A stretch of 39,532 nt of DNA from Bacteroidales bacterium. GTDB lineage: Bacteria > Bacteroidota > Bacteroidia > Bacteroidales > UBA932. Under the pieces are notes generated by a model. That model was given only the letters and a program-made list of their open reading frames with translations. It was not told where the DNA came from and did no database searches. Made by a program: the position numbers and the translations under genes. Of the stretch, positions 1-39,532 are shown piece by piece. The stretch lies in contig JAFXNQ010000006.1 of NCBI GenBank assembly GCA_017529425.1, positions 1 through 39,532 on the forward strand, given 5' to 3'. How positions within the stretch are numbered: position 1 is the stretch's first letter; each line of letters opens with the position of its first letter.

Positions 1-500
1 AGCGCAACCTGCAGGCCATCCGGACGCAGATCAAGGACCTCTCCGGCAAGCGTTACCCGCACTACATCCGCGAGGGTTACAAGTCCCTGGACTACGTGGT
101 GATGTTCGTGCCGAACTACGGCTCGCTGCAGCTCGCGAAATCGCTGGCGCCGAACCTCTTCAACGAGGCGTACGCCCAAGGCGTGCTGATCGCCACGGAG
201 GAGACGCTGATGCCCTTCCTGCGGATGATCCGCATCGCCTGGACCAACTACGACCAGGCGCGCAACCAGGAGAAGATCATCAAGGCGGCGCAGAACATGA
301 TCGACCGCGTGTACGACTTCTCCAAGGCCCACGCGACGATGGGGGAGAAGCTCCGCGACGCGATGAAGCAGTACGACGCCGTGTCGGCCAAGATCGACGA
401 GTCCGGTCAGTCCATCCTGACCTCCGCCCGCCAGCTGATCAAGCTGGGCGTTCCGAAGAATCCCAAGAAGCCGCTCCCGGAGGGAGAGGCGGATAACTGA
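1..500 (+). CDS. rmuC: DNA recombination protein RmuC, C-terminal part (5' end outside window)
   Basis: The frame is open from base 3 with no start needed, so this is the 3' end of a longer gene. The visible 165 residues contain the conserved RmuC C-terminal region: HYIREGYKSLDYVVMFVPN (residues about 20-38 of the fragment), then a segment around LMPFLRMIRIAWTNY and a helical tail ending in a Pro/Lys-rich stretch. RmuC belongs to the PD-(D/E)XK nuclease-related family and limits DNA inversions and rearrangements; the exact reaction is not established. An ATG at 96 exists but lies inside the conserved domain and is not the start. The stop is TGA at 498-500, and the S46 peptidase begins six bases later, so the two genes may be co-transcribed. 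Confidence 0.9.
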   Translation, partial: RNLQAIRTQIKDLSGKRYPHYIREGYKSLDYVVMFVPNYGSLQLAKSLAPNLFNEAYAQGVLIATEETLMPFLRMIRIAWTNYDQARNQEKIIKAAQNMIDRVYDFSKAHATMGEKLRDAMKQYDAVSAKIDESGQSILTSARQLIKLGVPKNPKKPLPEGEADN

Positions 501-506
501 TTGTAT

Positions 507-2579
507 ATGAAGAAATACGTAATACTGGCGGCGCTCTCCCTGGCGGCCGCTTTCCAGCCCCTGCGGGCTGACGAAGGGATGTGGCTGCCGGTGCTGATCA
601 CCCAGCGCATCGACGACATGCAGGCGCACGGTTTCCGCCTCACGGCGGAGGATGTGTACAGCGTCAACCAGGCGTCGCTCAAGGACGCCGTGGTGCTGTT
701 CGGCTCCGGCTGCACCGGCGAGGTGGTCTCCCGGAACGGCCTGCTCTTCACCAACCACCATTGCGGCTACAGCCAGATTCAGCAGCACAGCAGCGTGGAG
801 CACGACTACCTCAAGGACGGCTTCTGGGCTTTGTCCCACAGCGAGGAGCTGCCGAACCCGGGGCTGACGGTCAGTTTCCTGGAAAGGATGGAAGAGGTCA
901 CGGACGCGGTGCTGAAGGGCTACGTGCCGACGATGGACGAGGCGCAGCGCGACTCGCTGGTCAAGGTCAACGGCGACGCGATCGTGAAGCAGGTGGCGGA
1001 TCCTTCCAAGGGGATCCGCGCCAGCGTGGAGGCGCTCTATTACGCCAACCAGTATTTCCTTTTCGTGTACAAGGTCTACCGTGATGTACGGCTGGTGGGC
1101 GCTCCGCCTTCGTCGATCGGCAAGTTCGGCGGCGACACCGACAACTGGATGTGGCCCCGCCACACGGGGGACTTCTCCATTTTCCGCATCTATGCGGACA
1201 AGAACAATGAACCGGCTGATTATTCGGAAGATAACGTTCCCTATACGCCAAAGCGCTTTTTCACCATCTCGCGCGCCGGCGTGCAAGAAGGTGACTTCAC
1301 CTTCGTCTACGGCTGCCCGGGCAGCACGAAGGAATACGTGAGCTCCGACGAGGTGCGCTACGTGGGCGAGGTCTCCGATCCGGAGAAGATTGCCCTGCGC
1401 ACGCTGCGCCTCGACATCCAGAAGAAATACATGGCGCAGGACCAGGCGGTCCGCATCCAGTATTCGTCCAAGAACGCCAACGTGGCCAACGCCTGGAAGA
1501 AGTGGCAGGGCGAGTCGAAGGGCATCGCCCGGCTGGGCACCGTCGCCGCCAAGGAAGACTACGAGCGCCGTTTCTCCGCCTGGGCGGCGGGGACGCCCTA
1601 CGCCGGCCTGCCGGAGCGGCTGCATGCCCTGTATGCGCAGCGCAATCCGGTCTACCGGGCCTATGAGTACTATGTCGAGACGGTCCGGACCGTGGAGCTG
1701 CTCCAGTTCGCGAGCAATGTCAAGTCCGCGCTGGATGCCGGCCGCCCGGTGGCGGGGATTGCTGATGCGTTCTTCAAGGACTACTACCAGCCTATCGACG
1801 AGGAGATCTTCGTCGCGATGCTGGATGCCTTCGACAAGCACATGAACGCCGGCTACAAGCCGGAATACTTCCGTCGTCAGCTGGCCGCCTACGGCAGTCC
1901 GGAGGCCTGGCGCGATGCGCTTTACGCGCAGTCGCTCTTCACCGACCCGGCACGCGTGCGGGCGCTGACGCAGGACGACCTGCCTGCCGTCACAGCCGAT
2001 CCCGCCTTTGCGCTGTACGATGCATTCTATCAGTGGTACCGGCAGGAGCTGCAGCCCGTGATCGCCCGGCTGGACCGGGAGATCCGCCTGGCCTACCGCG
2101 ACTACATGCGCGGCCAGATGGCTTTCGAGCCGGACAAGGCCTTCTATCCCGATGCCAACCTGACGCTCCGCGTCGCCTACGGCCACGTGGCGGGCTATTC
2201 TCCTTCGGATGCTGTTTACTATGCGCCCGTGTCCACGCTCAAGGGCATCATGGAGAAGGATAACCCGGAGATCTTCGACTACAACATCCCGCAGGTGCTG
2301 CGCGATATCTATGCTGAAGGGGGACATGACAGCCAGCCGGTCTGCTTCCTGGCCACCAACCATACTTCCGGCGGCAACTCCGGCAGCCCGGTGATCAATG
2401 CCGACGGCAACCTGATCGGCATCAACTTCGACCGGGTGTGGGAGGGGACGATGAGCGACATCGTCTTCGACCCGGACTACTGCCGCAACATCTCGCTGGA
2501 CATCCGCTACCTGCTTTTCGTCGTCCGGGAGGTCGGCCATGCCGACTGGCTGTTCGACGAAATGGTTTTCGCAGACTGA
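507..2579 (+). CDS. S46 family dipeptidyl-peptidase, DPP11-like (Asp/Glu-specific)
   Basis: A secreted serine exopeptidase of about 690 residues, usual for family S46 (DPP7/DPP11), which removes N-terminal dipeptides from oligopeptides in the periplasm. The ATG at 507 is preferred over an in-frame TTG at 501; it gives a signal peptide with a hydrophobic core ending near residue 17 (ALA-type). Visible catalytic residues are His85 in TNHHCGY, Asp222 in PRHTGDF and Ser625 in GGNSGSP. Arg643, in NFDRVWEG 18 residues after the catalytic serine, occupies the S1 specificity position, which in characterised enzymes is Gly in DPP7 and Arg in DPP11. I therefore infer cleavage after acidic P1 residues. 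This is a nutrient-acquisition enzyme typical of Bacteroidota that feed on peptides. It probably belongs to the ancestral backbone left of the island. Confidence 0.93.
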   Translation: MKKYVILAALSLAAAFQPLRADEGMWLPVLITQRIDDMQAHGFRLTAEDVYSVNQASLKDAVVLFGSGCTGEVVSRNGLLFTNHHCGYSQIQQHSSVEHDYLKDGFWALSHSEELPNPGLTVSFLERMEEVTDAVLKGYVPTMDEAQRDSLVKVNGDAIVKQVADPSKGIRASVEALYYANQYFLFVYKVYRDVRLVGAPPSSIGKFGGDTDNWMWPRHTGDFSIFRIYADKNNEPADYSEDNVPYTPKRFFTISRAGVQEGDFTFVYGCPGSTKEYVSSDEVRYVGEVSDPEKIALRTLRLDIQKKYMAQDQAVRIQYSSKNANVANAWKKWQGESKGIARLGTVAAKEDYERRFSAWAAGTPYAGLPERLHALYAQRNPVYRAYEYYVETVRTVELLQFASNVKSALDAGRPVAGIADAFFKDYYQPIDEEIFVAMLDAFDKHMNAGYKPEYFRRQLAAYGSPEAWRDALYAQSLFTDPARVRALTQDDLPAVTADPAFALYDAFYQWYRQELQPVIARLDREIRLAYRDYMRGQMAFEPDKAFYPDANLTLRVAYGHVAGYSPSDAVYYAPVSTLKGIMEKDNPEIFDYNIPQVLRDIYAEGGHDSQPVCFLATNHTSGGNSGSPVINADGNLIGINFDRVWEGTMSDIVFDPDYCRNISLDIRYLLFVVREVGHADWLFDEMVFAD

Positions 2580-2589
2580 GTTTGTGTGT

Positions 2590-4083
2590 ATGAAAGGATT
2601 CGTGTCATATATTCTGGGGTTGTGCCAGAAGAGAGAAGGAACCGAGGTTGAGTTCAAGTCGGCACTCGGCGGTTTTCCGGGCAGCTTCTGGGAGACTTAT
2701 TCTGCCTTTGCGAATACAAAGGGTGGCGTGATTGTGCTTGGCGTGAAGGAGAAGAATCATCGATTCACGCCCGATGGGTTTACGGATGAGCAGGTGGACA
2801 AGTATAAGAAGACATTCTGGGATTGTGCCAATAACAAGGGCAAGGTGAGTCTTTGTCTTCTAATGGATAAGGACGTGATTGAGGGAGAGCTAGATGGGAA
2901 AAAGGTTCTCGTGTTTGTCATTCCTCGTGCTCCTTTCGATGTGAAGCCGGTTTATATCAACGGGAATCCGAATCAAGCATTCAAGCGTAACCATGAGGGA
3001 GATTATCTCTGCACGAAGGACGAGATCAGCCGGATGTTTGCTGATGCGATGGTGCTTACCAACCCGCAGGACAGTCGAATTCTGAAGAACTTTACGCTTG
3101 AGCGTGATTTTGACCAAACCACCATCCGGCAGTACAGGCAGCTATTCCAGATGCGTCATGAAGGCCATGCATGGAATGATCTGGGCGACTTGGAGTTTCT
3201 GCAGCGCCTGGGTGGATACCGGGTGGATCAGGAGTCCGGAGAGAAAGGCTTCACGCTGGCTGGCGTGCTGATGTTCGGTACGGAACTGGCCATCATGGGC
3301 GTAATGCCGCGTTACTTCGTGGACTTCCGGGAGAAGCTCAGCAGCGATCCGAACATCCGTTGGACAGACCGTGTCTATCCGGACGGTATGTGGGAGCCGA
3401 ATCTGTATCAGTTCTATCGCCGTGTCCTGCCCAAGCTTTTCCTTGCGTTACCGACTCCGTTCCAGATGGAGGGTGTATATCGCCAGGATGAGACCACGGC
3501 CCATAAGGCCGTCAGGGAGGCGTTGGTGAACTGTATTGTCCATGCTTCGACACGTCTCTACGAAGGGCCTGTCATTGAACGTTATCCTGACCGGCTGTAT
3601 TTCTCGAATCCGGGGACGATGCTGGTGAGCGTGGAAGACTTCTTCGAAGGTGGCCATAGTATTTGCCGCAACTCGGCCCTCCACAAGATGTTCGAGATGA
3701 TTGGCGGTGGCGAACGTGCTGGTAGCGGAGCTGATACCATCAAGAAAGGCTGGGCCGATAACAAGTGGCCGGCGCCTGAAATCAGGGAACACTTCGGCCA
3801 GAATGATGACCGGGTAGAGTTGACGCTTCGGATCGGTCAGTCCACCAGTTCACCTGGGAAGGGAACTGAAAACGAAGAAATCAGGGTAAAAACCAGGGTG
3901 AAAACTAGGGTGAAAATCAGGGAGATGATGATGGTGAATCCGAAAGTGACAATCCCTGAATTGGCTGCAGAAATCGGAGTTTCGGTCAAAACTATTGAGT
4001 GGCATCTAGCCAAGATGAAAGGTGTTGAAATCGAACGCGAAGGACCTGCTAATGGAGGTTATTGGAGAGTCCTCAAACAGTAA
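2590..4083 (+). CDS. AlbA/Schlafen-domain ATP-binding protein with C-terminal winged HTH
   Basis: About 497 residues. The N-terminal 120 residues match the Schlafen AlbA_2 (AAA_4) DNA-binding domain, with REGTEVEFKSAL, ETYSAFANTKGGVIVLGV and a downstream ISRMFADA segment. The middle contains a HATPase_c_4/RecG-like part (HKAVREALVNCIVHA, then GGGERAGSGADTIKKGW). The last 60 residues form a helix-turn-helix (VTIPELAAEIGVSVKTIEWHLAKM). A longer reading from 2539 would overlap the upstream peptidase; ATG 2590 is chosen because the conserved domain begins right after it. Such proteins are common in defence and accessory islands and are usually called transcriptional regulators or RecG-related, with no settled function. 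Its lower GC than the upstream gene marks the left edge of the island. Confidence 0.85.
   Translation: MKGFVSYILGLCQKREGTEVEFKSALGGFPGSFWETYSAFANTKGGVIVLGVKEKNHRFTPDGFTDEQVDKYKKTFWDCANNKGKVSLCLLMDKDVIEGELDGKKVLVFVIPRAPFDVKPVYINGNPNQAFKRNHEGDYLCTKDEISRMFADAMVLTNPQDSRILKNFTLERDFDQTTIRQYRQLFQMRHEGHAWNDLGDLEFLQRLGGYRVDQESGEKGFTLAGVLMFGTELAIMGVMPRYFVDFREKLSSDPNIRWTDRVYPDGMWEPNLYQFYRRVLPKLFLALPTPFQMEGVYRQDETTAHKAVREALVNCIVHASTRLYEGPVIERYPDRLYFSNPGTMLVSVEDFFEGGHSICRNSALHKMFEMIGGGERAGSGADTIKKGWADNKWPAPEIREHFGQNDDRVELTLRIGQSTSSPGKGTENEEIRVKTRVKTRVKIREMMMVNPKVTIPELAAEIGVSVKTIEWHLAKMKGVEIEREGPANGGYWRVLKQ
3882..3917 (+). repeat. 12-bp tandem repeat, three copies, inside the AlbA-domain gene
   Basis: Three consecutive 12-bp units (CAGGGTAAAAAC, CAGGGTGAAAAC, TAGGGTGAAAAT) encode RVKT, RVKT and RVKI in the linker between the ATPase-like part and the C-terminal helix-turn-helix. 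A fourth, decayed start (CAGGGAG) follows. The unit length is a multiple of three, so copy changes would alter linker length without breaking the frame. Confidence 0.85.
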
Positions 4084-4118
4084 ATACATCGCCGCCATCC
4101 GAGAGGGTGGTGGTATGT

Positions 4119-5240
4119 TTATTGAAGAGATATGAGTTTGCCAATAATCTCATCTGCAAAATGCTCGTCTGTGTGATGCTCAACTAGAAACTTGTGCATT
4201 AATTCCCGGTCCTCCTTGAGATTGGCAGTCCGGATAATACTTGGTTGATTGATACTAAACAGGGAAGAAAGTTTTCCATCTGTCATCTTCTGGAGAGCTC
4301 GTTTAATCTCAATTTTGGAGTTGTTATCACGAGTGAAGATAGTGATGTCTTTTCGTACAGGATTATCATAATCGGCCTGTTTTAGAAAGAAAGGAGCAAA
4401 ATACTGACGGTCATTTTCACCTAACGAATGGCCGAAAATTATCACTTCGTCCGCGTTTTTAAGGGGCGTAACAATATCCGGAGGGGTGAAGGAGTCATCC
4501 ATTGCTTTAAGTAAGAAGTCATACTCCTTTTCCAACGTCATGTCATCCCGTGTGCCGATGATAATCTTTCCGTCCTCGCAGTTGCCGTGCATATAGTGAA
4601 CGGGAATTCCATCCACTTTGTAGCCGCGCATCTGAACACGAGTGTAGTTAAAGGTGAAAATGTCGATAAAGTCACCCGCGTCAACTGTCTTCTTCAATGT
4701 CAAGAGCAAATAAAAGGCTGTGGTGACACTATCTGGAAGGGGCTTTTCGATAGACCTAAGATATTTGCATAGGCCCTCTTTGATGAGTCCCAAGGCTTTG
4801 TGATCACGCCAGCAGGGAGATTCAAGCATATCTTCTTTATAGGGAATTCTCATTATCTTTAGGAGATTATCATCAAAAGTGATGTACCCTTTGTTATATA
4901 GAGATTGCACTTCTTGCTGGAAGTCATTATATGTACCATACTGCCATATTTCCGGCTTGACTTTCTCAAGGAATTTTCTCTCGTATTTTGTGATGACATC
5001 TTCTCTTTTCCCCATCAGCGTCGGATGATTGTAGTAGGCCAACAACTCATTCTCCATATCGTACCACTTGACTGCATCCAGATTGTCAGGCCAACGCTGG
5101 TTCAGATGATGGATGAGCGGGGCTGGATAGTGCTTGGGACAGAACTCAGACTCCCAGAAGTCTTTGTAGGACGTTTTGAGACCGAGATCAAGGTCGAAGC
5201 CGTTGCCGAGGATGACGACTATGTTGCGGGGCTCTACCAT
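4119..5240 (-). CDS. AbiH family abortive-infection protein
   Basis: A 373-residue protein whose N-terminus reads NIVVILGNGFDLDLGLKTSY. The LxGNGFDxxLGLKTxYxxF signature defines the bacteriophage abortive infection AbiH family (PF14253). Also visible are a glycine-rich GTRDDM segment after a HGNCEDG motif and VIIFGHSLGENDRQYF in the C-terminal half, both typical of AbiH. The family was first described on lactococcal plasmids as causing phage-induced death or arrest; the molecular target is unknown. The start ATG is at 5238-5240. It lies convergent to the AlbA-domain gene, with only 35 bases between the two stop codons. Ten bases upstream on the same strand is the stop of a DUF4357 fragment, so it may once have been the second gene of an operon. 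Confidence 0.9.
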   Translation of the reverse strand: MVEPRNIVVILGNGFDLDLGLKTSYKDFWESEFCPKHYPAPLIHHLNQRWPDNLDAVKWYDMENELLAYYNHPTLMGKREDVITKYERKFLEKVKPEIWQYGTYNDFQQEVQSLYNKGYITFDDNLLKIMRIPYKEDMLESPCWRDHKALGLIKEGLCKYLRSIEKPLPDSVTTAFYLLLTLKKTVDAGDFIDIFTFNYTRVQMRGYKVDGIPVHYMHGNCEDGKIIIGTRDDMTLEKEYDFLLKAMDDSFTPPDIVTPLKNADEVIIFGHSLGENDRQYFAPFFLKQADYDNPVRKDITIFTRDNNSKIEIKRALQKMTDGKLSSLFSINQPSIIRTANLKEDRELMHKFLVEHHTDEHFADEIIGKLISLQ

Positions 5241-5250
5241 GCGGCAAATG

Positions 5251-5583
5251 TTATTTGTCTAGTTGTTTTCTATATACTTCATCCAATGTATGGCCATCCT
5301 TGTCTTTCCAGACAATCCATCCATTGTTGCTGCTGCCGATGCAAAAGTCCGCCGCTGTGCTGGGGCTAGAAAAGGTCTTGTCAGATTCCAATTCCAGAAG
5401 GTCTCCTCTTATATTTGTATACTCAGCAAGCAATTTTGCGCGTTTTTCCTTCCAATTAAACGAAGGAACAGACGTGGGGACAATTATGCTACCCTTCAAG
5501 ATGGTGAACCCATTTGCACTATAGAAACCGCGAGCATTACAGCCTCGCCCTTTTGTGTAGAAAAGGTGCTCTTCCTTGGTTCT
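5251..5583 (-). pseudogene. DUF4357 domain remnant (N-terminus missing)
   Basis: The reading frame is open from 5583 to the stop at 5251, but an in-frame TAG at 5584-5586 closes it upstream and no ATG occurs in the stretch; the only non-ATG candidate (TTG at 5499) would cut the domain. The translated piece has FYTKGRGCNARGFYSANGF, then a hydrophobic strand, and ends with SPSTAADFCIGSSNNGW followed by WKDKDGHTLDEVYR. The last part is the DUF4357 pattern, usually found at the C-terminus of GIY-YIG or related nuclease-like proteins of 250 residues or more. I read this as the surviving tail of a longer gene cut by the event that placed the repeats and tRNA at 5600-5911. It could still be translated as an 82-residue protein from the TTG. 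Confidence 0.7.
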
Positions 5584-5609
5584 CTATTCTTTACAGCCCA
5601 TTTAAAAAT

Positions 5610-5674
5610 GGTACTAAAATGGTACTATTTTTAATTTCGCTACTGCTGAAGATGTGCTAAAATTGTACTAAAAT
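5610..5674. repeat. Two copies of a GTACTAAAA-N2-GTACTA type repeat
   Basis: At 5611-5627 and 5655-5674 there are paired TACTAAAA-type half-sites one helical turn apart (GTACTAAAATGGTACTA and GTGCTAAAATTGTACTAAAA). Related pairs lie at 5808-5825 and 38489-38506, each beside a tRNA gene. The spacing suggests protein binding, perhaps integrase arm-type sites of a past element, but this is inference. The stretch 5584-5821 has no gene; it contains only these repeats and the hairpin at 5714. Confidence 0.6.
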
Positions 5675-5713
5675 CTACAGTTTTATGCGTAGATTTCTGC
5701 GTAAAACAATAAA

Positions 5714-5736
5714 GGCGCTGAAATTCAGCGCCTTTT
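5714..5736 (+). terminator. Rho-independent terminator-like hairpin
   Basis: GGCGCTGA (5714-5721) pairs with TCAGCGCC (5725-5732) across a three-base loop and is followed by TTTT. The opposite strand also has a short T-run after the stem, so it could act in both directions. It sits between the DUF4357 remnant and the tRNA, with no obvious + strand gene upstream, so it is probably left over from a lost gene. Confidence 0.6.
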
Positions 5737-5805
5737 GCGGAGCATAGGACACCACCATAAACCATTTTCTACGAACTTATGTAGCTAGCTAGTTCTTTCT
5801 TGATA

Positions 5806-5821
5806 ATGTACTAAAAGTGTA
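5806..5821 (+). repeat. 16-bp repeat, copy 1 (second copy at 38487)
   Basis: ATGTACTAAAAGTGTA occurs here, directly against the 5' end of the tRNA, and again in the same orientation at 38487-38502 near tRNA-Ala. The two copies bracket most of the accessory DNA. They could be remnants of attachment sites or just shared binding motifs. Confidence 0.6.
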
Positions 5822-5911
5822 TTAGGGGTGGTCGAGTGGCTGAAGACGCTGGTCTAAGAAACCAGTAAGCCCTTAAGCAAGGCTTCAGGGGTTCGAATCT
5901 CCTTCTCTGAA
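5822..5911 (+). tRNA. Class II tRNA, anticodon AAG (Leu by anticodon), atypical
   Basis: It folds as a class II tRNA: acceptor TTAGGGG/TCTCTGA (fully paired, but with three G-U pairs and a U1-A72 end), D-stem GTC/GAC, anticodon stem CTGGT/ACCAG with loop CTAAGAA, long variable arm AAGCC/GGCTT, T-stem AGGGG/CTCCT with TTCGAAT loop, discriminator A. The anticodon AAG would read CUU/CUC leucine codons. The D-arm (GTCGAGTGGCTGAAGAC) looks like bacterial tRNA-Ser rather than tRNA-Leu, which usually has GGAANTGGTAGAC. CCA is not encoded. It may be an element-borne or decaying tRNA. The flank up to 6048 holds only a promoter region. Confidence 0.75.
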
Positions 5912-5997
5912 AAATACTTACTATCTTTTTATCGCACTTCCATCGGTCCGAAATGAGGAATTAGCGCATTTTGTTATGCTTGTTTTTGCGGAATATC

Positions 5998-6025
5998 GCA
6001 TTTTAAAAAGAAAATGCTATCTTTG
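5998..6025 (+). promoter_or_regulatory. Promoter -7 box with adjacent palindrome upstream of the AAA ATPase
   Basis: TATCTTTG at 6018-6025 matches the Bacteroidota -7 consensus TAnnTTTG, 24 bases before the ATG at 6049. Immediately upstream is a perfect inverted repeat, GCATTTT-N6-AAAATGC (5998-6017), lying in the spacer where a repressor would block the polymerase. A further GCGCATTTT half-site lies about 33 bases upstream. No clear -33 box is seen at the usual spacing. Confidence 0.5.
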
Positions 6026-6048
6026 TCGTAGTTAAAAGATGTTTTGCT

Positions 6049-7329
6049 ATGGACTTGTACGACATTGTCCGGATACTCACGGACCAGAAAAAGGAACTTG
6101 ATAAGATAAACATCAAAACGCTTTGCCCGCGCAAGGAGGAGAGTCAGTTTGAATTGGATAGTCCTTTGGCGCAGGTTGTCATCGGCGTCCGGCGAAGCGG
6201 AAAATCCATGCTTTGCTTGAAGTCCCTGATACAGTCTGGGAAAAAATTTGGTTATGTGGATTTTGATGATGAAAATCTCGAAGGCCTCGGACGGAGTGAT
6301 CTCAACACTGTTCTAGAAGCTGCCTATATGGTCTATGGTGATTTTGATTACCTATTTTTGGACGAGGCGCAGAACGTAGATGGGTGGCATCTGTTTGTAA
6401 ACCGGCTACTCCGCCAGAAGATGCACATTGTGCTTACGGGGTCCAACGCAAAACTTCTCAGTTCGGATCTGTCCACCCACCTGACTGGCCGCTATAACGA
6501 GATCACGCTTTACCCCTTCTCTTTCGAAGAGTACTGTATCATGAAGTATTTGGATCCGAAAGACCTGTCCACGAAGAACCAGGCGTTCATCAAGGTCGCC
6601 TTTGACGAGTACCTCCGCAATGGTGGATTTCCGGAGACGTTCAACCTAAAAAACCGACAGGGGTATGTCACATCTTTGATGGATGCCATCATTAAGAAGG
6701 ATATTGCCAAACGGTTCAGAATCCGCTACGGAGATGCTCTTAGAAAGATGACCAATTATTTGGTGGACAACTTCTGCCAAGAGGTTGTGTATACAACGCT
6801 GGCAGACCTGTTCGGCTTTGGCTCAGATCATACGGCCGAAAACTATTACTCCTATTTGAAACAGGCATTCCTGCTTCAAGGAATCAACAAGTTCTCGTTC
6901 AAGAGTGCTGAAAGAATAAGGGGCGAAAAAGCCTATATTGTTGATGTTGCCTTCCAGTCCGACCGGGAAAGCACGCTCACCACTGAGAATTTGGGCTATA
7001 GGATGGAGAACATCGTATATATTGAGTTGTTGTGGCGCTACAAAAAAGAAAACTTGGATGTCTTCTACTACAAAGATGGCTATGAGATAGATTTCGTCGT
7101 GGTGGACAAGACCAAGATTCTGGAGCTTATCCAGGTCACTTACAGGATGGATACGACGAAGACAAGAAACCGCGAGTTGGGCGGCCTTGCAAAAGGCTCC
7201 GCTCAATTTAAATGTAATAAACTCACTTTGATTACTTTGAATGAACGGGGGCAGGAAATGTATAACGGATCGAATATAAAGAAGGTGACTATCGTTGATT
7301 GGCTCCTGGGCAATGATTTATTAGATTAA
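6049..7329 (+). CDS. AAA ATPase with C-terminal DUF4143
   Basis: A 426-residue protein of the AAA_14/DUF4143 family. Walker A is GVRRSGKS (residues 46-53); Walker B is YLFLDEAQN (about 101-109), followed by WHLFVNRLLRQ and the sensor-like VLTGSNAKLLSSDLSTHLTGRY. The C-terminal half (from about 215) contains DUF4143 with FCQEVVYTTLADLFG and the nuclease-like ending YYKDGYEIDFVV followed by ELIQVTY. The EIDFVV...ELIQV segment resembles the E/D-x-D...E/Q-xQ core of a restriction-endonuclease fold, a common view of this domain. Family members are widespread in Bacteroidota genomes and islands with no assigned role. It is transcribed alone from the promoter at 6018. Confidence 0.9.
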   Translation: MDLYDIVRILTDQKKELDKINIKTLCPRKEESQFELDSPLAQVVIGVRRSGKSMLCLKSLIQSGKKFGYVDFDDENLEGLGRSDLNTVLEAAYMVYGDFDYLFLDEAQNVDGWHLFVNRLLRQKMHIVLTGSNAKLLSSDLSTHLTGRYNEITLYPFSFEEYCIMKYLDPKDLSTKNQAFIKVAFDEYLRNGGFPETFNLKNRQGYVTSLMDAIIKKDIAKRFRIRYGDALRKMTNYLVDNFCQEVVYTTLADLFGFGSDHTAENYYSYLKQAFLLQGINKFSFKSAERIRGEKAYIVDVAFQSDRESTLTTENLGYRMENIVYIELLWRYKKENLDVFYYKDGYEIDFVVVDKTKILELIQVTYRMDTTKTRNRELGGLAKGSAQFKCNKLTLITLNERGQEMYNGSNIKKVTIVDWLLGNDLLD

Positions 7330-7346
7330 TTAACCTGAACTACATA

Positions 7347-7360
7347 CTACTGAACAGTAG
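7347..7360. other. Short perfect inverted repeat between the ATPase and recombinase stops
   Basis: CTACTG-AA-CAGTAG lies in the 49-base gap between two convergent genes. There is no T-run directly after it, so it is a weak terminator at best. It could also be a binding site for the adjacent recombinase. Confidence 0.35.
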
Positions 7361-7378
7361 ATAGACAATCTCCCCTTT

Positions 7379-8305
7379 CTATAGTCGCGCACGCGGGTGG
7401 CGATTCATTAGGATCTCGCGCTGCCGTTTTGGGTTGACATGCAGGTAAATCTGTGTTGTTGCGATGGAGCTATGCCCCAGAATGTGCTGAATATACGCCA
7501 CATCTACATCTTCTTCCAGCAGGAGAGAGGCGAAAGTGTGCCGGAACATGTGCGGCGTCACATTCTTCCTGATATCACATTTACGTGCCAAGTCGTGAAC
7601 CATCGCGCGAACAGATTGCGTGGCAAGCCCATTTCCAAGACGATTTGTGAAGACGGCATCAGTTGCTCGCGAGCCGGATGGCCGGACAGTCATCCATGCC
7701 CGCAAAGCGGCCAAGGCCTCAGCGGGACAAATATCGACAATCCGCTCCTTGTCCCCTTCCCCATGAATGCGCACCCGGCCTTCCGCTAAATCGACGTCTT
7801 CATTTTTCAACCGACACAACTCTCCAATACGCATCCCTGTGCAGAATAATAACTCAACCACGGCCCAGTCCCTCACGCAAATGTATCTTTTCTGCCTTTT
7901 AGCTCCAATCGTCCCCGCTTCTCGCTCCAGATGCGCCAACATCCGCTTCACTTCAGAACCGCTCATCACCCGCGGCAACGTCTCCGGTCGCTTAATCTTA
8001 ACCTGCATTCTCCGAAAAGGATTTTCGAAAGAAGCACAAGCACATTCCAGATAATGCATGAAAGACATCAACGAAGCCACCTTACGTTTAACTGTCCGAG
8101 GTTTATAATGCGCCAGGCTTCCCAGCCATGCTTTCATACACTCCTGCGAGACCTCTCGCAAAGGAGGATCTCCTCCAACCACCGTAGCGAATTGCTCCAA
8201 ATCCACCCGATAAGCCGAAATCGTCTTTTCATCCAACTCCCGTTCGAATCGACAATGACGGATGTACTCCTCCGTCGCCGCTGAGATCATTGATTCCTGT
8301 TCCAT
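7379..8305 (-). CDS. Tyrosine recombinase (XerC/D-type), candidate DNA invertase
   Basis: A 308-residue phage integrase-family recombinase. The N-terminal SAM-like core-binding domain covers about residues 8-90. The catalytic domain has Arg159 (CTGMRIGELC), His252 and Arg255 (HMFRHTFAS), His278 (LGHSS) and the nucleophile Tyr287 (TQIYLHV), so it looks intact. Its size and lack of an extra arm-binding domain fit XerC/D-like enzymes, including Bacteroides recombinases that flip local DNA segments, better than large ICE integrases. The start codon ends at 8305. Only 44 bases away is the left copy of a 31-bp inverted repeat (8350-8380), whose partner lies at 10068-10098. I infer that this enzyme inverts the segment between them. 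Confidence 0.93.
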   Translation of the reverse strand: MEQESMISAATEEYIRHCRFERELDEKTISAYRVDLEQFATVVGGDPPLREVSQECMKAWLGSLAHYKPRTVKRKVASLMSFMHYLECACASFENPFRRMQVKIKRPETLPRVMSGSEVKRMLAHLEREAGTIGAKRQKRYICVRDWAVVELLFCTGMRIGELCRLKNEDVDLAEGRVRIHGEGDKERIVDICPAEALAALRAWMTVRPSGSRATDAVFTNRLGNGLATQSVRAMVHDLARKCDIRKNVTPHMFRHTFASLLLEEDVDVAYIQHILGHSSIATTQIYLHVNPKRQREILMNRHPRARL

Positions 8306-8349
8306 AATCTAATCCTGTTTTTCGCAGTATACGATATTTTAAAGAAAGG

Positions 8350-8380
8350 AACTAATGATAATAACTAATTATGGATAATA
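8350..8380. repeat. Left arm of 31-bp inverted repeat
   Basis: The 31 bases here match the reverse complement of 10068-10098 with a single mismatch (T8356 against C at the equivalent place), including 24 consecutive identical bases (8357-8380). The repeat covers the last 21 bases of the leader plus ATGGATAATA, the first codons (Met-Asp-Asn) of the gene at 8371. The core contains GATAATAACTAATTATGG. Confidence 0.95.
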
Positions 8381-9366
8381 TGGAGTTTCAACATTTATTC
8401 GAAATTAAACGGTATCAAGGTGAGAAGACTTTTAAGAACGATTTTAACGAGGCTCTTAATATTTATATTTCTGAAACACCTGCGGCAATTAAGACTAGTT
8501 CAAATGAACTGGTTAGTTGGATAGCGAAACCAAGACAAGGACCATTCCAAGTACTGTTGTTTATTCTGTACTGCGAACATACTGTAGCTGGGTTTGCAAT
8601 GCTTACCTTTCATCAACAAATAAAGGTGATGTCATATGAATATGTGGCAATAAAGAATACATTCTCATCATTTGCATCATATTTCGCATATCTTGATTTA
8701 ATTAATAGATATGTAGTTGAAACAGGAATAGATGTGCTTTACTGGATAACAGAAATTAATAACAAGAATAGAGGGAAAGACGTTGATAAGGAAAGCACCT
8801 TGTTTAAGAAACTACTTTGCATGAATCAATTTGGAAAGTTGGATGCTTACTATAAAACGTTTCCTTTAGGCATGGTTGAGGATACCTCGTTTGATGCTAT
8901 TCTATACTTAAAAACCAATGATCGAATCCGTCAGATAGGCGTTGATACTTACCTGAAGATTGTAACATCTATTAAAAACTACTACAATTCTTGGTATCGT
9001 TGTTTCATGACATCAGATGAATATAATCAATATGAAAGTTTGACTCAACAGATACAAGAGCAGATAAATAATAAAGTTTCCAACTTACATGAGGTATCAG
9101 TTTCTTATATAGATTGTCCTTTAATTACACCGGAAGAAAAGATTCATACAGAGTTAATGCCTAAAGTTGAGTCGCAACGTCGCCTATGGTGGCATCTTCC
9201 GCTTGTTCTAATTGGCATTATTATTATTTCTGTTATTCTAACTTTTGCTTTTATTGTCATTTTTCGGATATTTGACCTTGAATTATCGAACGTGTCAATA
9301 ATATTGGCCAGCACAACGTCAGCGTTAATAACTTCTTATATTGCATGGAGAAATAACAAGAAATAA
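8371..9366 (+). CDS. GNAT-like protein with two C-terminal membrane segments
   Basis: 331 residues. I do not recognise a named family. The N-terminal 180 residues have a layout suggestive of an acetyltransferase (GNAT) fold: IYISETPAAI, hydrophobic strands FQVLLFILYCEHTVAGFAML and VMSYEYVAIKNTFSS, and helix YFAYLDLINRYVVE followed by strand DVLYWITEIN. A polar helical linker (about 215-265) with MTSDEYNQYESLTQQIQEQ follows. Two membrane helices end the protein: about 273-298 (LPLVLIGIIIISVILTFAFI) and about 307-326. A soluble domain tethered to the membrane by paired C-terminal helices is common among defence effectors, but that role is inference. The gene is AT-rich. No good -7 box was found in 8306-8349, so in the present orientation it may be silent. 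Its first codons lie in the inverted repeat. Confidence 0.75.
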   Translation: MDNMEFQHLFEIKRYQGEKTFKNDFNEALNIYISETPAAIKTSSNELVSWIAKPRQGPFQVLLFILYCEHTVAGFAMLTFHQQIKVMSYEYVAIKNTFSSFASYFAYLDLINRYVVETGIDVLYWITEINNKNRGKDVDKESTLFKKLLCMNQFGKLDAYYKTFPLGMVEDTSFDAILYLKTNDRIRQIGVDTYLKIVTSIKNYYNSWYRCFMTSDEYNQYESLTQQIQEQINNKVSNLHEVSVSYIDCPLITPEEKIHTELMPKVESQRRLWWHLPLVLIGIIIISVILTFAFIVIFRIFDLELSNVSIILASTTSALITSYIAWRNNKK

Positions 9367-10077
9367 CTACTTCTCACAAAGAAGAATAAGATTACAGCCC
9401 TGTTTCCTTAAAAAAGGCAAAAAAAACGAGAGGGAATCAAATTTAGCATAGAACGCAGCATCATCTTCACTTTTCCCATAATGGAACGCTAGGGTAGATA
9501 ATACGTGGAAGAAATGCTCTTTGCATATTGATAGGCCAAACTGTTTGATTATTGTTTTAATATACCGCGGAGAATAGACCCAAATCTTATGTGGCTCACC
9601 TTGATATGTCGTTATGACAATGTGTGCATCTGCTGAATGTGCAGGCGTATTTAGGTATTCAAAAGACTTGCTACTTTCAAATTCGAGTATTAGCTTTCCC
9701 TTTGGACGTAGAACTCTGGATAATTCTGAAAGGGCTGCAATTGCGTCACAGTAATTCAAGACACTCCCTACACAGATTACTCCATCAAAAGTATTGGAAT
9801 CAAAAGGCAGATTCTCAATATTCGCTACAGTATAATGAGGCTTATTATTGATTTTGTTCTCTGCGATATCAACATAATGAACGGTTCCTTTAATGTCATA
9901 ATCTGTGTCGCCACAACCCGCATTTAATACATAATCGCCTTCATTGAATGGATGTCTAGAAATAAACCGTGAAATCTCTTCTCTCGTGTGCTGATACCAA
10001 GGCTCATTATTAGGCCATACACTTTTGACGTTATTATAATATTTGGCGACATCTTCTGGCTCAATCTTATTATCCAT
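9367..10077 (-). CDS. Class I SAM-dependent methyltransferase
   Basis: 236 residues of the Methyltransf_11 type. Motif I is VLNAGCGDTDYD (about 46-57), an acidic residue ends strand 2 (HYVDIAEN), and motif II is IENLPFDSNTFDGVICVGSVLNY, typical of small-molecule methyltransferases. RVLRPKGKLILEFES is the post-II motif. The substrate cannot be told. The start ATG at 10075-10077 lies inside the right inverted-repeat arm and encodes Met-Asp-Asn, the same first residues as the convergent gene at 8371. It follows the radical SAM gene by 84 bases on the same strand, so in this orientation it is probably the third gene of the TcmP operon. Confidence 0.88.
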   Translation of the reverse strand: MDNKIEPEDVAKYYNNVKSVWPNNEPWYQHTREEISRFISRHPFNEGDYVLNAGCGDTDYDIKGTVHYVDIAENKINNKPHYTVANIENLPFDSNTFDGVICVGSVLNYCDAIAALSELSRVLRPKGKLILEFESSKSFEYLNTPAHSADAHIVITTYQGEPHKIWVYSPRYIKTIIKQFGLSICKEHFFHVLSTLAFHYGKSEDDAAFYAKFDSLSFFLPFLRKQGCNLILLCEK

Positions 10078-10098
10078 AATTAGTTATTATCGTTAGTT
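10068..10098. repeat. Right arm of 31-bp inverted repeat
   Basis: Reverse complement of 8350-8380 with one mismatch. On the - strand it contains the leader and the ATG plus two codons of the methyltransferase gene. Similarity stops sharply on both sides, which is expected for a recombination site and not for two homologous genes. Confidence 0.95.
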
Positions 10099-10161
10099 TG
10101 TTAATGCAAATGAGAATACGAAAGCGTACTTAATGTTTCAGCACAGTTCGGAACAAGGCTC

Positions 10162-10962
10162 TTACTTGTCTTCGCCTTTCTTGGTGGAAATCTCCAAGCC
10201 GACTACTTTTTTGATACTCTCTTTCCATTTGATTTTGGGGTTGTCCTTGTATGCTTCATACAAGCTTAGGATAGCACTGTCTGATTGCCAAAAGAGAAGC
10301 TGCTCTGCTGCATTTCTCATTTGTGGATTCAGGTGTCCATTTGCGTTTAGGCGTCGAAGAAGAAAGTTCATTTTTCCCAGCCATATTGCGTCAGTGACAT
10401 ATTCTGATAAGTCGTTAATTAAAGCACTAACTTGATCGTCAAGCATCGGCTCGCAAGAAATACTAGTTTTGAATCCCGCGTTATAGGCATAGATTAAAGA
10501 TTGTTTACGTTCAGCATAACACGGCGCATTCGGTTCCCATAGACGCAATGTCTCTGAATTGATAGAGCCTATTGTGAAACGGAAGAGGATTCGATCCTTA
10601 AAATCCCCCAAGGCATTACATAGGTGTTCAATGCATTGGAAAGAGGGCTTGGTCACAATTAAGACCGTGTTGTCATTATTAAGCAACCGCAAGATATAAT
10701 CCAAAGCGAGCCCTAGGTGCTCGGGCGTAATGTCATGAGTTGAAGGAAACATAATGTACCCGTCTTTGTGACGAATGTTTCTATAGAAAGCGGGCCAGTT
10801 CACCACCTCGTCTTTCCATGAATCAACTGTTTTTCTCTTGAATCGAATCGCCATTTCTTTGCTGTAACAATACTTGCAATCATTGCTACAGCCATTTAGG
10901 TAATTTGCATTGGCAACAGCCCATTCTGTTGTCCCAAAGACGTGTTTATTTATACTAGACAT
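10162..10962 (-). CDS. Three-Cys-motif (Gp37/Gp68, DUF5131-like) radical SAM protein
   Basis: With the ATG at 10962 the protein has 266 residues and starts one base after the TcmP stop; earlier ATGs at 10995 and 10989 would overlap TcmP. The cluster motif is GCSNDCKYCYSKEMA with Cys25, Cys29 and Cys32, the CxxxCxxC of radical SAM enzymes. MFPSTHDITPEH and LIVTKPS strands and the ISCEPMLDD segment match the Gp37/Gp68 (PF07505) family, first seen in phages. These proteins occur next to TcmP partners, as here. The reaction is unknown; a relation to spore-photoproduct-lyase-like radical enzymes has been suggested for the fold. The neighbourhood suggests a nucleic-acid or defence role, but this is inference. 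Confidence 0.85.
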   Translation of the reverse strand: MSSINKHVFGTTEWAVANANYLNGCSNDCKYCYSKEMAIRFKRKTVDSWKDEVVNWPAFYRNIRHKDGYIMFPSTHDITPEHLGLALDYILRLLNNDNTVLIVTKPSFQCIEHLCNALGDFKDRILFRFTIGSINSETLRLWEPNAPCYAERKQSLIYAYNAGFKTSISCEPMLDDQVSALINDLSEYVTDAIWLGKMNFLLRRLNANGHLNPQMRNAAEQLLFWQSDSAILSLYEAYKDNPKIKWKESIKKVVGLEISTKKGEDK

Positions 10963-10963
10963 T

Positions 10964-11896
10964 TTAAAACAATGAGCCTTGTCCGACATAATCATATTTG
11001 GTCGCTTTATTCCAGAACTCTAATCCTTTTTGACTTTGGGAGGCAAATAGAATGTAGTAATAGTTCTCAACAGATTCATTTGCGAAGAAAGCGAATCCAA
11101 TCGAATTTAGTTTTTGTTCATAAGACGACAGAAAAGCCCTTCTCAGATCTTTATCTGAATCATTTTTATGTATTCTCTCATAGAAATGATTATCTCCCAA
11201 AAATGAACAATACTTCTGTATAGTGCGTGTATACTGTGCGGGTTGAAGAAGTGTATTCCTGATATTTCTATTATAATCAGTCCCCACGGCAACATTAATA
11301 AGTAAATCCATTCGTGGGATGGTGCGTTTTATACATGCAATGGAATCAAAAGGGACGCTACAATCGGTGGGGTCAATTACAACAAGATTAAGGCTATCTC
11401 GAGATAATTCTGTCCGTAAAACAGAGCAAATAGTTTCCGGGTTAGTGTAGTCGCCAATGAAAGCTTTTGCATTTATGGCATTGATTGATGAAAGACGCTG
11501 ATTAAGGGTAGATACTACAAGTTCATTAATGTCAAAGAACAAGGCTTTATTGACATATTTAAACTCATCTCTATTAACAATACTTAAAGCGGTTCCATCA
11601 AATTCGGTACGCTCGCTTCGATTAACACATTTGCCCGGTCCACTGCAAATCTCAATATAATTTATCTTCCCTTTCCATTTAATTGACATGCCTTGTGCGA
11701 AGATGCCAAAATACTGAGTTAAAAGATATATTTTTTTCTCCGCCCATTCACCAACACATCTGATGGGTAGGCCGTCAAAAACTGAACTAGTGATGCTGCA
11801 GACATCAGATTCTGCGATCTTGTGCCTGTCATCTCTATTACACCCACCAATACATTGTGGGTTATTAACGTAGTTGCATTGATACCTATTAGGCAT
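10964..11896 (-). CDS. tcmP: Three-Cys-motif partner protein TcmP
   Basis: 310 residues. The Cys-rich N-terminus has Cys7, Cys15 and Cys19 (QCIGGCNR), followed by the partner-family segment LPIRCVGEWAEKKIYLLTQYF. The central part looks like a Rossmann methyltransferase: YIEICSGPGKC (motif I), ALFFDINE (acid at the end of strand 2), FIGDYTNPE and VVIDPTDCSVPF (motif IV-like). This is the TcmP family, defined as the obligate partner of three-Cys radical SAM proteins, which indeed follows immediately downstream. It is the first gene of the - strand operon, with a -7 box (TAACTTTG) at 11933-11940. Confidence 0.88.
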   Translation of the reverse strand: MPNRYQCNYVNNPQCIGGCNRDDRHKIAESDVCSITSSVFDGLPIRCVGEWAEKKIYLLTQYFGIFAQGMSIKWKGKINYIEICSGPGKCVNRSERTEFDGTALSIVNRDEFKYVNKALFFDINELVVSTLNQRLSSINAINAKAFIGDYTNPETICSVLRTELSRDSLNLVVIDPTDCSVPFDSIACIKRTIPRMDLLINVAVGTDYNRNIRNTLLQPAQYTRTIQKYCSFLGDNHFYERIHKNDSDKDLRRAFLSSYEQKLNSIGFAFFANESVENYYYILFASQSQKGLEFWNKATKYDYVGQGSLF

Positions 11897-11932
11897 TTTT
11901 TATTGTCTTAGTAATGCAATTCTTCCTAGGTA

Positions 11933-11940
11933 CAAAGTTA
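11933..11940 (-). promoter_or_regulatory. -7 box of the TcmP operon
   Basis: On the - strand TAACTTTG matches the TAnnTTTG consensus and lies 36 bases before the tcmP ATG. No convincing -33 box is visible at the usual distance. The rest of the 244-base divergent gap to 12141 is AT-rich without other clear signals. Confidence 0.5.
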
Positions 11941-12140
11941 GTAATATTCAGTATCATTCATATTAATAATGCAAACAAAGAATGGGAATAGGTTTTGCGA
12001 CGAAGAGTAATCAATTCAGAAGAGCAGGCCACATTATGAAGATAGAAAGGAAACACATTCGCGGTTGTTTTGCTGCGAATAACACATCGTTAATTTTTTT
12101 TGCGGTTCTCTGGCTTCAACATGTCTTAACTGTCTTTTGA

Positions 12141-13136
12141 ATGGAGTCGCGTATTGCCTTCACACAAACAACTAAAAGATTCAATTGTCCGGTTAAAAGA
12201 GAATTTATATCTTTGTATGACATGAATAGTTTGTCATTGATGTCACACGAAGAATTAATAGAAAACATTTGGAAAAGTGAGTTTGATGGTTTATTTTTGC
12301 ACCATCTGAAACAAGCATTGGAAGATGAAAACTTTGCGCTCAACAGATTGGGCTCAAATAGAGCGGCGTTACGAGGCTTACAAAACGGCTCTCGTCTACA
12401 TGTCGCAGCATCCATTATCGCACAAAGAGGCGGTTGCACAGGCTCAGAGACTTCATTATCAAGTGACAGCCTCGGCTTCCAGTATCTAATTCAAGAGTTA
12501 TTAATAGAATCGTGGGCAAAGCATAATAATTGCTGGATTGCCCCCACGGAGTCTTTTCTTCAAGAGAGATATGGCGATAGAATTGGCTCTGGGAGCGAGT
12601 CTGTTGTGTATCAGGACGGGAAGGATGTTGTTAAAGAATGGAAGACATATAAATATGAATCTATTCAACTAGCCCTTGATAGGATCACGATTCATAATGC
12701 TGTATTTCCTGAAACCTCTCTTAAAGTTGAAGGATTTGGTAGGACACGTGCTGGCGATTTCGCGATACTTGTTCGTCAACCATTTATCCATATTAATGGT
12801 GAATTGGTATCTGATAAAGAGGTAATTGATTATATGCATAGTATCGGTTTCGGAGAAACTCATGGGTTTGGTGGGCACAACCCTCGTGTTCATTCAGACT
12901 ACTTGAACTCTGATTTCTACATCGCGGATCTTCATAAAGAGAATATTGTACGTTTTGTTGATCCTTCTGGGCATGCTTTCTTCTTTGTAATAGACTGCAT
13001 GGCATACTTTAATACGCCTGGCTTAGGATTGGGTGGTTCGTTTCTAATACATAATCCGGAAGTGTGGGCTTACAAGAGCGAGAATGAATGGCCATATGCT
13101 ATCCGTTCAAATGATAAACCATTGCATTATTTGTAA
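12141..13136 (+). CDS. Polyvalent-protein-kinase-like domain protein
   Basis: 331 residues. The C-terminal two thirds look like the 'putative polyvalent protein kinase' domain: a glycine loop IGSGSESVVY (148-157), a lysine in VVKEWK (about 165), LHNAVFPET-like IHNAVFPETSLKVEGFG, and a catalytic-loop-like FYIADLHKENIV with Asp and Asn at kinase spacing, followed by FVIDCMAYF in place of DFG. Such domains were described in long polyvalent proteins of phages and conjugative elements. The N-terminal 120 residues are of unknown family and contain a long helical stretch. The ATG at 12141 is the first in frame, but Met28 or Met34 are possible. It marks the right end of the AT-rich island; the next gene starts five bases after its stop. 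Confidence 0.65.
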   Translation: MESRIAFTQTTKRFNCPVKREFISLYDMNSLSLMSHEELIENIWKSEFDGLFLHHLKQALEDENFALNRLGSNRAALRGLQNGSRLHVAASIIAQRGGCTGSETSLSSDSLGFQYLIQELLIESWAKHNNCWIAPTESFLQERYGDRIGSGSESVVYQDGKDVVKEWKTYKYESIQLALDRITIHNAVFPETSLKVEGFGRTRAGDFAILVRQPFIHINGELVSDKEVIDYMHSIGFGETHGFGGHNPRVHSDYLNSDFYIADLHKENIVRFVDPSGHAFFFVIDCMAYFNTPGLGLGGSFLIHNPEVWAYKSENEWPYAIRSNDKPLHYL

Positions 13137-13141
13137 TTAGA

Positions 13142-14854
13142 ATGAAGACTCAACGATACATATATCATCTGTCCGCGCTGATTACAGTTGTATCTATTTT
13201 AGCGGCCTGCGGCCCGTCATCAAAGCAGCGCGTGGCGGCGACGTTGGATGATGTCGAAACCTACATCAACGATCGCCCCGACAGCGCCCTGGTGGTGCTG
13301 GAGGGCGTGGACTCCACGGCCCTGAGCACCCGCGCCCTGCGGGCCCGGTACTCGCTACTGCACACGATGGCGCTGGACAAGTGCTACAAGGATATCACGG
13401 CACCCGGCCTGCTGGATCCGGCTGTTGCGTGGTATGAGAATCACGGTACGGCCGACGAGAAAATGAAAACTCTTTTTTACCAAGGGCGAATCGCACAAGA
13501 GAAAAAGGAGTGGAATAATGCTTCGGTTCGCTATTATCAAGCAGAAGGGTATGCGGATGAAGCGCAAGATAGGCATGCCGCCGGATTGTTGTATGAGGCG
13601 ATGTCCAGTATTTATAATTTTGTTCATAATACTGAAAAGGAACAGGAGTATGTAGAGAAAGCCCTGAGGACCTACAAGCAAGCGAGTGATCCGTTTTACG
13701 AATCCGCGCTGGGCGACTTGGCCATTGTGTATCATTCCCGGCAGGAGTGGGCTAAGGCAGATTCTCTATACCAAGTGGCCATTGCGCACTCGAAAGAATA
13801 CCCGCATTCTCTGGCAATCTATCTCTCCAACTATGGCCGGATGAAGGTCTTGCAGCCGGAGGAGGACCCTGTGGGCGCGCTGGCGGTGTTGAATCAGAAA
13901 AGACAGATATCTGGTAGTTTGACACCCGAGGAGGCTGGAGCCTATGCTTATGCTCTGGTGCTTTGCGGGAGGCATCGTGAAGCAAAGGAGATTCTGGACC
14001 AGTTAGCACAACTAACGACAGCATCTTTGGGATCGGTTGAGGCTTGGATTTGTCGATGCGCTCTCGCTACCGGTGATTATCAGCGAGCATACGAGTCACA
14101 GCGAAAGGCCCGTTTGTGGGAAGAGTCAGAATTAAGAAGAATCTTGTCCGATCCTGTTTCGGGAGCTATTACTGAGTATCAGGAAATGCTCTCTATCCAG
14201 AGGCGGATGCAATATAAGGTCAGATTATCTGTTTTGGTGATTATCCTGCTTGTATTATGTTTTGCTTTTGCCTTGGTATATATAAGGAAAAACAAACTGG
14301 AGGCAGACAAATCCCGGATGCTGGAAATATGTTCCATTTTGGAGAAGGAAGCGTCTGAGCATGAGACTCGAACAGCCGTTCTTCAAGAGCAGTTGCATAA
14401 CATTCAGGAAGCAGCAAGACAGGAACGGGTATTTCGCTTCCGGCAGACAGGGAGGCTTCAGGCTGCGATTTGGCATCTGAACCGCACCGGAGAATCCTGG
14501 ATTAAGAAAGATTCTCGCCTGATATCTATCAAAGAGGAACTGTGCCAGATATACGATATAGATGATTCCGGAGAGAAACTGGTCCGGCGACTGGACCGGG
14601 ATCTGGACGGAAAGATCATACCATTGGTCGAGGTGTTGCATCTTAAGGATAACCCGAATGAGCAGCTCTTCTTGTGTTGCTGCTTACTGGACCTTCCCGC
14701 AGAAATGGTGGCGGCGAGATTCAATCTGACAAGCAATAACGTCCGTGTCAAAAAACACCGTCTTAAAGACCAGATTGCGAGATTGAACAATGCAGATTAT
14801 GATGCGTTGTTTGATATACGTAGAAAAGGCATTACAGATTCCTGCTCCGGATAA
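13142..14854 (+). CDS. Membrane-anchored TPR protein with C-terminal HTH (candidate regulator)
   Basis: 570 residues. It has a lipoprotein-like signal peptide with lipobox LAAC (Cys about 23), tetratricopeptide helices over about residues 35-350 (for example MKTLFYQGRIAQEKKEW and EYVEKALRTYKQA), a transmembrane segment at about 360-382, a coiled-coil stretch (about 385-430) and a C-terminal helix-turn-helix (LDLPAEMVAARFNLTSNNVR, about 515-535) like sigma region 4 or LuxR. Bacteroidota carry many such TPR-TM-HTH proteins next to beta-propeller/peptide operons, which fits the genes downstream. I infer a signal-sensing regulator that could bind the operators at 14972, 24333 and 35310. The start ATG is five bases after the kinase-like gene; its own promoter is not evident and may have been displaced by the island. 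Confidence 0.8.
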   Translation: MKTQRYIYHLSALITVVSILAACGPSSKQRVAATLDDVETYINDRPDSALVVLEGVDSTALSTRALRARYSLLHTMALDKCYKDITAPGLLDPAVAWYENHGTADEKMKTLFYQGRIAQEKKEWNNASVRYYQAEGYADEAQDRHAAGLLYEAMSSIYNFVHNTEKEQEYVEKALRTYKQASDPFYESALGDLAIVYHSRQEWAKADSLYQVAIAHSKEYPHSLAIYLSNYGRMKVLQPEEDPVGALAVLNQKRQISGSLTPEEAGAYAYALVLCGRHREAKEILDQLAQLTTASLGSVEAWICRCALATGDYQRAYESQRKARLWEESELRRILSDPVSGAITEYQEMLSIQRRMQYKVRLSVLVIILLVLCFAFALVYIRKNKLEADKSRMLEICSILEKEASEHETRTAVLQEQLHNIQEAARQERVFRFRQTGRLQAAIWHLNRTGESWIKKDSRLISIKEELCQIYDIDDSGEKLVRRLDRDLDGKIIPLVEVLHLKDNPNEQLFLCCCLLDLPAEMVAARFNLTSNNVRVKKHRLKDQIARLNNADYDALFDIRRKGITDSCSG

Positions 14855-14861
14855 AAAATCA

Positions 14862-14871
14862 GGGGGGGGGG
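14862..14871. repeat. G10 homopolymer tract
   Basis: Ten consecutive G residues lie seven bases after the TPR regulator stop, in the 216-base gap before unit A. Tracts of this length can slip. It is outside the coding frame, so any effect would be on transcript ends or on the promoter region about 100 bases downstream. Confidence 0.9.
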
Positions 14872-14971
14872 TAATATGTTGTTAATCAAACAGTTGTGCA
14901 AGAGCCGGCCTGCGAAGAATCAGACCGTAATATTGCGCATTTATTACACTTTAGCAACGGATTGATAATCA

Positions 14972-15000
14972 AATCATTACAAAACATCTTTGTAATGATT
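14972..15000. promoter_or_regulatory. Operator of unit A: 9-11-9 inverted repeat
   Basis: AATCATTAC (14972-14980), 11 bases, GTAATGATT (14992-15000). The arms extend to a perfect 12 bp here (AATCATTACAAA / TTTGTAATGATT). Its right end lies 44 bases before the TTTG of the -7 box, just upstream of the -33 region, a position typical for an activator. The same element occurs at 35310-35338 and, as a half-site, at 24333-24341. Confidence 0.8.
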
Positions 15001-15014
15001 TTTTGCGTCTGAAA

Positions 15015-15047
15015 TTTGGAATTGTCTTTCCCGCCTCTTTATCTTTG
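15015..15047 (+). promoter_or_regulatory. Promoter of unit A
   Basis: TTTG at 15015 (-33-like) and TATCTTTG at 15040-15047 (-7, TAnnTTTG) lie 21 bases apart, 24 bases before the ATG of the DUF3244 gene. The -33 region TTGGAATTGT is shared with the unit C promoter at 35354. Confidence 0.75.
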
Positions 15048-15070
15048 CTCTTGGCAAAAACGAGAGCAAA

Positions 15071-15472
15071 ATGAATAAAAAGAAACATTTTTTCTATGTT
15101 GTGGCGTTCATTATAGTGACGCTAGTCACGTTTGGGACTGTCCCGTGTTACGCGGATGACGATCAAACGTTCATCATTATCTCGAATGATGGCTCTTTGG
15201 GCGGAGATACAGGACACCATGCACCTGCTTTGATTCCAATTCAGGCTGTCTATTCTTCTTCCCTTTCCACTATTTTTGTGAACTTCCTTTACGACCTGGG
15301 CTCGGTATCTGTTGAGATTGAGAACTTGACGACAGGCGCGTATTCGCAGACAACGATCAATGCCACGCAGGGAGTGCACCCGTTCTTGATTACGGGAGAT
15401 GAAGGCGTCTATGAGATTACTTTCACCCTGCCCAATGGTCAGGTCTACTCGGGGTCATTTGAGATAGAATAA
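15071..15472 (+). CDS. Secreted DUF3244 protein
   Basis: 133 residues with a signal peptide (MNKKKHFFYVVAFIIVTLV..., cleavage near CYA-DDD). The mature part is all-beta: PIQAVYSSSLSTIFVNFLYDLGSV, VSVEIENLTTGAYSQ and a C-terminal GVYEITFTLPNGQVYSGSFE. This is the pattern of DUF3244 (PF11589), small Ig-like proteins of gut Bacteroidota that often accompany TPR-HTH regulators and peptide/propeller genes. The function is unknown; an extracellular binding role is likely from the fold. It is the first gene of unit A. Confidence 0.85.
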   Translation: MNKKKHFFYVVAFIIVTLVTFGTVPCYADDDQTFIIISNDGSLGGDTGHHAPALIPIQAVYSSSLSTIFVNFLYDLGSVSVEIENLTTGAYSQTTINATQGVHPFLITGDEGVYEITFTLPNGQVYSGSFEIE

Positions 15473-15485
15473 GACAATCGATCCC

Positions 15486-15626
15486 GTGCGCCGTATCGTT
15501 CCTATAGTTTTTCTTTGCCTTCTTGCACTTACCCCCACAAGCTGTAAGAAGGCAAGGTTGCGCGCGCAACTGAAGGAATTGATGGGAAGCACGATAGCTC
15601 TGCTAGAGTATCACGACACTTTTTAA
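15486..15626 (+). pseudogene. Truncated thioredoxin-like lipoprotein remnant
   Basis: A 46-codon frame from GTG 15486 to TAA 15624. It encodes a lipoprotein signal (VPIVFLCLLALTPTSC) and then KKARLRAQLKELMGSTIALLE, which looks like the first residues after the lipobox of the redoxin-type lipoproteins found in these operons (a helix followed by an xxFMGxxIxLP motif). The stop follows directly, and none of the thioredoxin fold or CxxC remains. It is most likely the 5' stub of a gene deleted between the DUF3244 gene and the first peptide. A functional small lipoprotein is an alternative. Confidence 0.55.
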
Positions 15627-15637
15627 ATATGTTTATT

Positions 15638-15922
15638 ATGAAGAGAAAAATGTATTTAGGTATGGCCGCCATCATGTCTTTGTTGGTCGGCATTATGGTT
15701 ATGATTCTTGCCCAACAGAGCAAGCGTCCGCTTACTATGAATCTAGAGGCCCTGACTCAAGGAGAAGCCATAATTACCTGTGATTCTGGGAATTACGGCC
15801 TGTGTCATAGAATCGCTTACGATTCGTATTTATGGGGACTAGAGATCTACTACTATTGCGAATGGACGGGACATCAAGCAGACAATTGCCCTTTCTCTAT
15901 CTATTTGTTAAATAGATTCTGA
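15638..15922 (+). CDS. NVEALT-type Cys-rich small peptide 1
   Basis: 94 residues from the ATG at 15638 (an in-frame ATG at 15629 would add three residues). An N-terminal membrane/signal helix (MYLGMAAIMSLLVGIMVMIL) is followed by MNLEALTQGE, a close match to the NVEALT signature of a Bacteroidota small-protein family (PF14055 as I recall it). The tail carries four cysteines in a Trp/Tyr-rich stretch. I infer a secreted, disulfide-bonded peptide whose leader ends around the EALT motif. It is the first of four such peptides and is directly followed (three bases) by its beta-propeller gene. Confidence 0.8.
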   Translation: MKRKMYLGMAAIMSLLVGIMVMILAQQSKRPLTMNLEALTQGEAIITCDSGNYGLCHRIAYDSYLWGLEIYYYCEWTGHQADNCPFSIYLLNRF

Positions 15923-15925
15923 CAT

Positions 15926-17047
15926 ATGCCATCCGTCTGTGTAAAAGCAAAAGCTGCAATACAGATTTTGACGATATCTTTGCTGTTGTCGGCTTGTCGA
16001 CAACAGCAAAGTATAGTTGCAGATTATCACGTTGATGTTGATTTACTAAGAACACAGGAGATATCCTTTTTAGATTTATTCAAGGAAATTGATGTGATCC
16101 CTTTAGAGGCAACAGATTCCGCATATCTAAATGTGTCGTGCTTATCAACCTATCTTGTTGTTGAGGATAAACTCATTGTACTGGATCGTGCTGATAATTC
16201 TATAAAGTTTTTTAATCTGGACGGAAAATGGTGTGGAACATTGTCTAAATATGGTCGGGGCCCCGGGGAATATGCCATGTTGACAGACGTAGATTATAAT
16301 AAGGAACGTCGAAGTGTTGACATTCTTGACGCAACAGGGAAGATCCTATCGTATGCTTTTGAAGGCAGTTTTCCGTTTATTCGAGAACTGAGCATTCCAT
16401 ATCAAATGAAGGGTTTAGTCAATTTTAAGTCATCACATTCAGGATACTATTTGTTTTCGGGATTTGATAGTTCCGTACTACGTTATTGGGAGCCAGATAG
16501 CGAAGGATTGTTTGAAGTGGAGGGGATCCCAATGGTTGAACAAAACCGTCGTGCAGGATATAAAACTACGGGGAGTCCTTTTTATGTGTTTGATGAGGAT
16601 ATTTATTACACAGATGGGCCGACAGGACAGGTTTTTCGTCTTGTTGGAAAGGACGCTTTACCTCATCTTTCATGGAACCTAGGGCGTTTCTCTTTCAAAT
16701 CGAAGCAAGTAGATGCTAATAAAACGGGGTCATCAATAAATGAATTGAAGCGAGCGTCCAATACGATGGCAGGACCATTTTCTGCCATACGAGAGACGTC
16801 ATGTCTTGTGTTTGCAAATGTCCTGTTTATGGGTCGAGGCGTGAATATTATTTACGATAAACTATCAGACGTGACGCATTTGTTTACGCGGACGCAAGAA
16901 GGATTAATGTTCAGCCCTGGCTTTGTATGTGGGAAATACATGTATTTCTTGGCACCTCCGGAAATTGCACGACAATTAGTCCCCGAGGAGAAGTTGAGTT
17001 TCAATAGCCAAGACCCCAATTATGTGTTAATAAAGTATTTAATATGA
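15926..17047 (+). CDS. 6-bladed beta-propeller lipoprotein A1
   Basis: 373 residues with a lipoprotein signal, lipobox LLSAC (Cys about 23). The family motifs are visible: DVIPLEATDSAYL early, then VEDKLIVLDRADNSIKFFNL followed by the signature KYGRGPGEYAML, and later YYTDGPTGQVFRL and HLSWNLGRFSF. These are the hallmarks of the Bacteroidota 6-bladed beta-propeller (NHL/BF-type) lipoproteins that accompany NVEALT genes. The function is unproven; propellers usually bind proteins or peptides, so a receptor or chaperone for the adjacent peptide is plausible. The stop overlaps the next ATG by four bases (ATGA), showing tight translational coupling. Confidence 0.85.
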   Translation: MPSVCVKAKAAIQILTISLLLSACRQQQSIVADYHVDVDLLRTQEISFLDLFKEIDVIPLEATDSAYLNVSCLSTYLVVEDKLIVLDRADNSIKFFNLDGKWCGTLSKYGRGPGEYAMLTDVDYNKERRSVDILDATGKILSYAFEGSFPFIRELSIPYQMKGLVNFKSSHSGYYLFSGFDSSVLRYWEPDSEGLFEVEGIPMVEQNRRAGYKTTGSPFYVFDEDIYYTDGPTGQVFRLVGKDALPHLSWNLGRFSFKSKQVDANKTGSSINELKRASNTMAGPFSAIRETSCLVFANVLFMGRGVNIIYDKLSDVTHLFTRTQEGLMFSPGFVCGKYMYFLAPPEIARQLVPEEKLSFNSQDPNYVLIKYLI

Positions 17048-17595
17048 GCCCGTTGGGTAAATGCGTAGTTTTTTTCTTGTTATCATTAGCCGTTGTTTTT
17101 TCCGGTCTGGACCTGCTGAGGAATAATGAGAAGTGTGTGAATGAATCAATGGATAATTCCGCCGACTTTGACAATGTCGGACAAGTCTTTTTTTCGTGCA
17201 ATTTGGACGGCCTTCAAATAGAAAAAGATATGTGGCGAGATATTTTGATTGAAAGAAATTTGAAGGGAAAACCTGTACTTGTCGTCTGGCATTCTCATCT
17301 TGGCTGTAAAACTTGCAATGACTTTGTGTTTACTCAAGTTGAAAAAAAGATAGGAAACAACCTTCCTGTTCTTTTTATAGGCACAGACTATCGATCTCGC
17401 AATTCAACTGATTCGGAGGTATACCTTAGCCCAAACGAGTCGTTGGGATTAAGTGTGGAGGAGTTGAAAGTACCCTTTATGTTCGTTTATGATAGCGAAA
17501 TACGTCACCTTTTCGTCCCGGATACTAGGAATGAGGAAGCTATTGATATGTATTTGGATGTTGTTTCAATGCGGTACGGTTTAAAAGAATTATAA
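17044..17595 (+). CDS. Thioredoxin-like membrane-anchored protein A1 (CKTC)
   Basis: 183 residues with an N-terminal membrane/signal helix (about 7-23). A thioredoxin-like strand-turn follows: KPVLVVWHSHLGCKTCNDF, with the CxxC at Cys88 and Cys91, then LPVLFIGTDYRS and a cis-Pro-like KVPFMFVYDSE. The order beta-CxxC-helix-beta-(T)P-beta fits the thioredoxin fold. The periplasmic location and the neighbouring Cys-rich peptide suggest it forms or shuffles the peptide's disulfides; this is inference. It overlaps the propeller by four bases. Confidence 0.8.
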   Translation: MSPLGKCVVFFLLSLAVVFSGLDLLRNNEKCVNESMDNSADFDNVGQVFFSCNLDGLQIEKDMWRDILIERNLKGKPVLVVWHSHLGCKTCNDFVFTQVEKKIGNNLPVLFIGTDYRSRNSTDSEVYLSPNESLGLSVEELKVPFMFVYDSEIRHLFVPDTRNEEAIDMYLDVVSMRYGLKEL

Positions 17596-17613
17596 ATGTA
17601 AAGCAGATGAGAG

Positions 17614-18975
17614 ATGAAAAAGATATCATTTCTACTTATCATTTTAATTCTCAATGATATATCTATTATCGCTTTCGCAGATTCTTTTTCAGGTCAACGA
17701 ATACAAGAGATTGAGTTTAGTCTCCTTTCACGGTATTCTTTTCCTAAAGATAAGTGGAAATTGGAAGCAGCGAAATATTTATTAACTGGCCTTCCTCAGC
17801 AGTGGCATTACGATCCCAGTGTACTTGAAGAGACGGGAGTGAAGATAAAAGTAATGGATGCGGAGGTCATTGACGCGGACTACCTTGCCGAGAATATTGA
17901 GTATGCATTCCGTGCCTGGGAATTGCCCTGGGCCCGGAATGTGTCTTTCGAGGATTTCTGTCGGTACTTGCTTCCCTACAAGATGGGTAACGAGGCTCCG
18001 GAGCGCTGGCGGGCGGCGGTGTGGGAGGAGTATGCCTCCTTACGCGAGGCAGCGATTGCAGAACCGGGGATAAGACCTTCGGAGGTGTGCCGACGTGTCG
18101 ATGCCTTTGTGAATACATGGTATACTGTTCATTACAACGACAACTATCCGACAGATGCCGGCTATTTGAAGGCAAAAGAGCTCCGGGGAGGCACATGCAA
18201 CGGGGCCTCGCTGATGATCTTGTATCCGTTGCGGGCGCTGGGCGTGTGCGCGACCTATGAGTGCGTTCCGCATTGGGGCAACCGAAGCAGTTCGCACGCC
18301 TGGAATGCCCTCTACGAGAACGGTCAGCTGATCCAGTTCAACGGTCCCGAATTGGATCCCGGCAGGACCAAAGAAGAGTTCATTGGCGTGGGCAGAATGT
18401 TGCGCAAGCGCCCGAAGGTGTTGCGCAAGGATTATCTGAGCGCCGGGAGAATCGATGTTACCACGGAATATATCCCGACGGCCGATCTGGATATCCGGGG
18501 ACGCGGAGAAAAATCCGGGAAGCCGGGATTGATGGTCTTTGACAATGAGCGTTGGTGCAGTGTTGCTGAAGGGACCTGGCGCGGCCGCTGGGCGGTATTC
18601 GCGGCAGTGGCGCGGGGGGTGGCTTTCCTTCCTGTCGTCAGCGAAAATGGCCACGGGCGTGCGCTCGGGTGGCCGCTTGTGGTGGAACGAAACGGGCGTT
18701 TGAAACTGTTCCGGCCCAGTCTGTGGCGCAGGACGGTACGACTGACGGCGAAGTACCCGGAAGACGAGAGCAATGCCGTCTCTCCGGGCAAACGGTACGA
18801 ACTGTTCTACTGGCGCGGAGGCTGGGTTTCGCTGGGCGTCCAGCAGGCGACGGATACGGTGCTGGTTTGTCGTCGGGTGCCGAAAGGCGCGCTGCTGTTG
18901 CTGCGCGATCTGGATAGTGATAAGAGACGGGAGAGAATCTTTGCCTACGAAAAAGGGAAACAAATATGGTATTGA
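17614..18975 (+). CDS. Secreted transglutaminase-like (papain-fold) protein
   Basis: 453 residues with a signal peptide ending near FADSF. The transglutaminase-core (PF01841) motif is GGTCNGASLMILYPLRALGV with catalytic Cys195, followed by SSSHAWNALYENG with His228; the third residue is probably in FNGPELDP. A long C-terminal region (about 290-453) is beta-rich. Family members hydrolyse peptides or cross-link/cleave amide bonds. In this operon it could trim or modify the peptides, which is inference. The first 230 bases are AT-rich like the upstream cassette, while the rest is clearly GC-rich, so the gene looks mosaic. Confidence 0.85.
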   Translation: MKKISFLLIILILNDISIIAFADSFSGQRIQEIEFSLLSRYSFPKDKWKLEAAKYLLTGLPQQWHYDPSVLEETGVKIKVMDAEVIDADYLAENIEYAFRAWELPWARNVSFEDFCRYLLPYKMGNEAPERWRAAVWEEYASLREAAIAEPGIRPSEVCRRVDAFVNTWYTVHYNDNYPTDAGYLKAKELRGGTCNGASLMILYPLRALGVCATYECVPHWGNRSSSHAWNALYENGQLIQFNGPELDPGRTKEEFIGVGRMLRKRPKVLRKDYLSAGRIDVTTEYIPTADLDIRGRGEKSGKPGLMVFDNERWCSVAEGTWRGRWAVFAAVARGVAFLPVVSENGHGRALGWPLVVERNGRLKLFRPSLWRRTVRLTAKYPEDESNAVSPGKRYELFYWRGGWVSLGVQQATDTVLVCRRVPKGALLLLRDLDSDKRRERIFAYEKGKQIWY

Positions 18976-19035
18976 ACGTAATATACACACTTATGTGTCT
19001 TACTATTTTTTATTAACCATTTAAACCAATTTCTT

Positions 19036-19272
19036 ATGAAGAAGGTATTAATTTCTTTGGCTGCAGCATGCTTGCTGTTCTCGGGATTTGTGACGGTTAA
19101 GAGTTTAGCTCGAAACAATCCCATTGTGAATGCTCCGATGGAGGCTCTTTCTGAGATTGAGGACAATGAGTATCCGTACCAGTCTATGGGGTACTGTCCT
19201 GGCAAACCGTGGACATTGACTCTCATGTGTGTGTCGACCGAGCTTCCCAATCCGTGCACTAACCCCTGCTAA
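19036..19272 (+). CDS. NVEALT-like Cys-rich small peptide 2
   Basis: 78 residues: a leader helix (KVLISLAAACLLFSGFVTV), then PMEALSEIEDNE, a variant of the NVEALT motif followed by acidic residues, then a 35-residue tail with four cysteines ending NPCTNPC. The stop TAA (19270-19272) overlaps the next ATG by one base. It lies within unit A, with 60 bases to the transglutaminase and no operator or -7 box in that gap, so it is transcribed with the upstream genes. Confidence 0.75.
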   Translation: MKKVLISLAAACLLFSGFVTVKSLARNNPIVNAPMEALSEIEDNEYPYQSMGYCPGKPWTLTLMCVSTELPNPCTNPC

Positions 19273-20405
19273 TGTTGCAAAAGATGCGTTATTTTTTGCT
19301 TATTATTGTGTCTTCTCTCGGTCTTCTCCTTTGGGGGTGCCGGGAGAGGACTTCTCATAATTCGAACATAATGACCCCGTCAGTCGAATTTGTCGATGAG
19401 CGGTCATATACGCCCTTTGCTGATGCAATTACATCGGTCGAACTGATTCCGATTGAAACGGATGACCAGCATTTGTTAGGAGATAATGTATACTTATATT
19501 TATCACCGAATGGTTTCCTGCTTGCAGATAAACAAAACGCAAAACTTAATCGATATTCCATAGACGGCAAATTCTTAAATACTGTTGGACGTCGTGGGAA
19601 TGGCCCTGGTGAATATCGTGGAATAAGTGACATTCAGGTATTGGGGGATCAAATTCACGTATATGATGATCCGGAACGAGAGCTTGTCTTTTCATTGGAT
19701 GGAGAGCTACTGGAAAACAACAAACAGGACTTAGGATTCCACTCTTTTAGAACGAGTTCCGGTATTTTGTCTTATTATGGATATGGAGCAAAAAAAGGAT
19801 ACCGTGTAATATATCAAAGAGAGAAAGATGGTAAGGAGTTCGGCTTTTTAGAATCGGATTCTAAGTTATTGGCTTTGACTTTGGACAACGATGTGTTCGC
19901 ACCTTCGGCGGATGGGGGCGTTGTCTTTGTGGATTCTTATTCTCCAACCATCTATAAGTTTTACAATGAAGAAGTTACTCCTTATTTGTCATTTAATCTG
20001 GGGAGATACTCGATCAAGGAATCCTTTTTCACCGCGGGAGACGCGTTTCTAGCGGCAGAAGAATTGTTCGCTTCCAATTATGGTATCATTATCGGATATT
20101 CGGAAAGTAATGAGTATAAGATTGTGCAACTGATGCTGAAGGATCAAAGCAAAGATCGAAGCAGGTTAGAATACGGTTTGTATAACGGGAAGAAGTGGCT
20201 TTGGTTCTCTTTTTCTGATTTAGTTGAAGAGTCGATGACAGGTTCGTTGTGTTTCTTGTGCGATGGCATTTTGTACGGACTTTTCACGATAGAAGAACTA
20301 AACTGTATGAAAGATTTATTCCGGGAGAAGATTATCAATAATGAACTCAATAGCATAGCGGAAGACGATGACGGATATGTTTTGGCGAAAATACGAATTA
20401 AGTAG
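19272..20405 (+). CDS. 6-bladed beta-propeller lipoprotein A2
   Basis: 377 residues, lipobox LLLWGC (Cys about 23). Family motifs: SVELIPIETDDQHLLGDN, FLLADKQNAKLNRYSIDGK, the signature GRRGNGPGEYRGI, and later SPTIYKFYNEEVTPYLSFNL. It has the same architecture as A1 but is clearly diverged, so the two are not a recent duplication. It starts on the last base of the peptide 2 stop codon. The 3' end overlaps the next gene by 38 bases. Confidence 0.85.
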   Translation: MLQKMRYFLLIIVSSLGLLLWGCRERTSHNSNIMTPSVEFVDERSYTPFADAITSVELIPIETDDQHLLGDNVYLYLSPNGFLLADKQNAKLNRYSIDGKFLNTVGRRGNGPGEYRGISDIQVLGDQIHVYDDPERELVFSLDGELLENNKQDLGFHSFRTSSGILSYYGYGAKKGYRVIYQREKDGKEFGFLESDSKLLALTLDNDVFAPSADGGVVFVDSYSPTIYKFYNEEVTPYLSFNLGRYSIKESFFTAGDAFLAAEELFASNYGIIIGYSESNEYKIVQLMLKDQSKDRSRLEYGLYNGKKWLWFSFSDLVEESMTGSLCFLCDGILYGLFTIEELNCMKDLFREKIINNELNSIAEDDDGYVLAKIRIK

Positions 20406-20934
20406 TCTGGTTATTCTTCTGCTTGTTACAAATATTTCGGAAGGGATATTCATCTTAAGATCGTCGAAGAACAACAAACAGGATAATGAGAAAGCCAATC
20501 CCTGCTCTGTGCTGGAATCGGAACTTGTACGCAGGTCCAATATCCTAACGGAAGATGTTCAGAATATGTTGGATATGAGCGGCCTGATTCAAAAGGGGGA
20601 CGGAGACATGTTTGTATTGGTTGCACCTCATACTTGCAGGGCGTGTGTGGAAACTCATAATGCGCTTTTGTATGATATGTGTTCTCAATTCCGACAGAAA
20701 AAAATATGCCTTCTTGCCCCTCAGTCGGAGCTGAGAAACTATTTGGCGTACTTCTCGGATTTGGATAATATCAACGTCGTTGACTACGAGGTGAATCTTT
20801 CTGATTATGTAGACATTATAGGCGATGGTTATATGTATTATACCTTAGAAGGACGAAATGTGAAAGATTTTCATTTATCCGGGAAGGTATTCTCAACGTC
20901 GTCAAAAATATTCTTGATCAGGAATCTGGAGTAA
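20368..20934 (+). CDS. Thioredoxin-like membrane-anchored protein A2 (CRAC)
   Basis: 188 residues from ATG 20368 (ATG 20377 is equally possible). An N-terminal membrane helix (LSSLVILLLVTNISEGIFIL), a 50-residue linker, then FVLVAPHTCRACVETHNALL with Cys90 and Cys93 as a CxxC at the start of a helix, and a KKICLLAP strand. The rest is shorter and more diverged than A1, and no cis-Pro motif is clear, so it is a probable rather than certain thioredoxin fold. It occupies the same place after the propeller as the A1 and B homologues. Confidence 0.7.
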   Translation: MTDMFWRKYELSSLVILLLVTNISEGIFILRSSKNNKQDNEKANPCSVLESELVRRSNILTEDVQNMLDMSGLIQKGDGDMFVLVAPHTCRACVETHNALLYDMCSQFRQKKICLLAPQSELRNYLAYFSDLDNINVVDYEVNLSDYVDIIGDGYMYYTLEGRNVKDFHLSGKVFSTSSKIFLIRNLE

Positions 20935-20935
20935 T

Positions 20936-21979
20936 ATGCGGTACCGGTGCCGATACGCTTTATTCTTTTGTTTTGTTCTTGTTGGCCTGGTTTCATGCCG
21001 ACAAGTACGTGTCCATTTGTCTCCCGAGACGCCGATTCCGGAAGCTGATCCGGCGTGCGTGGCGGAGCTGCTGGCGTCGGATAACTATCAGACCCTGACG
21101 CGCAGCTTTACGCTCCGGGAGGAGACGCCAGTGCGGATTGTCGGGCAGGCCGAAGGAACTTCCTTCGAATTGATTCCCGGCTTCGTGGAGGCGTATCTCA
21201 ATGATGGCGTTGAGTTCTTCATCGACTTGGGGGCCGTGTGCCGGCAGTACCGCTTCGTTTGGGACTCCCGACGGGTGACGGGCAACAATGCGGACACGAC
21301 GGGTGTCCGTTTTGCGCAGCACGATCCCGCAGAGACGCGTTACGTTTTTGAGCTTGCCTTCCCGTGGCGCACCCTTGGTTTTGACGGGATTCCGACGGAC
21401 AAGGATGTGCTGCGTATGGATGTGAGCGTGCTCGACAATGACGAAGGGAGCCGCGACTCGCAGATTGCATGGAGCGGCGTGAACTCCAAGTTGTATCTGG
21501 AATGGTCGCAATTCGGAGATTTTCCACTAGCGGGACATCGGACCACGGCGTCCCCGGTCATTGATGGCGTGGCAGATGTGGTCTGGGAGCAGCAGGAGCG
21601 CATCCCGATGACGCATGTCATCCTGGGATCGATCCGGGATGAGATGGACCTGTCGGGCTGGTATCGCTTGCTGTGGGATCAAGAGAATCTGTACTTGCTG
21701 GTGGAGGTGGAGGATGACCTGAAGCGGCAGGCGGCGTTCATGTTCGATAACGGGCGCTTGGAAGACGCCGCCGGGAACGTGTTGTGGCGGCTGGAGTTCA
21801 ATCGTTCCACCCATGCCGGCGGAGCTTTGAAGAACCGACGGCAGGAAGACACGCTTCGGCTGCCCGCCGGGAAGTATGTATTGCATTTCGAGACGGATGA
21901 AAGCCACTCGCCTGGCCACTGGGACGACTTGCCGCCGGAGGAGCCTTTCTATGGAATCAGGCTGGATGTATTGGATTGA
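20936..21979 (+). CDS. Lipoprotein with CBM9/DOMON-like domains
   Basis: 347 residues, lipobox LVSC (Cys21). Two related beta-sandwich modules are seen. The first (about 40-190) has VEFFIDLG and FELAFPWRTLGF, then VLRMDVSVLDND followed by IAWSG, the CBM9 (PF06452) pattern. The second (about 200-347) has DGVADVVWEQQERIPM and YRLLWDQENLYLLVEVEDD. CBM9-like domains bind sugars or other small ligands at the surface. Next to an S26 peptidase and an O-antigen-ligase-like protein this hints at glycan recognition, which is inference. Its stop overlaps the peptidase ATG by one base. It is GC-rich, unlike the peptide cassettes. Confidence 0.75.
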   Translation: MRYRCRYALFFCFVLVGLVSCRQVRVHLSPETPIPEADPACVAELLASDNYQTLTRSFTLREETPVRIVGQAEGTSFELIPGFVEAYLNDGVEFFIDLGAVCRQYRFVWDSRRVTGNNADTTGVRFAQHDPAETRYVFELAFPWRTLGFDGIPTDKDVLRMDVSVLDNDEGSRDSQIAWSGVNSKLYLEWSQFGDFPLAGHRTTASPVIDGVADVVWEQQERIPMTHVILGSIRDEMDLSGWYRLLWDQENLYLLVEVEDDLKRQAAFMFDNGRLEDAAGNVLWRLEFNRSTHAGGALKNRRQEDTLRLPAGKYVLHFETDESHSPGHWDDLPPEEPFYGIRLDVLD

Positions 21980-22830
21980 TGGCTTGGGAACGAATTAGAA
22001 AGTTGCTGTCTTCTCGAGATGCGGACAGGATTGCCTCCGTGGTAATCTGGGTCTGCGTGTGCATGGTGGGGTTGGCGGCGTTGCACTTTGGCCGCCGCGT
22101 GTTGGTCTGCGACCAATTCGTCATCCGGGGTGTCTCAATGACGCCGACCTTTGCGTCAGGGCAACGGGTCTGGGTGCGGAAGTATCTGATGGGTCCGCGG
22201 ATCTATACGCGCTTCAAGTTCGAGGAGGGAGAGCCGCTGCGCTGCATCCGCTTGCCGGGGTTCCGGCGTCTTCGGGCCGGAGATATTGCGGTTTTTAACA
22301 GTCCGGAGGGTTGGGAGAATTCTCACGTAGTAACATTCCAGGTGAATTATGTTTATGCCAAGCGTTGCCTGGGGGCGCCCGGGGATACGGTCGGCGCGCA
22401 GAAGGGTCATTATTACAGCACCGGGGCCGATCCCGTCGGAATCCCGGTGAAGCAGGAGGCCGTCCTTCGGGCGACACCTGATTCCTCCTTGACCGGGCGG
22501 GGCCTCGAAGCGGGTCAGTTCGCAGGGCTGCACGGGCAATGGACGATCCGGGATTTCGGCCCGTTGGTTGTCCCGGAGAAGGGAATGACCGTGCCGCTCG
22601 ACAGCATGGGTGTTCGTCTTTATGCCAAGTCTATCTGCTATGAGACGGGGACCCGGCCGGAGTGGTCTCAAGGGCAGGCCTGGCTGAACGGCCGGGCACT
22701 CAGTGAATACACCTTCCAGAAGAACTGGTATTTCTTCGTGGGGGACCATATCGTGGATTCGCGGGACAGCCGCTATTTGGGCTTTGTGCCGGAAGAGTTC
22801 GTCGTGGGAATCGTTGCCGAAGGGAGATGA
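21979..22830 (+). CDS. Signal peptidase I family (S26) protein
   Basis: 283 residues from the ATG at 21979, which overlaps the preceding TGA; an upstream TTG at 21976 is not needed. A single membrane helix (about 20-37) is followed by the catalytic Ser53 in RGVSMTPTF and the general-base Lys128 in YAKRCLGAPGD. The C-terminal box is GDHIVDSRDSRYLGFVPEE. All S26 boxes are present, so the enzyme should be active. It is embedded in unit A and not in a lep housekeeping context, so I infer it is dedicated to cleaving the leaders of the peptides or lipoproteins made here. The stop overlaps the next ATG by four bases. Confidence 0.92.
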   Translation: MAWERIRKLLSSRDADRIASVVIWVCVCMVGLAALHFGRRVLVCDQFVIRGVSMTPTFASGQRVWVRKYLMGPRIYTRFKFEEGEPLRCIRLPGFRRLRAGDIAVFNSPEGWENSHVVTFQVNYVYAKRCLGAPGDTVGAQKGHYYSTGADPVGIPVKQEAVLRATPDSSLTGRGLEAGQFAGLHGQWTIRDFGPLVVPEKGMTVPLDSMGVRLYAKSICYETGTRPEWSQGQAWLNGRALSEYTFQKNWYFFVGDHIVDSRDSRYLGFVPEEFVVGIVAEGR

Positions 22831-24248
22831 CGAGAGACAAGAGGTGTCATACTATCCTGCGATTGCTGACGGTGCTGTTTTTTGCGGCGGTGTGCGTATG
22901 GGGCATCACTGAAGCCGGGTACGGGCTGCTGCAAGTACTTGGCTGGCGGATGTCCCGTCACTCGCTATATGCGTTGACGGGACATTTCAACAACCCCGGA
23001 CCGTATGGCGGGTTCATCGCATGCGTGATGGCGGTGGCGACGGCTTGGGTGATGAGATCCCGGGTCAAGCCCAGCGGGCTCAGGATGACAACGACATGGA
23101 TTATGTATATCCTGGCGTGGGTGACAATCGGGATGGGGACGCTGGTGCTGCCTGCATCGATGAGCCGGGCGGGTTGGCTGGCGCAGTTGGTCGCCCTTGC
23201 TGTCGAAGCCATCCGAATGCCGCAGGTACGGGAATGGATCCGAAAGCACCGATGGATGATTCCGGCCGGGGGTGCCGGGGTGATTGCCCTGTTGGTCGGG
23301 GCATTCCTGATCAAGCCTGAGTCGGCGCTTGGGCGCCTGCATATCTGGCGGATGGAGTGCCGGGCCATTGCGGAACGTCCCTGGACGGGTGCCGGTCCGG
23401 GAATGGGGGCCTGGGCGTATGGTGAAGCGCAGGAAGCTTTCTTCCGGGCTCGTCTGGAGACGGCATCTCCCACTGTGGTGCGGGTGGCCGGATGCCCGGA
23501 GTATGCCTTCAATGAGTTTCTGGGCATCGGGGTGGAGTATGGTGTCCCGGGACTGTTGTTGTCGGTGCTGCTGGTGGCGGCATCCATTGCGGTGTTGTAC
23601 AAGGCCAGAAGCCCATTCGCGGCTGGGCTGACGGCCTGGTCTGTGTTTGCCTGTGCATCGTATCCGCTGTCAGTACCGCAGCTGCGGTTGCTGGGGGCAG
23701 GGTTCGTGCTCATCGCTTTGGTTGTCGGAATCTTGCAGGTCCGTTCGTGGCGGATGGGAGTATTGCCTGTCATCGTTGCAGGGTTGTTGGCGGGATGGAT
23801 GGGATTCCGGGTCAAGCCCGGAATGACGAAAGAATGGCTCGGAACAGCTAGAAAAGAGAATTTCCGGGCAGTATATGCACAGGGATACGCGCTGCACCAG
23901 GCGGGGCGGTATGCAGAAAGTACGGAAATTCTGGAATGGGGAACCCGGATGAGTTGTGACCCGATGTTCGAGATCATTCTGGGTAAGAATGCCGAGGCAC
24001 TGGGCGATGATACCCGGGCGGAGGCGTTGTATGAGAAGGCGCATTATATGGTGCCGTCCCGCTTGTATCCACTGGTCCGGCTGATGAGGCTGCAGGTGCG
24101 GACCGGGCGGAACAGGGAGGCGCTGGAGACGGCCCGGCGCATCGTAATGATGCCGGTGAATGAACGGCATGAAGGAATGGTGAAGCTCCGGGAGGAAACG
24201 GAGGTGACGCTGGATTCCCTGGAAATTGCACTGCGGAAACAGCCGTAA
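22827..24248 (+). CDS. O-antigen ligase/polymerase-like membrane protein with TPR tail
   Basis: 473 residues with about eight to ten membrane helices. The Wzy_C motifs are GHFNNPGPYGGFIACVMAVA, MSRAGWLAQLVA, and a large periplasmic loop RPWTGAGPGMGAWAYGEAQE leading to EYAFNEFLGIGVEYGVPGL. The last 120 residues are TPR-like helices (QGYALHQAGRYAESTEILEW, then KNAEALGDDTRAEALYEKAH). The family includes WaaL, Wzy and PglL-type enzymes that move lipid-linked glycans to acceptors. Coupled to an S26 peptidase, it may glycosylate a secreted product; this is inference. Two palindromic elements (23055-23090, 23803-23827) are inserted in frame. It is the last gene of unit A. Confidence 0.85.
   Translation: MTRDKRCHTILRLLTVLFFAAVCVWGITEAGYGLLQVLGWRMSRHSLYALTGHFNNPGPYGGFIACVMAVATAWVMRSRVKPSGLRMTTTWIMYILAWVTIGMGTLVLPASMSRAGWLAQLVALAVEAIRMPQVREWIRKHRWMIPAGGAGVIALLVGAFLIKPESALGRLHIWRMECRAIAERPWTGAGPGMGAWAYGEAQEAFFRARLETASPTVVRVAGCPEYAFNEFLGIGVEYGVPGLLLSVLLVAASIAVLYKARSPFAAGLTAWSVFACASYPLSVPQLRLLGAGFVLIALVVGILQVRSWRMGVLPVIVAGLLAGWMGFRVKPGMTKEWLGTARKENFRAVYAQGYALHQAGRYAESTEILEWGTRMSCDPMFEIILGKNAEALGDDTRAEALYEKAHYMVPSRLYPLVRLMRLQVRTGRNREALETARRIVMMPVNERHEGMVKLREETEVTLDSLEIALRKQP
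23055..23090. repeat. Palindromic element inside ligase-like gene, diverged copy
   Basis: Contains CCCGGGTCAAGCCCAGCGGG and CTCAGGATGACA, a relative of the 25-bp element at 23803. It is translated in frame as RVKPSGLRMT and falls in a loop between membrane helices. Confidence 0.6.
23803..23827. repeat. Palindromic 25-bp element, identical to the one at 32701
   Basis: ATTCCGGG and CCCGGAAT arms flank TCAAG. The same 25 bases occur at 32701-32725 in the second RND gene. Here it is read as FRVKPGMTK between a membrane helix and the TPR part. Confidence 0.9.
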
Positions 24249-24312
24249 AGCCGCCATTTTCCGCCTTTGTAATATCGGCAAATAATAGACCTCTGTAAGT
24301 TCTTGGAAATCA

Positions 24313-24341
24313 ATTGGTCACAAAGGGTTTCTGTAATGATT
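24313..24341. promoter_or_regulatory. Operator half-site of unit B
   Basis: GTAATGATT at 24333-24341 is identical to the right arm of the unit A and C operators and lies 43 bases before the TTTG of the -7 box. The expected left arm (24313-24321, ATTGGTCAC) matches AATCATTAC at only five of nine positions, so this site is asymmetric. Confidence 0.65.
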
Positions 24342-24356
24342 TTTTACACTGGCCAC

Positions 24357-24387
24357 ATGCATTTGACTGACGATTTAGCTAACTTTG
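24357..24387 (+). promoter_or_regulatory. Promoter of unit B
   Basis: TAACTTTG at 24380-24387 fits the -7 consensus. Upstream, GCATTTG (24359-24365) is the only -33-like sequence, at slightly short spacing. The start codon is 66-75 bases downstream. Confidence 0.6.
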
Positions 24388-24461
24388 CAATCTAATCGTT
24401 TTTATGATGTGAGATTTATTTTTATAATTTAACTATTGTTGACTGTTAAACCATGAATGTT

Positions 24462-24704
24462 ATGAGAAAAAAACTTTTATTCTTCGGCGGAGCGATTTTG
24501 CTCGTTGTTTCGGTGTTTCTTTTGTTTAGCCGTCCTGCCTATGCTGACTGGGCCGAAGGGAAGGGAATGAAAAACGTAGAAGTCGAATTCAAAATTGATG
24601 GTGAACAAGGCAATCCTATCACAATCGAGTGTTGTCGACCTCAAGAACATACGATGTGTGACTTGTCATCTCAGCATCCGATGTGTAGCTTTATGCCAGA
24701 TTAA
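24462..24704 (+). CDS. Cys-rich small peptide 3 (diverged NVEALT-like)
   Basis: 80 residues from ATG 24462 (ATG 24453 would add three). The leader is KKLLFFGGAILLVVSVFLLF with a probable cut after AYA. The canonical EALT motif is absent; NVEVEFKIDGEQGN stands in its place. The tail has four cysteines (ECC, MCD, MCS) and ends SFMPD. It is recognised by position: first in unit B, behind the shared promoter, and three bases before a beta-propeller lipoprotein. Confidence 0.65.
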   Translation: MRKKLLFFGGAILLVVSVFLLFSRPAYADWAEGKGMKNVEVEFKIDGEQGNPITIECCRPQEHTMCDLSSQHPMCSFMPD

Positions 24705-24707
24705 ACT

Positions 24708-25841
24708 ATGATATATAACAGATTTTTTATTTGTTTTTTCATCGTGTGTGCGGTTTCCTCGTGTAATCAACAACGAGAACACGAAGGGACAGCCGCATCG
24801 ACAATTGAGATTCCCGTCGAGTTGAAAGGGCCCGCCCAGCCAACAGGGATCTCATTGTATGATATGTTTGAGAAACCTCAGGTTATTCAGGTGAATCCAG
24901 AGGAGCCGATTTCATATATCTATGAATTGAAGTATGTTCGTGGTCGTTATTATCTTACGGATTTTTACCGGAAGGGTATTATCGTGTTTGATGATAGCGG
25001 GCAAGTGCTATTAAAACTATTCAAAAAAGGCCGTGCGGATTATGAGTATCTCTCCATGGAGTGCTTTGACGTCAATCCAGCGAATGGGGAGATAAACATA
25101 TACGATATAAATCGAAGGAGAATTGTGGTCTATTCTGAATCCGGAGAGTTTCTGCGTTCCATTCCTCTTGGTGAACACGTGCGGATTTTTAATGATTTTG
25201 CCGTGAAGGAGGATGGCTCCTTTCTGGTATATATCGCCTTTGGCCCTGCCGAAGAACCACGAGGACTTGTTGCCGTAGACGCAGAGGGGACTTTCTCGGA
25301 AACGCTGGCTCCTTTGGATGATGATTTCAGGCATACATTGGTTTATGTCCCGTATCAGAACTTCCATCGATTGAGCGATGGCACCGTGACAGTTCGTGGA
25401 GAGCAGGATAAAAATGAAATATATCATGTTTCACCTGATGGCTTGCTAACGATTCCGTTTCATCTTTGCTTTGACGTTATTTGGTCAAAAGAGTTGCGGG
25501 CAACGGAGCGTCCGTCCATGGGATCGGATTCGGACTATTATAATGTCCCTGAATACTTTGAGACCGATCATTGGCTGGGTTTCAAGGTAAGGTATCAGGA
25601 GAAGTACAGTATTTTTTTCTACAACAAAGATACCGGCCGGCTCTATTCCGGCAGATCGTCAGAGAAGGGCACCCTGAAGGGCCTGATAGAGAAAGGCGAA
25701 CATGATCCTGTCTTTACTGGTTACTCGGCGGGAGATCGTTTGATGCATGTCTATAATCCATCAAACTCAGATCCTTCCATAGAAGATAACACTATATTTG
25801 TTAAAGTGTATAAGGAAAAATGCGTCTCCCCTGCAGGATAA
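24708..25841 (+). CDS. 6-bladed beta-propeller lipoprotein B (diverged)
   Basis: 377 residues, lipobox VSSC (Cys19). Blade repeats are visible (RGRYYLTDFYRKGIIVFDDS, then NGEINIYDINRRRIVVYSES, then FAVKEDGSFLVYIAFG). The signature GxGPGEY of the other propellers is replaced by KKGRADYEYLSM. It follows peptide 3 by three bases and overlaps the next gene by 22 bases. The role is presumed parallel to A1 and A2. Confidence 0.78.
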   Translation: MIYNRFFICFFIVCAVSSCNQQREHEGTAASTIEIPVELKGPAQPTGISLYDMFEKPQVIQVNPEEPISYIYELKYVRGRYYLTDFYRKGIIVFDDSGQVLLKLFKKGRADYEYLSMECFDVNPANGEINIYDINRRRIVVYSESGEFLRSIPLGEHVRIFNDFAVKEDGSFLVYIAFGPAEEPRGLVAVDAEGTFSETLAPLDDDFRHTLVYVPYQNFHRLSDGTVTVRGEQDKNEIYHVSPDGLLTIPFHLCFDVIWSKELRATERPSMGSDSDYYNVPEYFETDHWLGFKVRYQEKYSIFFYNKDTGRLYSGRSSEKGTLKGLIEKGEHDPVFTGYSAGDRLMHVYNPSNSDPSIEDNTIFVKVYKEKCVSPAG

Positions 25842-26359
25842 TTGTCTTTGTCGTTTTGGCTTGTTCGTGTTCCGGGAGTTCTTTCGTGTATCCGAAGCAG
25901 TTCCCGGTATGTTCAAAGGAATTACCTCAAGTAGAGGCTCAAGTCTTTCCATTTGAGGGCCAATTCCCAATGGATTCGACTGCGCGGGTTCTGTTTATAC
26001 ATTACGACTCTTCGACATTGTGCAGCGTGTGTCTGCTGAAACAGTATTATTTGTGGGACGACCTTATTGATCGGCTTGGGGAAGAAGGGATTGACTATTG
26101 TTTTATCTTAGAACCCGGACAAGAGATTTCGGATGAGGTTGTGATATCAGCATTGGAAGACGCATGCTTTAGTCGGCCGGTGTATTTGGACCGGGAAAAG
26201 CTATTCCAGAAAGAACTCGGAATAAAAAGCAAAAGCGGATCCGAGGATATCCTTATAGATTCATCAGGACAGGTCCTATTAGTGGGAGACCTGCGTCATG
26301 ATGTACATTTCTTCGAAAAGATAGAACGACATGTAAAGAAAGGTCGTAGTGTGGATTAG
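25820..26359 (+). CDS. Thioredoxin-like lipoprotein B (CSVC)
   Basis: 179 residues. The signal region has candidate lipobox cysteines at 15 and 17 (VLACSC). The redox motif is FIHYDSSTLCSVCLLKQY with Cys68 and Cys71, followed by a helix and the strand DYCFILEPG. SRPVYLDREKLFQKELGI and DILIDSSGQVLLVGD complete a redoxin-like fold. It is the third thioredoxin-like protein adjacent to a propeller and is followed 17 bases later by tolC, linking the peptide cassette to the exporter. Confidence 0.75.
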   Translation: MRLPCRIIVFVVLACSCSGSSFVYPKQFPVCSKELPQVEAQVFPFEGQFPMDSTARVLFIHYDSSTLCSVCLLKQYYLWDDLIDRLGEEGIDYCFILEPGQEISDEVVISALEDACFSRPVYLDREKLFQKELGIKSKSGSEDILIDSSGQVLLVGDLRHDVHFFEKIERHVKKGRSVD

Positions 26360-26376
26360 CCGTATTTTTTCATTCG

Positions 26377-27843
26377 ATGCTAACACGTTGTTTTTGGTTT
26401 GCTGTAGGATTGCTTGTCTGTGCGGGCGCGCAGGCGCAACCGATGACGCTCGAAGAGGTCATCGGTGTGGCGCGTGCGGGGTCTGTGCCGGCGCTGCAGG
26501 CAAAGGCGGCGTTCGTGTCGGACTACTGGGCCTGGCGCTCCTACCAGGCGAGCCGCCTGCCGTCGCTGTCACTCTACGGCACGCTGGGCAGTTTCGACCG
26601 GTCGCTGCGCCTGCTGCAGAACTACGAGACGGGTGAGATGGTCTATACGTCCAACTACAACATGGAGAATAGCCTGGGGCTGCGTATGCGGCAAAATATT
26701 CCCTTTACAGGCGGCACGCTGTCGCTCTACACCGACCTCACGCGCATCGACCAGTTCGCCTCGGGCGGGAAGACCTGGTACGCCCAGCCGGTGACGCTAT
26801 CCTACAGCCAGCCGCTCTTTGCCTACAACCAGTTCAAGTGGGACAAGCTCATCTCCCCGAAGGAGTACGAGCGGGCGAAGCGGACCTACCTGGAGTCGAT
26901 GGAGGACGTCACCCTGAAGGCGGTGGACCGCTTCTTCGGGGTGATGGAAGCGCAGAAACTCTACGACGTGTCCCGGACCAACTACGACAACACCACGCAG
27001 ATGCTCCGCATCGCCCGGGAGCGACTGTCGCTGGGCAGCGTGACGCGCGACGAGTACCTCCAGCTGGAGCTGCGCCAGCTCTCGGACAGCATTGCGGTGA
27101 ACGAGAACCACGTGGCGCTGCGCGAGGCGCGCCTGCAGCTGAACTCGCTTCTGGGCCTGGACGAGACGCGCGAGGTGGAGCCGGTACTGGAGGAGGAATT
27201 GCCGTCCGTACTGATGGATTACGGCCTTGTGCTGGACAAGGCCTCGGAGAACGCCTCCTTCCCGCTGGACAATGCCATCAGCCTACTGAACGCCGAGTCG
27301 GCCATCGCCCAGGCGAAGGCCTCACGCGGCATCACGATGCAACTCAACGCCCGTTTCGGCCTGTCGAAGACGGCGCCGGAGTTGCGGGGGGTGTATCGCG
27401 ACTTGTTGAACCAGGAGGTGGTGGGTTTGACTTTTACGGTGCCGATCCTGGATTGGGGCGAAGGCAAGGGACGCGTGAAGAAGGCCGAAGCAGCCGCGGA
27501 GGTGGTGAAAGCGCAGGTGGAGCAGGCGGAGAATGACAAGCGCATCAGCCTGTACACGGCGGTGGGACAGTTCAACAACCAGCGGCAGCTGTGCGACGTG
27601 TCGCGTCGCGCCGCCGCCATCGCGCAGGAGCGCTATACGCTGGTGATGGAGCGTTTCCGTAGCGGCAAGGCCAGCGTGACGGACCTGAACACCGCCCGTA
27701 CGGAAAGCGATAGCGCCATCCAGAAGTACATCCGCGACATCTCCAGTTTCTGGAGCTACTACTACACGCTGCGCAAGCTTACGCTCTACGACTTCCTGTC
27801 GGGCGAGGACCTGACGGTGGATTATGATGAAATGACGCAATAG
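26377..27843 (+). CDS. TolC family outer-membrane efflux protein
   Basis: 488 residues with a signal peptide (CAGAQAQ cleavage). TolC-type repeats are visible: QPMTLEEVIGVARAG at the N-terminus, the long coiled helices RTNYDNTTQMLRIARERLSL and VTRDEYLQLELRQLSDSIAV, LNSLLGLDE, and the second repeat QERYTLVMERFRSGKASVTD followed by LNTARTESDSA. It forms the outer-membrane channel of the tripartite pump encoded by the next three genes. GC content rises sharply here compared with the peptide cassette just upstream. Confidence 0.93.
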   Translation: MLTRCFWFAVGLLVCAGAQAQPMTLEEVIGVARAGSVPALQAKAAFVSDYWAWRSYQASRLPSLSLYGTLGSFDRSLRLLQNYETGEMVYTSNYNMENSLGLRMRQNIPFTGGTLSLYTDLTRIDQFASGGKTWYAQPVTLSYSQPLFAYNQFKWDKLISPKEYERAKRTYLESMEDVTLKAVDRFFGVMEAQKLYDVSRTNYDNTTQMLRIARERLSLGSVTRDEYLQLELRQLSDSIAVNENHVALREARLQLNSLLGLDETREVEPVLEEELPSVLMDYGLVLDKASENASFPLDNAISLLNAESAIAQAKASRGITMQLNARFGLSKTAPELRGVYRDLLNQEVVGLTFTVPILDWGEGKGRVKKAEAAAEVVKAQVEQAENDKRISLYTAVGQFNNQRQLCDVSRRAAAIAQERYTLVMERFRSGKASVTDLNTARTESDSAIQKYIRDISSFWSYYYTLRKLTLYDFLSGEDLTVDYDEMTQ

Positions 27844-27844
27844 C

Positions 27845-28927
27845 ATGGACATGAAGAAGCTATCCCTCATATTGGCGGTGTCCGCGCTCTGCCTGCCGGG
27901 CTGCAAAGGCCCGCAGGGCGGCGGCCCGCAGGACGACAGCAAGCTGGCCTACACCCCGGAAGTCAATGCGGTGGAAGTCATCACGCTTAAGCGCCGGACT
28001 TTCCCGATGCAGCTGGTCGCGAACGGCAAGCTGAGCGCGGCCCAGCGGAGCGCGCTGTATTTCCGCGAGAGCGGGCAGATCGTCTCCGTGGGCGTGCAGA
28101 ACGGCACGTCCGTGGCGAAGGGGGCCGCGCTGGCGCGGCTGGACGACAGCGAGCAACGCTCGGCGCTGGAGAGTGCCCGGATTGAGCGGGAACGTACGCG
28201 GCTGGAGTACCTGGACGTGCTGGCCGGGCTGGGCTATGCCGTCGCGGATTCGGCATCGGTGCCCGCCGAAGTGCGGGATCGGGCCGGAATACGATCCGGC
28301 TACAGTGCAGCCTGTAATACATACGAGAAGGCGCAGCGGGCGCTGGCGGGTACGGTGCTGTGCGCGCCCTTTGCGGGGCGGGTGGCCGACCTGCAGCTGA
28401 AACAGTGGGACCGCACGGGTTCTGAGCCGTTTTGCACCCTGATTGCCGACGGGACATTGGACGTGACCTTTTCGGCGCTTGAGTCAGAGTATGCCTTTCT
28501 GGAGCGAGAGCAACGCGTGTCCGTGACGCCATTCGGACAGGAGCGGAGTTTCGCCGGACGCATCAAGAGCATCAACCCCACCGTGGACCGCAACGGCCAG
28601 ATTGCCGTTACGGCCACAATCCCAGGCGCTGCCGGGCTGCTGGACGGGATGAACGTCCGCGTGGTGGTGGACAAGGACCTGCCGGCGCAGCTGGTGGTGC
28701 CGAAGAGCGCCGTGGTGATCCGCGACGGGCTGGAGGTGCTGTTCCGCTATGGCGAGGGAGACCGGGCCGAGTGGGTGTACGTCCACACGCTGAGCGCCAA
28801 CAGCGACTCCTACGCCGTCACGGCCAACACGGACCGCGGTGCGACCCTGTCGGAGGGTGACCGTGTGATCGTGTCGGGCAACCTGAACCTCGCGGACGGC
28901 TCGCACGTCGTCCTGAAGGAAGAATAA
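27845..28927 (+). CDS. RND efflux periplasmic adaptor subunit (HlyD/AcrA type), lipoprotein
   Basis: 360 residues, with lipobox LPGC (Cys20 from ATG 27845; ATG 27851 also possible). After a short linker come the lipoyl half-motif YFRESGQIVSVGVQNGTSVA and KGAALARLDDSE, a short helical hairpin (RSALESARIERERTRLEYLD), the second lipoyl half TVLCAPFAGRVADLQLKQ, a beta-barrel (VTPFGQERSFAGRIKSINPT) and the membrane-proximal domain (LVVPKSAVVIRDGLEVLFRY). It bridges the RND permeases and TolC. The helical hairpin is short, as in many Bacteroidota adaptors. Confidence 0.92.
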   Translation: MDMKKLSLILAVSALCLPGCKGPQGGGPQDDSKLAYTPEVNAVEVITLKRRTFPMQLVANGKLSAAQRSALYFRESGQIVSVGVQNGTSVAKGAALARLDDSEQRSALESARIERERTRLEYLDVLAGLGYAVADSASVPAEVRDRAGIRSGYSAACNTYEKAQRALAGTVLCAPFAGRVADLQLKQWDRTGSEPFCTLIADGTLDVTFSALESEYAFLEREQRVSVTPFGQERSFAGRIKSINPTVDRNGQIAVTATIPGAAGLLDGMNVRVVVDKDLPAQLVVPKSAVVIRDGLEVLFRYGEGDRAEWVYVHTLSANSDSYAVTANTDRGATLSEGDRVIVSGNLNLADGSHVVLKEE

Positions 28928-28931
28928 GGCC

Positions 28932-31900
28932 ATGCTGAACAAGCTCCTGGACCGTCCCGTCTCCGTCACGATGATCCTGCTGGTCTTCGTGGTGCTGGGC
29001 TTCGTGGGCATCGGGCGGCTGCCCGTGTCGCTGACCCCGGACGTGGACATCCCTTACGTGACCGTGCAGGTGGCGGCGCCGGACCTGTCGGCACGCGAGC
29101 TGGACGCAGCCGTGGTAAACCCCCTGCGGCAGAGCCTGGTGCAGATTGCGCACCTCAAGGACATCCGCAGCGAGGCGCGCGACGGCAGCGCCACGATGAC
29201 GCTTTCTTTCGAGGAGGGGCGCGATATCGACTATTTCTATATCGAAGTCAACGAGAAGATCGACCGCGCGATGGGTTCGCTTCCGCGCATCGACCGGCCG
29301 AAGGTTTTCAAGGCGGCCGCTACGGACATCCCGGCTTTCTATGTCAACATCACGCTGCGCGACAAGGGCGGGGATTTCCTTCGGATGAGTGAATTCGCCC
29401 GCGACGTGATCGCGAAGCGCATCGAGCAGCTGCCGGAAGTGGCGATGGTGGACCTGAGCGGGACTGCGGAGCGGGAGATCCTGGTGGTCCCGGATCCCGA
29501 GGCGCTCGCGCGGCTGGGCCTGACGATGGCCGCGTTCGAACGGGCGGTCTCTTCGGCCAACGTGACGCTGTCGAACCTGACGATCCGGGACGGGGAGTAC
29601 CACTACAACGTCCGTTTCCGCTCCTTCGCCGCGTCGCGTGAGGACATCGCCGACGTGTGGCTGAAGGTGGGGGACCGGACGCTCCAGGTGAAGGATGTGG
29701 CGTCCGTGGCGGAGCGGGCGGCGCCCCGCACGGGCCTCTCGCGCAGCGACGGGCAGGATGCCGTGACGCTGGCCGTGATCAAGCAGAGCGAGGCCCGGAT
29801 GGCCGCGCTCCGCAAAGGGATCGCGGAGCAGCTGGAAGCCTTCGGGCAGGATTATCCGCAGATGCGCTTCACGCTGACGCGCGACCAGACGGCGCTGCTG
29901 GACTATTCCATCCGCAACCTGCTGCTCAATATCATCCTGGCCATCCTGCTGGACATCGTGGTCATCTTCTTCTTCATGAAGGACCTGCGCTCGCCGCTGC
30001 TGGTGGCGCTGACGATCCCGGTGTCGCTTGTGGTGTCGTTCTTCGTGTTCTATGCCATCGGGCTGTCGATCAATATCATCTCCCTGTCCGGCCTGCTGCT
30101 GGGCGTGGGCATGATGGTGGACAACACCATCGTGCTGACGGACAACATCACCGCCCGCTGGCAGCGGGGCGAGGCGTTGCGCAGCGCTGTCGTGGAGGGT
30201 ACGAAAGAGGTGCGCGGGGCGATGCTCTCGTCGGTGCTGACGACCTGTGCGGTGTTCATCCCGCTGATCTTCCTGAACGGCCTCGCGGGCGAGTTGTTTT
30301 ATGACCAGGCCATGGCCGTGACCACGGTCCTGCTGGTGTCGTATGCCGTGACGGTGGTCGTGCTGCCGGTGTATTATTGGGCCATCTACAAGAAACTGCC
30401 GGCCTTCCGGCCGAACGCTTTCCTTTCGAGGGTCCGCTTGGACGGGGCGATGTGCTGGTACGACCGCACGGTGGGCTGGCACCTGGGCCACAAATGGATC
30501 GCCTGGGCGCTGCCGCTGGGCTGCGCCGTGCTGGCTGCTGTGTGCGTGTGGGGGATGCGCAAGGAGAAGCTGCCGCCGATTACTTATTCCGACGCTATCC
30601 TGCACGTGGATTGGAACGAGCATATTACGCTGGAGGAGAACCGTGCAAGGGTGATGGTGCTGGAGGCGGCGGCCTCATCACACCCGGAGATTCCCGGTCA
30701 GGTCGGGAATGACGAGGTGAGCACCACCGCCCTGGTGGGAGTGCCGCAGTTCGTTCTGGGGCACAGCGAGGACCAGTCGATGAACGAGGCGTCGCTGTAT
30801 GTCAGTTGCGGCTCGGCGCGGGAGCTGGCGGCCCTGCAGGAGCGCCTGTCCGCGCTGGTGCGGGAACGTTGGCCCGCGGCCATCCAGGCGTGGGGAACGT
30901 CCGGCAACATCTTCGAGATGGTCTTTGCGGAGCGGGAGCCGCAGCTGCTCGTGCGCCTGCGCCCGATCGACGGCTCAGGAGCCCTTTCCGTGGCGGGTGT
31001 CCGGGCGGCGCTCTCGGAGGTGCGGGCTGCCCTGCCGGGGGTCCGGATTGACGATATTCCCTTGCAGCAGGATGTCCTGTACGTTTCCGATCCCGAGCGG
31101 ATGGCACTCTATGGGGTGAGCTTCAGTGACCTGACGGGCGTGCTGCGCAATGCGCTGAATGGCAATGATTTGTTCGAGATTGTTCAGGGCGCGAGATCGG
31201 TTCCGGTGGTGCTGGGCACGGACACGGAGGAGCTCGCGCAGATCCTCGCCCGCGCCAGCGTGAGCGTGCCGGATGCGGCCGACCCGTCGCGGACGGTGGA
31301 TATTCCTGCGTCGGCGCTGATGCGGCAGAGCTTCGAGCAGGACTTTAAGACGCTGGTCTCGGGCGATGACGGCAGCTATTATCCGCTGGCGCTGGACATC
31401 CCGGCGCGGGATGTCCCTGCCGCAATGACGGCTGTACGGGGGGCCTTGCGCCGTACGGGCGGCTTCGACGCCGCGTTCACCGGTGCTTGGTTCACGAACC
31501 GCGAGATGATCCGCGGGATGCTGCTGGTGCTGCTGGTGGCTCTGGCGCTGCTGCTGCTGATCCTCGCATCGCAGTTCGAGTCGCTGTTGCAGCCTTTCAT
31601 CATCCTGTCGGAGGTGGTGATCGACATCGCCGTCTCGCTGGGGGCGCTGTGGCTGCTGGGGGTGAGTATCAACATCATGTCGCTGATTGGTCTCGTGGTG
31701 ATCACCGGCATCGTGATCAACGACTCCATCCTCAAGATTGACACCATTAACCGCCTGGTGCGCGGCGGGATGGAGGTGGAAGCGGCCGTCCACGAGGCGG
31801 GCCACCGCCGGCTCAAGGCCATCCTGATGACCTCGTTAACCACGATCCTGGCCGTGGCGCCGTTCCTGTCGCGCGGAAATATGGGCGCCGATCTGCAGTA

Positions 31901-32006
31901 CCCGATGGCCCTGGTGATTATTGTCGGGATGACGGAGGGCACGCTCGTGAGCCTCTTCTACGTGCCCACAGTGTATGCCGCCTTCTATCGGAAGCGGCGT
32001 ATCTGA
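28932..32006 (+). CDS. RND efflux permease 1
   Basis: 1024 residues with the standard RND architecture: TM1 (MILLVFVVLGFVGIG), porter domains, TM2-7, a second periplasmic half and TM8-12. In TM4 the motif is GMMVDNTIVLTDN (Asp397, Asn398), where AcrB has Asp-Asp. In TM10 the motif is GIVINDSILKID (Asn930, Asp931, Lys935) where AcrB has AKNAIL with the essential Lys. The proton-relay set is thus rearranged, a variant seen in other Bacteroidota pumps. A palindromic element adds IPGQVGND around residues 586-594. The last base overlaps the ATG of the second permease. Confidence 0.93.
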   Translation: MLNKLLDRPVSVTMILLVFVVLGFVGIGRLPVSLTPDVDIPYVTVQVAAPDLSARELDAAVVNPLRQSLVQIAHLKDIRSEARDGSATMTLSFEEGRDIDYFYIEVNEKIDRAMGSLPRIDRPKVFKAAATDIPAFYVNITLRDKGGDFLRMSEFARDVIAKRIEQLPEVAMVDLSGTAEREILVVPDPEALARLGLTMAAFERAVSSANVTLSNLTIRDGEYHYNVRFRSFAASREDIADVWLKVGDRTLQVKDVASVAERAAPRTGLSRSDGQDAVTLAVIKQSEARMAALRKGIAEQLEAFGQDYPQMRFTLTRDQTALLDYSIRNLLLNIILAILLDIVVIFFFMKDLRSPLLVALTIPVSLVVSFFVFYAIGLSINIISLSGLLLGVGMMVDNTIVLTDNITARWQRGEALRSAVVEGTKEVRGAMLSSVLTTCAVFIPLIFLNGLAGELFYDQAMAVTTVLLVSYAVTVVVLPVYYWAIYKKLPAFRPNAFLSRVRLDGAMCWYDRTVGWHLGHKWIAWALPLGCAVLAAVCVWGMRKEKLPPITYSDAILHVDWNEHITLEENRARVMVLEAAASSHPEIPGQVGNDEVSTTALVGVPQFVLGHSEDQSMNEASLYVSCGSARELAALQERLSALVRERWPAAIQAWGTSGNIFEMVFAEREPQLLVRLRPIDGSGALSVAGVRAALSEVRAALPGVRIDDIPLQQDVLYVSDPERMALYGVSFSDLTGVLRNALNGNDLFEIVQGARSVPVVLGTDTEELAQILARASVSVPDAADPSRTVDIPASALMRQSFEQDFKTLVSGDDGSYYPLALDIPARDVPAAMTAVRGALRRTGGFDAAFTGAWFTNREMIRGMLLVLLVALALLLLILASQFESLLQPFIILSEVVIDIAVSLGALWLLGVSINIMSLIGLVVITGIVINDSILKIDTINRLVRGGMEVEAAVHEAGHRRLKAILMTSLTTILAVAPFLSRGNMGADLQYPMALVIIVGMTEGTLVSLFYVPTVYAAFYRKRRI
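30689..30713. repeat. Palindromic element inside RND permease 1
   Basis: GATTCCCGGTCAGGTCGGGA followed by ATGAC, a relative of the 32701 element. It is translated in frame as EIPGQVGND in a periplasmic region. Confidence 0.8.
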
Positions 32007-35000
32007 TGGCGGAGCGCAGGCGCATATCGTCCTTCTCGGTCCTGCTGCTGATGGCGGTGGCGGCCGTGGTGGGCATTGCCTGCTTCCCGCGGCTGAAGGT
32101 GCAGTACAATCCCACGGCTGCCACGCGGAACATCTCCGTGAGCTACCAGTACCCAGGCGCTTCGGCGCGCATCGTGGAAGCGGAAGTGACGGCGCCGCTG
32201 GAAGGCGTGCTTTCGACGATCCGCGCCTGCTCGGGCGTGAGCAGCATCTCGCGCGACGGCAGCGGCTCCATCTCGATGACGGTGGGACGGCGCGCGGACC
32301 TGGAGGCCGTGCGCTTCGAGGTAGCCTCGCAGATCCGCAACATCTGTTCGAAACTACCGGCGGGTTGCACGTATCCGTCGATTTCGCTCAATGCCCGCGG
32401 CGAGAAGACGCAGACCGCCATCAGCTACAGCATCCGGAGCGCCCTGCCTTCGCAGGAGATTGCGACGTTCGTGGAGCGGGAGCTGCTCTATCCGCTGTCC
32501 ACGGTGGAAGGGGTGGGCAGCGTGGACTTCTACGGGCAGACGCCTTTCGAGTGGGTGATTACCTTCGACGCGCCGTGCTGCGAGGCCCTGGGCATTACGG
32601 CGGAGGATATCCGTTCTGCGTTGTCGGACTACTACGCGGAGGAGATCGTGGGGGTGACGCAGGCGGGCGGTCAGGCCTGGGGGGTCCGGCTGCGGAACGA
32701 GATTCCGGGTCAAGCCCGGAATGACGACGACAGGAACCGTATGGACTTTGGATCGATTCCCGTGAAGCGGGTCGGAGAGCGGGTGGTGCATCTGGAGGAG
32801 ATCGCCTCGTGGCGCTATCAGGAGGCGCTGCCGAATTCGTACTACCGCGTGAACGGGCTGAACGTTCTGACGCTGTCGGTGGTGGTGAGCTCCGATGCCA
32901 ACCTGCTCGGGGTGGTGCAGGCGGTGAAGGACCGGATGGCGGAACTGCAGGCCGGTTTCCCGGAGGAGATCGGTGTCTCGGTGAGCTACGACTACTCCGA
33001 ATATATCTCCGACGAGCTGGACAAGATCTATTTCCGCACGGCGCTCTGCCTGCTGATCCTGCTGGTCTTCGTGTTTGTCATGGCGCGTTCGTGGCGCTAT
33101 ATGCTGGTCATCGCCGTTACGCTGGCGGTGAACCTGCTGGTCTCGGTGGCGCTGTATTTCTTCCTGGGGCTGCAGATCCACATCTATACCCTCGCGGGAG
33201 TGACGGTGTCGCTGGGTATCATCATCGACAACAGCATCGTGATGATCGACCATTATGCCCGCTGCGGGGACCGGAAAGTGTTCCCTTCGCTGCTCTGCGC
33301 CGTGCTGACCACGGTGGCTGCGCTGCTGGTGATCCTGTTGATGCCGGAGCAGGAGAAGGCCAACCTGACGGACTTTACCTGGGTGATCGTGATCAACCTC
33401 TGCGTGTCGCTGGCCGTGGCCTACCTGTTCGTGCCGGCGCTGCTGGATTACTTTCCCGTGGCGGTGCGGATGCCCCGTCCGAAGCGTTTGAGGCGCCTGG
33501 CGCGCCGCCGCGCCGCCTACGGGCGCTATATCCGCTGGGGCGTACGGCACCGCTGGGTGTACTGGGTGGCGCTGGTCGTGCTGTTCGGCATCCCCACTTG
33601 CCTGCTGCCGGCGAAGTTCGGGCAGGAAGGGCGGGAGCCGAAGCACTATGAGGCGGTGTTGAACAAGATCGTGGGCTGGCGGCCCTACGCCGACAACAAA
33701 AGCACCATAGATAAGATACTGGGGTCGAGTTTCGGCTTGTTTAATAAGGCGATGGCGCGCTCCGATTTCTACCGCGAGCCCGCCCGGCCGCAACTTTATG
33801 TGCGGGCCGGAATGCCAGAAGGCTGCACCGTGCAGCAGTTGGACGAGGTGATGCGCAGCATGGAGAACTACCTGGCGCATTTCGAAGAGGTTGATGTATT
33901 CGAAACCCGGATCAGGAGTTATGACAACGGCACGATTACGGTGTGGTTCAAGCCGGAGTTTGAGGGGACCTGGCTGCCCTCGCGCATCAAGGGCGACGTG
34001 ATCTCAATGGCTACGAATTTCGGCGGGGCCAACTGGAGCGTGTCCGGCATTGATGACAGCTATTTCAATAACAATATCGTTACCGATTCGCGCTCGTACA
34101 GCATCTCCCTGACGGGCTATAATGCCGATGAACTGAACGCATACGGCGAGCGGTTGGTCGAGTACCTGTCGGAGAACCGCCGCGTGTCCGGACCCGAGAT
34201 CTGGGGCGTGGGCTGGAATGACCGGCCCCGCACGGAGTTCAACCTGCGTTATGATTTCGAGGCACTGAGCGGCCGCGGCATCAGTCCGTATGCCTATTAT
34301 TCTGCGCTGCAGTCTCCGCTCTACGACGCGTCGGTGCTGCGTCTTCCGTACGGTGGGGAATACGTGAATGTGCGGCTGGTGTCGTCGGACAAGGATGTGC
34401 TGGACCTCTGGCACGTGAACAATAGCGCCGTGGCGGTGGACACGGATCGGAAGATGAAGCTTTCGGAAGTGGGAAGCATCTCCAAAGACCGAACGGGCTT
34501 GCCAATCCAAAAGGAGGATCAGTCGTACCGGATCACGGTGCGTTTCAATTTCATCGGATCCATCCAGCTGGCGGACAAGGTGATGAAGGAGGCGGTGGAC
34601 TGGATGAACGGGAGCGTGCTGCCTCTGGGCTTCCGGGCCAGCGATGATCGGGGCGGATGGTACTATGACCACAAGGAGAAGTACGCTTGGTTGATCCTGC
34701 TGGTGATTGCAATTATCTTCGTGATCTGTGCCGTCCACTTTAATTCCTTGCGGCTTCCGCTTGCGATTATTCTGATGATTCCGCTGTCGTTCGTGGGCCT
34801 GTTCCTGGCCTTTGGCGTGAGTGATTTTACCTTCGACAAAGGCGGCTTCGCGGCGTTCGTGATGCTGTCCGGCATCACGGTCAATGCCGGAATCTATCTC
34901 ATCTCGGAGTGGTTGTCGCGTCGTCGGGCATGTGGTGATTGTCATCCTGAGCGCAGCGAAGGATCTGTCCGCCCTTACCTCCACGCCTTCTCCCGCAAGA

Positions 35001-35167
35001 TCCGGCCCATCTCGCTGACCATCCTTTCCACGGTACTGGGCCTGATTCCATTCCTGTTTGACGGCCCCGGGGAGGTGTTTTGGTTTGCTTTCGCCGTAGG
35101 TACCATCGCCGGACTCGTGTTTTCCGTGCTGGCGTTACTGCTATGGCTGCCGGTGGAAGAAAAATAA
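32006..35167 (+). CDS. RND efflux permease 2
   Basis: 1053 residues, the second RND permease of the operon, starting on the last base of the first. TM4 has GIIIDNSIVMIDH (Asp408, Asn409). The TM10 motif is GITVNAGIYLISEW, with Asn in place of the AcrB lysine and no acidic neighbour. The pair may form a mixed trimer as MdtB/MdtC do, or have different cargo; this is inference. Two palindromic elements are inserted in frame: one around residue 232 (IPGQARND) and one around 979 (CHPERSEGSV) in the loop before TM11. The final 65 bases before ...VEEK are duplicated at 38348-38412. Confidence 0.93.
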   Translation: MAERRRISSFSVLLLMAVAAVVGIACFPRLKVQYNPTAATRNISVSYQYPGASARIVEAEVTAPLEGVLSTIRACSGVSSISRDGSGSISMTVGRRADLEAVRFEVASQIRNICSKLPAGCTYPSISLNARGEKTQTAISYSIRSALPSQEIATFVERELLYPLSTVEGVGSVDFYGQTPFEWVITFDAPCCEALGITAEDIRSALSDYYAEEIVGVTQAGGQAWGVRLRNEIPGQARNDDDRNRMDFGSIPVKRVGERVVHLEEIASWRYQEALPNSYYRVNGLNVLTLSVVVSSDANLLGVVQAVKDRMAELQAGFPEEIGVSVSYDYSEYISDELDKIYFRTALCLLILLVFVFVMARSWRYMLVIAVTLAVNLLVSVALYFFLGLQIHIYTLAGVTVSLGIIIDNSIVMIDHYARCGDRKVFPSLLCAVLTTVAALLVILLMPEQEKANLTDFTWVIVINLCVSLAVAYLFVPALLDYFPVAVRMPRPKRLRRLARRRAAYGRYIRWGVRHRWVYWVALVVLFGIPTCLLPAKFGQEGREPKHYEAVLNKIVGWRPYADNKSTIDKILGSSFGLFNKAMARSDFYREPARPQLYVRAGMPEGCTVQQLDEVMRSMENYLAHFEEVDVFETRIRSYDNGTITVWFKPEFEGTWLPSRIKGDVISMATNFGGANWSVSGIDDSYFNNNIVTDSRSYSISLTGYNADELNAYGERLVEYLSENRRVSGPEIWGVGWNDRPRTEFNLRYDFEALSGRGISPYAYYSALQSPLYDASVLRLPYGGEYVNVRLVSSDKDVLDLWHVNNSAVAVDTDRKMKLSEVGSISKDRTGLPIQKEDQSYRITVRFNFIGSIQLADKVMKEAVDWMNGSVLPLGFRASDDRGGWYYDHKEKYAWLILLVIAIIFVICAVHFNSLRLPLAIILMIPLSFVGLFLAFGVSDFTFDKGGFAAFVMLSGITVNAGIYLISEWLSRRRACGDCHPERSEGSVRPYLHAFSRKIRPISLTILSTVLGLIPFLFDGPGEVFWFAFAVGTIAGLVFSVLALLLWLPVEEK
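32701..32725. repeat. Palindromic 25-bp element inside RND permease 2
   Basis: Identical over 25 bases to 23803-23827 (ATTCCGGG/CCCGGAAT arms). It is translated as EIPGQARND in a different reading frame of the element from the one used at 23803. Confidence 0.9.
34941..34966. repeat. Second-type palindromic element inside RND permease 2
   Basis: GTCATCCTGAGCGCAGCGAA followed by GGATCT. It is translated as CHPERSEGS in the cytoplasmic loop between TM10 and TM11. HPERSEG-type insertions of this kind turn up in many bacterial proteins. Confidence 0.75.
35092..35156 (+). repeat. 65-bp direct repeat, left copy (3' end of RND permease 2)
   Basis: Perfectly identical to 38348-38412. It encodes the end of the last membrane helix (LVFSVLALLLWLPV). 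After the repeat the left copy continues EEK-stop and the right copy GK-stop. Confidence 0.97.
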
Positions 35168-35214
35168 TCATTACATAAGCATTTGACAGAACTTGATGGG
35201 ATAGGTTTGTAATG
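35166..35214. promoter_or_regulatory. Extra operator half-sites upstream of unit C
   Basis: AATCATTAC (35166-35174), overlapping the end of the RND stop codon, and GTAATG (35209-35214) repeat the operator arms but 34 bases apart instead of 11. They may be secondary or decayed sites. The rest of the 275-base gap holds the main operator and promoter. Confidence 0.45.
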
Positions 35215-35309
35215 TGCTGCAAATCTGCGGCTTGCGTGAGTTTGGATCGAAGAAGTGTGCGGCTGTAATTAATCACACTTTTTACAGTCTTGTAAAATGT
35301 TAACTATTA

Positions 35310-35338
35310 AATCATTACGAAAGTGCTCTGTAATGATT
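35310..35338. promoter_or_regulatory. Operator of unit C: 9-11-9 inverted repeat
   Basis: AATCATTAC (35310-35318), 11 bases, GTAATGATT (35330-35338), with the same arms and spacing as the unit A operator but a different spacer sequence. Its right end is 43 bases before the -7 TTTG. Confidence 0.8.
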
Positions 35339-35352
35339 ATTTTTATCTGTAG

Positions 35353-35384
35353 GTTGGAATTGTAATACATTTCTTTTTACTTTG
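35353..35384 (+). promoter_or_regulatory. Promoter of unit C
   Basis: TTGGAATTGT (35354-35363) is shared with the unit A promoter. TTACTTTG at 35377-35384 is a near match to the -7 consensus. The ATG of peptide 4 is 59 bases downstream. Confidence 0.65.
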
Positions 35385-35442
35385 CTTTTGAAACTCCAAT
35401 AGTAAACTAATATTGAAGCGATATTCTTGTTATTAAAGTAAT

Positions 35443-35715
35443 ATGAAAAAAGTATTAATCACATTTTTTGTTTTTATCTGTTTCATTGGTGGTGCGTTTT
35501 TTATTCGTTCGCTTGTAAACCCCCAGACATTTTCCGCTATAGCTATCGAATCATTGGCTGACGATGAGAGCGAACCGGATTGGGGCGATCATTGCCGGTG
35601 CAAATATGGGTGGTGCAAATCCGGAAACGCATTTAGTTTTAGGAAATGGTGCTTTGGCCCTCAGCCAGGAACTATCAGCGACTGTTCTTTGTACAATGAC
35701 GGATGCGACGCTTAG
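35443..35715 (+). CDS. NVEALT-like Cys-rich small peptide 4
   Basis: 90 residues: leader helix (KKVLITFFVFICFIGGAFFI), then AIESLADDESE, the acidic EALT-like motif, then a tail with six cysteines (HCRCKYGWC, then WC, DC and GC) rich in Gly, Trp and Lys. It is the most Cys-rich of the four peptides. Its last 13 bases overlap the next gene. Confidence 0.75.
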   Translation: MKKVLITFFVFICFIGGAFFIRSLVNPQTFSAIAIESLADDESEPDWGDHCRCKYGWCKSGNAFSFRKWCFGPQPGTISDCSLYNDGCDA

Positions 35716-36836
35716 TAGAATATTTTAACGTACTTGTTGTCTGTTTTGCTTTATTGCTTACAGGTACATCTTGCTCCCAAGCTAAATCAGAACTCCGTCA
35801 AGTTCGCATTATAGCAAAGGCTTTTCATGAAAGACGTCTGGCGTCTTTCGTAGCGCCTTTTCAATATACCAGAGTTGTTAAGAGTTCGGGGAAGTGTATT
35901 CATTTTCAGGCCATAAGCGGATTTTCAGAAGTCGATGGACAGAACCATGCGACATTCTATTCGACTGATGTGCTGATTTCGGGATTGCATAATCCTGAAG
36001 ATGGGAAGGAGATGAGCCCGTGGCGGGTTATTCCTTCTACAAAACGATCATCTCTTAAAAGTTATTTTGTGGGCTATGATAATTATGTCCGGCCACAATT
36101 ATGGGATCGTTTGTATATACTGGAAAACTATTCTCCACTTCATCCGAGGCGGACAAAAATGTATTCGTACTCCATCCGTGACACTGTGTTACAGCGGGGA
36201 GAACAAGGGCATATAATTATTTTTCAATCAAAGAATGAAAAAAAAAGCAGAATAATAGGGAAGGGATATATTATCGTGGATCAGGAATGGAACCCAATTC
36301 GGATTACTGTTTCTGATGCGATATTGTTTTTCGGTGGACGACAGGATGATTCGATGCCCACGTTGATTTCGCCGTATCAATTATCGTTTGATTATCAATC
36401 ATTCGAAGGTTTTTTATACGTCTCCCGAGCCACTTTGTCTGTAAAATGGGTAATCCCAAATGATTCCAATGCTATATGTTGGTGCATTGAAGGCAATCCG
36501 GTAGGTAATCCCTTCATGCACAAAATAGAAACAGAGACAGAGTTATTGTTTGGTTCTCCTAATTTCTCCTTTAGTGTGGTTAAAGAATTAAGGAAGTATC
36601 CCGTTTTACAGAATTTTACATATTACACAGACACGGTTAATATTGCAAAATGGCGTTCTCGGGTAGGAGCTAGCCTTGATATCTGGATGCAAGATCTTTC
36701 GTATAATGATGAAGAACTTGAAAAGCAAACGCGAGAAATCTGTACTCGATATAAACAACAATTCGAAAAGGCCACTGGGCAGAATTATGAGCATCTCTAT
36801 AAGAAAATGGAACTGGCACAATCAGTTTTATTTTAA
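35703..36836 (+). CDS. Lipoprotein of unknown family in unit C
   Basis: 377 residues, lipobox TGTSC (Cys about 24). I do not recognise the family. The middle is beta-rich, with YSYSIRDTVLQRGEQGHIII followed by RIIGKGYIIVDQEWNPIRIT, the kind of alternating strands seen in LolA-like or DUF5686-type Bacteroidota proteins. There is no CxxC thioredoxin motif, though a CWC occurs at about residue 260. It takes the place between peptide and propeller that is empty in the other cassettes. The C-terminal 60 residues are helical and charged. The downstream propeller start overlaps its last 50 bases. Confidence 0.75.
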   Translation: MRRLVEYFNVLVVCFALLLTGTSCSQAKSELRQVRIIAKAFHERRLASFVAPFQYTRVVKSSGKCIHFQAISGFSEVDGQNHATFYSTDVLISGLHNPEDGKEMSPWRVIPSTKRSSLKSYFVGYDNYVRPQLWDRLYILENYSPLHPRRTKMYSYSIRDTVLQRGEQGHIIIFQSKNEKKSRIIGKGYIIVDQEWNPIRITVSDAILFFGGRQDDSMPTLISPYQLSFDYQSFEGFLYVSRATLSVKWVIPNDSNAICWCIEGNPVGNPFMHKIETETELLFGSPNFSFSVVKELRKYPVLQNFTYYTDTVNIAKWRSRVGASLDIWMQDLSYNDEELEKQTREICTRYKQQFEKATGQNYEHLYKKMELAQSVLF

Positions 36837-37992
36837 CGGGTTTTTGTTGCTGCTAATGTGTGTCTTTTGCCTCTCTTCTTGTGATAACCGAGAATGGGAT
36901 GTTCCGCATTATGGCCGGAAGGAATTAAAGGAGGCTTGTTTCGTCGCAGACACAATCTTCATGGATGGCCGCAGAACATCATTGCTGGGGCAATGGCTAA
37001 TGACTCCAGAGACACTTTGCTTTTTCGATGAATGCATGGTTGGGGTCAAGGTTTATTCTTTATCTGGTGATTTTATAGATGAATATATACAAGAGGGTAG
37101 GGGGCCTGGCGAGATGATCAGTCCATCATGGATTAGCGATTATGATTCTGAGAGCGAGACATTTGTGATACAGGACATCAATGCCCGTCTATACCGATTC
37201 ACTGCCAACTTTTCTTGCATTTGGGAATCTCGTGCAGCGTGGTTCTTAACAAAATCCAGCCGGATTTCCGACAATCACGCCATGCGCAAATTGTATGATT
37301 ACCCGGATTCGGAAGCGCATGAAATATATGAGTATAATTTAGATTGTCATAGGATCGTTGCAACGCAGAATAGCGTTATTATGCCCATAGTATCCGATCA
37401 TATAAAGTTTAATAAATATTATATTACTTCTCATAGCCGAAAGTATTTCCGTACTGCGCACACCTTCATGAGGTACGGGACAGATTCCTTGGACAAGGCT
37501 CCTGTTTTGTTCGGGAATTATCCGCCTATTTACAAAAAGGGAACGCTATCCATGTTTTCTGATTATGACTTCTTTCAAGATAAGGACACTTTATTCGTTT
37601 CATTTGCGGCTTCGCCCAAAATATACAAAATGCTTTTGGATGGAACGATTCTTTCTAGCTTCGGGTACTCGGAAAAGGATATCACATCCAGATATCCTGG
37701 CATAAGAACATTTCAGGCATATGAAGAAAAATACCAGGTGCAACGCGAAAAATTCGGTTATTATTCTCGTCTGTCATGTTATAATGGGTATGTTTTCAGG
37801 ACATGTAAATTAGATGGCAACTCTCTATGGAAATTACAGGTATATGAAAGAGAGAATGGTAATCTGGTATATGATTTAATAATACCAAATAACATTGAGA
37901 TACTGGGATATGCTGACGGTTTTTACTATGCTGTTGCTGGAGAAGATTTGGAGAAAGAACGTTTCATAATAATTCGATTTAAGTTAACATGA
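36787..37992 (+). CDS. 6-bladed beta-propeller lipoprotein C
   Basis: 401 residues from ATG 36787. The frame is open from 36676, but that start would add a charged, non-signal stretch; 36787 places the lipobox CLSSC at about Cys32. The family signature is YIQEGRGPGEMISPSWISDY, with blades ETFVIQDINARLYRFTANFS and DTLFVSFAASPKIYKMLLDG. The stop overlaps the next ATG by four bases. It is more similar in signature to A1 and A2 than to B. Confidence 0.8.
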   Translation: MSISIRKWNWHNQFYFNGFLLLLMCVFCLSSCDNREWDVPHYGRKELKEACFVADTIFMDGRRTSLLGQWLMTPETLCFFDECMVGVKVYSLSGDFIDEYIQEGRGPGEMISPSWISDYDSESETFVIQDINARLYRFTANFSCIWESRAAWFLTKSSRISDNHAMRKLYDYPDSEAHEIYEYNLDCHRIVATQNSVIMPIVSDHIKFNKYYITSHSRKYFRTAHTFMRYGTDSLDKAPVLFGNYPPIYKKGTLSMFSDYDFFQDKDTLFVSFAASPKIYKMLLDGTILSSFGYSEKDITSRYPGIRTFQAYEEKYQVQREKFGYYSRLSCYNGYVFRTCKLDGNSLWKLQVYERENGNLVYDLIIPNNIEILGYADGFYYAVAGEDLEKERFIIIRFKLT

Positions 37993-38345
37993 ACCTCCTT
38001 GTCCTTTTATTGTCTGTCTTCTTTTCTTCTGGACCGGAACTATCCTTTCTCAATAACAGGATAGTCAATGCTGGACAGTATAGAGAAGGAGAACTGATTG
38101 AGATAAACTCCAGAATAAAGAATACTGGCGACGAAGGATTGTTGATCATTTCTACGGTCGCTACATGTAATTGTACGTCTGTAAACTACCCGAAAAAAAC
38201 GATTGCTCCTGGAGAAGAAGAAGAAATCAAGATAAGAATTGATACAAATGGAAAATCGGGGCCTGGGACAGTGGTCGTAAAGTTACTTACTAATACCATC
38301 GATAAGTATTCCCTCATTAGAGTTGATTATGTGATCACCAAGTAA
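37989..38345 (+). CDS. DUF1573 secreted protein
   Basis: 118 residues with a short signal peptide. The DUF1573 pattern is present: IVNAGQYREGELIEINSRIK, NTGDEGLLI, TVATCNCTSVNYPKKTIAPG and a final strand with VVVKLLTNT. These ASH/Ig-like domains are common in periplasmic proteins of Bacteroidota and often occur in or next to redoxin genes of propeller operons. The family usually carries C-x-C in this loop, as here. It is the last gene of unit C, ending two bases before the right 65-bp repeat. Confidence 0.82.
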   Translation: MNLLVLLLSVFFSSGPELSFLNNRIVNAGQYREGELIEINSRIKNTGDEGLLIISTVATCNCTSVNYPKKTIAPGEEEEIKIRIDTNGKSGPGTVVVKLLTNTIDKYSLIRVDYVITK

Positions 38346-38347
38346 AA

Positions 38348-38412
38348 CGCCGTAGGTACCATCGCCGGACTCGTGTTTTCCGTGCTGGCGTTACTGCTAT
38401 GGCTGCCGGTGG
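38348..38412 (+). repeat. 65-bp direct repeat, right copy
   Basis: A perfect copy of 35092-35156. In the RND frame it ends LPVGK-stop at 38418-38420. It has no start codon or upstream gene body and so is a displaced gene end. Confidence 0.97.
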
Positions 38413-38452
38413 GAAAGTAAACAATGTAGCCACAGTACACAAGTATTATAAT

Positions 38453-38470
38453 CGTCTATACAAATAGACG
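38453..38470. terminator. Hairpin after unit C
   Basis: CGTCTAT-ACAA-ATAGACG, a seven-base-pair stem with a four-base loop, about 110 bases after the DUF1573 stop. It is not followed by a clear T-run, so it is a weak terminator candidate. The remaining gap to the tRNA holds the 16-bp repeat and the tRNA terminator. Confidence 0.4.
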
Positions 38471-38486
38471 AAATTGGTCCTTGAAA

Positions 38487-38502
38487 ATGTACTAAAAGTG
38501 TA
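38487..38502 (+). repeat. 16-bp repeat, copy 2 (first copy at 5806)
   Basis: Same 16 bases as 5806-5821 and same orientation. It continues as GTACTAAAT, so it also fits the paired TACTAAA pattern seen at 5611 and 5655. Confidence 0.6.
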
Positions 38503-38534
38503 CTAAATTTTTAAGAAAAGTGCTTATAATCAGT

Positions 38535-38579
38535 AAAATAAGAGGCTTCCCATTTAACTTTCGTTAAAGAAAAACCTCT
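38535..38579 (-). terminator. Possible terminator downstream of tRNA-Ala
   Basis: On the - strand AGAGG (38575-38579) pairs with CCTCT (38541-38545), enclosing an inner TTTAAC/GTTAAA stem, and is followed by TATTTT. It begins six bases after the tRNA 3' end. Confidence 0.45.
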
Positions 38580-38584
38580 AAAAG

Positions 38585-38657
38585 TGGAGCATACGAGGAT
38601 CGAACTCGTGACCTTTAGATTGCGAACCTAACGCTCTACCAACTGAGCTAATACCCC
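38585..38657 (-). tRNA. tRNA-Ala (anticodon CGC)
   Basis: 73 nt without encoded CCA. Acceptor GGGGTAT/ATGCTCC contains the G3-U70 alanine identity pair; D-arm GCTC/GAGC; anticodon stem TTAGG/TCTAA with loop TTCGCAA (anticodon CGC, codon GCG); T-arm ACGAG/CTCGT with TTCGATC; discriminator A. It is a regular class I tRNA, in contrast to the odd one at 5822. Confidence 0.95.
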
Positions 38658-38674
38658 ATCTCAATTTGCGGGTG

Positions 38675-38682
38675 CAAATGTA
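38675..38682 (-). promoter_or_regulatory. -7 box for tRNA-Ala
   Basis: On the - strand TACATTTG matches TAnnTTTG, 17 bases upstream of the tRNA 5' end and inside the short gap after the phosphofructokinase stop. The -33 region is not clear. Confidence 0.5.
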
Positions 38683-38692
38683 AGAAGATTTT

Positions 38693-39532
38693 TTAAATTG
38701 ACAAAATGCTCAGGACATTGATGAGCTCCTTGTCGATAGGCTTGTCCATCTTGATGGCGCGGGAGAAGGGGACATAGACGATCTGGTCGTTCTTGATGCC
38801 CACCATGATGTTGCGCTGGCCCTCTTTGAGCGCCTCGATGGAGGCGACGCCCAGGCGGCTCGCCAGGATGCGGTCGTAGGCGGTCGGGGAGCCGCCGCGC
38901 TGCAGGTGGCCCAGGATGGAGACCTTCACGTTGTACTCGGGATACTCCTGGCGCACGCGCTCGGCGTAGTGCATGGCGCCGCCGTCCTTCTCGGACACGA
39001 GCACGATGCTGCTGTTCTTACTTTTGCGGATGCCGCGGCCGATGAAGTCGGCCAGCTGGTCGATGTCGGTCCGGTCCTCCGGGATGATGGCGGCCTCCGC
39101 ACCGGAGGCGATGGCGCTGTTCTGCGTCAGGAAGCCGGCGTCGCGCCCCATTACCTCGACGAAGAAGATTCGGTCGTGGCTGTTGGCCGTGTCGCGGATC
39201 TTGTCCACGCACTCCATGATGGTGTTGAGGGCGGTGTCGTAGCCGATGGTGGAGTCGGTGCCGTACAGGTCGTTGTCGATGGTGCCCGGCAGGCCGATGA
39301 CGGGGATGTCATACTCGCTCGCGAGGATCTGCGCCCCGGCGAGGGAGCCGTTGCCACCGATGACCACCAGGGCGTCGAGGCCGAATTTCTTGACATTCTC
39401 GTAAGCCTTGGCGCGGCCTTCCGGCTTGCGGAATTCCTCGCTGCGCGCGGTCTTGAGGATGGTGCCGCCGCGCTGGATGGTGTTGCTGACGCTGGAGCTC
39501 GTGAACTCCTTGATGTCGCCCATGATGAGGCC
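38693..39532 (-). CDS. pfkA: 6-phosphofructokinase (5' end outside window)
   Basis: At least 279 residues; the frame stays open to the window edge ([10 protein letters not shown]), so the ATG inside it is not the start. Signature motifs are [13 protein letters not shown] (nucleotide-binding loop), [20 protein letters not shown] (catalytic Asp region), [12 protein letters not shown] and [15 protein letters not shown]. It catalyses fructose-6-phosphate phosphorylation in glycolysis in the cytoplasm. The loop has GGNGS where E. coli PfkA has GGDGS; this Asn may affect the choice of phosphoryl donor. It belongs to the right-hand chromosomal backbone and is followed by tRNA-Ala. Confidence 0.93.

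Follow-up and report, generated by a model that had tools for sequence, protein, structure and literature searches.

This locus raises the question of what a long inverted repeat, laid over the start codons of two convergent and unrelated genes, is doing beside the gene of a tyrosine recombinase. It lies in a stretch of 39,532 nucleotides from a Bacteroidales bacterium (contig JAFXNQ010000006.1), which was analysed whole and is called the window here. The left arm of the repeat (8350..8380, forward strand) carries the core GATAA-TAACTAA-TTATG, the ATG of which is the start codon of a GNAT-like gene, and the right arm (10068..10098, reverse strand) has the identical core and spacer. Across their 31 nt the arms show one mismatch, and none within the inner 24 nt. 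A chance origin was rejected by 200 dinucleotide shuffles of positions 5000-14000, in which the best inverted repeat per shuffle scored at most 17 (mean 12.8) against 28 for the observed one. The repeat is also the top inverted repeat of the whole window (next best, 14), and no further copy of the arm was found in the 2.17-Mb genome with up to three mismatches. Coordinates, shuffles, and genome search together confirm the first-pass annotation, which had described a 31-bp repeat with one mismatch across two start codons. The gene content, which includes Peptidase S46, DUF5128, and a weak BT3442-family match, points to Bacteroidota.

The forward gene (8371..9366) encodes a GNAT-like protein of 331 aa with a C-terminal membrane segment predicted from its sequence, and the reverse gene (9367..10077) encodes a class I SAM methyltransferase of 236 aa (PF08241, 1.1e-11); both have homologues at the loci that we designate L025, L026, and L077. 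The two genes abut tail to tail, their start codons are covered by the arms, and both proteins begin with M-D-N. Homology between the two genes as the source of the repeat was rejected, since similarity stops at the site; the earlier claim that the repeat is not gene homology was right, and the repeat is explained by a conserved 17-bp site with, in the window, the ATG in its inner arm. What lies between the arms is thus a pair of complete ORFs, each beginning within an arm, which sets the segment apart from a promoter inverton. For the GNAT-like protein of the window, no Pfam match above cut-off was obtained, and a single-sequence fold was too poor to use (mean pLDDT 42). Its label is a putative and indirect one, taken from the Aliarcobacter homologue (L026), in which PF00583 stands just over cut-off (21.9 versus 20.7 bits).

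The recombinase (7379..8305, reverse strand, 308 aa) starts 44 bp from the left arm and matches PF00589 at 3.3e-40, a family suited to site-specific inversion. Residues R159, H252, R255, H278, and Y287, which we take to be the catalytic residues of a tyrosine recombinase, are invariant in an alignment of 22 rows, which upholds the initial description of this gene as a tyrosine recombinase with its catalytic residues in place. It scores 231.7 of 335.15 and 220.3 of 329.6 bits against the XerC and XerD equivalog models, and 112.8 bits against a cut-off of 265 for the integron integrase model TIGR02249, so that neither identity applies. In a tree of 55 recombinases, 33 of cassette type, that of the window included, fall on one side of a single branch with support of 99/96. 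Complete repeat pairs accompany 27 of these clade members (the layout at L128 being shufflon-like), a contig end at or near the site accompanies five (L064, L081, L084, L114, and L126), and one, L118, has neither; no core-bearing repeat was found there, which we count against our preferred explanation. No repeat pair was found for the partial recombinases L129 and L130. At about 2110-2260 of L130, a single site is followed, by eye, by the apparent start of a truncated ATP-grasp gene.

Relatives of the recombinase were sampled from several collections. Among the 30 matches listed from 242 plasmid records, six new ones (L053-L058) were examined, chosen for being Aliarcobacter, Streptococcus, or Paenibacillus, with rows of about 30-34% identity (e.g., Listeria) left out, and two of the 18 matching phage records were examined. 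A close relative was present in 5 of 392 other genomes of the order, 8 of 394 of the class, and 6 of 334 of the phylum, at E limits of up to 1e-42 (order) and up to 1e-50 (class and phylum), in overlapping samples, for which rates are not pooled. Each of the 19 loci is situated at a site, 15 with a complete pair and 4 with a contig stop at or near it. Further members are L117, on a phage-labelled gut scaffold, and L125, L127, and L128 from IMG/VR.

Comparison of these loci brought out a site code. The core [G/A]ATAA-N7-TTA(T), read from outside to inside, is present in both arms of 29 of 29 pairs from 28 loci, the window included, and the seven-base spacer is the same in both arms of every one of the 29 pairs, as expected of two inverted site copies with a matching crossover spacer in an inversion system. 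Spacers vary by locus: TAACTAA in the window, TAAATTG in the streptococci, TAGGATA in L026 and L054, and CTAAATA in five Bacteroidota loci. An operator palindrome was rejected on this pattern, as the spacers match within loci but not between them. In the window, L067, and others, the inner arm contains the start codon, which is otherwise mostly within about 25 bases, and the sites enclose 1.6-5.6 kb of coding DNA. The 29 pairs were hand-picked from ranked lists as the top rank of each locus, except for L112 (second rank) and an extra second pair at L066; the 28 loci include L051 and L056, near-copies of L025 and L055, and the count does not extend to L128, with its different layout, L118, L129, or L130. 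Core-bearing repeats were found at 0 of 20 more distant Xer-type recombinases of the same genus, own genome included, where base composition differs, and at 0 of 74 more distant integrases of viral contigs, some of these loci being short; exact site patterns also had no match in viral contigs.

Three loci depart from the simple arrangement. L066 holds two cassettes with different spacers at one locus (1486-3444 and 7344-10936), one pairing a glycosyltransferase with a 244-aa protein and the other a GT2 plus a 345-aa protein with one of 563 aa. In the viral contig L128 (9326-12695), the same core occurs in a 39-nt repeat, the right arm of which lies inside a 554-aa ORF, in what looks like a shufflon-like use. 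At L112 (8127-9918), four nested inverted repeats lie between the sites with no inside ORF of at least 120 aa, which may be a collapsed or unusual cassette.

The gene pair of the window has counterparts on plasmids of other phyla. A tblastn search of plasmids with the GNAT-like protein returned three records, two near-identical Streptococcus salivarius plasmids (L025 and L051) and an Aliarcobacter faecis plasmid (L026), and all three share one gene trio, a tyrosine recombinase with a convergent GNAT-like/methyltransferase pair. The A. faecis methyltransferase as query matched these three records alone at 1e-8. Identities to the window proteins in L025 and L026 are 29% and 23% for the GNAT-like protein, 37% and 39% for the methyltransferase, and 33% and 38% for the recombinase, and in both loci an inverted repeat at the two start regions ranked first in an exact-seed search. 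Closer to the window, the GNAT-like protein found only itself and one 48-residue match with an internal stop (E 8e-4) in 393 genomes of the order, its profile found only itself in 296 genomes of the phylum, and single-sequence patterns found no relatives of it or of the neighbouring TcmP in genome contigs. It had no match in phages, nor, as single sequence or profile, in viral contigs, and the methyltransferase profile likewise had none in viral contigs. The methyltransferase matched in 69 of 149 genomes of the family, its own included, all other matches being weak (best 2.3e-8).

Homologous pairs are found either way round, as judged by which of the two genes adjoins the recombinase. In the window and L026 this is the GNAT-like gene, in L025 and L077 the methyltransferase; in L053 it is STAND, in L054 and L065 ATP-grasp with or without YbaK; in L058 it is STAND, in its relative L125 ATP-grasp; and in L068 and L113 it is Mrr-STAND, in L079 glycosyltransferase. 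The contrast is found within each layout, with the recombinase divergent (window versus L025) or co-directional (L026 versus L077). The opposite orientation, which the first-pass annotation had proposed to look for in related genomes, is thus found among homologous pairs of three cassette classes, in each case between relatives. Within the genome of the window, and among strains of the same species, the opposite orientation was not observed, and the near-identical plasmid pairs L025/L051 and L055/L056 show one orientation each, which we count against flipping.

Assembly breaks fall at the site in four draft genomes (G937, G917, G636, and G218) and the viral contig L126. In G937, contig C25 stops with the final base of the site, and contig C7 of G917 starts two bases before it, the exact site being single-copy in both assemblies. 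In G636, contigs C68 and C46 each terminate in the same 36-nt arm. In G218, the end of contig C8 coincides with the inner end of an arm; the twin of this arm adjoins the recombinase on C2, a contig that itself breaks off 106 bases further inward. Such forks are expected from assemblers where both orientations are present, several copies or low coverage being possible causes as well. Overall, the proposal that inversion keeps the leader and start codon and swaps the coding bodies gains support from the two orientations and from the breaks at the site, and inversion is well supported as a reading of the differences between loci.

Cassettes are traded as well. Near-identical streptococcal plasmids with the same sites carry unrelated cassettes, at 99% identity outside and about 50% inside. 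Outside the sites, plasmids L055 and L057 are 99.2% identical over 250 bp to the left and 99.8% over 1000 bp to the right; inside, the site and about nine bases are common, beyond which identity over 200-base stretches drops to about 50%, and the site is all that blastn found the two cassettes to have in common. L026 and L054 agree at 97.6% over 900 bp on the recombinase side and at 91.4% over 1300 bp on the other side, around unrelated cassettes. Sister recombinases are thus found with different cassettes, and the four loci that have a GNAT-like/methyltransferase pair are spread across the recombinase tree. Near-identical plasmids with unrelated cassettes between the same sites indicate that cassettes are exchanged as well as flipped.

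We consider it likely that the window belongs to a family of invertible and exchangeable two-gene cassettes that are flipped and swapped by a dedicated tyrosine recombinase. Comparison establishes the site, the recombinase clade, the two orientations, and the replacement of cassettes, and from these we infer that this recombinase would catalyze both inversion and exchange. It would act on two inverted 17-bp sites, each with 5-bp dyad arms around a 7-bp spacer in which strands would be exchanged; these sites either cover the start codons of the two convergent genes or lie immediately 5' of them. Intramolecular recombination would turn the cassette, so that the gene lying after the transcribed flank would be expressed, and recombination between molecules with matching sites would replace one cassette with another. 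In the window as it now stands, the methyltransferase would perhaps be the expressed gene, behind the TcmP and radical-SAM genes. Alternation of expression between the two genes is likewise a presumed consequence, on which the promoter scans were indecisive. With the Bacteroidota promoter consensus, the methyltransferase side of the window gave a match inside the radical-SAM gene (reached by 6 of 200 shuffles), and a perfect match, equalled in 0 of 200 shuffles, was obtained on the far side of L068. In L055 and L026, sigma-70 sites were no more numerous than in shuffles.

The cargo is diverse, and much of it sets an enzyme against a protein of another kind. Convergent pairs of ATP-grasp and STAND-like ATPase were found in L053, L054, and L058, a serine-hydroxymethyltransferase-like enzyme versus a STAND-TPR protein in L057, a polyprenyl synthetase versus a membrane protein in L055 and L056, and a glycosyltransferase with Mrr-STAND in L068, L113, and L079. 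The enzyme side is often a methyltransferase, an ATP-grasp protein with or without YbaK, a glycosyltransferase, a prenyl enzyme, or a PLP enzyme, and also includes spermidine-synthase-like and lycopene-cyclase-like proteins; the opposite side is often a STAND protein, an Mrr-STAND ATPase, a GNAT-like membrane protein, a pentapeptide-repeat or transporter-like protein, or one without a Pfam match. L065 has an extra cassette gene (4071-5204) with a weak AbiC match (PF16872, under cut-off), and a GNAT gene also accompanies its ATP-grasp side. L117 carries a SIR2-STALD/TIR pair, in which the first protein matches the ThsA model at 2.7e-97 over 14-466 of 468 and the TIR protein matches ThsB at 3.1e-7, weaker than its PDC-S66 match at 4.4e-13.

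This pair bears directly on a different reading, in which the locus is an exchange platform for two-gene units, both genes being transcribed, from either side, and the sites serving to swap units with inversion as a by-product. Whole cassettes are indeed replaced at one locus, and homologous pairs keep together as units. Thoeris is expected to need both genes in one cell, so the ThsA/ThsB-like pair of L117 counts against alternation, and the promoters, with none consistently on one cassette side over 26 loci, fit transcription from either flank. Against this reading, both genes always face inward from the site, so that a flip changes what lies behind each flank; moreover, the best promoter match on the GNAT-side flank of the window is reached by 194 of 200 shuffles, which is weak evidence. 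We regard such a platform as unlikely, though deserving to be kept in view beside the cassettes flipped and swapped by their own recombinase.

The surroundings of the window cassette gave rise to a second alternative. A radical-SAM-like gene (10162..10995, reverse strand; PF04055 1.4e-6, just under cut-off) is co-directional with the methyltransferase gene, and TcmP (10964..11896, reverse strand) is the first gene of the upstream operon, with 82.1 bits against a TIGR04474 cut-off of 53 and a PDC-M41A match of 1.3e-11, so that a TcmP system (PADLOC candidate PDC-M41) adjoins the cassette. The first-pass annotation had proposed that the cassette and TcmP form one system, as the phase-variable third component of a TcmP-radical SAM operon. 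The methyltransferase gene, on the same strand and 84 bp behind the radical-SAM gene, and a perfect -7-like box upstream of TcmP (a score equalled by 15 of 200 shuffles) would suit this version. It is not supported at the level of the family: no relative of the window TcmP or radical-SAM protein was found in the stretches of 33 other loci (phmmer, E 1e-4), and the recombinase, site, and gene pair recur without these neighbours. TcmP and the radical-SAM gene are local neighbours outside the conserved module, and we regard the one-system version as very improbable. Static repeats, whether an operator with a regulatory function or what a single integration left behind, with no active inversion site, are barely credible: the core is indeed short, AT-rich, and dyad-symmetric, and the genome of the window showed no movement, but the spacer is the same within a locus and differs between loci, as the crossover rule demands, and both orientations, contig ends at the site, and cassette replacement speak against immobility.

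The cassette of the window is set among AbiH, Schlafen-like, and PADLOC candidate-defence genes. These comprise a Schlafen AlbA_2 protein (2539-4083), AbiH (4119-5240; PF14253, 1.9e-26), and an AAA_14/DUF4143 protein (6049-7329; PADLOC PDC-S01, 2.2e-94); on the other side lie a Kinase-PolyVal protein (12141-13136; PF18762, 2.3e-29) and then a TPR protein (13142-14854). At L115, a TIR-like ORF (7272-7733, by eye) lies just outside the cassette. PADLOC matches of the other STAND-type proteins tested were absent or weak and give no help to a defence reading. The cassettes may nevertheless have a role in conflict, such as phage defence. A bolder extension, possible though doubtful, is a cross-phylum system of flipping cassettes, in which a clade with its own site code (GATAA-N7-TTAT, with the spacer as address) would flip and trade cartridges, many of them pairing a small-molecule or glycan enzyme with a sensor or effector (STAND, Mrr-STAND, SIR2, or GNAT-membrane). 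A clone would then split into modifier or signal cells and responder cells, like mating-type cassettes, in conflict with phages or rivals.

Several known systems resemble these cassettes in part, and no such cassette family was described among the matches listed from open-licence PMC papers (preprints not included). In the G segment of phage Mu and the C segment of P1, with Gin and Cin, invertible alternative genes are read from a fixed outside promoter; those systems use serine recombinases on tail-fibre genes, whereas here tyrosine recombinases serve unrelated enzyme and effector pairs. Integrons likewise combine a tyrosine recombinase with exchangeable, promoterless cargo, but here two inverted sites enclose a convergent gene pair. 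Promoter invertons of Bacteroidota mostly turn a short promoter segment, whereas the DNA between the sites here is 1.6-5.6 kb of coding sequence. Site-specific inversion, probably in the same phylum, is common to both (for such invertons, PMC11892184). In Streptococcus pneumoniae, the tyrosine recombinase PsrA inverts coding DNA of hsdS at inverted repeats and reshuffles homologous specificity genes (excerpts of PMC7096588 and PMC4948785), whereas here two unrelated genes are exchanged whole. The nearest analogue is in Ureaplasma, where inversion at short inverted repeats drives the alternate expression of two oppositely oriented neighbour genes at mba (UU375/UU376) and UU172/UU171 (excerpts of PMC3047005). 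Unlike the cassettes here, these loci encode surface antigens of a single genus, with an N-terminal coding part that stays fixed, and the excerpts of PMC3047005 report neither cassette exchange nor an adjacent recombinase. The UU172 sequence printed there contains GATAA-N6-TTATC, with six rather than seven bases between the arms, which is a lead only. Site-specific inversion of alternative genes is thus a known kind of event, and what is added here is whole-cassette exchange across phyla.

Such a family would add a class of mobile device in which phase variation by reversible inversion is joined to integron-like cargo trading, the recombination site being merged with the start region, which would make either cargo gene readable from a fixed flank. 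Its predictions are testable in plasmids of cultured Streptococcus salivarius. A large part of the cargo is similar to defence genes, the Thoeris-like pair among it, and the site motif and recombinase clade would therefore offer a direct route to new conflict systems, and to the question of why the two halves of such systems face each other.
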